This document shows, in pieces, positions 1-48,948 of a stretch of 48,948 nt of DNA. The notes under the pieces were generated by a model, which ran no database searches, was not told the origin of the DNA, and saw only the letters and a list, made by a program, of their open reading frames with translations. This DNA is from an uncultured Erysipelotrichaceae bacterium (GTDB lineage: Bacteria; Bacillota_I; Bacilli_A; RF39; UBA660), in the NCBI GenBank assembly GCA_902797995.1, contig CADBUX010000010.1, positions 1 through 48,948 on the forward strand, read 5' to 3'. The first letter of the stretch is position 1. Each line of letters starts with the position of its first letter. A program made the position numbers and the translations under genes.

Positions 1-232
1 CGCCTTCTATTTCTCTATCATAAATAAGAGTATTAACAGTTACATAAATACGCACTCCATATAAATGGCAATAACGAGTAGCCTCTTTCATTTCCTCTAA
101 AGTAAAGTTTTTAGCATATTTTCTAGCACCATAATCCTTTAAAGAAACATAGACTGCATCACATCCACACTTAATAGCCATTTTAAGCGTTTCCATATCT
201 CCTGCACCACTTAATAGCTCAACTTTTTTCAC
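1..232 (-). CDS. U32 family peptidase, N-terminal part (cut by window edge)
   Basis: The visible 77 residues begin VKKVELLSGAGDMETLKMAI and continue with CGCDAVYVSLKDYGARKYAKN and YVTVNTL. This matches the N-terminal TIM-barrel strands of peptidase U32 (collagenase-like, YrrN/YrrO/RlhA type), where ELLAPAGD and DAVYLG..YGLRAYAKNF are usual. Family members act in tRNA or rRNA hydroxylation or as putative proteases; which subgroup this is cannot be told from the fragment. The start is a GTG at 232 preceded by GGTGGTGA at normal spacing. The 3' end lies outside the window. Confidence 0.85.
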   Translation of the reverse strand, partial: MKKVELLSGAGDMETLKMAIKCGCDAVYVSLKDYGARKYAKNFTLEEMKEATRYCHLYGVRIYVTVNTLIYDREIEG

Positions 233-291
233 AAATATCACCACCAAATTCAACAAGAGAATTATAACACAGAAAGCCAAAAAAAAGAAGA

Positions 292-471
292 TTACTCTTC
301 TCTTTCATCTGCATCTAGTTCATAACTAGCACAAATAGTATCCTCTTTTTCTTCTGAAGTCTCATCCTCATTAGAAACTTTAATTTCATCCAAAGTACAA
401 AGTTCTTCATCAGAATCATTATACTTGCAAGAAGTTACATCACAATTAATTTTTTGATTATTATCTTCCAT
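292..471 (-). CDS. Small DUF1540-type cysteine protein
   Basis: This 59-aa acidic protein starts MEDNNQKINCDVTSCKYN. It carries the DUF1540 spacing: Cys in INCDV, Cys in TSCKYN, Cys in ELCTLDEIKV and a last Cys in TICASY, probably a small metal-binding fold. DUF1540 proteins are common in spore-forming Bacillota and have no established function. The ATG at 471 has GGGTGAT just upstream; a longer reading from 498 has no ribosome site. It lies between the U32 gene and a degenerate NifS-like gene, all reading leftward with short gaps, so they may be one transcript. Confidence 0.7.
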   Translation of the reverse strand: MEDNNQKINCDVTSCKYNDSDEELCTLDEIKVSNEDETSEEKEDTICASYELDADEREE

Positions 472-502
472 CTTATCACCCAGTATTATTATTAGCAAAA
501 AA

Positions 503-1081
503 CTATTTTTTATACTTAAGCTTTACAAGTTTAGAAAAACTAACTATTAAAGGTGTAACAGAAGTACCACTTCTATACTTTGTAGTACTTTTACCGCCAT
601 GTATTAAATTTTCCATATTAATATTTTTTTTCTTTAGTAATACTCCAAAAAAAGGAATATCATCTTCAATAGAAATAAAATCATATTTATTTAAATCATC
701 ATATTCTTTATTAAAATTTAAATCCAAATGATTAATTTTTCTTTCATAAAAATTAGGATTAATTACAGAAACAAAAGTTTTTTCATTAATATCATTTTTA
801 TTCATAGATACTGGTACTGATGAATCTAAACATATTGCAGTAATAGCATCATTATCTGTTACAACATTACCCTTAACATTATTAATTAAATAAGTAAAAC
901 TCTCAGCATTACCACTTGTATATATAACATCATAGCCCTCTAATCCAAGAACTTCTAAAATCTGTTTAGATGCGGCCTCTTCAATCCTTCTAGCATCAAG
1001 TCCTAATTTATGTAAAGAATTGCTATTATATCCATAATCCAAGCTTACTTTCTCATAGGAATTTAAAATATCTTCTTTCAT
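503..1081 (-). CDS. Degenerate NifS/IscS-like protein without PLP lysine
   Basis: The 192-aa protein aligns by eye with class V aminotransferases of the cysteine desulfurase type. Near the start, SNSLHKLGLDARRIEEAA and YTSGNAES correspond to the family's N-P-x-S-x-H..G..A..A and FTSGATES segments. Near the end, LIHGGKSTTKYRSGT matches HGGxxExGxRSGT. Real desulfurases have about 380-400 residues. Here the middle is compressed, the SGHK segment with the Schiff-base lysine reads SIEDDIPFFG, and the C-terminal domain with the catalytic cysteine loop is absent. It should therefore be catalytically dead for desulfuration. The ATG at 1081 has AGGTGAATT upstream, so it is still set up for translation. 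It could be a pseudoenzyme or a gene decaying in frame. Confidence 0.6.
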   Translation of the reverse strand: MKEDILNSYEKVSLDYGYNSNSLHKLGLDARRIEEAASKQILEVLGLEGYDVIYTSGNAESFTYLINNVKGNVVTDNDAITAICLDSSVPVSMNKNDINEKTFVSVINPNFYERKINHLDLNFNKEYDDLNKYDFISIEDDIPFFGVLLKKKNINMENLIHGGKSTTKYRSGTSVTPLIVSFSKLVKLKYKK

Positions 1082-1202
1082 AATTCACCTCAAAAATAAT
1101 AATATTTTTCTATAAAAATCATACAATTTATAGAAAATAACTATTACAAAATCATTATAACATCTAAAAAAATATAAGTAAAACTTACTAGAGGTGAAAT
1201 AA

Positions 1203-1607
1203 TTGAAAAAAACAAAAATACTATTACTAATATTAATATCTATCATGCTTATCGGATGTACTAATACTGTAAATTGTAATATTAAAACAAATAACTATAC
1301 TTCAAGTATTAAAGTTAAATTTAAAGACAATAAGCCACTAACATATAAATTTAAAGATAAAATGAATTTTTCTAAAACATCAATAAATAAAAAAGAGTAT
1401 TATAAAGAAAAATATAATAAATATAACAATTTAATATTAACTAAAAACATGAAATTAAAAAATAAAAGTAATTACATATCCACAAAAATAAACTATAACT
1501 TTAAAAAGAATAAAGAAAAACAAGAAAACATATTACTTATAAAAAGAAACTATACAAGAAAACAAACATTAAAAAAAATAAAAAGTTTAGGCTACACCTG
1601 TAAATAA
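1203..1607 (+). CDS. Putative small lipoprotein
   Basis: The 134-aa protein has a lysine start, a hydrophobic stretch (ILLLILISIMLIGC) and a lipobox ending at Cys19, so it is probably lipidated and held on the outer face of the membrane. The rest is Lys/Asn/Tyr-rich and beta-prone, with two further cysteines and a cysteine next to the C-terminus. No family is recognised. The start is TTG at 1203 with AGAGGTGAAAT upstream. It is transcribed divergently from the NifS-like gene and converges with dnaB, sharing a hairpin at the 3' ends. Confidence 0.6.
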   Translation: MKKTKILLLILISIMLIGCTNTVNCNIKTNNYTSSIKVKFKDNKPLTYKFKDKMNFSKTSINKKEYYKEKYNKYNNLILTKNMKLKNKSNYISTKINYNFKKNKEKQENILLIKRNYTRKQTLKKIKSLGYTCK

Positions 1608-1618
1608 CCTAAACTTTA
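1583..1618. terminator. Shared hairpin between lipoprotein gene and dnaB
   Basis: AAAGTTTAGG (1583-1592) pairs with CCTAAACTTT (1609-1618) around a 16-base loop. It overlaps the ends of both convergent genes, so it may terminate in both directions. Only short U-rich runs follow. Confidence 0.45.
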
Positions 1619-2890
1619 TTTATAATTATTAATTAAATTAACAAGTTCTTCTTCCTCAGAAGCAGAATTCCTTTTCATCTCAACATTTTGATCAAACCAT
1701 TCAGGAACTTTAGAATCCTTAACTTTCTTAACACCCGCATCCTTCTTCTTTGCCTTTTTATGTTCTTTTATACAAGCATTCATAGCCTCAGGTACTGTTT
1801 CAATTCCAAGTCTTTTCCAGTGACTTGCAATAGTCTCTATATAAGTCTTATTAAGTTTTTGATTGTTAACACGAAGTACATAATCAAGAAGTACATTTAC
1901 AACTCCTGGAGTAAGTTTTAAATCAAGAAGAAGATTCTCAACTATCTGAAGATCCCGTGTAACAACTTTACCATTTTTATATTTACTTTTTAAAAATTGA
2001 TAAGGATTAGTATTTTCAAAAGTATAAACCATCTTACCTCTTTTTGAAACATCTCCAGTAGGGCTCTTCAAATGTTCTGGTTGTGTTGAATGAATAAGTG
2101 TAGGAAGATTACCACTGTTTTCAAATTGATAGAAATTACGAGAAGCTTTCCTTAAAGAATCTTTATCTATCATACCCTTCTCATTCACTGAAGTTCTAAT
2201 TAATCCTTGCATAGTAACAACATCTATATTATATAAAAAACATAAACTATTTATTAAATTACGAACATCTTTATTAAACGCCTTTTCACTTATAGCTTTA
2301 GTATCTAGACCAGATATTAAAAGCTCAAAATCAATAGCATTCTTAAATACAATTTTGCCTTTATTCTTAACTACAATATCATCATTATTAAAGAAAGAAC
2401 TTACAGGAACACTAGTAAATACCTCATCAAAAGAAGAAGAAATATCCTCATAATCTTTTAAAACAACACGAGGCAGTTTATAGCTTTCTACTATTTTCTT
2501 ATATTCTATTTTACCAACATTATTATATAAAACAATATTTAAAACCGGATGATTTAAAAATTCATTTGCACTTACTGGGCCATATAAAACATATACATAA
2601 TTACTAATTGAACCTTTTTTAACATAAGTTTTTAAAAGACCAATTCCTTCAAGTCTTTCTCTCATCTTAGTGATATCTTCTAAAGAAGTTTGCATCGCAC
2701 TAAGTAAATGATGATGAGAAAACTCTTCAGTAACAAAACTATTCTTTTCTAAATCATTAAGTAAAGTTAAATATAAAGAAATAGCCTTATTACCTATAAT
2801 AGGTTGATATAAATCAACAAGAATTTTCTTATCTTGATCAGTAATAATACTTTTATTAACAACAATATAACTATCTGCAGGTAAAACCAT
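1616..2890 (-). CDS. dnaB: Replication initiation / helicase loading protein DnaB
   Basis: This protein of about 424 residues resembles Bacillus-type DnaB, the primosome protein that works with DnaD and DnaI to load the replicative helicase at oriC and restart sites. The N-terminal half (SIITDQDKKILVDLYQPIIGNKAISLYLTLLNDL) is the winged-helix DnaB/DnaD segment. The region around residues 290-390 (NPYQFLKSKYKNGK, ENLLLDLKLTPGVVNVLLDY) is the DnaD-like domain, followed by a charged tail. The ATG at 2890 has GGTGG directly upstream; a GTG at 2899 lies inside that ribosome site. In most Bacilli dnaB is next to dnaI; here dnaI is about 11.5 kb away. Confidence 0.88.
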   Translation of the reverse strand: MVLPADSYIVVNKSIITDQDKKILVDLYQPIIGNKAISLYLTLLNDLEKNSFVTEEFSHHHLLSAMQTSLEDITKMRERLEGIGLLKTYVKKGSISNYVYVLYGPVSANEFLNHPVLNIVLYNNVGKIEYKKIVESYKLPRVVLKDYEDISSSFDEVFTSVPVSSFFNNDDIVVKNKGKIVFKNAIDFELLISGLDTKAISEKAFNKDVRNLINSLCFLYNIDVVTMQGLIRTSVNEKGMIDKDSLRKASRNFYQFENSGNLPTLIHSTQPEHLKSPTGDVSKRGKMVYTFENTNPYQFLKSKYKNGKVVTRDLQIVENLLLDLKLTPGVVNVLLDYVLRVNNQKLNKTYIETIASHWKRLGIETVPEAMNACIKEHKKAKKKDAGVKKVKDSKVPEWFDQNVEMKRNSASEEEELVNLINNYK

Positions 2891-2946
2891 ATTAACCACC
2901 TAAAACAATTATATAAAAATTAAAAAAAAAAAGAAAGTAAATTAGT

Positions 2947-3168
2947 TTATAATTTAACTAAAATTACATCCTCTCCAATTCTTTGTATTTTATCCCATCC
3001 TATTTCTGTCTCACCTTCATTAGATTTAAACCTTAAAAACTTTTTATTCTCTTCCAAAACCAAAGAAATAAGCTTGCCAGACTGATCTATTTTTACATCT
3101 ATAATATTTCCTATTTTCTTACCTTCTAAATTAACTATATCTTTATATTGAAGTTCAGAAAGTCTCAT
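2947..3168 (-). CDS. YlmC/YmxH family PRC-barrel protein
   Basis: A 73-aa protein starting MRLSELQYKDIVNLEGKKIG, with DVKIDQSGKLISLVL and a final IGEDVILVKL. This is the compact PRC-barrel fold of the YlmC/YmxH family, conserved in spore formers and often upregulated in sporulation; molecular role unknown. GGTGGTACA precedes the ATG. It sits between dnaB and the glycosylation operon on the same strand. Confidence 0.85.
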   Translation of the reverse strand: MRLSELQYKDIVNLEGKKIGNIIDVKIDQSGKLISLVLEENKKFLRFKSNEGETEIGWDKIQRIGEDVILVKL

Positions 3169-3190
3169 TGTACCACCTATTAAAGTCTAT

Positions 3191-3226
3191 GAAAAAAAGA
3201 AAGAAACATAACTACTTATGCTTCTT
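3191..3226 (-). terminator. Rho-independent terminator of the glycosylation operon
   Basis: Read on the minus strand, AAGAAGCATAA pairs with TTATGTTTCTT around GTAG, with one mismatch, and is followed by TCTTTTTTTC. It overlaps the last codons of the GtrA gene. Confidence 0.75.
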
Positions 3227-3643
3227 AAAAACAAATAATTTACTAAACACATAATTTAAAACTACTATTATAGGTTGTACCAATATTTTAGAAATTTTAT
3301 CATTTATATGAAAAGGTTTAGTAAATAAAAACATACAAAACATTTCTATTCCAAGCGTTGCAAGTCTAGAGGCAAAAAATTTAACCATCTCATAAGCTAA
3401 ACTCATACCTTTTTTATCTGATTCAAATACATATTTCTTATTTGTAAAAAAAGCAAAAAGTACTGCTAAAACCCAAGATACAACGGTAGATACTTGAATA
3501 AAAAACTGAGTATTAGCTCTAAAAATGAATTGTTTTACTACATAATAAGAAGCAATACTAACAACAGTAGTAAGGCCTCCCACTATTAAATAATTAATTA
3601 TTTCTTTATATTTTTTATATAAATTACTTAACTTTTTTATCAT
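3212..3643 (-). CDS. GtrA family membrane protein (putative flippase)
   Basis: The 143-aa protein has four predicted membrane segments, including YLIVGGLTTVVSIASYYVV, VSTVVSWVLAVLFAFFTNKKYVF and a C-terminal VLNYVFSKLFVF. The Y-x2-VGG start and FxxNKxYVF are GtrA/GtcA signatures. GtrA proteins are thought to flip undecaprenyl-phosphate-linked sugars across the membrane in three-component glycosylation systems. The gene overlaps the upstream GT2 gene by 20 bases, which points to coupled translation and a shared pathway. Confidence 0.85.
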   Translation of the reverse strand: MIKKLSNLYKKYKEIINYLIVGGLTTVVSIASYYVVKQFIFRANTQFFIQVSTVVSWVLAVLFAFFTNKKYVFESDKKGMSLAYEMVKFFASRLATLGIEMFCMFLFTKPFHINDKISKILVQPIIVVLNYVFSKLFVFKKHK

Positions 3644-4574
3644 TTGTTATTTCTTCCTTCACTATATAAATAGGTCTTTTCTTACTTTCCATATATATTT
3701 TACTAATATACTCACCAATTATACCAATACAGAAAAGTTGTATTCCTCCGATTAAAAGTATTAAAGTTATAATCGTAGGATATCCTGGAATATCTATTCC
3801 AATAAAGATTTTTTGAATTAATACAACAAATAAATATATACCAGATAATAAAGATAAAACAAGGCCTAATATAGTAGCAAGTTTAAGAGGTTTTGTAGAA
3901 AATGATACAATACCTTCAAGTGCATATTTAAATAGTTTATATGAGCCCCATTTAGAAGTACCATTAACCCTTTCAAGTGGGGTATATGGTAGATAACTAG
4001 TATTAAATCCTACCCAAGAAAATATTCCTTTTGTAAATCTACAACGTTCTTCTAAAGAAAGAAGTGCTTCTTTAACATTTTTTCTAAACATTCTAAAGTC
4101 ACTAGCACCTTGTTTTAATTTAACATCAGATACTTTATTCATAAGACCATAAAACATGCCCTTTATCTTAGACATTAACTTACCTTCAATACGAGATTCT
4201 TGATAATAACAAACACAATCTACCAACTTATCAGCATCAAGTATCTCTGCCATTTTTAAAGTCATCCTTGGAGGTTGTTGCATATCAGCATCTATTAAAA
4301 CAGTATAATCCCCCGTAGCAGCCTTAAGTCCTGCATATAAAACAGATTCTTTACCAAAATTTCTAGAAAAAGATAATATTTTAACAACAAAATCAGTTGT
4401 TTTACTAATTTCTTTTAATTCATTTAAAGTATTATCACTTGAGCCATCATTAACAAAAATAAGTTCTATTTTATACTTTTTGCTATCTTTATAAGTATTT
4501 AAAACATCTTCAAAAAAAAGTTTTACATTACCTTCTTCATTATAACAAGGTACCACCATTGATATCTTTTTCAT
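3624..4574 (-). CDS. GT2 undecaprenyl-phosphate glycosyltransferase (GtrB/CsbB-like)
   Basis: The 316-aa protein starts MKKISMVVPCYNEEGNVKLF, a GT-A fold nucleotide-binding start. It has IFVNDGSSDNT, the metal-binding DADMQQPP and a QGASDFRMF acceptor region. Two C-terminal membrane helices (about residues 230-300) end in IGEYISKIYMESKKRPIYIV. This is the DPM1/GtrB/CsbB layout: transfer of a sugar from a nucleotide donor to undecaprenyl phosphate on the inner face. It overlaps YfhO by 35 bases and GtrA by 20. In Bacillus and Listeria, CsbB-like enzymes feed YfhO for lipoteichoic acid glycosylation; that role is inferred here. Confidence 0.88.
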   Translation of the reverse strand: MKKISMVVPCYNEEGNVKLFFEDVLNTYKDSKKYKIELIFVNDGSSDNTLNELKEISKTTDFVVKILSFSRNFGKESVLYAGLKAATGDYTVLIDADMQQPPRMTLKMAEILDADKLVDCVCYYQESRIEGKLMSKIKGMFYGLMNKVSDVKLKQGASDFRMFRKNVKEALLSLEERCRFTKGIFSWVGFNTSYLPYTPLERVNGTSKWGSYKLFKYALEGIVSFSTKPLKLATILGLVLSLLSGIYLFVVLIQKIFIGIDIPGYPTIITLILLIGGIQLFCIGIIGEYISKIYMESKKRPIYIVKEEITNDKKVK

Positions 4575-7053
4575 GTTTCATTACTCCTTTACTAACAACA
4601 ATTGTTATTACTAATAAACCAAGTCCAATAATTGATAAAACCTTACCTAAATTTAACCAAGGAGCTGTATATTTAATAGTAACATCATGACTTCCAGAAG
4701 AAATATCAAATCCAATAAATGCTTTATTTACCATTTGATAATTAACCTTCTTGCCATCAACAAATATATTATAACCCTTATCATATGGAATTGAAAAGTT
4801 AAAATAACCATTTTCTCTAACATTTATATGCCCTTTTATAACATCACCAAAAGTAGCATTTCTATCTATTATAAATTCATCATGCAAATCATTAATACTT
4901 TTAACATAGTTATAATCTAAAGTATAAAGTTCTATATTAGATATTTCATATTTGCCTTTAACTATATCAATATTAAACTCCTTAGGATTAGATAATACAT
5001 ACGTAAAATCATAATTATGATTATGGTATTTCCAGCTTTTACAAGTTAAAGTATTCATAACACCATTAATAGTAATCGAAGTATCACCAAACTTGCAACC
5101 TTGAGAATAATTCATATCAAATTTAATTATAAATATTTTATTATCAAAACTTTGATTTATTTTTAAATTAATATTTTTATCATCTTTTAAGTTAAATTTA
5201 TAATCAGTTTTAAGCTCATTAGATATATCACTAATATTAACTTTTTCTAATTTAGAATTAAAACCAGAATCAATATCTTTATTAACAATCGTATAATTAA
5301 GAAGTGCTTCAATATTATATGGATATTTCAAGGAATCAAATTCCTTTTCACTCATTAATTTACTATTCCTATAACCAATACTAAAAACATCATCATTTTT
5401 ATATAATTTATAATTGTTTTTACCATCAATTAATTTATATCCAATCGGAGCATCTCCATCACTAATCAAATACTTATTAGCAAAATATATATTAAATAAA
5501 GGATTACTAACATCACTTAAAATACCATCATTTCTATTAGGATTATTAGTATTAAAAATATACCAATAAAAGCCTTTATAATATTTATTAGTAATTGAAG
5601 AATACATAGTAGTTTTATATTCAGAAATGTCCCTTATATTATTAGCATTAAAAGCTTTATTAGTAAGATCTGCAGTTCTATATATACTAGCATCATTGGT
5701 ATAATTAACAAACGATTCTATATTAGAATCATATTGATTTTTTTCTATAAAACTATCACTAAACTTATCAGTAGCATTTATAAAAAGACAATTAGCAAAA
5801 CTAAAACTTGCAAGCAAAACAATAAAAATATTAACCAAATTCTTTCTTCTTGCAAGAAATAATGCAATAGCAACCAACAATAAATCTATAGTATATTGTA
5901 TATATGAATTATAATTAATACAACCTAGTATACTCACCAGTAAAGCAATAATTATTAACATTTTTGATAACTTAACTTTTTTAAATAAAAGGTCCTCTAA
6001 AGTTATTTTTATCAATAGTATACCCAAAGGTATAAAAGGTATAAAAACCTTACCATTTATATACATAAAACCATTTAAAACATAGTTAAAAATAGGAAAA
6101 CAAAGAAAACAAGCAAATATAATAGCTAAAAACCTAGTACTTTTATTATTCTTTAATATTAAATATATAATAGAAATAATAAATATTACACTAAGTCCCA
6201 TAGAATAACTAGAATAAAGTATATTTCTAAAAGATATATGAGGAATCAAATACATCAAAATAGATTCTTCAGTAGCATCCTTAAATCTATTATCTAAAAT
6301 TGCCCTAAAACTAGGAAGTAATAATACTGCACTTATAAGAACTGGAACAATAAAGTACCAAGCAAAGACAATATGATCTTTGACAAAATCACGTATATTA
6401 ATATTTTTATTTTTTTCTAAATATAAATAAATATAATAAACAAATAAACATATTAAAGCAGGTATACTAAAGAAATAACTCGAAGTAATAATCAAAACAT
6501 TAGATAAAATAAGTAACCAAGGACTTTTCTTATAAAAATAGTTTTTAACACCAAAAAGTCCCATAAATATAAACGGCATATAACACATAAACATAATATG
6601 TCTATGTGTATGAAGTATCAAAGGCCCAGACATTGTAAATAAAAATGTACAAATAAATCTAAGTTTTCTATTATTAGTCTCATTACTTATCCATACATAA
6701 CATAATAAAATACTAATTAAAAACAGAATAACAGAAACACCTTCAAGATAAGCTTTCATGCTTAAAAACGGAAATAAATAAGACAAAATTATAATTGGAC
6801 TTAAAAATCCATAATATGAAAAATTAAATATATTTTGACCCATTCCCAAATTAAAAGCAAAAGATGGAATAAACTTTTTAGTGTTATAAAACAAAGTTCT
6901 AAAATACTCAGGAATCATATAATGTTGATAAGAATAATCTATCTTTGATGCATAAGAGCTACCGTTATGTATTAATAAAAATACAAAAATAACAAAAAAA
7001 GAAGCTACAATAATAATAATATTAAAATAATCACATTTAGAATATTTCTTCAC
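4540..7053 (-). CDS. YfhO family polytopic membrane protein (putative surface-polymer glycosyltransferase)
   Basis: The 837-aa protein has a dozen or so membrane segments over the first 430 residues (GT-C-like), a long extracytoplasmic region and one C-terminal helix (VLSIIGLGLLVITIVV). The tail carries YDKGYNIFVDGKKVNYQMVN and SGSHDVTIKYTAPW, typical of the YfhO family. YfhO proteins take a lipid-linked sugar on the outer face and attach it to teichoic acid; substrate here unknown. The start is GTG at 7053 with GGGAGTGA upstream, under a near-consensus promoter. The order YfhO / GT2 / GtrA with overlapping ends makes a self-contained three-component glycosylation operon. Confidence 0.87.
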   Translation of the reverse strand: MKKYSKCDYFNIIIIVASFFVIFVFLLIHNGSSYASKIDYSYQHYMIPEYFRTLFYNTKKFIPSFAFNLGMGQNIFNFSYYGFLSPIIILSYLFPFLSMKAYLEGVSVILFLISILLCYVWISNETNNRKLRFICTFLFTMSGPLILHTHRHIMFMCYMPFIFMGLFGVKNYFYKKSPWLLILSNVLIITSSYFFSIPALICLFVYYIYLYLEKNKNINIRDFVKDHIVFAWYFIVPVLISAVLLLPSFRAILDNRFKDATEESILMYLIPHISFRNILYSSYSMGLSVIFIISIIYLILKNNKSTRFLAIIFACFLCFPIFNYVLNGFMYINGKVFIPFIPLGILLIKITLEDLLFKKVKLSKMLIIIALLVSILGCINYNSYIQYTIDLLLVAIALFLARRKNLVNIFIVLLASFSFANCLFINATDKFSDSFIEKNQYDSNIESFVNYTNDASIYRTADLTNKAFNANNIRDISEYKTTMYSSITNKYYKGFYWYIFNTNNPNRNDGILSDVSNPLFNIYFANKYLISDGDAPIGYKLIDGKNNYKLYKNDDVFSIGYRNSKLMSEKEFDSLKYPYNIEALLNYTIVNKDIDSGFNSKLEKVNISDISNELKTDYKFNLKDDKNINLKINQSFDNKIFIIKFDMNYSQGCKFGDTSITINGVMNTLTCKSWKYHNHNYDFTYVLSNPKEFNIDIVKGKYEISNIELYTLDYNYVKSINDLHDEFIIDRNATFGDVIKGHINVRENGYFNFSIPYDKGYNIFVDGKKVNYQMVNKAFIGFDISSGSHDVTIKYTAPWLNLGKVLSIIGLGLLVITIVVSKGVMKHEKDINGGTLL

Positions 7054-7076
7054 ATTATCACTCCCAAACTAGTGTA

Positions 7077-7105
7077 ATATTACTATTTATTATAGATTTT
7101 GTCAA
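7077..7105 (-). promoter_or_regulatory. Sigma-A type promoter of the YfhO operon
   Basis: On the minus strand, TTGACA (7105-7100) is separated by exactly 17 bases from TAATAT (7082-7077). It lies about 25 bases upstream of the GTG start at 7053, just after the sigG stop. Confidence 0.7.
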
Positions 7106-7119
7106 ATAATACCAAGTGA

Positions 7120-7890
7120 TTATAATTGTTTTCTAACTCTTTGAATGGCACTCTTTTCAAGTCTAGATATCTGTGCTTGACTTATACCTATTTCCTCAGC
7201 TATTTCCATCTGAGTTTTTCCAATTACAAATCTTTGATCTAAAATAAATTGTTCTCTATCACTTAAATTAGATATAGCTTTATCTACAGCAAGTCTTAAA
7301 TCTAAGTCTTGATTAGAACTACTATCAGCAACTTGATCAAACAAATAAATTGTGTCTCCTCCATCATTATATATTGGTTCAAAAAGACTTAACGGAGGTC
7401 TAAGAGCATCAAGAGCATTAACTATATCAGATTCTTCTATTTCTAAAAGCTCAGCAATTTCTTTATTAGTAGGTTCAACACCATTTTTAACAGTAAGCTC
7501 ATCTTTTAATTTTATTACTTTATAAGCAATATCTTTAATACTTCTACTAATACGAATGCTACTATTATCTCTTAAATAACGACGAACTTCACCAAGTACC
7601 ATAGGAACGCAGTATGTTGAAAACTTAACGCCATAAGATAAGTCAAAATTATCTATTGCTTTTACAAGCCCAATACATCCAACTTGAAATAAATCATCCA
7701 TATTTTCATCTTTTTTGTTGAATCTTTTTAAAATACTTAAAACAAGTTTTAAATTACCATTGATAAGTCTTTCACGAGCATTCTTATCACCTTCTTGTGC
7801 TTTTCTAAACAACTCTTCCATCTCTTCTGAAGAAAGAACTTCTATTTCACTAGTATTAACACCTGTTATTTCTACTTTATGTTTAGCCAT
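7120..7890 (-). CDS. sigG: Forespore sporulation sigma factor SigG
   Basis: The 256-aa protein follows Bacillus SigG closely. Its N-terminus KVEITGVNTSEIEVLSSEEM is the diagnostic SigG leader, bound in known systems by the anti-sigma factor Gin/CsfB. Region 2 has DDLFQVGCIGLVKAIDNFD and VKFSTYCVPMVLGEVRRYLR. Region 3 ends in SLFEPIYNDGGDTIYLFDQ. Region 4 has the helix-turn-helix GKTQMEIAEEIGISQAQISR. It directs late forespore genes after engulfment. AAAGGAG precedes the ATG. It lies 54 bases after rsmI on the same strand; no GerE-SigE-SigG cluster is seen nearby. This is the main evidence that the host forms endospores. Confidence 0.93.
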   Translation of the reverse strand: MAKHKVEITGVNTSEIEVLSSEEMEELFRKAQEGDKNARERLINGNLKLVLSILKRFNKKDENMDDLFQVGCIGLVKAIDNFDLSYGVKFSTYCVPMVLGEVRRYLRDNSSIRISRSIKDIAYKVIKLKDELTVKNGVEPTNKEIAELLEIEESDIVNALDALRPPLSLFEPIYNDGGDTIYLFDQVADSSSNQDLDLRLAVDKAISNLSDREQFILDQRFVIGKTQMEIAEEIGISQAQISRLEKSAIQRVRKQL

Positions 7891-7944
7891 ATAAAAACTC
7901 CTTTCATATCTATATTGATATAAAAAGAGTTTTATTATTCAAAA

Positions 7945-8838
7945 TTATTTATTAAACATATCTTTTAAATTAAGACTTGCATTATATATTTCTTTTTTAG
8001 ATAAACTACTATTCTCTTTATTCAAAATATCTACTGCTTCCTTTAAAGTACAATTATTTTTAACAACAATATCAACAAGCATTGCTTCTATTGAACAAGA
8101 AACTTCTTCTTTAACAAAACTATCTTTTTCTATAACAAAGGTATATTCTCCAACTGAAGATTTATCATCATTTTTTATCATTTCTAAAACATCAGATATA
8201 TTTCCGTAATAGTTTTTTTCATGAAGTTTAGTAAGTTCTTTAGAAACACTAATTTTTAAATTTAAAAAATTAGCATTAAGTACTTCAAGTGTTTTTATAA
8301 TCCTTTTTGGAGATTCATAAAAAATATAAGTATTAACTTTAGAAGATTTAATCTCTTCAATAAGTTTATTTTGATCTTTCTTTTCTCTAGGAAAGAATCC
8401 ATAAAAAGTAAAACTACTAGTATCAAGACCACTTATAGAAAGTGCTGTAATACAAGCAGATATTCCTCCGATACCAAATACCGGTACATTATTATTTCTA
8501 CAAGCTCTAACAATAACTTCTCCAGGATCATTTATACAAGGAGTACCTCTAACAATAACTTCTCCAGGATCATTTATACAAGGAGTACCCGCATCAGATA
8601 TAACAGCAATATTAATTCCATTTTTCAAATCTGAAAGAATACTATCTACTCTTTCGTTCTCATTAAATTTATGATAAGAAACTAGCTTTTGTTTTATATC
8701 AAAATGATTTAATAGTTTTAAACTAGTTCTTGTATCCTCACAAAGTATATAATCTACTTCTTTTAATGTATCTATAGCCCTACTAGTTATATCAGATAGA
8801 TTGCCTATCGGAGTAGCTACAACATATAAAATTCCCAT
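7945..8838 (-). CDS. rsmI: 16S rRNA (cytidine-1402-2'-O)-methyltransferase RsmI with internal duplication
   Basis: The 297-aa protein starts MGILYVVATPIGNLSDITSR, the RsmI signature, with YILCEDTRTSLKLLNHF, LVSYHKFNENER and FYESPKRIIKTLE. It is a tetrapyrrole-methylase-fold enzyme that 2'-O-methylates C1402 of 16S rRNA using SAM. The oddity is in the SAM-site loop. After AVISDA the conserved GTPCINDPGEVIVR occurs twice in tandem (residues 84-97 and 98-111) from a perfect 42-bp DNA repeat. The family has this segment once. The ATG at 8838 with GGTGGTAGA is preferred over a start at 8871. Whether the product is active is unclear. Confidence 0.88.
   Translation of the reverse strand: MGILYVVATPIGNLSDITSRAIDTLKEVDYILCEDTRTSLKLLNHFDIKQKLVSYHKFNENERVDSILSDLKNGINIAVISDAGTPCINDPGEVIVRGTPCINDPGEVIVRACRNNNVPVFGIGGISACITALSISGLDTSSFTFYGFFPREKKDQNKLIEEIKSSKVNTYIFYESPKRIIKTLEVLNANFLNLKISVSKELTKLHEKNYYGNISDVLEMIKNDDKSSVGEYTFVIEKDSFVKEEVSCSIEAMLVDIVVKNNCTLKEAVDILNKENSSLSKKEIYNASLNLKDMFNK
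8505..8589. repeat. Perfect 42-bp tandem duplication inside rsmI
   Basis: Bases 8506-8547 and 8548-8589 are identical, and base 8505 also equals 8547. The repeat is in frame and adds 14 residues. The lack of any synonymous difference points to a recent event or a variable or assembly-generated copy number. Confidence 0.95.
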
Positions 8839-8885
8839 TCTACCACCTACATATTTACCAACTATTACCAATTTAGCTTATTTCA

Positions 8886-8914
8886 TTTACTAACTAAATT
8901 ATTTGTTATATTAT
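8886..8914 (+). promoter_or_regulatory. Promoter of the candidate toxin mRNA
   Basis: TTTACT (8886-8891) and TATTAT (8909-8914) are 17 bases apart. Transcription would begin near 8921, exactly where the 5' arm of the long inverted repeat starts. Confidence 0.45.
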
Positions 8915-8920
8915 ACAAAA

Positions 8921-9151
8921 GATACATTTGAAAAGTCAGATGCTTTTCCTTTTCATTTACCAGGGGGTTAGTGAAGGAAAGGAGTGATACTATGACTAAA
9001 AGAGAAAAATCTCTATATATCATAATATTACTGTTACTTTTTATAGTAATTACATTACTATATAAATAATAAGAGCATCTGATAACACAACCCTGTGTTT
9101 TCAGATGCTTTCCCACCAGGATAAGCATTTGATCACCACTTCAAATGTATC
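8921..9151 (+). repeat. Long-range inverted repeats framing the small-peptide locus
   Basis: GATACATTTGAA (8921-8932) is perfectly complementary to 9140-9151, which is followed by a T run at 9153-9158. A second pair, TTAGTGAAGGAAA (8968-8980), matches 9170-9182 in inverse orientation. An inner hairpin pairs AGCATCTGA (9074-9082) with TCAGATGCT (9101-9109), extended by AACACA/TGTGTT. The 5' and 3' ends of the predicted RNA would therefore close on each other. Confidence 0.75.
8992..9069 (+). CDS. 25-aa single-pass membrane peptide, candidate type I toxin
   Basis: The peptide is MTKREKSLYIIILLLLFIVI plus TLLYK: a basic N-terminus, about 16 hydrophobic residues and a terminal lysine, like Fst/TxpA/BsrG-class membrane toxins in size and layout, though with no sequence match I can name. 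The ribosome site AAAGGAG (8978-8984) is strong and well spaced. It can pair with CTTTTCC and TTCA at 8943-8955 (11 pairs, 2-base bulge), so translation may be blocked until the RNA is processed. A near-consensus promoter faces it from the other strand. It is the only plus-strand gene between rsmI and mutS. It may instead be a harmless small membrane protein. Confidence 0.55.
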   Translation: MTKREKSLYIIILLLLFIVITLLYK

Positions 9152-9180
9152 CTTTTTTATTTTATGAAGTTTCCTTCACT
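9065..9180 (-). ncRNA. Predicted antisense (antitoxin) RNA
   Basis: The promoter at 9187-9215 would start a minus-strand RNA near 9180. It would run across the 3' part of the small-peptide mRNA and stop at the hairpin AGCATCTGA...TCAGATGCT (9109-9074), which on this strand is followed by CTTATTATTT. The product would be about 115 nt with about 90 nt of overlap, as in BsrG/SR4 and TxpA/RatA. Both ends are inferred. Confidence 0.4.
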
Positions 9181-9186
9181 AAATAC

Positions 9187-9215
9187 ATATTACCATATTG
9201 TTTTTACCTTTTCAA
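9187..9215 (-). promoter_or_regulatory. Convergent antisense promoter
   Basis: On the minus strand TTGAAA (9215-9210), a 17-base spacer and TAATAT (9192-9187). It lies at the 3' end of mutS, points away from mutS's own promoter region, and is followed only by the small-peptide locus in antisense. Confidence 0.55.
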
Positions 9216-9217
9216 GT

Positions 9218-11764
9218 TTACTTATCATCTTTTTCTTTTGATAGTATTTCTTTTTTTAAATTATCAATTATATTAAGTGCTTCAATCGGAGTTATTTCAA
9301 GTGTATTTATTTTCTTTATTTTTTCTTCAATTTCATTCTCTTTTTTAGGTTCAAAATCTAAAAATAGACTTGTTTGAGTATAAACTTCTTTTTTTGTTTC
9401 TTTCTTTTCATATATATCTAGTATTTCTTTGGCTCTTGTTATTACTTTATTTGGCAAGTTTACAAGTGATGCTACATGAATACCATAACTTTTATCTACT
9501 GCTCCATCTTTTACCTTGTGTAAAAATATAATCCTTTCACCTTCTTCTTTTGCGCTTACATGAACATTTTTTAAATTACGAAGATTCTTTTCCAAAGAAG
9601 TTAGTTCATGATAATGAGTAGAAAAAAGTGTTTTACATCTAATATTATCATGAATATATTCAAGAATTGACTGTGCTAAACTCATTCCATCATATGTAGC
9701 AGTACCACGACCTAGTTCATCAAATAGTATCAAACTATTTTTAGTAGCATTACTAACAGCAAAATTTGCTTCTTTCATTTCAACCATAAAAGTACTTTCA
9801 CCACTTACTAAATCATCAGATGCTCCAATTCTTGTAAAGATGTTATCAAATATAGGAAGTATTGCTTTTTTACAAGGTACAAATGAACCAATCTGATTTA
9901 ATATTACACATATTGCAAGCATTCTCATATAAGTAGATTTACCACTCATATTTGGACCAGTTATTAATAAAATATTAGTCCTTTCATCCATAATAACATC
10001 ATTTGGAACATAATCTTTTTTAGAAACCACTTCAACAACTGGATGTCTTCCATCTTTAATAAAAATACTATGACTATCTGTTATTTCAGGTTTAACAAAA
10101 TTATTAGATTCTGCAACAACTGCAAGTGATAAAATAACATCAAGTTCACTTAATACTGCTGCCACTTCTTGAATTTTTGGAATATATTCTTTTGTTTTAT
10201 TTCTTATATCTAAGAATAGTTCATACTCAAGATTTATTATTTTATCTTCTGCATTTAGTATAAGATCTTCTTGTTCTTTTAGTTTTGGAGTAATAAATCT
10301 TTCTGCATTAGCAAGCGTCTGTTTTCTCTCATAACCAAATTCTTCTTTTACATTTCCTGTTTGTCCTTTACTTATTTCAATATAATAGCCAAACACTCTA
10401 TTGTATCCTACTTTTAGATTTTTAATTCCAGTACGTTCTTTTTCTTCTTGTTCTATTTGAAGAATAAAATCTTTTCCACCACTTGATAGTTTTCTTAGAT
10501 TATCTAGTTCTTCATTATAACCATCTTTAATGATATTTCCTTCTTTAACATATACTGGAGGATCTTCTTTTATAGCTTTCTCTAAGAGATCATGAAGATC
10601 TTCTAAAGTATCAAAAGTTTTATCATATTTAATATTGTCAAGTATCTCCTTAATATTAGGAAGCGTACTTAATGAATTCTTTAACCAAATTAGATCTCTT
10701 CCATTTACATTACCATAAGCAATTCTTCCTGATAATCTTTCTAAGTCATATACATTATTTAATAATTCTCTTAGTTCTTCTTTATAGATAAACTCTGTTA
10801 AAAATGTCGAGATAAAGTTTTGCCTTCTTAGTATCTGTTCTTTATTTATTAAAGGATTTTCTATATAACTTTTTAATGTTCTAGATCCCATTGCAGTTTT
10901 TGTTTTATCTAAAAACCAAAGAAGTGAATAGGTTCTTTCTTTTAGTCTTAGTGTTTCGGTAAGTTCTAGATTTCTTTTTGTATGAATATCTAAATTTAAT
11001 GTATCCATTTTTTTATTGTGAACAACTTTTTGTAAATGTGATAAATCTCCTTTTTTAGTATCTTCTATGTAAAAAAGTAAGTGTTTTACTGACGTAATAA
11101 GCCTTTGATCTTCGAGTGTCCTATAAATATAACTATAGTTTTCAGAAAGATCATTACTAATTGTTACTAAAATATTATAGTTTTCTCTTAAAATATTTAT
11201 AATTTCTCTGTTTATTTTTGAATTTACTAATACTTCTTTTAATTCTAATCTTAATACTTCATTTATTATTTTTTCTTTATCGTAATCTATTAGTTCTGTA
11301 TGAAAAGAGCCTGTGGATATATCTGCATAAGATAGAGCATAACAATGATCAAAATCATAAATACTTCCAATGTAATTATTATTTTTTTCATCAAGTGAAG
11401 AATTGTCCATAATTGTACCCTTTGTAACTACTTGTGTTATCCCACGTTCTACTACTCCTTTTCCAGGAGGTGTTAGTTGTTCACAAATTGCTACTTTATA
11501 ACCTTTTTCAACAAGTTTTTGTAAATAACTTTCATATGCATGATAAGGTATTCCGCACATAGGAACTCTTTCTTCTAAACCAGCATTTCTCCCCGTTAGA
11601 GCAAGTTCTAATTCTTTTGAACCAGTAATAGCATCTTCAAAAAACATTTCATAAAAATCCCCAAGTCTATAAAATATAATTGTATCTTCATATTTATCTT
11701 TTATACTCATATATTGTGCCATCATTGGTGATAACTTTGATCTATCTACTTCGCTTCTTTTCAT
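9218..11764 (-). CDS. mutS: DNA mismatch repair protein MutS
   Basis: The 848-aa protein has full MutS length. The N-terminal mismatch-recognition domain has MMAQYMSIKDKYEDTIIFYR and GDFYEMF with the base-stacking Phe. The C-terminal ATPase has Walker A GPNMSGKSTYM, Walker B LILFDELGRGT and the STHYHELTSLE switch. A C-terminal HTH/dimer region follows. It recognises mispaired bases and recruits MutL; no mutL is present in this window. The ATG at 11764 (MKRSEVD) has GGTG upstream, so the four-residue longer reading is unlikely. It appears to be a single-gene unit. Confidence 0.95.
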   Translation of the reverse strand: MKRSEVDRSKLSPMMAQYMSIKDKYEDTIIFYRLGDFYEMFFEDAITGSKELELALTGRNAGLEERVPMCGIPYHAYESYLQKLVEKGYKVAICEQLTPPGKGVVERGITQVVTKGTIMDNSSLDEKNNNYIGSIYDFDHCYALSYADISTGSFHTELIDYDKEKIINEVLRLELKEVLVNSKINREIINILRENYNILVTISNDLSENYSYIYRTLEDQRLITSVKHLLFYIEDTKKGDLSHLQKVVHNKKMDTLNLDIHTKRNLELTETLRLKERTYSLLWFLDKTKTAMGSRTLKSYIENPLINKEQILRRQNFISTFLTEFIYKEELRELLNNVYDLERLSGRIAYGNVNGRDLIWLKNSLSTLPNIKEILDNIKYDKTFDTLEDLHDLLEKAIKEDPPVYVKEGNIIKDGYNEELDNLRKLSSGGKDFILQIEQEEKERTGIKNLKVGYNRVFGYYIEISKGQTGNVKEEFGYERKQTLANAERFITPKLKEQEDLILNAEDKIINLEYELFLDIRNKTKEYIPKIQEVAAVLSELDVILSLAVVAESNNFVKPEITDSHSIFIKDGRHPVVEVVSKKDYVPNDVIMDERTNILLITGPNMSGKSTYMRMLAICVILNQIGSFVPCKKAILPIFDNIFTRIGASDDLVSGESTFMVEMKEANFAVSNATKNSLILFDELGRGTATYDGMSLAQSILEYIHDNIRCKTLFSTHYHELTSLEKNLRNLKNVHVSAKEEGERIIFLHKVKDGAVDKSYGIHVASLVNLPNKVITRAKEILDIYEKKETKKEVYTQTSLFLDFEPKKENEIEEKIKKINTLEITPIEALNIIDNLKKEILSKEKDDK

Positions 11765-11820
11765 AAACAACACCAATATTTATTGTATCAAAAATTGCTT
11801 TTTTTTGCTATTAAAACAAA

Positions 11821-11846
11821 GAAAAAAGTAGTATTTTTAACTACTT
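11821..11846 (-). terminator. Terminator of the zinc-ribbon membrane protein gene
   Basis: On the minus strand AAGTAGT pairs with ACTACTT around TAAAAAT, followed by TTTTTCTTTG. The stem overlaps the stop codon. Confidence 0.65.
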
Positions 11847-12584
11847 ATTACAATAATATATCCTATCATTGTCATCATCTATTAATACTGTATGAGATTT
11901 ATCTTTAGTCTTAGTAACAATCATTTTATAAGCATCATCAACATCATCCCATTCATTAACTAAATCACCATGTTCATATTTTTCAAGAGGATTAAGTCCA
12001 ATAGCATGACTTTTATTACTTTTAATAAAACTATTCAAATCATCATCTTCAAAGTAATACACACCTTTAAAATAGTTTTCAGTATTATTATAATAACCAA
12101 GGATAAAAGTTTTATCATCGTTTAAAGTCACAACAAGATCATAATCATTATCTAGTATACTATTAACACCATTACAATTCCAAGTACCAACTACCTCAGA
12201 ATAATCCTCTTTAGTATAACCATATTTATCATTTTCATCATAATTATCTGCAATATAAACAAATAACACTATCCAAAGAATAAATACGATAACGGCCACA
12301 ATCATAGCAATAGCATTAAGTACAATACCTGAATACTTTCTTCCATGAACCCTTCCAACAATACCAAGTATTAAGCCTACCAAAGCAAGAGGTATTATAA
12401 AAATATTAACAATAAAAGATAAAACAAAAGAAATAATACCTAATACCAAAGAAGCAGTAGCTAAACCTTCAGTACCAGTTTTTTTAGGTTTTAAATCAGA
12501 AACTATAACTTGCTTCTTACCACATTTTAAGCAGTATACATCTCCTCCATTTATTTTTTCTCCGCAATATTCACAAAATCTCAT
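11841..12584 (-). CDS. Zinc-ribbon plus DUF4190-like membrane protein
   Basis: The 247-aa protein starts with a zinc ribbon, FCEYCGEKINGGDVYCLKCG (two CxxC pairs). Residues 40-110 hold membrane helices of the DUF4190 type (ASLVLGIISFVLSFIVNIF, VGLILGIVGRVHGRKYSG, AIAMIVAVIVFILWIVLFV). An acidic extracytoplasmic domain of about 130 residues (VVGTWNCNGVNSIL, LVVTLNDDKTFILGYY) follows and resembles a small lipocalin-like stress or ligand domain. Function unknown. AGGAGGG precedes the ATG. It is just upstream of nothing and just downstream of serS on the same strand, with 12 bases between them, so the serS T-box may also affect it. Confidence 0.7.
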   Translation of the reverse strand: MRFCEYCGEKINGGDVYCLKCGKKQVIVSDLKPKKTGTEGLATASLVLGIISFVLSFIVNIFIIPLALVGLILGIVGRVHGRKYSGIVLNAIAMIVAVIVFILWIVLFVYIADNYDENDKYGYTKEDYSEVVGTWNCNGVNSILDNDYDLVVTLNDDKTFILGYYNNTENYFKGVYYFEDDDLNSFIKSNKSHAIGLNPLEKYEHGDLVNEWDDVDDAYKMIVTKTKDKSHTVLIDDDNDRIYYCNK

Positions 12585-12596
12585 AAAACCCTCCTA

Positions 12597-13880
12597 TTAA
12601 ATTTTTTCTATTTTTTCTTTACCACCCATATATGGCCTTAAAACTTCAGGAATAGTTATACTTCCATCTTCATTATAATTATTCTCAATTACAGCTATTA
12701 ATGCCCTTAAAGAAGCCAAAACTGTGTTATTAAGAGTATGTGGATGATAATTACCATTTTCTCCTTTTACTCTTATTCCAAGACGTCTTGCTTGAGCATC
12801 TCCAAGAGTTGAACAAGAGCCTACTTCAAAATATGTTTTTTGACGAGGTGACCAAGCTTCAACATCTACTGATTTTACTTTAAGATCTGCAAGATCTCCA
12901 GAACAGCATTCAAGCGTTCTAACAGGTATATTCATATTATTAAATATCTCTACAGTATATTTCCACATTTTATTATACCAATCCATACTATCTTCTGGTT
13001 CACAAAGAACAATCATTTCTTGTTTTTCGAATTGATGCATACGATATATACCACGTTCTTCAATTCCATGTGCTCCGACTTCTTTTCTAAAACAAGGTGA
13101 ATAAGAAGTCATTGTGACAGGAAGCTCTTCTTTATTTAAAATTTGACCCATAAATTTAGCAATCATAGGATGCTCACTTGTACCGATTAAATATAAGTCT
13201 TCACCTTCTATTTTATATACCATTGCATCTCTTTCTTCAAAAGACATAACCTCATCTATTGTTTCTCCTCTAAGCATAAATGGAGGAATACAATAAGTAA
13301 AACCTTTTTCTATCATATAGTCTCTACCATAAGCAAGCATTGCGCTATTAAGTCTTGCAGCATCACCAACAAGATAACAGAAACCTGCCCCTGTAGTTCT
13401 TCCCGCAGAAGTTTTATCAAGTCCTTTGATACTTTCTAAAATATCTGCATGATAAGGTATTTCATAACACGGTACTTTTGGTTCTCCATATTTTTCTAGT
13501 TCTACATTTTTAGTATCATCTTCCCCGATTGGAACAGAAGAATCCATTATATTTGGAATAATCATCATTATTTCTCTTATTCTATCATTTATTTGGCTTT
13601 CTTCTGCTTCAATTCCTTTTATTTTATCATTTATTTTTGAAACCTCTTCTTTGACATCATTTGCTTTATCTATTTCTTTATTTCTCATCAAAGATCCTAT
13701 CTCTTCACTTTTTTGCTTGCGCATCATACGAAGATTATCACCTTCAAGTTTTAATGCACGTGTCTTTTTATCAAGTTCATATACTTCATCTACTAAAGGA
13801 AGTTTATTATCTTGAAACTTCTTTTTGATATTTTCTTTAACAAAATCTTTATTTTCTCTTATTAATTTTATATCTATCAT
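12597..13880 (-). CDS. serS: Seryl-tRNA synthetase
   Basis: The 427-aa class II synthetase has full length. An N-terminal coiled-coil arm (residues 30-100, [20 protein letters not shown]) grips the long variable arm of tRNA-Ser. Motif 2 is [20 protein letters not shown]; motif 3 is [17 protein letters not shown]. It charges tRNA-Ser with serine. Its ATG overlaps the end of the DUF1653 gene by four bases, so the two are translationally coupled. Both are downstream of a T-box with a serine specifier codon. Confidence 0.96.
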
Positions 13881-14128
13881 AATATCTCTCCTTTTTTTAT
13901 TTCTATTTCTTCAAACCTATATTTTTGTTTTACATCAGGATACTTTTCTCTATCAACTTCCGACAGAAACATATCAAGTGGTCTTGCACATAAAGATAAA
14001 TCCCCATATAAATGCCTATATATTACAAGATCCTCACCAGTTTCACTATGCTTAGCAATATCCAAAACAAGATATAAATTACCCTTAAAATGTTTATAAA
14101 TATGATTAAGTTTAATTTCTCTATCCAT
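13877..14128 (-). CDS. DUF1653 domain protein
   Basis: The 83-aa protein starts [20 protein letters not shown] and has [21 protein letters not shown] and a late [11 protein letters not shown]-like segment, the DUF1653 pattern (a small SH3-like fold of unknown function). The ATG at 14128 has GGGAGGAA upstream; a longer reading into the leader is unlikely. It is the first gene after the T-box and overlaps serS by four bases, so it should be induced by uncharged tRNA-Ser along with serS. Confidence 0.8.
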
Positions 14129-14144
14129 ATTTCCTCCCAAAAAA

Positions 14145-14335
14145 CAAAAAAAGAATAACACTTAAGGAGTGCTAAGAGCACGGTGCCATCCTTTATTTTA
14201 CTTAATTTGATAACGGTTATCTCCCGGAAGCTATAAAGCCTCTTCTAAAGAGTAGATTCATAAAGTATTTATATTAGTTTTCACCAACCACTAACTCTCT
14301 ATAAATAAACAAACTTTATTACTTGTCTCTTTTTT
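14145..14335 (-). promoter_or_regulatory. T-box riboswitch, serine specifier
   Basis: On the minus strand the leader contains the T-box core AGGATGGCACCGTG (14192-14179), which pairs with the tRNA acceptor end. Upstream is a Stem I with an AGTA loop-E motif and the specifier-loop context GAA-TCT-AC. The specifier codon UCU lies at 14256-14254 and encodes serine, in agreement with serS downstream. After the core, AGCACT and AGTGTT form a stem followed by ATTCTTTTTTT, the terminator alternative. Uncharged tRNA-Ser should favour read-through. Confidence 0.88.
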
Positions 14336-14383
14336 GAATTTACAAAGTTATTTTAACAAATTTATCATTATTTGTAAATGTTT

Positions 14384-15298
14384 TTATCTTCTATTCTTAC
14401 CAATTATTTCTATATCATAAGTTAAATACTTGATTCGTTCTATAATTCTTCTTGCTTTAACTTTATCATTATTATCTTTAGTAACAGCCAGATGGCTTTC
14501 AAGCTCATCAATATTTAAGTTTGATGTAAAAAATGTCGGTAAATTCTCATTCATTCTATATTGTAGAAGCGTACCTAAAATTTCATCCCTACCCCAAGCT
14601 GAAACATTTTCAGCTCCTATATCATCTATCAAAAGATAAGGAATAGTTTTTATATACTCATATTTATCACTAAAAGTTGCTTCTTCAAGTTCATTTTTAC
14701 TAAACGAAGCTTTAAGAGTTCTTAAAAACTCTGGAAAATATATAATTGCACTCTTTTCACCTTTCTTAGCTAGTTCATTAAAAAGCGCTGCAATTAAATA
14801 AGTTTTACCAGTTCCAAAATTACCGTGCAAGTATAATCCTTTTACATCTTCTTTTTTATAGTTATCTAAATACTTTAAAATATACTTAATAGCTTCAGTT
14901 CTAGAACCATCATCAGTAAAAATATCCTTTATCTTAGCGTCTTTCAAATTCTTAGGCATATCAAACAAATGCAAATTTTCTTTATAGGCATTTGTTTCTA
15001 AATCTTTTTGCTTATATCTACAGGCTCTATAAGAAAAAGTAACCGCTTCACCGTCCACTTCAGGTAAATTACAATATCCACAAAGTTCATTTTTGCAGAA
15101 CTCAAGACCTTTACATTTCATACAATTCTCAAGCTCAGAAGCTGAATTTTCAATACTAGATGTATATTTGTAAAGTCTTTCCCTATCTAGTTTAAGTCTA
15201 TCTACTATTTCTCTAAAAGCTTCATTATTAAGATTTTGGTTAAAAATATCTCTTAAGTTATCTTCTTTTATATCTATAAAATCGCTCATCTTTTTCAT
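14384..15298 (-). CDS. dnaI: Primosomal helicase loader DnaI
   Basis: This AAA+ protein of about 304 residues loads the replicative helicase onto DNA. A cysteine-rich N-terminal zinc region (CMKCKGLEFCKNELCGYC and ACRYK) contacts the helicase in Bacillus DnaI. The ATPase domain has Walker A GNFGTGKTYL, Walker B YLLIDDIG and sensor TFFTSNL, ending in RRIIERIKYLT. The ATG at 15298 follows GGTGATC closely; an in-frame ATG at 15289 is an alternative. It stands alone, separated from dnaB, and a terminator hairpin lies just upstream. Confidence 0.9.
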   Translation of the reverse strand: MKKMSDFIDIKEDNLRDIFNQNLNNEAFREIVDRLKLDRERLYKYTSSIENSASELENCMKCKGLEFCKNELCGYCNLPEVDGEAVTFSYRACRYKQKDLETNAYKENLHLFDMPKNLKDAKIKDIFTDDGSRTEAIKYILKYLDNYKKEDVKGLYLHGNFGTGKTYLIAALFNELAKKGEKSAIIYFPEFLRTLKASFSKNELEEATFSDKYEYIKTIPYLLIDDIGAENVSAWGRDEILGTLLQYRMNENLPTFFTSNLNIDELESHLAVTKDNNDKVKARRIIERIKYLTYDIEIIGKNRR

Positions 15299-15323
15299 AA
15301 GATCACCTAATAAAATTGTAGCA

Positions 15324-15353
15324 TATAAAAAGTGATTTGTTAACAAATCACTT
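15324..15353 (-). terminator. Terminator of the coiled-coil protein gene
   Basis: AAGTGATTTG and CAAATCACTT form a perfect 10-bp stem around TTAA (15330-15353), followed on the minus strand by TTTTTATA. Confidence 0.75.
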
Positions 15354-16101
15354 ATCTTTTTCTTTGAAAGTACGCTTCTTCCTCTGCGCTATTTATTTCA
15401 AACAATTCATTTTTTAATTTTTTAATACTATTCAATACATCTTGTTCTTCTCGCTGCAATTCTTGTTTTCTAGTTTGAATAGCAGAGTACTTTTCTTCTA
15501 AGCTTTTTATCTTAATTAATAGTTCTTTATTATTAAGATTTTCTGATATCACGGATTCATTATCAATAAAAGCAGAATAAATATCACTACAAAAAACTAC
15601 TAAATCTTTTATTTCTTTTTTATTACTACCACCATTAAAATTCCAATCTAAAAAATCATCATAGGTAATATTCATAATATCCTTTAAACGTACGACATTA
15701 TCTGTTATAAATAGTTTCTTTTTCAAGTTATTAATTGTACAATCAGAAATATTTAAACATCTAATATCCATATTTATATCAATGCTTCCTGTTTCTTCAA
15801 ATTTATCTTTGTAATACGAAAGAGTTGCTATTCTAACAATTTCTTTAACAACATATACTCTAGATATATCAGAATAAGATTCATTGATAAAATGTGCATA
15901 TAATTTAGGCCCTTCTACTGTTGAAAAAAACTCTATACAAGCATTAAAAATATACTCTTCCATAACATTATTAATAAGTTCATCTTTTTGGTTACCCTTA
16001 AAAATAGAACTATTATAAAAGTACTTATTCTCATTTATACCTTTTTCAACAATCTCAGTAACAGTATTATAAAAAAAGTAAATTTTTTGATTATCAACCA
16101 T
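15352..16101 (-). CDS. Unknown protein with C-terminal coiled coil
   Basis: This protein of about 249 residues belongs to no family I recognise. Residues 105-150 (IRCLNISDCTINNLKKKLF, VVRLKDIMNITYDDFLDW) resemble the helix-hairpin-helix arrangement of the RNA polymerase alpha C-terminal domain, where LxLSxRxxNxLKRxGI is typical; this is only a pattern resemblance. The last 70 residues (IKSLEEKYSAIQTRKQELQR onward) form a clear coiled coil. There is no signal or membrane segment, so it should be cytoplasmic. AGGAAG precedes the ATG at 16101. It has its own terminator and follows a small membrane-anchored protein. Confidence 0.6.
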   Translation of the reverse strand: MVDNQKIYFFYNTVTEIVEKGINENKYFYNSSIFKGNQKDELINNVMEEYIFNACIEFFSTVEGPKLYAHFINESYSDISRVYVVKEIVRIATLSYYKDKFEETGSIDINMDIRCLNISDCTINNLKKKLFITDNVVRLKDIMNITYDDFLDWNFNGGSNKKEIKDLVVFCSDIYSAFIDNESVISENLNNKELLIKIKSLEEKYSAIQTRKQELQREEQDVLNSIKKLKNELFEINSAEEEAYFQRKR

Positions 16102-16121
16102 TATATACACTTCCTAAAAAC

Positions 16122-16592
16122 TTAAATGAATGCAAGTTTCGCTGAAACTGAAACTCCTCCAAGCTTATAAATATCTTCCTGACTAATACTAAATACTATT
16201 TTATAAACACTATCCTCATTTTTAGAAAGTTTATCTTTACATAACACTTCGTTTTTATGAACAACACCTTCTTTGATAACCTTACCATCCTTAATAATAG
16301 TGTAATTTAAATAATCATAAGGAAAACCTTCGTTTGTATCATTTAAAACAAATGAAATATTCTTTTTTGCATTAGAAACATTCCTAATTTCAACATTATG
16401 TTCTTCCACCAAACCAGAACTATTATCAACCTTATCGCCCAAAGAATTAACAACAAAACTAGGCATAGAAGAAATAATACTATCAGCCATTTTGTAACTT
16501 TCTTTTACATCATTCCTTAAAAACGAAACAAATAATAAAAACATAATTACAAAAATAATTCTAAAAATTCTATACATTATTTCTTTCTTCAT
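16122..16592 (-). CDS. Membrane-anchored exported protein, unknown
   Basis: The 156-aa protein has a basic start (MKKEIMYR), one membrane helix (IFRIIFVIMFLLFVSFL) and an outside domain of about 120 residues with alternating strands (VEIRNVSNAKKNISFVLND, VYKIVFSISQEDIYKLGGVS), perhaps an Ig-like fold. No family is recognised. AAGGGGG precedes the ATG at 16592. It lies 20 bases upstream of the coiled-coil gene on the same strand and is probably co-transcribed with it. Confidence 0.6.
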   Translation of the reverse strand: MKKEIMYRIFRIIFVIMFLLFVSFLRNDVKESYKMADSIISSMPSFVVNSLGDKVDNSSGLVEEHNVEIRNVSNAKKNISFVLNDTNEGFPYDYLNYTIIKDGKVIKEGVVHKNEVLCKDKLSKNEDSVYKIVFSISQEDIYKLGGVSVSAKLAFI

Positions 16593-16663
16593 AATATCCC
16601 CCTTTAATTGGGCTATATTATACCACAATTAAACCCAAAAATCAAGGATAACATTTTAGAGTA

Positions 16664-16699
16664 TAAAAAATACCAATGTTGTTTATACAAACATTGGTA
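16664..16699 (-). terminator. Terminator of the first class III RNR operon
   Basis: TACCAATGTT and AACATTGGTA (perfect 10-bp stem, 16671-16699) are followed on the minus strand by TTTTTTA. The stem includes the last codons of nrdG. Confidence 0.85.
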
Positions 16700-17252
16700 C
16701 CTCTTTCTGTTCTTCTTTTTCCATATACTTATTTTCATCAAATAATACTATATTACCTGTTTCTAAAGTTTTTGGCACATCTATCAATCTTTGATTTGAA
16801 GAACCTCTAAATAATAAACTAAGGTCTTTTTTTTCTTCTACAAACCTTCCATCTACTAAAACGTCAATCTTCTTAAGAAACTCTAAATAAGATTTGTTTT
16901 TTGGTACTAATTTCATTAATTCTTCATACGTAAATCCAGTATAAACCCAAATGTTTAGACCTTTTTTCTTTGCATGTTCTGCTATTATATTACAAGCTTC
17001 TGGTTGAAACATAGGATCTCCTCCAGAAAATGTAATACCATCTTGATATTCTAATTCATCTATGGCCTCTAGCACCATACTAATTGGAACTAATCCTCCA
17101 CCATTAAAATCCCATGTCTGAGGGTTTTGGCAACCAGGACAATGATGTGAACAACCTTGAGTCCATAATACTGCTCTAAGTCCTGGTCCATCAACAATGC
17201 TATCACTTTGTAAATCAGCTGCTAACCTTACATATTTTTTATTTTGTTCCAT
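16683..17252 (-). CDS. nrdG: Anaerobic RNR activating protein NrdG (copy 1)
   Basis: The 189-aa radical SAM protein has the iron-sulfur motif CSHHCPGC (CxxxCxxC) in LWTQGCSHHCPGCQNPQTWD. It then has GITFSGGDPMFQPEA and LVDGRF..LLFRGSSNQRLID, all NrdG signatures. It uses SAM and an electron to make the glycyl radical on the class III reductase. Its ATG lies inside the preceding 51-aa glycyl-radical peptide gene with a 14-base overlap, so activase and radical subunit are translated together. It is about 40% identical by eye to the second NrdG in this window. Confidence 0.92.
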   Translation of the reverse strand: MEQNKKYVRLAADLQSDSIVDGPGLRAVLWTQGCSHHCPGCQNPQTWDFNGGGLVPISMVLEAIDELEYQDGITFSGGDPMFQPEACNIIAEHAKKKGLNIWVYTGFTYEELMKLVPKNKSYLEFLKKIDVLVDGRFVEEKKDLSLLFRGSSNQRLIDVPKTLETGNIVLFDENKYMEKEEQKEVPMFV

Positions 17253-17394
17253 GACAAACTCTATCTTTTACTTCTGCTTTTTTAGCATTGTTAAATCTAT
17301 CAAGAGTTCCTACTAAATAACCAGTGATTCTTCTAATTCTATCAAAATTAACTCCTTCACCAACTGTTTTTACCTTTTTAACTTCTCTTTCCAT
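17239..17394 (-). CDS. Separate glycyl-radical tail subunit of class III RNR (51 aa)
   Basis: The 51-aa protein starts MEREVKKVKTVGEGVNFDR and continues IRRITGYLVGTLDRFNNAKK and AEVKDRVCHG. This is the C-terminal glycyl-radical segment normally fused to NrdD; the radical glycine should be Gly25 in RITGYL, and DRV.HG is the usual end. The preceding nrdD stops right after its zinc site and lacks this segment. The gene has its own start with AAAGGAG eight bases upstream, so the split is not a simple sequencing frameshift. NrdG must charge this peptide and it must then dock into NrdD in trans, as YfiD/GrcA does for damaged pyruvate formate-lyase. Too short for routine gene callers. Confidence 0.8.
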   Translation of the reverse strand: MEREVKKVKTVGEGVNFDRIRRITGYLVGTLDRFNNAKKAEVKDRVCHGTK

Positions 17395-17417
17395 AATTAA
17401 TTCTCCTTTCATTTCTT

Positions 17418-19697
17418 TTATCTACAATTACCACACGAATCGTAACTGTTTATTTTTTCCATTGGAACGCCTTCGCCTTCATGACGTCCACATCTTGGAC
17501 ATACATCTTTTATTACTCCAACATATCCACATACTGGATCACGATCTACAGGATGGTTAATAGCACCATATCCAACATCACTATCATGCATTATACGAAC
17601 AACTTTTTCAAATGCATCAACATTGTTAACTGTATCACCATCTAATTCAACATAAGAAATATGCCCAGCATTAGTGAATTTATGATACTTACCTTCAACT
17701 TCCATTTTATGTTTAGCAGTTGTTTTATAATAAACTGGGACATGGAATGAATTTGTATAATAATCACGATCAGTTATACCTTTTATTTTTCCATAAATTG
17801 ATCTATCAATAGCAACAAATCTACCTGATAATCCTTCAGCAGGTGTTGCTAAACACGTAAAGTTTAGGTTATATTCATTAGTATATAAATCACATCTTTC
17901 TCTCATATGTTTAATTATTTCAAGTCCAAGTTTTTGTGCCTTTTCACTTTCTCCATGATGTTCACCAATTAATGCTTTTAATGTTTCAGCAAGACCTATA
18001 AATCCAATTGATAAAGTCCCATGTTTTAACACTGTTCTTAATTTACTATTATCATCAAGTTTTTCACTATTAAGCCAAACATGTGCTCCTAGCAAGAATT
18101 TAAAGTTTCTTCTTGATTTAGAACATTGACATTCAAATCTTTGAAGTAATTGTCCTTTAACTAAATCCATCATTTGATCAAGTTCCGCGTAGAATCCATT
18201 CATATCAGCTTTATTTCTTTCTCCTAAAGCAATACCATATTTTAAACCTAGTCTTGGTAAATTAATTGATGTAAAACTTAAATTACCTCTACCTGGAGTA
18301 ACTGAAGGACCACATACGTTTGCAAGAACACGAGTTCTGCATCCCATATAACCTACTTCTGTATTATAGTCACCAGGAACTAATAATGCCTTATTAAAGC
18401 TTGAATCTAAGAATGAGAAATTAGGAAACAATCTTTTAGCAGACACTTTACATGCCAATCTAAATAAATCATAACTTGGATCTTCTTTATTATAATTAAC
18501 GCCTTCCTTAACCTTAAAAATAGATATTGGAAATATTGGAGTTTCTCCATGTCCAAGTCCTGCATCAGTAGCAAGTAAATAGTTTCTTATTACCATACGA
18601 CCTTCAGGTGATGTATCAGTCCCAAAATTAATTGATGAAAATGGAACTTGAGCTCCTGCTCTTGAATGCATTGTATTTAAATTATGAATAAGAGCCTCCA
18701 TTGCTTGATATGTACTTCTATCAGTTTTGCGAATAGCATTATCATAAGCAGCTTTAAATATTTCTTCCATTTTTTTGCCTTTACTAGTAATATCGTTAAA
18801 CATACTTAAATCTACTTCTATACTATTTAATTTATCAATTTTTTCAACAACTTTATCAAAATTAATAAATCCCATAAAACCTTCAATATCAATTAATTCA
18901 AATAACTCTTGTTTAAACTCTTTTTTAAATGTTTTAAGTACTCCAGGAGCCATATAATAATCAAATGCAGGAATACTTTGACCACCATGTTGTTCATTTT
19001 GATTAGATTGAATTGCAATAGCAGCAAGTGAGGCATATGACCCTATTGAATTTGGTGTTCTTAAAAAACCATGTCCTGTTGAAAAACCATTTTTAAATAG
19101 TTTATTTAAATCTATTTGTGTACATGTTGTTGTACCCATTGCCCAAAAATCTAAATCATGAATATGGATAGCACCCTCATCATGAGCTTTTGCATATTTG
19201 TTATCCATTAAATACGCTTTAGCAAATTCTTTTGAAACAGTTGATCCAAAATGAAGCATTGTTCCCATTGGACCATCCCCATCAACATTAGCGTTTTCTC
19301 TTTTTGAGTTTTCTTCTGCTGCAGTTTTTAAACCAAGCGATTCTATTGCTTTAACAAATTTATGTTGTTGTTTAACAACAAATGCATCTCGTGATGCCGC
19401 ACGACGTTCACGATATCCTTTAAACGATTCGTAAACTTCCTCATGTTTTGTTTTTCTTAAAGTATCTTCGATAATATCTTGAATATCTTCTACCCCAATA
19501 GTTTTTCTATCTTTATAGTTTTTTTCAATATTAGTTAAAACCTTTTCTTTGACAGTATTAACTACTTTTTCATCATAATCTTCATACACACTGTCAAAAC
19601 CTTTTTTGATTGCAATTGCTACTTTAGTAGGATTAAAATTAACCCTTTGTCCACTACGTTTAACAACTACAATATCGTTAAAAAATTCTTTTTCCAT
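17418..19697 (-). CDS. nrdD: Class III ribonucleotide reductase large chain, lacking the glycyl-radical tail
   Basis: The 759-aa protein begins with an ATP-cone (VVKRSGQRVNFNPTKVAIAI, residues 8-100). The reductase barrel follows with IHIHDLDFWAMG, MHSRAGAQVPFSSINFGTD, YMGCRTRVLANVCGP and GLAETLKALIG. The C-terminus has zinc-site cysteines (CGYVGVIKDVCPRCG and CGNC) and stops there at CGNCR. Other class III enzymes continue through R(V/I)xGYL to a histidine-rich end; here that part is the separate gene 23 bases downstream. It reduces ribonucleoside triphosphates without oxygen. It is preceded by an unusually long AT-rich leader. Confidence 0.93.
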   Translation of the reverse strand: MEKEFFNDIVVVKRSGQRVNFNPTKVAIAIKKGFDSVYEDYDEKVVNTVKEKVLTNIEKNYKDRKTIGVEDIQDIIEDTLRKTKHEEVYESFKGYRERRAASRDAFVVKQQHKFVKAIESLGLKTAAEENSKRENANVDGDGPMGTMLHFGSTVSKEFAKAYLMDNKYAKAHDEGAIHIHDLDFWAMGTTTCTQIDLNKLFKNGFSTGHGFLRTPNSIGSYASLAAIAIQSNQNEQHGGQSIPAFDYYMAPGVLKTFKKEFKQELFELIDIEGFMGFINFDKVVEKIDKLNSIEVDLSMFNDITSKGKKMEEIFKAAYDNAIRKTDRSTYQAMEALIHNLNTMHSRAGAQVPFSSINFGTDTSPEGRMVIRNYLLATDAGLGHGETPIFPISIFKVKEGVNYNKEDPSYDLFRLACKVSAKRLFPNFSFLDSSFNKALLVPGDYNTEVGYMGCRTRVLANVCGPSVTPGRGNLSFTSINLPRLGLKYGIALGERNKADMNGFYAELDQMMDLVKGQLLQRFECQCSKSRRNFKFLLGAHVWLNSEKLDDNSKLRTVLKHGTLSIGFIGLAETLKALIGEHHGESEKAQKLGLEIIKHMRERCDLYTNEYNLNFTCLATPAEGLSGRFVAIDRSIYGKIKGITDRDYYTNSFHVPVYYKTTAKHKMEVEGKYHKFTNAGHISYVELDGDTVNNVDAFEKVVRIMHDSDVGYGAINHPVDRDPVCGYVGVIKDVCPRCGRHEGEGVPMEKINSYDSCGNCR

Positions 19698-20039
19698 ACT
19701 TCCGTCCCTTTCTACATGTTAACCTCTCGCTAACCTAATTAAATGATATACTATTCGTCACTGAAAGTAAATGTTTTTTTTGCTATTTTTTTAAAAAATA
19801 TTTCAAATTGTAAACCATCATTTTCAATTTTTTCAGGACAAAAAACATTTAACTATGTTTTTCCTTGAAATTAAAAGAAATAGCATTTTTTATGATCATT
19901 ATTTCACTTTACAAATTAAATTTTTTAGCTATGTAAACATATGACAATTTAATATTTGCCTATTTTACTTTAAGTAAAAAACAAATCTCCAAACAAAAAA
20001 AGATATCAAGTTTTACCCAAATACCTTTATAATTTATTC
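19698..20039. other. 342-bp AT-rich gap between dut and nrdD
   Basis: No convincing gene or known riboswitch is seen. The part nearest nrdD contains a possible promoter on the minus strand (TTTACT, about 17 bases, TATCAT near 19745-19772) and the ribosome site AAGGGACGGAAG. A short palindrome, TTTTACTTtAAGTAAAA, lies at 19963-19979. No NrdR box (ACACWATATMTTGT-like) was found by eye. Confidence 0.4.
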
Positions 20040-20483
20040 TTACTTTCTTCCCGTAGAACCAAATCCTCCAGCACCTCTTACTGTATCGCTTAGTTCATCT
20101 GTTTCAACAAATTTTGCTTTATAAAATGGCATAATCACCATTTGAGCAATTCTTTCCCCATGCATAACAAATTGTTCCTCTAAAGAATGATTATGAAGAG
20201 CTACCATTACTTCACCACGGTAATCCGAATCAACCACTCCAACCTTATTCGCAGGAGCAAGTCCCTTTTTACTCGCAAGACCACTTCTTGCAAAAATCAT
20301 TCCAGCAAAACCTTCAGGAATTTCCATAGCAAGACCAGTTCTAACAAGAATTGTTTGCCCAGGTTCAATAACTAAATCTTCATCCAAAACAGCATATAAA
20401 TCAAATCCTGCTGCATATTCTGAACCATAACTAGGTATAACTGCCCTTTCATCTAATTTTTTTATTTTTACTTCACCACTCAT
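20040..20483 (-). CDS. dut: dUTP diphosphatase
   Basis: The 147-aa trimeric dUTPase has all five motifs: YAAGFDLYA (1), ARSGLASKKGLA (2), GVVDSDYRGEV with the catalytic Asp (3), GERIAQMVI (4) and the C-terminal RGAGGFGSTG (5). It hydrolyses dUTP to dUMP, protecting DNA from uracil and supplying dTMP synthesis. It overlaps nrdG by four bases, so dNTP production and dUTP removal share one transcript. Confidence 0.95.
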   Translation of the reverse strand: MSGEVKIKKLDERAVIPSYGSEYAAGFDLYAVLDEDLVIEPGQTILVRTGLAMEIPEGFAGMIFARSGLASKKGLAPANKVGVVDSDYRGEVMVALHNHSLEEQFVMHGERIAQMVIMPFYKAKFVETDELSDTVRGAGGFGSTGRK

Positions 20484-20989
20484 ACTATAATCTCCTCATC
20501 TAAATTAATTTCACAAACTTTACCTCTTTTTAAACTTTTTTGAACATCTATTACTCTTTGATTTGATGATCCCCTAAACTTTAATCTAAAATCATGTAAT
20601 TCATCTTTATACTGTCCATCTACTAAAACATTTATATATTTAAGTACTTCTTTATCCTTAAGATTATCAAATAGAAAACCAGACCATACCCATATATCTT
20701 TTTCAGGATATTTTTCTTTAAAAACTTTAACAAGTTTTAAAGTATTATCTATATTTTTAGGATGCATAGGTTCTCCACCAAGAATAGATAAACCTTGTAT
20801 ATATTCTTTATCTGCAAGTTCCAAAACTCTTTCTATAGTTTTATCAGTAAACTCTTTTCCTTTCTTAAAATCCCATGTTTCAGGGTTAAAGCAGTTTTTA
20901 CAATGAAATTCACATCCTTGCATAAATATTGAAACTCTAACCCCAGGACCATTTGAAATATCCATCTTTCTTATTTTGTTATAGTTCAT
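20480..20989 (-). CDS. nrdG: Anaerobic RNR activating protein NrdG (copy 2)
   Basis: The 169-aa radical SAM activase has CEFHCKNC in IFMQGCEFHCKNCFNPETWD, GLSILGGEPMHPKN and LKFRGSSNQRVIDV. It abstracts a hydrogen from the reductase glycine to form the stable radical. It overlaps nrdD by one base and dut by four. It is shorter than copy 1, mostly at the ends. Confidence 0.93.
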   Translation of the reverse strand: MNYNKIRKMDISNGPGVRVSIFMQGCEFHCKNCFNPETWDFKKGKEFTDKTIERVLELADKEYIQGLSILGGEPMHPKNIDNTLKLVKVFKEKYPEKDIWVWSGFLFDNLKDKEVLKYINVLVDGQYKDELHDFRLKFRGSSNQRVIDVQKSLKRGKVCEINLDEEIIV

Positions 20990-23184
20990 TATTCGTCATC
21001 ATCCTTATTATCTATATGTATTACGCGATCTTTAATTTCCGCTGTTCTACCTTTATTCCAGAAATTAGTACCAATATATCCGCAAGTACGTCTTGCAACA
21101 TTTAATTTATCATGATCCCTATTTCCACATTCTGGGCAATACCATTCTAGGTTTTCATCAAGTAGTATTTCACCAGTATAACCACATTCTTGGCAATAAT
21201 CACTTTTGGTATTTAATTCTGCATACATGATATTATCATAAATAAACTTAATTACTTCCATAACTGATTCCAAATTATTTTCAAGGTTTGGTGTTTCAAT
21301 ATAAGATATAGCTCCTCCTGGAGATAATTTTTGAAAATCAGATTCAAGTTTTAATTTAGTAAATGCATCTATTTCTTCAAATACTGGAACATGATAAGAA
21401 TTAGTTATATAATCTCTATCAGTAATTCCTTTAATCTTACCAAATCTTTCTTTTAAACCTTTTGCAAATTTATAAGTAGTAGATTCAATCGGTGTACCAT
21501 ATACTGAATAGTCAATATCTTCTGCTTCTTTCCACTCTTTACAAGCATCATTCATGTGTTCCATTACTTTAATACCAAACTCATAACCTTTACCCTTATC
21601 TGTATGAGAATGCCCTGTCATATATTTAACACATTCATAAAGCCCAGCATATCCAAGTGATATTGTTGAATATCCATGATGCAATAGTTCATGAATTGAT
21701 TCACCTTTTTCAAGTCTAGCAAGTGCTCCATGTTGCCAAAGAATCGGAGCAACGTCACTAGTTGCTTTACTAAGTCTTTTATGTCTTATTTGAAGAGCTC
21801 TATGACACATATCAAGTCTTTCATCAAATATCCTCCAGAATAGATCCATATCTTTTCCTGAAGAAAGTGCTATATCAGGTAAGTTAATAGTTACAACACC
21901 TTGATTAAATCTACCATAATACTTCCCTTTTCCTTCAACATAATTCTTAGCACGTGCAACATTACCTCTACTAATTGATCTATCAGGAGTTAAAAATGAT
22001 CTACATCCCATACATGGATAGCATTCTCCTTCTCCAAACTCATTTTTCTTAAGTTCTTTCATAACCTTTTCCGATATATAATCAGGAACCATTCTTTTAG
22101 CAGTACATTTAGCAGCAAGTTTAGTTAAATAATAATACTTCCCTTTTGGATTCATATTGTCTTCTTCAAGAACATAAAGAAGTTTTGGAAATGCTGGTGT
22201 TATATAAACACCTTTTTCATTTTTCATACCAAGTATTCTTTGATTTAAAAATTCTTCAATAATCATAGCAAGTTCTTCTTTATATTCGTCTGTTTCTCCA
22301 AGATACATATTAACTGATAAAAATGGAGCTTGACCATTCGTATTAGTTAGTGAATTAATTTGGTATTGAAACGTTTGAACACCATCAACTATTTCTTTAT
22401 GCAAATCTTCTTTTGCATATTTTTCACATTCTGCTTTTTTAAAGCCGCGCTTTTTATATTTATCTAAATATCTATTATAAGAATCTCTTACAAAAGGTGC
22501 CAAATGAGTAAGAGTTATTGTAGCGCCTCCATATTGAGAAGATGTAACGGCAGTAATAAGTTGTGTAGCAATTGTCATAGCAGTTAAAAATCTATGTGGT
22601 TTTTCTATCATTACACCATTCATATTTGTACCATTTTGAAGCATATCATCCAAGTTGATTAAATCACAATTATGAAGTGCATTTTGTGCAAAATAGTCAG
22701 CATCATGAAAGTGAATTATTCCTTCTTCATGAGCTTTTACTATATCTTCAGGAAGTAAAAATCTTTTCGTAATATCAGTACTAGTAATACCCGCTAAATA
22801 GTCTCTTTGAGTAGTAACTACTTTTGCATTTTTATTTGAATTCTCAGTATTCCAATATTCACTTTCACCATCTATTAACTCCTTGATAACTAAATCAGTT
22901 GTATTACTTTTTCTTACAAGTTCTCTTGTATATCTATAAGTAATATACTTTTTAGCAAGTTGATATTTTCCAATTGACATTAACTTCATTTCAATAATAT
23001 CTTGAATATCTTCAACTAGAATTCTCTTTTTTCCTAACTTTTCAATATACTTAATTATATTCTTAATTTGAACAGAAGAAGCTTGTTCTTCTTCAGTAAC
23101 ATCATTATTTGCTCTACTGATAGCACTTTCTATTTTTTCCGGACAATAATCTACCATATGTCCATCTCTTTTAATTACTTTCAT
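20989..23184 (-). CDS. nrdD: Class III ribonucleotide reductase NrdD, complete
   Basis: The 731-aa protein has an N-terminal ATP-cone (VIKRDGHMVDYCPEKIESAI). The reductase core includes IIHFHDADYFAQNALHNCDL, CMGCRSFLTPD and SLGYAGLYECVKYM. The zinc site is CQECGYTG...CPECGN. Unlike copy 1 it keeps the fused glycyl-radical end, ARRTCGYIGTNFWNKGRTAE then IKDRVIH. It makes dNTPs anaerobically. It is first in the nrdD-nrdG-dut operon and is read divergently from the Crp/Fnr gene. The shared gap holds a palindrome about 42 bases upstream of its likely transcription start. Confidence 0.95.
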   Translation of the reverse strand: MKVIKRDGHMVDYCPEKIESAISRANNDVTEEEQASSVQIKNIIKYIEKLGKKRILVEDIQDIIEMKLMSIGKYQLAKKYITYRYTRELVRKSNTTDLVIKELIDGESEYWNTENSNKNAKVVTTQRDYLAGITSTDITKRFLLPEDIVKAHEEGIIHFHDADYFAQNALHNCDLINLDDMLQNGTNMNGVMIEKPHRFLTAMTIATQLITAVTSSQYGGATITLTHLAPFVRDSYNRYLDKYKKRGFKKAECEKYAKEDLHKEIVDGVQTFQYQINSLTNTNGQAPFLSVNMYLGETDEYKEELAMIIEEFLNQRILGMKNEKGVYITPAFPKLLYVLEEDNMNPKGKYYYLTKLAAKCTAKRMVPDYISEKVMKELKKNEFGEGECYPCMGCRSFLTPDRSISRGNVARAKNYVEGKGKYYGRFNQGVVTINLPDIALSSGKDMDLFWRIFDERLDMCHRALQIRHKRLSKATSDVAPILWQHGALARLEKGESIHELLHHGYSTISLGYAGLYECVKYMTGHSHTDKGKGYEFGIKVMEHMNDACKEWKEAEDIDYSVYGTPIESTTYKFAKGLKERFGKIKGITDRDYITNSYHVPVFEEIDAFTKLKLESDFQKLSPGGAISYIETPNLENNLESVMEVIKFIYDNIMYAELNTKSDYCQECGYTGEILLDENLEWYCPECGNRDHDKLNVARRTCGYIGTNFWNKGRTAEIKDRVIHIDNKDDDE

Positions 23185-23223
23185 AATACTTTACCTACCT
23201 TTTCTATCTTGTCTACAATAAAA

Positions 23224-23288
23224 AATATAGCACAATTTAAAAAATGCATATTGTTGCACTTGCAACATTTTTAAAAAAAGATTATAAT
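23224..23288. promoter_or_regulatory. Divergent promoters with Crp/Fnr-type palindrome
   Basis: TGTTGCA-CT-TGCAACA (23252-23267) is a perfect 7-2-7 dyad. On the plus strand TTGCAA (23260-23265), 17 bases and TATAAT (23283-23288) make a consensus promoter for the regulator, with the dyad covering its -35. On the minus strand an extended -10, TG-C-TATATT (23229-23224), lacks a good -35, and the dyad centre is about 42 bases upstream of the expected start. That is the class II activator position. Confidence 0.65.
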
Positions 23289-23308
23289 TTTTTTAAGAGG
23301 TGTAAACT

Positions 23309-23938
23309 ATGGCAAAATTGTTAGACGGAATATCCCTTAATAATCAAAGAAAATTACTCAAAATGTTTGAAGCACATACCTTTACATATAGAAGTGACAA
23401 GACTATACTTTCTACTTTAAAACACGAAAATATAATTGGTATAGTTCTTGAAGGAAGCGTCCAAATTACATATAATAACTATAATGGAGATAAAACAATA
23501 ATAGAAAATCTTAAAGAAGGAGACGCACTAGGAACCATGTTTTTACCTATTGCAGAAGACGATTATGAAATAACAACTAAAAACGACACAAAAATAGCAA
23601 TTATCGATTATAAAAACATAATTAATAATAGTTTCTATAATTACTCTTATTACTGCGAGTTTATAAACAACTTACTAAATCTAATGACAAGTAAAATGCA
23701 AGAGAAGAACGAAAGAATTGAACTTCTTTCCAAAAAAACCATAAGAAATAAACTATTAGAATATTTCAAAATAAAAACAGAAAACAGAATAACAAAAAAT
23801 ATTTACTTACCTTTTACATTTATGGATCTAGCAGCTTATCTTGGAGTAGATAGAAGTGCCATGCATAGAGAACTAAAGCATTTACAAGACGAAGGACTAA
23901 TTGAAATAAAAAACAAAAAAATAACTCTAAAATACTAG
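23309..23938 (+). CDS. Crp/Fnr family transcription regulator
   Basis: The 209-aa protein has a cyclic-nucleotide-type beta-roll (residues 10-110: IGIVLEGSVQITYNNYNGDK, LKEGDALGTMFL). A long dimer helix follows, then a winged HTH (FMDLAAYLGVDRSAMHRELK, LQDEGLIEIKNKKITLKY). Only one cysteine is present, so it is not an iron-sulfur FNR, and the cAMP-binding residues of CRP are not evident; the signal is unknown. GAGGTG precedes the ATG. It is divergent from nrdD-nrdG-dut and its own -35 lies inside the shared palindrome. The likely role is activation of anaerobic RNR with autorepression (inference). Confidence 0.88.
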   Translation: MAKLLDGISLNNQRKLLKMFEAHTFTYRSDKTILSTLKHENIIGIVLEGSVQITYNNYNGDKTIIENLKEGDALGTMFLPIAEDDYEITTKNDTKIAIIDYKNIINNSFYNYSYYCEFINNLLNLMTSKMQEKNERIELLSKKTIRNKLLEYFKIKTENRITKNIYLPFTFMDLAAYLGVDRSAMHRELKHLQDEGLIEIKNKKITLKY

Positions 23939-23950
23939 AGCTATTTTTTT
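23915..23950. terminator. Bidirectional terminator between Crp/Fnr and ZIP genes
   Basis: AAAAAATA-a-CTCT pairs with AGAG-c-TATTTTTT around an AAAATACT loop. T runs follow on both strands, serving both convergent genes. Confidence 0.75.
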
Positions 23951-24710
23951 AACCTAAAGCAATATCAAGTATCATCATAACTATAAAACCTATTGTTAAC
24001 CAAATAATTCCAAGATTCGACTTTTTACCTTCGTGCATTTCAGGAACGAGTTCCGCTACAACTACATATATCATTGCACCCGCTGCAAAGGATAAAAGAT
24101 ATGGAAGCATAGGAACAACAACTTCAAGCAAAAGTATAGTTACAACCGCCGCAATTGGTTCAACAACTCCAGATAATACCCCATATATAAATGATCTTGT
24201 TTTACTTTTGCCTTCCATTTTTAGTGGCATAGATATAATTGCACCCTCAGGAATGTTTTGAACAGCTATACCAATGGATAATAGCATTGCAGTAGCAAAA
24301 TCCATACCATTAATTCCAAAAATAGCACCAGCAACACATACTCCAACCGCCATTCCCTCAGGAATATTATGTAACGTAACAGAAAATAAAAGCATATTCA
24401 TATTTTTATTATTTTTAACTCTAATTTTATCGGCTAAATAGCTTATTATAATCAGAAAAAAAACCCCAAATAATAATCCTACAGATGCAGGTAGCCAAGA
24501 TATTACTTCTTGATCTTTCGCCATCTCAACAGAGGGAATAATTAAAGACCAAACACTTGCTGCAAGCATAACTCCTGAAGCAAACCCAATCATTACTTTA
24601 TTAAAGCTATCACCAATATTTTTTTTCAAAAAAAACACAAAAAAACTACCCAAACTTGTACCCATAAAAGGTATCAATATTACTAATATAGAATATAATG
24701 TTTTACTCAT
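23949..24710 (-). CDS. ZIP family metal transporter
   Basis: The 253-aa protein has eight hydrophobic segments and the ZIP signatures HNIPEGMAVGV (TM4) and QNIPEGAIISMPLKMEG (TM5), which form the binuclear metal site. It resembles ZupT/GufA-type importers of zinc or other divalent metals. The histidine-rich loop of eukaryotic ZIPs is absent. AGGAG precedes the ATG. No metal-responsive operator was recognised upstream. Confidence 0.9.
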   Translation of the reverse strand: MSKTLYSILVILIPFMGTSLGSFFVFFLKKNIGDSFNKVMIGFASGVMLAASVWSLIIPSVEMAKDQEVISWLPASVGLLFGVFFLIIISYLADKIRVKNNKNMNMLLFSVTLHNIPEGMAVGVCVAGAIFGINGMDFATAMLLSIGIAVQNIPEGAIISMPLKMEGKSKTRSFIYGVLSGVVEPIAAVVTILLLEVVVPMLPYLLSFAAGAMIYVVVAELVPEMHEGKKSNLGIIWLTIGFIVMMILDIALG

Positions 24711-24762
24711 ACTTTTTACTCCTATTTCACTAATATATAGTATGAAGCAAAAACTTTTTTGT

Positions 24763-24797
24763 GTAAAAAAAATCTCTTATTAAAAATTAATAAGAGA
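24763..24797 (-). terminator. Terminator of hsp20
   Basis: TCTCTTATTAA and TTAATAAGAGA (perfect 11-bp stem, 24773-24797) are followed on the minus strand by TTTTTTTTAC. Confidence 0.85.
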
Positions 24798-24810
24798 CTT
24801 AATTCAAATA

Positions 24811-25197
24811 CTATTGAATTTCAATTTTTTTCTTATTTGAGATTTCTTCTTTTTTAGGAACTACTACTTTTAATACACCATCGTTGAAATTTGCCTTGAT
24901 AGAATCTTCATCTACATCACCAACATAGAATTGACGTTTTGTAGAGCCATAAACTCTTTCTTTTCTAATATAGTTCTTATTTTCTTCATTTCTTTCATCG
25001 CTATGACTAGCACTAATAGTTAAATAACCATTTTCAACGTCAATATCTATTTCATCCTTATTGTACCCAGGCACATCCATTTCAACAACGTAATCATTAT
25101 CTTCTTCATAGATATCACATTTCATATCATTAACTCTCACTTTCCCAAAATCATCAAAGAAATCATCTAAAAAGAAATTTCTAGGTATTAAATTCAT
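24811..25197 (-). CDS. Small heat-shock protein Hsp20 / alpha-crystallin
   Basis: The 128-aa protein has a short N-terminal arm (MNLIPRNFFLDDFFDDF), the alpha-crystallin domain (CDIYEEDNDYVVEMDVPGYN, GYLTISASHSDER, RQFYVGDVDEDSIKANFNDG, VLKVVVPKKEE) and a short tail ending KKIEIQ, whose I-x-I is the oligomer anchor. It holds unfolding proteins in an ATP-independent way. GGAGGAA precedes the ATG. It is monocistronic, with its promoter embedded in a CIRCE-type operator, which indicates HrcA control. Confidence 0.92.
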   Translation of the reverse strand: MNLIPRNFFLDDFFDDFGKVRVNDMKCDIYEEDNDYVVEMDVPGYNKDEIDIDVENGYLTISASHSDERNEENKNYIRKERVYGSTKRQFYVGDVDEDSIKANFNDGVLKVVVPKKEEISNKKKIEIQ

Positions 25198-25221
25198 TTT
25201 TCATTCCTCCTTACATATATA

Positions 25222-25262
25222 ATTATACTCACTTTTTAGCACTTGTCAAGTGCGAGTGCCAA
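25222..25262 (-). promoter_or_regulatory. CIRCE-like operator overlapping the hsp20 promoter
   Basis: On the minus strand TTGGCACTC, nine bases, AAGTGCTAA (25262-25236) match the HrcA operator TTAGCACTC-N9-GAGTGCTAA with one mismatch per arm. The -35 TTGACA (25249-25244) lies inside it, followed after 16 bases by TATAAT (25227-25222). Repressor binding would block RNA polymerase. Confidence 0.82.
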
Positions 25263-25295
25263 AATATTTTATTTTTTTCATTCATATAATAAAAC

Positions 25296-25679
25296 ATGAA
25301 GAAAAAAAGTGAAGAAAAAGACCTATTATACTTACAAATATTTGGTTCTCTAATATTTATTATAACCATTATTGTATCAATTATACTAACCTACAATAAC
25401 ATTGAAAGAACGGATAAAAAGAAACCATTATTTAATCAAAAACAAGAAAATAATATTTCTTTAACAAATAGATTAATTATAACAACTATTGCTACAATAT
25501 TTACTTATATAAGCTATAAGTTTTATGAAATAAATAAAGAAAAAAATGATAAAATTTCAAAAAAAGAACTAATAGCTTCAATATTTGCACTGATCTCATC
25601 ACTAATACTCTTAAAAACCACTATAGAAAACATAAAAAGAAAAAGCGGAGACAATGATATTAATATTCCTATAATTTAA
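25296..25679 (+). CDS. Small membrane protein, unknown
   Basis: The 127-aa protein has three hydrophobic segments: LQIFGSLIFIITIIVSIIL (15-33), LIITTIATIFTYISY (58-72) and LIASIFALISSLILLKT (90-106). Lysine-rich loops lie between them. No family is recognised. It is divergent from hsp20 and its stop codon overlaps the convergent amidase stop by four bases. The ATG has no strong ribosome site, so translation is less certain. Confidence 0.5.
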   Translation: MKKKSEEKDLLYLQIFGSLIFIITIIVSIILTYNNIERTDKKKPLFNQKQENNISLTNRLIITTIATIFTYISYKFYEINKEKNDKISKKELIASIFALISSLILLKTTIENIKRKSGDNDINIPII

Positions 25680-26875
25680 GGAATCACAAGTACCTGTCCT
25701 ATACTTAAATTATTACCGGTTAAATTATTAGCTCTTTTTAATGAATCAACGCTTACTCCATAATTAGCCGCTATTCTATATAAAGTGTCTCCACTCTTTA
25801 CTGTATATGTTCTAGAAGTAGAAGCAGGTATTCTAAGGATTTGTCCTATACTTAAATTATTACTTGTTAGGTTGTTAAAACTCTTTAAAGCATCTACCGT
25901 AATTCCATAACTATTTGCTATTTTATAAAGAGTATCACCTGCCTGTACAGAATATGTTTGAGATGGAGTGCTAGAACCATTTGGAATAACAAGAATCTGT
26001 CCTATACTTAAAAGATTATTTGTTAAGTTATTTACATTTTTTAAAGCATCTACTGTTACACCATAATTACCTGCAATCTTATATAAGCTATCTCCACTCT
26101 TAACAACATATGTATTTGATGGAGAAGGAGGAATTGAAGGGTCCATTGGACTTCCCCCAGTAGTACCCGGAATAATTAGTACTTGTCCTATATTTAAAAG
26201 ATTACTAGTCAAATTATTAGCTTTCTTAAGTGCATCCACACTTATTCCAAAGTTACTAGCAATTTTATAAAGACTATCACCTTTTTCTACCACATAATAA
26301 TCAGTACCAATAGGAACATACTGATAACCAGTATACATTGCAATCGCACGAACTACAGCTTCAGCATAATCTAAATAATTGTTTTTCATTCTATTTGCAT
26401 CACTACTATTATCTACATAACCATAACTAACAAGAACAGTTTTATAATTTGGAGTATCTCTAATTATCGGATAATAATCTTTCGTAGTATTGGATGGATC
26501 CCTAAGTTGATAATACTTATTAACAGGATATCCAGCAAGTTCTATTTGATCTGCTATTAAAGAAGCAAGTCTGTCATTATCACGAAGTGGATAAACAATC
26601 TCTAATCCAGACTCACCTCCTTTATTAAGATGATTAGAAAGTACAATAACATTTCTATCATTACCATAAGAAGATTGTATAATACCAACCCTTTCATCAT
26701 CAGACAAAGTCCTATCCGTATTACGAGTTATAATATTAGGAATACCAAGCGCATCAAGTCTTTCTTTTATATAATTAGAAATTAATAAAGAATATTCTTT
26801 TTCAACAAGACCATTTCCAGAAACACCAGAATCATTACCACCATGACCAGGATCAATAACAATCTTAAAATTCAT
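25676..26875 (-). CDS. N-acetylmuramoyl-L-alanine amidase with four LysM repeats
   Basis: The 399-aa protein starts with an Amidase_3 domain (MNFKIVIDPGHGGNDSG, SNHLNKGG, YGYVDNSSDANRM; residues 1-180). Zinc ligands are His in DPGHGG, Glu in VEKEYS and His in SNH. Four LysM modules follow (about 197-240, 257-300, 309-352, 356-399), each like YVVKSGDSLYKIAGNYGV, with linkers of Pro/Ser. No signal peptide is present, as in CwlC-type mother-cell lysis amidases, so it may act in the sporulating mother cell or be released by lysis (inference). The ATG at 26875 has GGTGATG upstream. Confidence 0.9.
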   Translation of the reverse strand: MNFKIVIDPGHGGNDSGVSGNGLVEKEYSLLISNYIKERLDALGIPNIITRNTDRTLSDDERVGIIQSSYGNDRNVIVLSNHLNKGGESGLEIVYPLRDNDRLASLIADQIELAGYPVNKYYQLRDPSNTTKDYYPIIRDTPNYKTVLVSYGYVDNSSDANRMKNNYLDYAEAVVRAIAMYTGYQYVPIGTDYYVVEKGDSLYKIASNFGISVDALKKANNLTSNLLNIGQVLIIPGTTGGSPMDPSIPPSPSNTYVVKSGDSLYKIAGNYGVTVDALKNVNNLTNNLLSIGQILVIPNGSSTPSQTYSVQAGDTLYKIANSYGITVDALKSFNNLTSNNLSIGQILRIPASTSRTYTVKSGDTLYRIAANYGVSVDSLKRANNLTGNNLSIGQVLVIP

Positions 26876-26945
26876 TAACATCACCAATTAATTTTATGAC
26901 AAAAAAAAGAAATTATCATATTAATAATTTCACAAAATTAAAAAA

Positions 26946-27470
26946 CTATCTAACATTAACAGATTCTATTATTTTATCCTTAGCACTTAAGCAGATATTA
27001 GACTCTAGCTCATTACCATCTCCATGTTTATAATCGTCAATACTATATGTTAACAAATAAAAATATTTAGAACTTTCTACACCATAATAATAATCTAAAG
27101 AACCCCTACTTTTTTTCTCTATATAAAGCATCTTTATATCATTAATAGTAATTTCTTTTAACTCACTAATTTCATCGTTTAAATTAAAATGAATTCTTCC
27201 TTTAAACCAATTATTAAAACCATTATAATAATCCTTTTCATCAACATTAGCAGAAAAAGAACAATGAACAAAATTATCAGTATAACGATAATACCTACTA
27301 TAAGCATATTCCTCATCTCTTTCAAATTCTAAAGGAACATCATAACTTATCTCAGTAAATAAATTCTTAGAAAAACTATTTTCAGATTTTTTAACAAATA
27401 CAAATATACCCAAAACAATAGCAACAAGAACTATTATAACTATAGGAATAAATATATTTTTATTTTTCAT
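26946..27470 (-). CDS. Membrane-anchored protein, unknown
   Basis: The 174-aa protein begins MKNKNIFIPIVIIVLVAIVL, one N-terminal membrane helix, followed by an outside domain rich in Tyr, Asp and Glu (YSRYYRYTDNFVHCSF, RGSLDYYYGVESSKYFYLL). No family is recognised. GGGTGATA precedes the ATG at 27470. It sits between the LysM amidase and the ABC permease, all on the minus strand. Confidence 0.6.
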   Translation of the reverse strand: MKNKNIFIPIVIIVLVAIVLGIFVFVKKSENSFSKNLFTEISYDVPLEFERDEEYAYSRYYRYTDNFVHCSFSANVDEKDYYNGFNNWFKGRIHFNLNDEISELKEITINDIKMLYIEKKSRGSLDYYYGVESSKYFYLLTYSIDDYKHGDGNELESNICLSAKDKIIESVNVR

Positions 27471-27496
27471 AGTATCACCCACAAAAATTATATCAC

Positions 27497-27524
27497 AAAA
27501 AAAGTCATAATAAATGACTTTTTA
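27497..27524 (-). terminator. Terminator of the ABC exporter operon
   Basis: On the minus strand AAAAAGTCAT pairs with ATGACTTTTT around TTATT, followed by TTG. It lies just after the permease stop. Confidence 0.7.
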
Positions 27525-27544
27525 ACAATAACAAAGTATCCCCC

Positions 27545-29932
27545 CTACTCATTTCCTTTTAAACTAGTAACCATATCAATATTCTTTATCTTTCTAGCTA
27601 AGAACCTAGAAACTAAGTACGAAACAATAAACGTTCCAATCGCCGCAATAACATAAGTTCTAATAGTTATATTTGCACCAAAATCATAATGCTCCTCAAT
27701 TGCAGTTTTAAATAACCAATCAGTTAAATAATATCCAAAAGGAATCCCAATTACAATAGAAATAATTGCAATCCAATTGTTTTGCTTTGTAAAAATATTC
27801 TTTATTCTCTTGTCACTAAATCCAAGAACTTTTAAAGTAGCAAACTGATATTCCTTTTCAGTATAAGAAAGTATTCCCAAATTATAAATAATAACGCAAC
27901 CAAGAACAACAGCAACTCCAATAATTAAAACAAGCATTTCCTTCATCATAGAAAGCATATTATTCATTCCATCTTTTAAAGATAGGATGTTTTGAATAGT
28001 TTCTACATTTTTTATTTCTTTAACTTTACCTAAATCTTTATTAGTGTACATAGCATCTGGAATATACTCTACTCCAAGACTTTCCAAATACCTTCTTGTC
28101 ATAGTAATATTCTGATTTTGAGGATCTCTGTTAAAACCTACAATCTCTGAAGTATAATACTTAGAATCACCATATATATGCCAAGTTATTTTATCGCCAA
28201 GATTATACCCTTTTGTAGATGCAAGTTTATAAGTAACATAAACCCCTTTATTAGAATTAACTAAAGTAAACTTATCGTTCTTATCTACAAACCTAACATA
28301 ATCTTTAGCATCAGTAACAAAAATATTATTAGATTCGCGTTTGTCTCCACTTTTTATTTCAATTCCATATGTTTTAGAAGTTTTATCACCATACTCATCT
28401 TCCAAGAATCTTACTTCCTCTTTAGTAATACCTTCTTTTAAATTAAGTTTATAATCAAAGTTATAAAGTCTATCAAACTGTAAATCCACAAAATAGTTCA
28501 TACTATCAAGCATACCTAAAGCACACACAATAAGCATAGCACAAGAAGCAACCCCAACAACTCCCATAAAAGTACGAATCTTATTTCTCATCATATCTCT
28601 TACATTCCATAGAATAGAAAAATTAAACCTTTTAAAAACACCTTTTGACGTAATATTCAAAGATTTGTTTTTAACATTAGGCATCTGATTTTTTAATGTT
28701 TCCGCAGGATTTTCTTTTAAAATACCTCTGCATGTATAGAAACTTATTAAAGCAATTACAACAACAACTAAAGCCGCTACTAAATAACTAGAATAAGCAA
28801 TTACAGGTTTACCATTAGGTATTTCAAAAAATGACATTTGAAGATTCATAAACACATTACCAATAAAGAAATATCCCAAAACAAGTCCAAATACTGATGC
28901 AATTAAAGATATCCAGAAACCATACCCTATATAATTAAACAAAACCTTTCTATTGCTAAAGCCTAAAGCTTTTAAAGTTCCAATATTAACTCTTTCGTTT
29001 TTAACAACCCTAGTCATAGTAGTAACAACAGAAAGTAGTGCTATAAACAAAAATATTCCAGAAAACACACCAATATATGTTTTACCCTCATCTATTTCAC
29101 CTTGATAAGTCACATATGAAGATGTATCCTTAATATCAATAACAGCCTTTGCATTAGATACCTTATCTTCAATATTACTCTTAACAGAATCTTTGTTTTC
29201 TTCCTTATCTACATCTACCATAACATAGTTAAATACCAAGTAGTCCTTATAATTAAAATCAGGAACCATCATATCAAACATTTTTTTATCATCAATACCA
29301 AGCTTTTTCATAGCGTTTTCTTTTATAAAGCTTTCTGGTATTTCATTAATAGATAGATATGCAAAACCAAATTCCTTACGATCCGGATATAACTCTGATT
29401 CATCTCTAGTATCATATAGATGATCTGGCACGTTTATAAGTCCTAGAACCTTTTCTTTTAAATCAATTCCTTCATATCTAACAGCAATAGTATCTCCAAC
29501 AGAAATATTATTTTCTATAGCATAAAAGTTATCAAGCCAAACACCAGATTTATTTAAATCAAATCCCTTACCATCAATTACATAAAACTTACCAATATTA
29601 TTAGATTCAATAAAATTAAGAAGTAAAGTTTTATCTTCATCAGTAGTGCCAGTAATAGAAAGTTTTCTTTCAGCATCATTTACATTAGAAAGCTTTTTTA
29701 TGTTATCCAAATCATCACGAGTAAAATTTTCTCCAATAACATTTAAATCTTGTAAATTGTTTTTACCGTAAAACTTATCTGCAGTTGTGGTCATACCAAG
29801 CATATAAGCTTCAATACCAGAATAAACCATCACACCAATAAGAACCATTAAAAATATTGTAATATATTGAGATACATTTCCTTTTATATCCCTAAACATT
29901 TTCTTTTTTAACATACTACCAAACAACCTCAT
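27545..29932 (-). CDS. FtsX-type ABC transporter permease
   Basis: The 795-aa protein has an N-terminal helix (QYITIFLMVLIGVMVYSG), a large outside domain and two FtsX units. The first is near residues 290-400 (FLFIALLSVVTTMTRVVKNE, NIGTLKALGFSNRKVL); the second is near 660-790 (YNLGILSYTEKEYQFATLKV, LGFSDKRIKNIF). A further helix and outside domain lie between them. This is the MacB/YxdM-like layout of mechanotransmission exporters for peptides, lipids or antibiotics. It overlaps the ATPase gene by 17 bases. A start at 29914 (MLKKKMF) is also possible, since neither ATG has a clear ribosome site. Confidence 0.88.
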   Translation of the reverse strand: MRLFGSMLKKKMFRDIKGNVSQYITIFLMVLIGVMVYSGIEAYMLGMTTTADKFYGKNNLQDLNVIGENFTRDDLDNIKKLSNVNDAERKLSITGTTDEDKTLLLNFIESNNIGKFYVIDGKGFDLNKSGVWLDNFYAIENNISVGDTIAVRYEGIDLKEKVLGLINVPDHLYDTRDESELYPDRKEFGFAYLSINEIPESFIKENAMKKLGIDDKKMFDMMVPDFNYKDYLVFNYVMVDVDKEENKDSVKSNIEDKVSNAKAVIDIKDTSSYVTYQGEIDEGKTYIGVFSGIFLFIALLSVVTTMTRVVKNERVNIGTLKALGFSNRKVLFNYIGYGFWISLIASVFGLVLGYFFIGNVFMNLQMSFFEIPNGKPVIAYSSYLVAALVVVVIALISFYTCRGILKENPAETLKNQMPNVKNKSLNITSKGVFKRFNFSILWNVRDMMRNKIRTFMGVVGVASCAMLIVCALGMLDSMNYFVDLQFDRLYNFDYKLNLKEGITKEEVRFLEDEYGDKTSKTYGIEIKSGDKRESNNIFVTDAKDYVRFVDKNDKFTLVNSNKGVYVTYKLASTKGYNLGDKITWHIYGDSKYYTSEIVGFNRDPQNQNITMTRRYLESLGVEYIPDAMYTNKDLGKVKEIKNVETIQNILSLKDGMNNMLSMMKEMLVLIIGVAVVLGCVIIYNLGILSYTEKEYQFATLKVLGFSDKRIKNIFTKQNNWIAIISIVIGIPFGYYLTDWLFKTAIEEHYDFGANITIRTYVIAAIGTFIVSYLVSRFLARKIKNIDMVTSLKGNE

Positions 29933-30626
29933 CTATTTTTTTAGGATTATTATTAACAGTATTAGATTCAACTTCACCATTTTTAAGTCTAATTACACGA
30001 TCTGCAATATCTGCAATTAAAGAATTATGAGTAACTATTATTACGGTATTTGCACCATTTCGTTCATCACATTGCTTTCTTAATAATTTTAAAACCTCCA
30101 CACCTGTTTTTGAATCAAGTGCACCGGTAGGTTCATCTGCAAGTATTATCTCAGGATCTTTTGCAATAGCACGAGCTACTGCGACTCTTTGTTGTTCCCC
30201 GCCAGAAAGTTGACTAGGAAACTTATCTGCATGCTCATCAAGACCCACTGATTTTAAAACATCTATAGACTTTTTAGGTTTTTTAACAATATCCTTAACA
30301 AGTTCAACATTTTCATAAGCTGTAAGTGTTGGTAATATATTATAAAATTGAAATATAAACCCGACATTTTCTGCTCTATAACAAGTAAGTTCTTTATCAC
30401 TCATTTTAGATACTTCTTTATCACCAATAAAAATATCACCAGAAGTAACTTTATCCATACCTCCAAGTAAATTAAGAAGTGTACTTTTACCAGCCCCACT
30501 TGGGCCAAGTATAACTACAAATTCGCCTTTATTAATAAAAAAAGAGCAGTCATTTAAAGCATTAAAACTCTTCTCACCAACAATATAAGTCTTTTTAACA
30601 TTATTAAATCTTATAAATTCTTTCAT
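29916..30626 (-). CDS. ABC transporter ATP-binding protein (MacB/LolD type)
   Basis: The 236-aa protein has Walker [13 protein letters not shown], the Q-loop [20 protein letters not shown], signature [14 protein letters not shown], Walker [13 protein letters not shown] and the H-loop IIVTHN. The TGALDS and FYNLxPxLTxxENV forms are typical of exporters paired with FtsX permeases. GGAGGCG precedes the ATG at 30626. It forms a two-gene operon with the permease, divergent from a TetR regulator. Confidence 0.93.
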
Positions 30627-30642
30627 ATACGCCTCCATAAAT

Positions 30643-30671
30643 ATGAGAATTATCTCATGTTTATAATTATA
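30643..30671 (-). promoter_or_regulatory. ABC operon -10 region and candidate TetR operator
   Basis: The dyad ATGAGA-ATTA-TCTCAT (30643-30658) lies just downstream of the ABC promoter's -10 TATAAT (30671-30666), whose -35 TTGACT (30694-30689) is 17 bases further up. It would cover the transcription start, a standard repressor position. Confidence 0.55.
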
Positions 30672-30717
30672 CTTATATTTATTAATTCAGTCAACAAAAT
30701 ATGAAACATTTATCACA

Positions 30718-30746
30718 TTGCAATTTACAAAAAAGAATCTTATAAT
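30718..30746 (+). promoter_or_regulatory. Promoter of the tetR-FNT operon
   Basis: TTGCAA (30718-30723), a 17-base spacer and TATAAT (30741-30746), 17 bases before the tetR start codon. Confidence 0.65.
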
Positions 30747-30763
30747 AAAACAAAGGTGATTAT

Positions 30764-31378
30764 ATGAAAAAAAGAACCCCTACCCAAAAAAGATCTATAG
30801 AAAAGAAAAACAAAATAATAGATAAAGGTTTTAATCTTATATGTAAACAAGGTTATTATAATACAACAACAAACGATATAGCTAAAGAAGCAGGTGTTTC
30901 AGTAGGAATTATTTATCAGTATTTCAACGATAAAAAAGATATACTTATCGAAGGAGTAAAAAACTATATAAATAACATTCAAAATCAAACAATAACCATA
31001 TTAAATAATGAAAATTTAAACAAAAAAAATATAAACAAAACAATAGAAAATATAATAGATAAATTCATAGAAACACATACCATATCAAAAGAAGCACATG
31101 AAGAGTTATCAGCAATGTCCCACATTGATAAAAACATTTCAAAAATATATAAAGATTCTGAACTAGAAATGACCGAAAAAATTACACAAATTCTAAAAAG
31201 CAATAATATCGAAATAGAAAACAATAAAGAAAAAGTTCACATAATAATCGGTATTATAGAAAACCTATGTCACGAATTTATATACCACAAACATAAAAAC
31301 ATAGATTACAAAATAATGAAAAAAGAAGTAATAAAAACAATCAGTAGCATGATAAAGGAGGTAAACGATGAAAGATAA
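30764..31378 (+). CDS. TetR family transcription regulator
   Basis: The 204-aa protein has a typical TetR N-terminal DNA-binding domain: KIIDKGFNLICKQGYYNTTT, NDIAKEAGVSVGIIYQYFND and KKDILIEGV (residues 13-60). A divergent all-helical ligand domain follows. AAAGGTGAT precedes the ATG. It is divergent from the FtsX-type ABC exporter and overlaps the downstream transporter by 11 bases. The usual reading is repression of the exporter and of its own operon until a ligand binds; the ligand is unknown. Confidence 0.9.
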   Translation: MKKRTPTQKRSIEKKNKIIDKGFNLICKQGYYNTTTNDIAKEAGVSVGIIYQYFNDKKDILIEGVKNYINNIQNQTITILNNENLNKKNINKTIENIIDKFIETHTISKEAHEELSAMSHIDKNISKIYKDSELEMTEKITQILKSNNIEIENNKEKVHIIIGIIENLCHEFIYHKHKNIDYKIMKKEVIKTISSMIKEVNDER

Positions 31379-31958
31379 AATAACATTAATCAATAAAAGT
31401 ATTGGAGCAGCACTTTTAATAGCATTGGGAAACTTTGGACTTTTAAAACTAGGTAATCCAATAGGCCCAGTAATATTTGCCTTTGGCTTACTTGGAGTAT
31501 GTTATATGAGGCAAAACTTATTTACAGGTAAATGTGGTTTTCTAATAGAAGATAAAATAAAAATAATAGATTTATTAATTATATTAATAGTAAACCTAAT
31601 AGCAGGCTATCTATTTGGACTACTCTTTAGTATAGCAGATACAAGTATAATAGATGCAGCAATAAAAAAAGTATCTACTTGGGATCTATCAATAGCATTC
31701 TTTATAAAGTCATTCTTATGTGGAGTAATAATGTATATTGCAGTATATATGTATAAAAAAGGAACACCACTTGGAATAATATTTGGAATACCTTTATTCA
31801 TCTTCTGTGGTTTCCAACACTGTATAGCAAACATAATAACCATGGGAGTAGCAAAAACATGGCACACTTCAATTATAATATGCGTATTAGGAAACTTTAT
31901 CGGATCACTATTTATGTGGTACATATCAAAAGATAATAAACCAAAACAAAATAAATAA
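31368..31958 (+). CDS. Short formate/nitrite transporter (FNT) family protein
   Basis: The 196-aa protein has six hydrophobic segments. The FNT hallmarks are NLFTGKCG at the end of TM2 (family NxFTGN/ELFTG) and GFQHCIANII in TM5 (family GxxHxxANM, with the central His). Usual FNT channels have 250-290 residues, so loops and termini are much reduced. FNT proteins form pentameric channels for formate, nitrite, hydrosulfide or lactate. GGAGGTAA precedes the ATG. Overlap with tetR by 11 bases shows co-expression, an uncommon partner for an FNT gene. Confidence 0.75.
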   Translation: MKDKITLINKSIGAALLIALGNFGLLKLGNPIGPVIFAFGLLGVCYMRQNLFTGKCGFLIEDKIKIIDLLIILIVNLIAGYLFGLLFSIADTSIIDAAIKKVSTWDLSIAFFIKSFLCGVIMYIAVYMYKKGTPLGIIFGIPLFIFCGFQHCIANIITMGVAKTWHTSIIICVLGNFIGSLFMWYISKDNKPKQNK

Positions 31959-31966
31959 TAAGACAC

Positions 31967-31998
31967 ACAAAAAAGAATCGAATTACCGATTCTTTTAA
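31967..31998. terminator. Bidirectional terminator between the FNT gene and trpS
   Basis: AAAAGAATCG and CGATTCTTTT (perfect 10-bp stem, 31971-31996, loop AATTAC) serve both convergent genes and overlap the trpS stop. Confidence 0.85.
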
Positions 31999-33092
31999 TT
32001 ATCCCCATATTTAGAAGTTTGTTCTTCTATTAAATCTTTATCATCAAAATAATTTATTCCCATTGCATCTCTTACTTCTGCAATCTTGCTAATTGCTTTC
32101 TCACGAGCTTTTTGAGTACTTTTCATAAGCATTTCATAAACTTCAGGAATTTTCTTTTCATACTCTTTTCTTCTATTTCTAATAGGTTCAAGTTCTTCTT
32201 GAATAATATTATTTAAAAACTTTTTAATGACAACATCTCCAAGTCCACCTTTTTTATAATGTTCTTTTAATTCATCCAAGTTTTTATACTCAGGTAAATA
32301 TTTTTCAAAATGTTGATCTGTGCAAAAAGCATCCAAATATGTAAATACAACATTTCCTTCAATTTTACCAGGATCTTCAACCTTAATATGATCAGGATCA
32401 GTATACATACTCATAACTTTCTTTTCAATTACTTCAGCCTCATCTGATAAATAAATACAATTTCCTAACGACTTACTCATTTTAGCCTTACCATCAAGGC
32501 CAGGAAGTCTTAAACAAGCCTTATTATCAGGAAGCATCATTTCAGGATTAACAATAACTTCTTTATAAGAATTATTAAAAGATTTAACAAGTTCCCTAGT
32601 TTGTTCAAGCATTGGAGCTTGATCTTCCCCAACAGGAACTACAGTAGCATCAAACAAAGTAATATCTGCAGCCTGACTAACTGGATAGGTTAAAAATCCC
32701 ATAGGAAGACTCTTTTCAAATCCTCTTAACTTCATTTCATCTTTAATCGTAGGATTCCTTTGAAGCCTAGATAAAGTTACTAAGTTTAAATAATAAGAAG
32801 TTAGTTCATATAATTCAGGTATTTGGGATTGAACAAATATAGTGGTTTTTTCTGGATCAATACCACACGCTAAATAATCGAGTGTAACTTCTATAACATT
32901 TTGTCTAACTTTTTCAATATTATGAAAATTATCTGTTATAGCTTGAGTATCCGCTATCTCAATATAAATTTCATCATATTCACCAGAGTCTTGTAATCTG
33001 ACTCTATTTTTTAAAGAACCAAGATAATGACCTAAATGAAGTTTACCAGTAGGTCTATCCCCTGTTAAAATAATTTTTTTATTTTTTTCCAT
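31995..33092 (-). CDS. trpS: Tryptophanyl-tRNA synthetase
   Basis: The 365-aa class I synthetase has the HIGH-type motif GKLHLGHYLGS, the KMSKS-type AKMSKSLGN and the TrpRS core GFLTYPVSQAADITLFDATVV and VGEDQAPMLEQTRE. It attaches tryptophan to tRNA-Trp, whose gene lies 2.5 kb away. The family length is about 330-340; extra residues are mostly near the C-terminus. GAGGAGA precedes the ATG. No T-box core was found upstream, but a short reading frame with a Trp codon lies in the leader. Confidence 0.95.
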   Translation of the reverse strand: MEKNKKIILTGDRPTGKLHLGHYLGSLKNRVRLQDSGEYDEIYIEIADTQAITDNFHNIEKVRQNVIEVTLDYLACGIDPEKTTIFVQSQIPELYELTSYYLNLVTLSRLQRNPTIKDEMKLRGFEKSLPMGFLTYPVSQAADITLFDATVVPVGEDQAPMLEQTRELVKSFNNSYKEVIVNPEMMLPDNKACLRLPGLDGKAKMSKSLGNCIYLSDEAEVIEKKVMSMYTDPDHIKVEDPGKIEGNVVFTYLDAFCTDQHFEKYLPEYKNLDELKEHYKKGGLGDVVIKKFLNNIIQEELEPIRNRRKEYEKKIPEVYEMLMKSTQKAREKAISKIAEVRDAMGINYFDDKDLIEEQTSKYGDN

Positions 33093-33391
33093 TTTTAATC
33101 TCCTCTTTCTTATTTTTTACTAATTACTTATTATTAAAAAATACACCAGAGTTTTACAAAATTGTTCATAAACATCCCTTCTTAACAAATAATTATATTA
33201 TAAATCGAAGCTTAAGTAAACATATTTATCTATATTATTTCAAATATATTATATCATAAAAAACAAATGACTAAACCCGGTATAAACTTAAAAATTCATA
33301 AGAGAAAAACTACATTTAATAATAAAACAAACACAAAAACACAAAAAATAGCCATTTGCATAAGCAACAAAACATATTTATAATACCAAAT
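33093..33391. other. About 300-bp gap between trpS and the helicase gene
   Basis: This AT-rich divergent gap holds a candidate leader peptide (33134-33169, minus) and several TATAAT-like boxes (for example near 33245-33260). No T-box, riboswitch or repeat was recognised. Confidence 0.5.
33134..33169 (-). CDS. Possible 11-aa leader peptide MNNFVKLWCIF
   Basis: A short frame in the trpS leader with AAGAAGGGATG upstream of the ATG encodes MNNFVKLWCIF, with one Trp codon, and ends 41 bases before trpS. It could sense Trp-tRNA supply, but a single Trp codon and no clear terminator/antiterminator pair keep this speculative. Confidence 0.25.
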   Translation of the reverse strand: MNNFVKLWCIF

Positions 33392-34936
33392 ATGACAGAA
33401 GAACAAGTATTAAATAATATAAATGGTTATCAATTAGATGATAAACAAAGAAAAGTAGTAACTTCAAACGATAAATATCTTTTAGTGTCCGCAGGAGCAG
33501 GCTCTGGTAAAACACTAACCATCATTGGAAAAATAAGATATCTAATAGAAATAAAAAAACTAAAAGAAGACGAAATAATTTGTATATCATTCACTAATGA
33601 AGCAACCAACAATTTAAAAAGCAAACTAAAAGAAAACTATGGTTATAACGTACCATGCTATACATTTCATAAACTAGGCTTAGAAATACTAAAAAATGAT
33701 AATTACAAAATAACAGAACAAGACCTTTTAAAATACACAATAAGCGAATATTTTAAAGGACTAATTAACATAAACAGCAAAAACAAAAAAAGAATTCTAA
33801 CTTACTTAAAAATAAGACACAATAACAAAAACTATGAAAAAAAATATAAAAACATACAAGAATATGACTTAAATAGAATAAAAATTCTAATAGAAAAATT
33901 CATAAACTTAATAAAATCAAACGACTATAATGAAACAAACATAATAAGTTTCATAAAGCAAGAACAAAAAAAACAAAACAAAGCACTCCTGATAGTAATA
34001 TTATACATATATAAAACATACCAACAAGAACTAAGATCAAAAAAAGAAATAGATTTTAGTGACATGATATCTTTAGCAACAAAAAAAGTAAATGAAAAAG
34101 GATATCCAAAAAAGATAAAATATATCATAATAGATGAATTTCAAGATACATCATTAGTTAGATTCAATCTCATAAAAGCCATGCTTAAAAAAACAAATGC
34201 CAACCTCCTTGTAGTAGGAGATGATTTTCAATCGATATATCGCTTTACAGGATGTGATTTGTCACTTTTTGTCAATTTTACAGATATTTTTCCAAACAGC
34301 AAAATACTAAAGATAGAAAATACATATAGAAATAGCCAAGAACTAATAGACGTCGCAGGATCATTCATAATGAAGAACACCCATCAAATAAAGAAAAACT
34401 TAAAATCAAGTAAACATATCAATAAACCAATAGAAATAATATATTACAAAGATATAAATAAAACATTTACTAAATTAATAGAACACATCTATGACAAAAC
34501 AAAAGAGTCAATATTAGTCTTAGGAAGAAACAATTTTGACATAAATTTAGTGACAAACAATAGTAAATTTACAATTGAAGGCAACAAAATTATATATAAG
34601 AAAAATTCAAATATTAACATAAAATATTTAACAGCACATCGTTCAAAAGGCTTAGAAGAATCGAATGTAATTATAATTAACCTAACTAATAAAAAAACTG
34701 GATTCCCAAACAAAATAACAGACGACAAAATTCTAAAATATGTGACATGTAAAGAAGATGACTATCCCTTAGCAGAAGAAAGACGTTTAATGTACGTAGC
34801 TTTAACTAGAACAAAAAACAAAACATACTTATTAACACCAGAAAAAAACGAATCAGAATTTATAAAAGAAATTAAAAAAAATCATAAAAAAGCAATAAAA
34901 ATAGTTAAGTCAAAAGCAAAACAAAAACATTTTTAA
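33392..34936 (+). CDS. Small UvrD/Rep-like superfamily 1 helicase
   Basis: About 514 residues with the SF1A helicase motifs in order: I (VSAGAGSGKTLTI), Ia (SFTNEATNNLKSKL), II (IIIDEFQDTS), III (VVGDDFQSIYRFTGCD), IV (IENTYRNSQELID), V (YLTAHRSKGLEESNVII) and VI (RLMYVALTRTKNKTYLL). It is much shorter than PcrA/UvrD (over 700); the 2B region is reduced. A role in repair or conflict resolution is likely. It is Lys/Asn-rich with no strong ribosome site; a TTG at 33356 in the same frame is an alternative start. Confidence 0.88.
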   Translation: MTEEQVLNNINGYQLDDKQRKVVTSNDKYLLVSAGAGSGKTLTIIGKIRYLIEIKKLKEDEIICISFTNEATNNLKSKLKENYGYNVPCYTFHKLGLEILKNDNYKITEQDLLKYTISEYFKGLININSKNKKRILTYLKIRHNNKNYEKKYKNIQEYDLNRIKILIEKFINLIKSNDYNETNIISFIKQEQKKQNKALLIVILYIYKTYQQELRSKKEIDFSDMISLATKKVNEKGYPKKIKYIIIDEFQDTSLVRFNLIKAMLKKTNANLLVVGDDFQSIYRFTGCDLSLFVNFTDIFPNSKILKIENTYRNSQELIDVAGSFIMKNTHQIKKNLKSSKHINKPIEIIYYKDINKTFTKLIEHIYDKTKESILVLGRNNFDINLVTNNSKFTIEGNKIIYKKNSNINIKYLTAHRSKGLEESNVIIINLTNKKTGFPNKITDDKILKYVTCKEDDYPLAEERRLMYVALTRTKNKTYLLTPEKNESEFIKEIKKNHKKAIKIVKSKAKQKHF

Positions 34937-34952
34937 GAACGAATAAATAAAA

Positions 34953-34981
34953 GCAAAAAAAAGATGTGATATACACATCTA
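34953..34981 (-). terminator. Terminator of mscL
   Basis: On the minus strand AGATGTG pairs with CACATCT around TATAT, followed by TTTTTTTTG. Confidence 0.75.
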
Positions 34982-34988
34982 GTAAAAA

Positions 34989-35423
34989 CTATTTAGTTTT
35001 ATTCTTTTTTAGTAAATCACGAATTTCTTCAAGAACAATAGTTTCATCAGTTTTAACAATTTCTGTTGCTGCTTCTTGTTCTTTCTTACCAACAGTCATT
35101 AATTTATTTACAGCTTTTAACATTATAAATAATACAAAAGCCATAATAACAAAGTTAATAACAGCAGTAATAAAATCACCATATCTTATTACTTGTCCAC
35201 CATAAATTTTTAGTGTACCACCAACTTCAGCGCCACCAATACCATTAATAAGTGGATTAATAAAGTCATCAGTTAGAGCAGTAACTATTCCTGAAAATGC
35301 GCCACCAATTATTACACCGATAGCCATATCCATTACGTTTCCTCTTAAAATGAATTCTTTAAATTCACCAATTAAACCTTTAGCGTTGCCTTTAACTTTT
35401 TCCCTATCGATTTTTTTACTCAT
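34989..35423 (-). CDS. mscL: Large-conductance mechanosensitive channel MscL
   Basis: The 144-aa protein starts MSKKIDREKVKGNAKGLIGE. TM1 is GNVMDMAIGVIIGGAFSGIV, which holds the pore constriction. A short outside loop and TM2 (YGDFITAVINFVIMAFVLF) follow, then the C-terminal bundle helix EIRDLLKKNKTK. The homopentamer opens under extreme membrane tension to release solutes. GGAGGAAA precedes the ATG at 35423. Confidence 0.95.
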   Translation of the reverse strand: MSKKIDREKVKGNAKGLIGEFKEFILRGNVMDMAIGVIIGGAFSGIVTALTDDFINPLINGIGGAEVGGTLKIYGGQVIRYGDFITAVINFVIMAFVLFIMLKAVNKLMTVGKKEQEAATEIVKTDETIVLEEIRDLLKKNKTK

Positions 35424-35545
35424 AAAATTTCCTCCTTCAAAAGATTTCACCTTTATTATGCCACAATATACTAAATAAAGCAAATATAAGTTGTTTTTTT
35501 TGCAAAAACAAAAAAACTTCATATTCAAATGAAGTAACTTTCTAA

Positions 35546-35619
35546 TGGCAGGGGATGAGAGAATCGAACTCCCAACAGTGGTTTTGGAGACCATTATTAT
35601 ACCATTTAACTAATCCCCT
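35546..35619 (-). tRNA. tRNA-Trp (anticodon CCA)
   Basis: On the minus strand the acceptor arm AGGGGAT pairs with ATCCCCT and is followed by G and an encoded CCA. The anticodon loop CTCCAAA gives CCA, flanked by ATGGT/ACCAC (one A-C mismatch at 27-43). The T-arm is GGGAG-TTCGATT-CTCTC. The sequence matches Bacillus tRNA-Trp closely. Length 74. Confidence 0.95.
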
Positions 35620-35713
35620 ACAAACAAATAATTACAAACATAATTATATCTAATATAATATATTTTTGTCAATTGTTTTTATTCCTTTTCATAGTATTAA
35701 TTAGGTGATTAAT

Positions 35714-36139
35714 ATGGCAATAGTAAAATATAACGATAACGAAAGAGAGCTCCTTGCTAGAATAATGAGAGCAGAAGCTTTAGGAGACGGAAACCTAGGA
35801 ATGTTAATGGTAGGAAATGTCATAATAAACAGAGTTCTAGCAGATTGTCTTACATTTAAAAATACTAGAACAATAAGAGATGTTATATATCAAAAAAACC
35901 AATTTACAGGAACGAACTCTTCCCTTTTTGTAGGAAGACCAACGTCAAAAGAATTAGACCTAGCAGATCGTGTATTAAAAGGCGAATACTATTATCCTGC
36001 GACAAATGCTCTTTGGTTCTATAACCCAGGTACAAATAGACCATGTTCCGCTTATTGGTACGATCAAAGAAACTCAGGAAAATACAAAAGTCACTGTTTT
36101 TATGTACCATACGAAGGAGTTTGTAGAGAAATAAACTAA
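35714..36139 (+). CDS. SleB/CwlJ-like cell wall hydrolase
   Basis: The 141-aa protein is a single Hydrolase_2 domain: ERELLARIMRAEALGDGNLG with the catalytic Glu, VGNVIINRVL, VIYQKNQFTG and NALWFYNPGTNRPCSAYWYD. CwlJ/SleB enzymes are lytic transglycosylases that degrade spore cortex during germination. With no signal peptide or binding domain it is CwlJ-like. GGTGAT precedes the ATG at 35714. Together with SigG this supports an endospore life cycle. Confidence 0.88.
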   Translation: MAIVKYNDNERELLARIMRAEALGDGNLGMLMVGNVIINRVLADCLTFKNTRTIRDVIYQKNQFTGTNSSLFVGRPTSKELDLADRVLKGEYYYPATNALWFYNPGTNRPCSAYWYDQRNSGKYKSHCFYVPYEGVCREIN

Positions 36140-36165
36140 AAAAAGAAGCTATGCTTCTTTTTAAT
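36139..36165 (+). terminator. Terminator of the SleB-like gene
   Basis: AAAAGAAGC and GCTTCTTTT (perfect 9-bp stem around TAT) are followed by TAATAT on the plus strand, directly after the stop codon. Confidence 0.75.
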
Positions 36166-36259
36166 ATAAAACAATCTCTTTAGTCTCAAATCGGTTTACT
36201 ACAACTCTAAATAATCAAAGTATAACTTTTTTATTGACCGCTTATAATCATATCAAATA

Positions 36260-37219
36260 TTAAGGAATTAAAAGTTGTTGACCTATTTGAAGTACTGTAC
36301 TATTTAGATTATTTAAACCAATTAAATCATTAACATTTACATTATTATCCCTAGCAATCTTCCACAAACTATCTCCACTTTTTACAATATAAGTTTTATA
36401 TTCACTAGTCTGAGGTATAACAAGTTCTTGTCCTATAGCAAGCAAATTACTAGTAAGACCATTTGCACTTTTTAGTTCATCCACAGAAACATCATATCTC
36501 TTAGCAATACTCCATAAAGAGTCTCCACTTCTAACAACATAAGTAATACCCATTTCATCATTTTCAGTAGGCATATCAATACCACCTGTAGGTATTAAAA
36601 GTTGTTGCCCCACCTGAAGTAAAGTAGTACCTAAATTATTATAATCAACTATATCATTAACGCTTACGTTATATTCGTTAGCAATATTCCATAGTGTATC
36701 ACCTCGTTTAACAGTATATACTACATAATCACCAGGAATCTTATCAGTAGAACTAGGAATTGTAAGAACTTGACCAATAGTAATTAAATTACCACTTATA
36801 CCATTTGCATTTTTTAAAGCTTCAACACTTACCCCAAGCCTATTAGCTATACTATATAAACTATCTCCACGCCTTACAACATAAGTATTACTACTAGAAC
36901 CAGGAGCTGTATAAGGTACACCTATATAATCTGTAACAGCTTTAACAACAGCCTCTGCATAATTATCGAGATTATTTTGCAGTTGTACAACATCATCTTT
37001 AGGACTATCTATAAAACCATATTCTACTAAAATAGGCTCAAGTCTTCCAGTTTCCCTATGTATAAAATAATAATCTTTAGAAGGATCACTAGGTAATCTT
37101 CTTTGATAATAACCACGTATATTTTGCCCTTCTCTAGCAATATTATTTAAAACAGCTTTAGATAAATTTTCATTATTACGAAGTGCATATATAACCTCAG
37201 CACCATCGCCACCTCGCAT
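36260..37219 (-). pseudogene. LysM amidase remnant, N-terminus lost at element junction
   Basis: This 319-codon frame begins within an Amidase_3 domain: GGDGAEVIYALRNNENL corresponds to GGESGLEIVYPLRDNDRL about 85 residues into the intact amidase at 25.7-26.9 kb. The first part (DPGHGG and SNH zinc ligands) is missing. Four LysM modules follow (for example YVVRRGDSLYSIANRLGV and YTVKRGDTLWNIANEYNV). Upstream, homology ends at about 37214-37219 and an in-frame TGA appears four codons before the GGT GGC homology. No ribosome site precedes the nominal ATG. The best explanation is insertion of the mobile element, with the 5' part at its far end. Confidence 0.82.
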
Positions 37220-37252
37220 AGGTCAAAATGTAACTATTTTATTTTTAGTCTT

Positions 37253-37368
37253 GAAAGTGTGAAAAATTGTCACGGTTTCGACTTTATATTTCAAACTCAA
37301 TTGGTGACAAATTGTCTCCAGTTAATTCATCTTATATTTTTCAGTTGGTGACAAATTGTAACCAACTG
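37253..37368. repeat. Three 27-bp imperfect palindromes at the element's left end
   Basis: Three dyads lie at 37253-37279, 37298-37324 and 37342-37368 with starts 45 and 44 bases apart. The last two share GGTGACAAATTGT. The third is almost perfect, CAGTTGGT-g-ACAA-a-TTGT-a-ACCAACTG. The centre (C)AANTTG at positions 11-17 matches the dyads at 40.1-40.4 kb. Confidence 0.75.
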
Positions 37369-37389
37369 ACTCTTTTTTATATCATTCCA

Positions 37390-38277
37390 TTATTTTTTAC
37401 TCTTTTTATTCTTCATTAAATTTTCTATAACATATTCATGAAGTTTTGGCATTGTAATTAGTAAATAATCATAACGATCTAAATACATAAAAATTTCAGA
37501 AGAGTCCCCTCTACTATAATATCCAGGTTCAACTTTTTTGCTTTCCTTTATAGTACCTTTAAAAAATGTAACAAAATTTGAATTACATTTATCAACTCTA
37601 TTTAAATATTCTTTTGCTTTCTTATCATTTCCAAGCTTATAATATAAAGCAAATAATGGGAATATCATTTCTAAATCTTCTTCTGGATATTTTTTATACA
37701 ATTTCAACATATCGTTTTCCTTTTCTAATGTTGCATATATTGCCATTAATAAATATCTAGCACCCATATTATCATTCTCATTTAATCTTAAAACTTCCCT
37801 ACATACATTTTCTGCTTGACTTATTTTTCCTTCTTCTAGTAAATACTCTGCTTTAATAACCAATCCTCTAATGTATGGTCTTGTTTCAAATATTCCATAA
37901 AAATGTCCAATATTTTCTTTATCAAAATATTTTTCTTTTATTAATCTATTTTTTTCAAATTCTAAACCATCATCCAAAAGTTTCATTCTTCTTATTCCAT
38001 TTTCTTCTAAATCACATTGAAATAAAATTGCATCAAAACATTCCTTTGATTTTTCATATGCCTTTTTAGCCAGCTTTATAGCTTCTTTTTCAGTTTTTGC
38101 ATTTTGTGCCCCTTCTAATATTTCATATGCATCATCTAGAGGTGTATTTTCATATTCTATTTCTCCATTATTATACATTTTTATAAACTCTTGTAATTTT
38201 TCATTTGCTTCATCAATATTTTCAACATTATTATTCTTTAAAAATTCTTGTAACATATTATTAAATTTATTATCCAT
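37390..38277 (-). CDS. Tetratricopeptide-repeat protein
   Basis: The 295-aa soluble helical protein has two or more TPR-like units: KAEYLLEEGKISQAENVCRE and LFALYYKLGNDKKAKEYLNR. The N-terminal segment (TPLDDAYEILEGAQNAKTEK, EAIKLAKKAYEKSKECFDAI) resembles a family of ST7-like TPR proteins found in gut Bacillota, usually next to small accessory genes. Such proteins act as scaffolds; no partner is known. It is the leftmost gene of the element and lies 25 bases after UPF0158 on the same strand. Confidence 0.7.
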   Translation of the reverse strand: MDNKFNNMLQEFLKNNNVENIDEANEKLQEFIKMYNNGEIEYENTPLDDAYEILEGAQNAKTEKEAIKLAKKAYEKSKECFDAILFQCDLEENGIRRMKLLDDGLEFEKNRLIKEKYFDKENIGHFYGIFETRPYIRGLVIKAEYLLEEGKISQAENVCREVLRLNENDNMGARYLLMAIYATLEKENDMLKLYKKYPEEDLEMIFPLFALYYKLGNDKKAKEYLNRVDKCNSNFVTFFKGTIKESKKVEPGYYSRGDSSEIFMYLDRYDYLLITMPKLHEYVIENLMKNKKSKK

Positions 38278-38302
38278 TTACTCCACCTACTACTTTCTTT
38301 TT

Positions 38303-38713
38303 TTAACAATCTTTTTCATATTCTATTTTATTATCGTTGCACCATTCTTCAGCAATTTTCTTATATTCATTATTTTGAAATTTATACCAATCATCCGTTA
38401 TGTTATTGTAGTCAGTTATTTCTCTAAATCTATGAAAGGCACCTTTTCCTCTAGTTGCATTAAATAATTCGTTTCTTAATGAATCATTACTTATATTACT
38501 AATAAAGTCTTGCATAATATCATAGTCATTTTTTGTATAAAAATTAAACATACTGATAATATCATCATTAAATTCATCCTCTTCAGTATATGTTGATCCT
38601 TCTTCATTGAAATCAAAGTTCCACAATATTTCATTTGTTTTGATATTAAAATAACAGCTTGTTTCCATACTAACATCATATAATGCATCTCTTACTTGAG
38701 ATAATTTAATCAT
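38303..38713 (-). CDS. UPF0158 family protein
   Basis: The 136-aa acidic protein starts MIKLSQVRDALYDVSMETSC and has YDIMQDFISNISNDSLRNEL, FNATRGKGAFHRFREI and DDWYKFQNNEYKKIAEEWCN. The RGKGAFRRFK and WYxFR..A..EIAxEWC pattern defines UPF0158, a family of unknown function often carried on mobile or accessory DNA. It pairs with the TPR gene downstream. A 27-bp dyad lies 45 bases before its start. Confidence 0.82.
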   Translation of the reverse strand: MIKLSQVRDALYDVSMETSCYFNIKTNEILWNFDFNEEGSTYTEEDEFNDDIISMFNFYTKNDYDIMQDFISNISNDSLRNELFNATRGKGAFHRFREITDYNNITDDWYKFQNNEYKKIAEEWCNDNKIEYEKDC

Positions 38714-38757
38714 TTCTACATCACCTACTACTTTATTTCTATAATATATAATTTTCC

Positions 38758-38784
38758 AAAAGTGTTACACTTTGTAACGGTTTA
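38758..38784. repeat. 27-bp dyad between the ATPase and UPF0158 genes
   Basis: GTTACA-ctt-TGTAAC forms the core. Flanks AAAGTGT and CGGTTT are the same as in the first left-end dyad (37253-37279), at the same positions of the 27-mer, although the cores differ. Confidence 0.65.
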
Positions 38785-38795
38785 AATACATCATT

Positions 38796-40001
38796 TTAAA
38801 ACTCTTCACTTAATAGAAAATCAATTAAATTTAGATGAATAATTCCATCACGAGATAAATCTATTTTATCAAGAGAAATAACATATTTTGGATAATTATC
38901 TTCAATAGACTTATATGCTCCAAATTCTCTTTCTATGGTATTATCGTTGCTTTTCATTTCATAAGTTACTTGGATATATTTAATATTTCCATCTTTCTTT
39001 GCTAAAAAGTCTACTTCACCATTTTTAGTTTTACCAATATATACTTCGTAGTTTCTGTTTATTAACTCATTATAAACAATATTTTCTAATACAACGTAAC
39101 TTTTAAATTCTGGATTATTATTTTTTATCTGAGCAATTCCTAAATCAGTAGCATAATACTTATTTAATGTTTTTAATACACCTTTACCAGCAATATCATA
39201 TCTATATACCTTTTTAAGTATTAATGCCTTACACAAAGCATCTATATAATTATAAAGTGTTTCATTAGATATTTTCTTATTTTCTTTATCTAAATATTTT
39301 ATAATGTTATCGGCAGAAAATTCACGCCCAGCAGTTTCAATTAAATATTGTAATATCATATCAAATAAAACTGTATCCTTTAAATTTAATCTTTTTACAA
39401 CATCTCTTAAAATAATAGAATCATATACACTATGAAGATAATTTTTTATATCTATCTCATTTGTAAATTCACATCTATTAGGAAGTCCTCCCCATTTAGC
39501 ATAGTCCCAAAAAGTATTTAAGTCATTTCCATCTTTTTTTGTTAAAGAAACATATTCCTTATAAGATAAAGGATTAATATTAAATAAAACGTATCTACCT
39601 GATAAAACTGATGATAACTCATCAGATAACATTTTACTATTAGAACCAGTTAAAAATATACTTATGTTTTTTATTGAAGCACGTAATGAATTAACAACTT
39701 TTTCAAAATTATCCACGTTCTGAATTTCATCTAAAAATAAATAATATATTTTATTATCTTTAATTTTATCTTTTATATATTTATTTAGTTTTTTATAATC
39801 TAATAAATCTTCAAATTCTATAAATTCAAAATTAATAAATATAATATGTTCTTCATCTATTTTTCTTTTATCTTTTAATTCCTCTATTATTTGATTTAAA
39901 ATAACTGATTTCCCGCATCTTCTTATACCAACCAATATTTTAATTAAATCTGAATCATAGAATCCTCTAATTTTAGATAAATAATCTTCTCTTAAAAGCA
40001 T
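38796..40001 (-). CDS. AAA ATPase with DUF4143 domain
   Basis: The 401-aa protein has an AAA_14 domain: Walker A GIRRCGKSVILNQ, Walker B YLFLDEIQNVDNFEKVV, sensor FLTGSNSKML and LSGRYVLFNINPLSYKEY. The C-terminal DUF4143 domain contains NGEVDFLAKKDGNIKYIQV, an E-x-D...Q-V pattern like a decayed or active PD-(D/E)xK fold. The family is abundant in gut bacteria and archaea, with no agreed function; a role in mobile-element or toxin-antitoxin biology has been suggested. GAGGTGAT precedes the ATG at 40001. A perfect hairpin lies about 50 bases upstream. Confidence 0.85.
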   Translation of the reverse strand: MLLREDYLSKIRGFYDSDLIKILVGIRRCGKSVILNQIIEELKDKRKIDEEHIIFINFEFIEFEDLLDYKKLNKYIKDKIKDNKIYYLFLDEIQNVDNFEKVVNSLRASIKNISIFLTGSNSKMLSDELSSVLSGRYVLFNINPLSYKEYVSLTKKDGNDLNTFWDYAKWGGLPNRCEFTNEIDIKNYLHSVYDSIILRDVVKRLNLKDTVLFDMILQYLIETAGREFSADNIIKYLDKENKKISNETLYNYIDALCKALILKKVYRYDIAGKGVLKTLNKYYATDLGIAQIKNNNPEFKSYVVLENIVYNELINRNYEVYIGKTKNGEVDFLAKKDGNIKYIQVTYEMKSNDNTIEREFGAYKSIEDNYPKYVISLDKIDLSRDGIIHLNLIDFLLSEEF

Positions 40002-40046
40002 ATAAATCACCTCTATATACATTATATATCATTTTGGTATTTTTGT

Positions 40047-40076
40047 AAAGTTATTACGTTCAACCGTAATAACTTT
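40047..40076. other. Perfect hairpin upstream of the DUF4143 ATPase
   Basis: AAGTTATTACG and CGTAATAACTT pair perfectly around TTCAAC. On the plus strand it is followed by TTTATTTTTT, resembling a terminator, but no plus-strand gene leads into it. It may be an operator or 5' leader structure of the ATPase gene. Confidence 0.6.
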
Positions 40077-40141
40077 TTATTTTTTAAAATTATTACGTCA
40101 CTATTATAATGTGCTAAAAATTAAAATATATTATTTTTTTT

Positions 40142-40417
40142 AACTTCGTCGCCACTTGCGACAAAGTTAGTTTTATTTAAAATATTAATAAATTAAACAA
40201 TAATAATTATTTCTTCACATTTAAAAATCGTAACTTCTACCCAATTTGGGGAGAAGTCTTTCATAACTTTTGAACGAGTTGACCAAAAGCATAATTATCC
40301 TACTTCCATCCAAATTGGTGGGAAGTTATAGTACAAGTGTGCTAACTTTGGTCCAACTTGGACGGAAGTTAATTAATCATTCACATTAGTAACTTGTGCT
40401 CAAGTTGGTCACAAGTT
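40142..40417. repeat. Cluster of six 27-bp covarying palindromes
   Basis: Six 27-mers start at 40142, 40232, 40265, 40301, 40344 and 40391. Each has the form AACTT, five variable bases, CAANTTG (looser in two), five variable bases, AAGTT. The variable parts differ between copies but remain self-complementary, for example GTCGC/GCGAC in the first, CCCAA/TTGGG in the second, GTCCAA/TTGGAC in the fifth and AACTTGTG/CACAAGTT in the sixth. Confidence 0.85.
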
Positions 40418-40506
40418 TGTTATAATAATTATATTCAATAATTTACACATATTTTTTTTGTATTTTTGCCTCTATATGTACGAAGTTAGTTTATTACTAA
40501 CTTCAA

Positions 40507-42093
40507 TTAATCAATATCATTTAATAAACTGAATTTATAAAATATTTCAATGTTTCTATCTTTATCAATTACAATTTTATCAATAATAGATTGTAATAAT
40601 TCTCTACTTGGATTATCAAGATTTATTAATTTCTTAATTTTATCTTCATAGTTTTTCATTTCTTTTGATGACTCTTTTTTCTTTTTATCCACTGTTTGTA
40701 GTTCTTCTATTCTAGATTTAGATTGATTTAGTAATATTTCTGTTTCTCTTGATAGTCGTTTATAAGTATCTTCTGAAATATTACCTTTAAATTTATCATC
40801 ATATAGAATATCAATTTTAGCATTGTATTCTTTAATTTTTTTATTCAAAAAATTAATTTCTTCCGTTGTACTTTCTTTAGAAGTATTTTTATAATTTATA
40901 AGTCGTGCTAACGATTTTACATCAATCTCATCTAGATATTTCTTACAAGTACTTTTAATAGTACTTAGTAATGCTTCTTCTAATTTATCATAAGGCATAA
41001 AATGTGGATAACATAAATGTCTTCTAGGATCTCTTGAATATTTATTACAATTAACAGTCCAATAATCATGATTTTTTCGGTAAGTAACCGTTAAAGTATT
41101 GCCACATTCCTGACAATAAATAAGATTTTCAAATAATCTTTTTTCTCTATCAGTTTGTGTTTTCTGCTTTCTTTTAACATTACTTTGAACTTTATTAAAA
41201 ACTTCTTTACTAACTAATGGTTCATGAGTATTCTCTACAATTATCCATGCTTCTTTATTAAGAGCAACTTTTTTTTGAGATTTATATGATAATTTAGTTT
41301 GTACATTTTGTACCATATCACCTGTATACATTTGATTTTTTAGTATTTTCTTTACTGATGAAACAGTCCATATAGGATTGAATTTTTGTTTTGAACCTTC
41401 TTTCTTTTTGTATAAACTTGGTGTTGGATATTTGCAATCATTGAGATAACTTGCAATATCACTTACACTTATACCAGCATTTGCCATTTCAAATATCTTT
41501 TTAACAATAAAGGAAGTATCAGGATTAGGTAATAAATGTCCTTTATCTTCTGGGTCTCTCATATAACCAAAGCTAGGCTCACTTCCAATAAATTTTCCAT
41601 CTTCTTTTTTATTTCTTAAAATAGAACGTATCTTTTTAGAATTATCTCTGCTTGTCATATCATTAAATACTGATTTAAAAGGTATCATTTCATTACCAAC
41701 ATTATTTAAAAAAGTATCTACTTGATCAAGTACAGCAATATATCTAACTTTTTTTAAAAGAAAATACTCATCTACATAATAACCACAAGTAACATAATTT
41801 CTACCAAGTCTAGATAAATCTTTTGTTATAACACAATTTATTCTACCATTTTCAATATCTTTAAGTAATCTTTTAAAGCCTGGTCTATCAAAATTAGTAC
41901 CAGTAAATCCATCATCAATATATTCATCGACAAAGGTAAATTCATTTTGTTTTACAAAACTCATTAATAAATTTCTTTGATTAATAATACTTTCACTTTC
42001 TGATTCATAACTTTTATCAGAATCTGCTTCAGATAATCTTATATATAATCCTACTCTATAGTAACTAGGGTGTTGTAATATAGTGTTATACAC
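40507..42093 (-). CDS. Large serine recombinase (element integrase)
   Basis: The 528-aa protein has a resolvase catalytic domain (VGLYIRLSEADSD with Arg19 and nucleophile Ser21, ITKDLSRLGRNYV), a recombinase domain (GYMRDPEDKGHLLPNPDTSF, ASYLNDCKYPTPS), a zinc ribbon (YCQECGNTLTV, then Cys in TVNCNK and HLCYPHF) and a coiled coil near residues 400-470. This is the TnpX/phiC31 type that integrates and excises elements at a 2-bp core. The start is GTG at 42093 with AAAGGAG eight bases upstream. It is the probable enzyme behind the amidase insertion. Confidence 0.93.
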   Translation of the reverse strand: MYNTILQHPSYYRVGLYIRLSEADSDKSYESESESIINQRNLLMSFVKQNEFTFVDEYIDDGFTGTNFDRPGFKRLLKDIENGRINCVITKDLSRLGRNYVTCGYYVDEYFLLKKVRYIAVLDQVDTFLNNVGNEMIPFKSVFNDMTSRDNSKKIRSILRNKKEDGKFIGSEPSFGYMRDPEDKGHLLPNPDTSFIVKKIFEMANAGISVSDIASYLNDCKYPTPSLYKKKEGSKQKFNPIWTVSSVKKILKNQMYTGDMVQNVQTKLSYKSQKKVALNKEAWIIVENTHEPLVSKEVFNKVQSNVKRKQKTQTDREKRLFENLIYCQECGNTLTVTYRKNHDYWTVNCNKYSRDPRRHLCYPHFMPYDKLEEALLSTIKSTCKKYLDEIDVKSLARLINYKNTSKESTTEEINFLNKKIKEYNAKIDILYDDKFKGNISEDTYKRLSRETEILLNQSKSRIEELQTVDKKKKESSKEMKNYEDKIKKLINLDNPSRELLQSIIDKIVIDKDRNIEIFYKFSLLNDID

Positions 42094-42168
42094 GGCTTCT
42101 ACTCCTTTCTTTTGTATAACATTTAAAGCCTAGATTCAGTCTACCATTAAAATAGACATATAACAAAT

Positions 42169-42264
42169 CTACGATTTTATTAAAACACATTTTATATATC
42201 CAATTATCAAATCATTAATAGTAGAATTATCATCTTTTTTAAAGGTTTCTTTAATATTAAACAT
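42169..42264 (-). CDS. 31-aa accessory peptide upstream of the recombinase
   Basis: A short gene encodes MFNIKETFKKDDNSTINDLI and IGYIKCVLIKS. AGAGGTGAA sits right before the ATG, better than for many neighbours. It resembles in position the small peptides found just before integrases in gut mobile elements; function unknown. It lies between the HTH gene and the recombinase on the same strand. Confidence 0.5.
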   Translation of the reverse strand: MFNIKETFKKDDNSTINDLIIGYIKCVLIKS

Positions 42265-42310
42265 ATTTCACCTCTTAAAAAATTCTATGATAATTTTTCC
42301 CATAATATTT

Positions 42311-42814
42311 TTATTCCTCCTCTTTTTTAAATTCCATTAATAATTTATTCATTTCTTTAAGTTCTTCATCAGTTGGTGTTTCACTTTTAATTAGTTGTCC
42401 ATTCCAATATTCATTACCACACTCATCTTTGTAATATATTTTATTTATATTACTTTTATTATATTGTTTAAAGTTTGGTTGAATACTAGAATTAAAGTTT
42501 TCTTTAATACCCTGTATCTTATTCTTTAATACATGGTCAAGTGTAATTGTACGTTTAGAATTATTAGTACTATCTTTTTCATAATTCAAATTAATATAAT
42601 TTAAAGAGGCAAGATGATTAATACTTTTAGATATTGTTTGTTTACTATATCCATGAATATTCATAAAATAACTATTTGTAGCCCAACAATATCCTTTATT
42701 CTTACACAAAGAAATTATGTGCAGTAATAATAACTTTTCTAAAGATGATATTCTACTATCACTTAATACCGATATTGGTATAATTGGATTTATAAATTCT
42801 TCCATAGTATCCAT
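42311..42814 (-). CDS. Helix-turn-helix protein of a mobile element
   Basis: The 167-aa protein has an N-terminal winged HTH: RISSLEKLLLLHIISLCKNK, CWATNSYFMNIHGYSKQTIS, KSINHLASLNYINLNY. This HTH_36 type is typical of plasmid and element replication or regulatory proteins. The C-terminal part (TPTDEELKEMNKLLMEFKK) is charged. It may regulate or help replicate the element. A perfect palindrome sits about 33 bases before its start. Confidence 0.7.
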   Translation of the reverse strand: MDTMEEFINPIIPISVLSDSRISSLEKLLLLHIISLCKNKGYCWATNSYFMNIHGYSKQTISKSINHLASLNYINLNYEKDSTNNSKRTITLDHVLKNKIQGIKENFNSSIQPNFKQYNKSNINKIYYKDECGNEYWNGQLIKSETPTDEELKEMNKLLMEFKKEEE

Positions 42815-42846
42815 TCTATAGAATCATACATAAAATATATCTTTAT

Positions 42847-42860
42847 AAAAGTGCACTTTT
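42847..42860. promoter_or_regulatory. 14-bp palindrome upstream of the HTH gene
   Basis: AAAAGTGCACTTTT is a perfect palindrome in the leader of the HTH gene and could be its operator. Confidence 0.35.
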
Positions 42861-42924
42861 ACATACTACTTCTCCTAGGTGTTTTCATCTTACATCAAAT
42901 AAAAATAAAAAGATATTGTACAAA

Positions 42925-42953
42925 AAAGAAAAAAGGAGTACAAACTGTACTCC
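42925..42953 (-). terminator. Terminator of the zinc-ribbon protein gene
   Basis: On the minus strand GGAGTACA pairs with TGTACTCC around GTT (42953-42935), followed by TTTTTTCTTTTTT. Confidence 0.9.
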
Positions 42954-42973
42954 CACTTCTATATCCTATTCTT

Positions 42974-44959
42974 TTATATATTCTTATAAGCCAACAACTT
43001 ACACATGAATATATCATCTAAAATAACAATTTTAGTATTAGTTATATTAGCAATATAATATAATTCTTGTTTCAATTGATCATGAAATCTTGCGGGACAT
43101 ATTGCACCAATTAATTCAACTCTTTTATCCCTACTCATAGTAACTATTTGTTGAATCATTTCTCTACTTTCTTTATCAGATAAATTTAAAATACCAGATT
43201 TTGTTTTACTTTTTGCAATTCCAACAAAATTATATTTTTTACCATCTTTATATGTTATTTTAAAATTAACATCTCCAAATTCTTGTCCTTGATGCGGACT
43301 AGGTCTATAATCTCCAAAGCCTACAAATAATTTCATTATACACAAGTCATCGGTTTTATCACACATGGAACAATTATCATTACTACATTTTTTACATTTT
43401 TCTTTTATTTTATCAAATTTGTTTAATATTTCTTTAATATTATCAACTTTTACTTCTAAAACAGGCTTAAAATCTTCTATTAATGATACATCAAAAATTT
43501 GACCATTTAAGTTTTTATGAACGTTCAAGTGATTATTCTCTATTATAAATGTTCCTTCTAATCTAATGTTAAAGTTAGTATATAATATATTATTAATTTC
43601 ATCAATAAATTCTTTCGTTGGAATCAACTTTAATAATTTCAAAATGTCATTAATATATATATTATGTCCTTCATCGCAAAAACAGCATTTTAATTCTTCA
43701 CCACAGTCTAAACAAACAACACTATCTCTTATTATTTTTAAATTAGAACTATTACATTTTGTACAATATAGTTTTGTTTCCTCTTCACATACTTCACAAA
43801 ATCCAAATAAAGATATATAAAATTTATTTTTTAACTTTTCATAAATATAAGAAATATTATCACTAATTATGAATGATGTTTCTCCAGAATTAATACTTGA
43901 AAATATGTTATAACATATTTTCTCAACAATTTTTTTTGATTCTTTATTATAATTAGTGTTAGCCAATATATTTTTTGACTGAAATATCTCTAATTCTCCA
44001 CAATTTTGAATGTCATTTAGATAATCTGTAATCTTATTAATACTATCTATACTCCAATTTCTAAATTGAGCAGCACTAACATTTCTAGTTAAATAAATTT
44101 TACCTGCATTGCAATTAATTCCAAGTGTACTTTTTGTATTATCATCCAATTGTTCATCCAAAAAGGTATTTGACATATCATAACTGCTTACATCATTTTG
44201 AAATATCCTTTTAGTTGATAATTTATCATCTGCAATCGTAATTTTTGCTACTTCTTCATCGTTTGCATCAGGCTTCACGAAGGTACCTTTCTTTATATTT
44301 CCATTAAAAACCTGATTTATAAGTTTTCTAGTTATTCTAATATTATATAATTGTGTTCCTAAAAATTTTGAAAATATATTCAATATTTTATTTTGAATAT
44401 CATTAGGACAATTCTTTACAGCTGTAAATTTATTTTCAAAATTGAGCCACACAAAACAGTCTTTTAATTCATAAACATAACTTGGTTCATCAGTTTCAGA
44501 TATGTATGTATATTTACTCAAATAAGTGAATGAAAATTCATATGTATTATTATTTATTTTAAGAATATCTTTTAATTTAAGATTCTTAAATTTAGAGTCT
44601 TCAAAATATTTTATTTCATTTAATCGTTCATTTATAAATGAAGTAGCGGATTTTATATCTATTATTTTTGTTGAGGAAGATATAAAACTAAATATAGTAA
44701 AACCAGGTTTAAGTCCATATCTAAACTGTTCATATGAAGAATCAATATCATCAGAATTTATTTTATTTGAATATTCAATTATTTTTATCAACTGATACCT
44801 ATTTAATTTTTTTAATAATTCAAAACAATCCTTTGATTCTATTTTTAATTCTTCTTTTATTATTTTATCTAATTCATTTTTTGGAATTTTATTAGTAATT
44901 AAATATCTTATACCTTCTAATCTAATTAATTCCAATTTTGTTCTATCATTTTTTTTCAT
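42974..44959 (-). CDS. Large zinc-ribbon protein with nuclease-like C-terminus, unknown family
   Basis: The 661-aa protein belongs to no family I recognise. Residues 1-380 are alpha/beta with no clear motif. Residues 388-428 hold two zinc ribbons (Cys388, 391, 399, 402 and Cys416, 419, 425/426, 428). A third Cys cluster lies at 522-540. The C-terminus from about 544 resembles an Mrr-like restriction fold: GQEFGDVNF (Asp563), then YNFVGIAKSKTKS (Lys583/585), an Ile-rich helix (REMIQQIVTMSRDKRVELIG) and a final KIVILDDIFMCKLL. The usual Glu/Gln before the Lys is Ala, so activity is doubtful. GGTGGTAAAG precedes the ATG. It follows the restriction operon but is behind a hairpin and has its own terminator. 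A defence role is inferred from position only. Confidence 0.6.
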   Translation of the reverse strand: MKKNDRTKLELIRLEGIRYLITNKIPKNELDKIIKEELKIESKDCFELLKKLNRYQLIKIIEYSNKINSDDIDSSYEQFRYGLKPGFTIFSFISSSTKIIDIKSATSFINERLNEIKYFEDSKFKNLKLKDILKINNNTYEFSFTYLSKYTYISETDEPSYVYELKDCFVWLNFENKFTAVKNCPNDIQNKILNIFSKFLGTQLYNIRITRKLINQVFNGNIKKGTFVKPDANDEEVAKITIADDKLSTKRIFQNDVSSYDMSNTFLDEQLDDNTKSTLGINCNAGKIYLTRNVSAAQFRNWSIDSINKITDYLNDIQNCGELEIFQSKNILANTNYNKESKKIVEKICYNIFSSINSGETSFIISDNISYIYEKLKNKFYISLFGFCEVCEEETKLYCTKCNSSNLKIIRDSVVCLDCGEELKCCFCDEGHNIYINDILKLLKLIPTKEFIDEINNILYTNFNIRLEGTFIIENNHLNVHKNLNGQIFDVSLIEDFKPVLEVKVDNIKEILNKFDKIKEKCKKCSNDNCSMCDKTDDLCIMKLFVGFGDYRPSPHQGQEFGDVNFKITYKDGKKYNFVGIAKSKTKSGILNLSDKESREMIQQIVTMSRDKRVELIGAICPARFHDQLKQELYYIANITNTKIVILDDIFMCKLLAYKNI

Positions 44960-44977
44960 TCTTTACCACCTACTACT

Positions 44978-45027
44978 AAAAAGAGCGCAATACAAAACTA
45001 TAAAGCCTGTACTAGCGCCTCTTTCTT
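44978..45027 (-). terminator. Hairpin after the DUF4268 gene
   Basis: On the minus strand AAAGAGGCGC, with a further paired AGTACA/TGTAT part, folds onto GCGCTCTTT and is followed by TTAG. One bulged base; the short U run makes it a modest terminator. Confidence 0.5.
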
Positions 45028-45055
45028 CTTTGATATATTATATCATCAAGTAATA

Positions 45056-45988
45056 TTATTTTAAATACTTTCTAAATGTGTTTTTGAATAATTCCACAGT
45101 ATTACTCATCCATTCAAATGCTTCATCCCAAGATTCCATATTTGGATCAACATCTAAATTAGATACTAATTTAATTCTAGAAGCCTTCTTACCTTCTAAA
45201 GCCATCCAATCAAGATTATGAGAAATAGCATTATTTATTTCATCTTTGTACTTTTCTAATGAATAATATAAATCCTTGTTATCATTAATATATAATTCAC
45301 AAGCAATCTCATGTTTTTTAGTATTATATGTTAAATCCAAATGGCAATCACTACTTCCAATAAAAATATTATACCAATGTTGTGGCAATGGTTTTATAAG
45401 TGAAAAACTAACTTTCTTTTCTTCACAATAATTTTTAAAATCTTCCCAAAAATTTAATTGAATTGTTGATGCATTACTCATATTTTTTGAAACATTCTTT
45501 CTAATTGCTTTTGCCCAATTGTTTGGTTTACTAACTATTTGAAACTTAGGTGCAATTTGTGAATCACCTATTTTCCATAGTTCTATTTGCACTAAGAATA
45601 TGTTTATGTGCTCATCAGAATGTTCATTTAACCAATCAACAGCTTGTTTATGTTCATCTCTAACATCCTTAACTATCCATATTTGAATATCAGCATCAAA
45701 ACCTGCTGAATAAACAATTACTTTCCCTAAATGGTCATGATTTGTCATTTCTAATTGATTTTCAATAATAATTGTTTTATCCGTTTCTTCTTCATGTGCT
45801 TTAATATCGACATTGTATCTACCTGTTGATGCTTCAGTCTCATCTACAGTAATATTAAATCCTAATTCCTCACTTAATAGTTTAATATTATTTTCTTTTG
45901 CTAGCCATTTTGTAAAATCAGTCGCCTCATTTTTCCAAACTTCACGTAAATTTGTTATTTTTTCTAATTTTCCCAAATTATAATTCAT
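45056..45988 (-). CDS. DUF4268 protein with PD-(D/E)xK-like N-terminus
   Basis: The 310-aa protein has a nuclease-like N-terminal domain: GRYNVDIKA (Asp61), TIIIENQLE (Glu76-x-Gln78), TNHDHLGKVIVYSAGFDAD, a layout like NucS/DUF91 endonucleases. The C-terminal half is DUF4268 (FWEDFKNYCEEKKVSFS, GSSDCHLDLTYNTKKHEIAC, LDWMALEGKKASRI). Such genes recur beside restriction and BREX-like loci. AGGAGGA precedes the ATG. It follows the specificity subunit by 11 bases, so it is part of the same operon. Confidence 0.8.
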   Translation of the reverse strand: MNYNLGKLEKITNLREVWKNEATDFTKWLAKENNIKLLSEELGFNITVDETEASTGRYNVDIKAHEEETDKTIIIENQLEMTNHDHLGKVIVYSAGFDADIQIWIVKDVRDEHKQAVDWLNEHSDEHINIFLVQIELWKIGDSQIAPKFQIVSKPNNWAKAIRKNVSKNMSNASTIQLNFWEDFKNYCEEKKVSFSLIKPLPQHWYNIFIGSSDCHLDLTYNTKKHEIACELYINDNKDLYYSLEKYKDEINNAISHNLDWMALEGKKASRIKLVSNLDVDPNMESWDEAFEWMSNTVELFKNTFRKYLK

Positions 45989-45999
45989 TACTTATCCTC

Positions 46000-46986
46000 C
46001 TATAAAATATCACCATAAGGCAAATCTTTAATATATTTTTCCATATATTTCCAATCAGGAATAAATCCATTATCTGATAAAAGAGTTTTTGTATCAATTA
46101 TTGGATTATTTGAAGAATCACATAATATTGGAAGCTTTATTAGTTCATCAGCTAAACGTTCTTGGGATAATTTTCTACCATAACTGTATTTATATTTAAA
46201 TGTATTCATAACTGTAGTAATAAAAATAGCAGTATATGTATTAAACTCATTAAATTTAGGAATTAATATTCCACAGTCAGTATTGGCATTAAATGGGTAA
46301 TCATGATATGAAACATACCCAGTACCTACACCATTAAATGAAGCAGTTAAGCAATTAATATATTTTGGTGAAACATTTCCATAATATGCAATTCCTTGAT
46401 TTTTATCTGTCGCAGAAACAATAGGTACTAATCCAGGCTCAATTTCATTTAAAGAAGTAATAGTCCCTCTTTCTATATCAAATAGCTTACTAATTTTAAA
46501 ATATTCCCATTTTTGAAAAGTAAAATTTGAGCAATCACTTATATTGTTATTAGTCTGTGGTAATAATAATTCTCCTTCATCAACCCATTCTGGAAATTCA
46601 TCTGGGACCTCAATATCTTGAATATATTTATTTACTTCTCTACCAAACGCAGAAAATTTAAATCTATTTTCTCTTAAAACATAGCAATAAAACCATTTTT
46701 GTATCTCTGACATATATTTCTTTGGTCTCAAAACATCAACATTTTGCGCAGTAACAAAATCCTCATCTTGAACAAACGCTGACAAAAGATATGAACCTCC
46801 AAGTGGAACCGTAATATCTCCTTTTTTAAATATTTTTACATTTTTGTCTGGAATAATTCTACCAACTACACCATTATTATTAGAATTTCTTGAGACAAAA
46901 TTAATACCATTCTCATCTATTTGTTGTTTATCAAAATCTAATTTACTACCAGTATAAATATAAAATAAATCACTTAACTTTGCCAT
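46000..46986 (-). CDS. Restriction-modification specificity subunit (S / BcgIB-like)
   Basis: The 328-aa protein has two target-recognition halves: MAKLSDLFYIYTGSKLDFDK with DENGINFVSRNSNNNGVVG, and WEYFKISKLFDIERGTITS with VPIVSATDKNQGIAYYGN. Each is followed by a conserved helix region. This is the HsdS fold that sets the DNA sequence recognised. Its size is close to BcgI B (341). GGAGGAA lies before the ATG. It overlaps the methylase gene by 13 bases. Confidence 0.85.
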   Translation of the reverse strand: MAKLSDLFYIYTGSKLDFDKQQIDENGINFVSRNSNNNGVVGRIIPDKNVKIFKKGDITVPLGGSYLLSAFVQDEDFVTAQNVDVLRPKKYMSEIQKWFYCYVLRENRFKFSAFGREVNKYIQDIEVPDEFPEWVDEGELLLPQTNNNISDCSNFTFQKWEYFKISKLFDIERGTITSLNEIEPGLVPIVSATDKNQGIAYYGNVSPKYINCLTASFNGVGTGYVSYHDYPFNANTDCGILIPKFNEFNTYTAIFITTVMNTFKYKYSYGRKLSQERLADELIKLPILCDSSNNPIIDTKTLLSDNGFIPDWKYMEKYIKDLPYGDIL

Positions 46987-48782
46987 ATGTTTCCTCCGTT
47001 TGCAATTTTATATCCAAGATATTCATTAATTACTTTTTGAAAATCATATTTATTAAGTTTTGAATAGTCAGTTTCCATATATGCTTCAGCAAGCCATTCA
47101 TCATTTGGACCGACTTTTTTTACTACAGATAATCCAACTTCAGTTTTTCGTTCTCTATAAAGTTGCAACCATTTACTTTCAATTTTATTCCATATACCCG
47201 GTTCTCGTTCTAATCTACCAAGATTTTTTCTTTTTATAAACCCATCATCTTTAAAATATCCAAAGAATGTTTCTTTAATTGGAGCATTTTCATGTCTAAC
47301 ACCTAAATTAAATACCATGCAGCATGCTACGGCATTTGCACCTGGATAAAACATATCTGCAGGTAATGAAAATACTGCATCTAATGTATGTTCCTCTAAC
47401 ATTTTCTTTTTAAAATATTGTAAATCCGCTGATGCACCTATAGCACATTGCATCGGTAATAGAACAGCTAGTTTTCCAGTTTTAACTTTTGAAGCAATAT
47501 AATATACATAATGAAACCCTTTAGATGGATCTGTGGTTACTTTTGAATTCCATGTTTCTACATATTTAGGATTGCAATGTTTTCTTTGCCCATTATAGGG
47601 TGGATTCATTAACACTACATTTATACCTGCATCAGTATAATTATCTTCAGAAAAACATGAACCCTGAATGATATTTGAATTACCATCACCATGAATTAAC
47701 ATGTTAGTCGTTGATAATCCAAATGCTGTTTCTTCATACTCAATTCCATATATTTGTTTTTGCTTAACATGGTTTCTTTGTTCCTCTGTATCACAATCAT
47801 CTAATGCATCAGTTAAAGCTCTCACCAAAAATGCCCCGGAACCACAACATGGGTCTAAAACAACAGAATTCCTATTAACACCAGTAACTCTGCACATAAA
47901 ATGTACAATATGATCTGGAGTAAAAGCTTGATTTTTATCTGTCTTACCTACATATTTATTAAAAGTTGTAAAGAATAAATTTAATAAATCTTGCCCCATA
48001 GTACTTTTATCATTAATAGAAGGAAGTATATCTTTTTTAACATGGTTTAAAATATCTTGAAATTCAGAATCTTTTAATTCTCGTACATCCTGAGAGTTTA
48101 AAACCTTAGTCTTTAAAATACTTAACTTATAAGCCTTATTTAAATCTTTTTCTAATAAGTTAGTCAATTTACTTTCAACCCCTGCAATTATTTGAGCAGT
48201 AGATAAATTTTCATAAATTAATCCATTTTTTAATGCCAAAAGACAGGTGCCTACAAATTGGCTTCTTATTTTTTCATTAATACCATACTTATGTAATAGT
48301 TCATTTAAACTATATGTATTTTGTATTAATGTCAATTTATCATTTGTTGTTCCATAATAAATATCAAAATATTCATCAAAAGTTTTAATTATTCTTTCAT
48401 TTTTTTGATAATTTTCTAAAGAAATTACATCATTAATATTGTACCACACATATATTTCATCTTTGCTTGTACTAGCTAATATCGCAACAATTTGATTATT
48501 ATTCAATTCTCTTTCAAAATTAATATAATTTTGTAACTGAATTAAGCCATTTTTTAAATCTGCTCCATTTAAATTTTGCTTTGTTTCAATTAGAATTGAC
48601 AATTTATCATTTTCAAATCTAATATCCAAGTCTTTATACATTCTTTTTGCATCTTCAGATAAATAATCTAAATAATTTTTTCCAATTGCTTCTAGACCTT
48701 TCTTATAACTATATTCATCATTTTCTATATTACTTTTTAAATATTTTCTTCCAATTTTAGAAATAATATCTGCTCTTTTCAT
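46974..48782 (-). CDS. BcgI-like fused restriction-methylation subunit (N6-adenine MTase)
   Basis: The 602-aa protein contains an N6_Mtase domain: motif I LDPCCGSGAFLVRAL, then IYGIEYEETAFGLSTTNMLI, motif IV VLMNPPYNGQ and SLPADMFYPGANAVACCMVF. The first 110 residues (DLDIRFENDKLSILIETKQN, with Asp53, Glu66 and Lys68) look like a PD-(D/E)xK nuclease. Both activities in one chain of about 600 residues with a separate S subunit matches the type IIB/IIG BcgI architecture (A chain 637 aa) rather than classic type I. AGGAGTG before the ATG lies at the end of the RHH gene. No separate HsdR is seen in the window. Confidence 0.87.
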   Translation of the reverse strand: MKRADIISKIGRKYLKSNIENDEYSYKKGLEAIGKNYLDYLSEDAKRMYKDLDIRFENDKLSILIETKQNLNGADLKNGLIQLQNYINFERELNNNQIVAILASTSKDEIYVWYNINDVISLENYQKNERIIKTFDEYFDIYYGTTNDKLTLIQNTYSLNELLHKYGINEKIRSQFVGTCLLALKNGLIYENLSTAQIIAGVESKLTNLLEKDLNKAYKLSILKTKVLNSQDVRELKDSEFQDILNHVKKDILPSINDKSTMGQDLLNLFFTTFNKYVGKTDKNQAFTPDHIVHFMCRVTGVNRNSVVLDPCCGSGAFLVRALTDALDDCDTEEQRNHVKQKQIYGIEYEETAFGLSTTNMLIHGDGNSNIIQGSCFSEDNYTDAGINVVLMNPPYNGQRKHCNPKYVETWNSKVTTDPSKGFHYVYYIASKVKTGKLAVLLPMQCAIGASADLQYFKKKMLEEHTLDAVFSLPADMFYPGANAVACCMVFNLGVRHENAPIKETFFGYFKDDGFIKRKNLGRLEREPGIWNKIESKWLQLYRERKTEVGLSVVKKVGPNDEWLAEAYMETDYSKLNKYDFQKVINEYLGYKIANGGNIWQS

Positions 48783-48784
48783 TT

Positions 48785-48948
48785 TTATTCACTCCTACTA
48801 CTTTTACTAACTTTTTCTTCTATAGCTTCTAAAACAAATTTGTTTATACTGTATCCTCTCTCATCTTCCTTTTTTGAATTAACTATTCTTCTAATTATTT
48901 TAAATAAATCTTTAGGAATTCTTAAAGGAATTGGAACTCTTTCCTCTT
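48785..48948 (-). CDS. Ribbon-helix-helix DNA-binding protein, C-terminal part (cut by window edge)
   Basis: The visible 54 residues, EERVPIPLRIPKDLFKIIRR then IVNSKKEDERGYSINKFVLE and AIEEKVSKS, fit an Arc/CopG ribbon-helix-helix: a basic strand, a helix and a second helix after SINKFV. It ends two bases before the methylase ATG, so it is the upstream gene of the restriction operon and a plausible autoregulator, in the place of a C protein. The start lies outside the window. Confidence 0.72.
   Translation of the reverse strand, partial: EERVPIPLRIPKDLFKIIRRIVNSKKEDERGYSINKFVLEAIEEKVSKSSRSE

Follow-up and report, generated by a model that had tools for sequence, protein, structure and literature searches.

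Arrays of parS sites, centromere arrays and parS mimics are already known. The sopC locus of F is composed of tandem inverted repeats with a spacing of about 43 bp, which are bound by a ParB-type protein, and in Bacillus subtilis a parS is located inside spo0J. Integron attC sites are also inverted repeats with conserved ends and a variable self-complementary interior situated near a recombinase, while the att sites of large serine recombinases (LSR) are about 40–50 bp long with an even 2-bp core. The chromosomal parS (NBS) is a nearly invariant palindrome of 16 bp read by a ParB-family HTH, in which residue 173 has been experimentally shown to be a specificity residue of ParB/Noc (PMC7383237). 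SGI1 has two functional sites mimicking IncC parS, which bind the ParB of the helper plasmid, stabilize SGI1 and destabilize or expel the helper (PMC10954446).

The locus described here belongs to a 48,948-nt stretch of DNA from an uncultured Erysipelotrichaceae bacterium, the whole of which was analysed (the window), and consists of six 27-bp dyads at positions 40142–40417. They probably represent a cluster of parS-like sites for the ICE- or plasmid-type ParBs of other elements, serving for hijacking of their partition or for causing incompatibility. The parS-like identity of the sites is well supported by the sequence comparisons, while the binding of the array by several ParBs and the hijack or incompatibility outcome are what we infer from it. 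In contrast to sopC, which has a single repeat sequence and is placed beside sopAB, the window array is of mixed sequence and lacks parAB. The attC sites are recognized by a tyrosine integrase as folded single strands and have gene cassettes in between, none of which applies to the window array, and the integron-attC identity was rejected: the recombinase is a large serine enzyme and not a tyrosine IntI, and the sites, spaced by 33–90 bp, have neither cassettes nor ORFs between them. With the chromosomal parS (PMC7383237) the dyads would share a palindrome read by a ParB-family HTH with residue 173 as a specificity residue, but they are 27 bp long, and between their constant ends and constant centre the interior is hypervariable, switching together with the helix residues. 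The likeness to SGI1 (PMC10954446) lies in inverted-repeat sites for a foreign ParB on an integrative element that has no cognate partition system of its own; however, the two sites of SGI1 share a single specificity, directed at one helper family, and their binding is demonstrated, whereas here 6–10 mixed sites with a predicted binding are located behind a serine recombinase. The sequence-only reading, which knew of no described repeat class of this form, was therefore half right, since parS arrays and stolen parS sites were known before.

All six copies listed by that reading were found. Half-sites of the ParB type were present in dyad 1 (40142–40168; TGTCG and CGTCG; 11 of 13 Watson-Crick pairs), dyad 2 (40232–40258; CTACC and CTCCC; 11 of 13), dyad 4 (40301–40327; CCATC and CCCAC; 10 of 13), dyad 5 (40344–40370; TGGTC and CCGTC; 11 of 13) and dyad 6 (40391–40417; GTGCT and GTGAC; 11 of 13), while dyad 3 (40265–40291; 8 of 13) was degenerate with a CGAGTTG core. 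None of the six copies was a perfect palindrome: the arms of most array dyads had one or two mismatches, and dyads 2 and 4 had one altered end base each. The pattern AACTTN5CAANTTGN5AAGTT matched seven times in the window with up to three mismatches against 1.36 expected (none of 100 shuffles reached seven), and at no more than one mismatch its five matches in the 1.07-Mb genome were all inside the array. The compensatory change in the interiors proved to be real, with the interior covariation above both controls: standard pairs made up 84.6% against 74.8 ± 2.7% in shuffled copies (0 of 500 as high), and the covariation score was 0.303 against 0.141 (1 of 500 as high). After sliding the partner by one base the pairing dropped to 47–49%. 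The interior pairs of the six dyads numbered 20 of 30, compared to 10.1 ± 2.9 with the arms dealt anew, and in 42 array or LSR-end dyads, chosen on ends and centre alone, 145 of 210 compared to 67.5 ± 6.9.

The sequence-only reading had taken the covariation as a sign of either a hairpin or a symmetric protein site. That the dyad itself is kept was borne out, and the protein site is favoured over the hairpin: covariation among the copies needs no folded strand, because symmetric sites of differing specificity give the same pattern. Structured RNA or single-stranded DNA hairpins, such as 3′ stabilizers, terminators or attC-like folded sites, are a very improbable explanation. On each strand the region did fold better than shuffled versions of it (z −5.6 and −7.4), and integron attC sites likewise keep structure over sequence, but the folding, significant as it was, was long-range and uninformative on mechanism. 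The non-Watson-Crick interior pairs on the recombinase-sense strand comprised 16 G.T and 16 A.C (5 and 9, respectively, in the parB genes considered below), G.T being no commoner than A.C on either strand; a stem would favour G.T on one of them, which means that both DNA strands are constrained alike. The array had no T-tracts, no terminator call and no Rfam match (the search of the window returned a single tRNA only), and a structure-only constraint cannot explain why protein residues predict the interior sequence. Two narrower candidates were rejected, namely intrinsic terminators (none of the six dyads was terminator-like) and a structured RNA family, for the lack of an Rfam match and the equal numbers of G.T and A.C. 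A terminator-like hairpin AAAGTTATTACG...CGTAATAACTTT with a T-rich tail is present outside the array at 40047–40076. Neither phage nor plasmid records gave a BLASTN match to the array, and in the relatives the matches were short and A+T-rich only.

The array is located between the stop codon of the LSR gene (40507–42093, minus strand; Pfam Resolvase, Recombinase and Zn_ribbon_recom) and a cargo gene for an AAA_14/DUF4143 ATPase on its far side (38796–40022, minus strand), which is replaced by BRO-N or AbiEi-like genes in the relatives. An HTH_36 protein gene (42311–42814, minus strand) remains next to the LSR gene in the related loci L058 and L063, and a hairpin GAAGTTAGT-loop-ACTAACTTC follows directly after the LSR stop codon at 40482–40504. 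Further cargo beside the LSR gene, at 45056–48782, includes a type I-like methylase, a specificity subunit and a DUF4268 protein. The array is 3 kb away from the apparent end of the element in the window, a truncated amidase gene. This amidase-LysM gene (36260–37219) has lost its N-terminal half: the Amidase_3 match begins at profile position 85 and is immediately preceded by an in-frame stop. An identical break point, GAGGTGGCGATGGTGC, is found after the LSR end in L083, L085, L105 and others, which makes it a likely attB of these recombinases.

Relatives were collected by pattern search and recombinase search, with the same-family genomes labelled as uncultured Tenericutes or Bacilli. At least six further genomes of the same family had arrays of the window's dyad family behind orthologous LSR genes: L058 (LSR 97% identical, 7 dyads), L063 (59%, 9–10 dyads), the 89% group of L059, L079 and L080, and L081 (74%); a single dyad was left behind the orthologue in L078. 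No array was found behind the LSR relatives L082 (72%), L083–L086 (62–64%) and L105. The array is thus an accessory feature and not a fixed part of the recombinase; relatives free of dyads, named in advance as grounds for refutation, do exist in part of the group.

The main rival reading, which we consider unlikely, is an operator array, that is, sites of ParB- or BRO-like regulators controlling the adjacent cargo gene or the recombinase in response to the presence of other mobile elements. The arrays are indeed upstream of cargo genes, and in the window, L058, L059 and L063 they take up the interval from the LSR end to where the next gene begins; in L058 and L059 the genes that begin next to the array are BRO-N genes, coding for DNA-binding proteins themselves, and in the ICE L240 one of the dyads outside parB shares sequence with the 5′ end of a regulator gene. 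However, the neighbour gene changes between elements while the array stays, the specificity differs from dyad to dyad in contrast to a normal operator set, and a clear promoter geometry was not seen.

Comparison of the window with its closest relative, L058, revealed nearly identical spacers and identical dyads 1 and 6, with the homology ending just after dyad 1, whereas dyads 2 and 3 differed strongly in both arms. Dyad 2 of L058 is CTGTT/CTGAC, the position of the degenerate dyad 3 is occupied by a good dyad, and dyad 5 is kept with two changes. That LSRs of 97% identity are accompanied by different interiors in dyads 2 and 3 speaks against sites for the recombinase or its accessory protein, i.e., recombination enhancers or parts of attP/attL, which is an improbable reading also because the array dyads are odd-centred 27-mers, unlike the LSR att sites, their specificity varies within one array, and the same dyad occurs in parB genes with an interior tracking the ParB helix. 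In its favour, the arrays are always 3′ of the LSR gene, and in the clade of LSRs with 57–60% identity one dyad is placed directly at the stop codon, followed by the conserved TACATA..GATAAACTACTTATA; this position, near a likely att half-site, would also fit some involvement of the recombinase. The recombinase, HTH_36 or RHH protein, named for a gel-shift check from the sequence alone, are not the best candidate binders, and the ParBs of other elements are better ones.

The 5-nt loop of the post-LSR hairpin is AATAA in one of the two elements and its reverse complement in the other (window 40482–40504, L058 at about 7866–7888), which indicates that template switching does happen in these repeats. 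The dyads might then be a mutational product, with quasi-palindrome correction by template switching keeping the arms complementary without any function, and the centre bases also flip between A and T and between C and G among the in-gene dyads (VTNCH/VTICH). Such an origin is nevertheless highly unlikely, because only the interior varies, the ends and centre remaining constant, and because the interiors track the recognition-helix residues in three protein families. Given this helix-base code, described below, template switching is insufficient as the main cause, although it may still contribute.

The reading of the dyads as parS-like sites comes from the genes in which the same dyad was encountered. 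Several of the pattern matches shared a single coding position in ParB-like genes. In a scan of viral contigs the interior pairing was bimodal: out of 61 matched positions, 28 had 4–5 of 5 pairs, many of them being ParB-like genes, and 29 had 0–2. In a set of 80 parB loci obtained by protein search, one genome per species and regardless of any palindrome, nearly all had a palindrome of 21–35 bp where DLT-x-x-Q/P-V/L-x-x-K-L is encoded, immediately ahead of the HTH (such as AACTTGTTCCCAAGTTGGGAACAAGTT, AACTTCCGCCCAACTTGGGCGGAAGTT, AACTTCCCGACAACTTGTCGGGAAGTT and AACTTCTGTTCAACTTGAACAGAAGTT). The dyad was in frame, with at least 9 of 13 pairs in 97 of the 103 parB genes examined, in hosts including Paenibacillus, Blautia, Syntrophomonas, Desulfosporosinus and other Firmicutes, and the interiors paired in 240 of 270 cases compared to 108 ± 9. 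Coding coincidence as the source of these matches was rejected, as near-perfect palindromes appeared in the palindrome-blind set. The same in-gene dyad was also detected in viral HTH proteins that are not close relatives of the ICE ParB query (L251:7470, L258:2499 and L263:4951), of which L251, with a SKDTVAR helix and a CTTCGC interior, follows the ParB code.

The interior of the parB palindrome covaried with the recognition helix G-x-S-x1-x2-x3-I-x4-R-Y, where x1 corresponds to residue 173 of the Caulobacter ParB according to the alignment made in this analysis. The code was computed on 55 ParBs with less than 85% identity and 226 protein columns. For the two central interior bases the top column was x2, equivalent to residue 174 (z 15.5), followed by x1 (173; z 7.2), the column two residues before x1, and x4 (177), while for the outer three bases the best columns were those directly behind the palindrome codons, with x4 next. 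Asparagine at x2 corresponded to CC (16 of 17), aspartate to CG (5 of 5), arginine to GC or GA (9 of 9), glutamate to CA (3 of 3), alanine to CT (2 of 2), and serine or threonine mostly to AC or TC. The central bases are not accounted for by relatedness. When ParB pairs were restricted to those sharing 90% identity or more outside the palindrome and HTH, the pairs with the same x2 had the same central bases in 82 of 82 cases, and those with a different x2 in 0 of 50. With high probability, the in-gene palindrome is a binding site of the ParB encoded by that gene.

Within the fetched flanks, most other ParB loci had no second copy of the site (1 in 95). L371 has two copies outside the gene in addition to the in-gene site, and the three sites of L239 agree in specificity. 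The ParB of L240 (helix SGRTVQRY) has lost its in-gene palindrome, and two dyads on the same contig, not located in parB, belong to the CCCGAC/CTCGAC class that GR helices would predict.

The window array has the fixed geometry of parS-type inverted repeats, with odd-centred dyads of 27 bp and the same ends and centre as in parB; an interior set by HTH residues was established for the in-gene family and, for the array copies, follows through the shared vocabulary only. Thirty-six of 84 array halves belonged to the ParB vocabulary compared to 17.6 ± 3.1 by chance. TGTCG of dyad 1 matches the in-gene sites of ParBs with ESKDTIRRY or ESRDQVFRY helices, CTACC of dyad 2 those with ESRNQIQRY, and CCCAC of dyad 4 the in-gene site of a ParB with the DSLTQVRRF helix in genome G006, where this resident ParB has the in-gene half CCCAC and one array dyad has it as well. 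Several array halves had no match among the ParBs compared, which weighs against the parS-like reading, as do the mostly imperfect arms and the frequent joining of two different half-sites in one dyad (for example, CTGAC and CTGTT). The halves of the L063 array include CCCGA, CGACA, CTGCA, CCGAC, GTGGC, CTGAC and CGTGC. Since the halves of the window array fall into several classes, a single ParB cannot be meant. A cognate ParB was found neither nearby nor in the cell. There was no ParB-bearing element of matching specificity beside the window array, a further point against the reading. The search for ICE-type ParBs in the array-bearing genomes G000, G153 and G020 gave only the chromosomal Spo0J/Noc type above the threshold, for which reason the array was classified as parS-like sites for foreign ParBs and not as the element's own centromere. 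G006 and G329 have one ICE-type ParB each.

In the proposed mechanism, the ends AACTT/AAGTT and the centre CAANTTG would be the constant part of the site, and the five bases in between would confer the specificity, being read by the ParB recognition-helix residues 173, 174 and 177; the interior would be self-complementary because ParB acts as a dimer. The interiors would differ from copy to copy because the array gathers sites for several ParB specificities. If the cell also harbours an ICE, plasmid or phage with a ParB, this ParB would be loaded onto the array, and either the excised or replicating element would gain a share in partition, or the ParB would be titrated and the rival destabilized (centromere incompatibility). 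A mixed array would exert an SGI1-like effect against several rivals. If so, mobile elements compete by means of arrays of multiple specificity that serve as decoys or handles for rival partition proteins; so far such competition has been known from the one-helper case of SGI1.

Similar self-matching was found in two other families. The BRO-N genes (76 distinct segments) had a different in-frame palindrome, VTNCH and its variants, in which the third base of the Val/Ala codon was complementary to the first base of the codon located 12 nt further on in 52 of 52 cases. The palindrome type tracked residues 51, 52, 55 and 56 (YWxxLKx[RK]) together with 45 and 48, with z up to 22–24 over 182 columns. 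In the AlphaFold model (mean pLDDT 75) residues 48–56 are positioned along the helix 46–59, with residue 45 just before it and a beta-hairpin following; the modelled domain is consistent with a winged HTH, and Foldseek against PDB returned no significant match. In the ORF6N genes the 9-bp arms were perfect in 20 of 20 cases, and the interior tracked residues in K-x-I-N-x-A-V. Translational bypass, as well as a selfish hairpin as the whole story, were rejected, the in-gene dyads being all openly read in frame and linked to helix residues; a REP or Rickettsia-palindromic-element reading was considered and set aside as well.

Taken together, a wider generalization is conceivable, which we put forward tentatively as somewhat short of an even chance: the unrelated ICE-type ParB, BRO-N and ORF6N families may each carry their own site within the gene, with the residues and the site switching as a cassette of about 100 bp, and serine-recombinase elements may assemble these sites, with their many specificities, into non-coding arrays that work as traps or handles with multiple targets among competing mobile elements. 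The self-matching in-gene sites in three families may be a larger finding than the array, and no prior description of in-gene ICE ParB or BRO-N sites was found in the open-access literature. If confirmed, they would constitute a DNA-recognition code for ICE ParB, BRO-N and ORF6N readable from the genome sequence alone, since the target of each protein is written in its own gene; this would also account for the hypervariable peptide segments of the three families, and the specificity prediction would be directly testable for thousands of uncharacterised regulators.

The ORF6N genes of L289–L318 had perfect in-frame palindromes with up to 20 pairs (ATTTGAACTTGAAGTCCCAATTTGGGACTTCAAGTTCAAAT in L318). 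In the window, a second array of the BRO type is present at 37253–37368 in the non-coding region between the truncated amidase gene and a TPR gene: a weak dyad at 37253–37279 (GTGTGAAAAATTGTCACGG core; 10 of 13 pairs), another at 37298–37324 (GGTGACAAATTGTCTCC core) and a third at 37342–37368 (GGTGACAAATTGTAACC core; 12 of 13 pairs), the last matching the BRO-N in-gene family. A lone dyad of the BRO type, TGTTACACTTTGTAACG, is located at 38763–38779 between the UPF0158 and AAA_14 genes.
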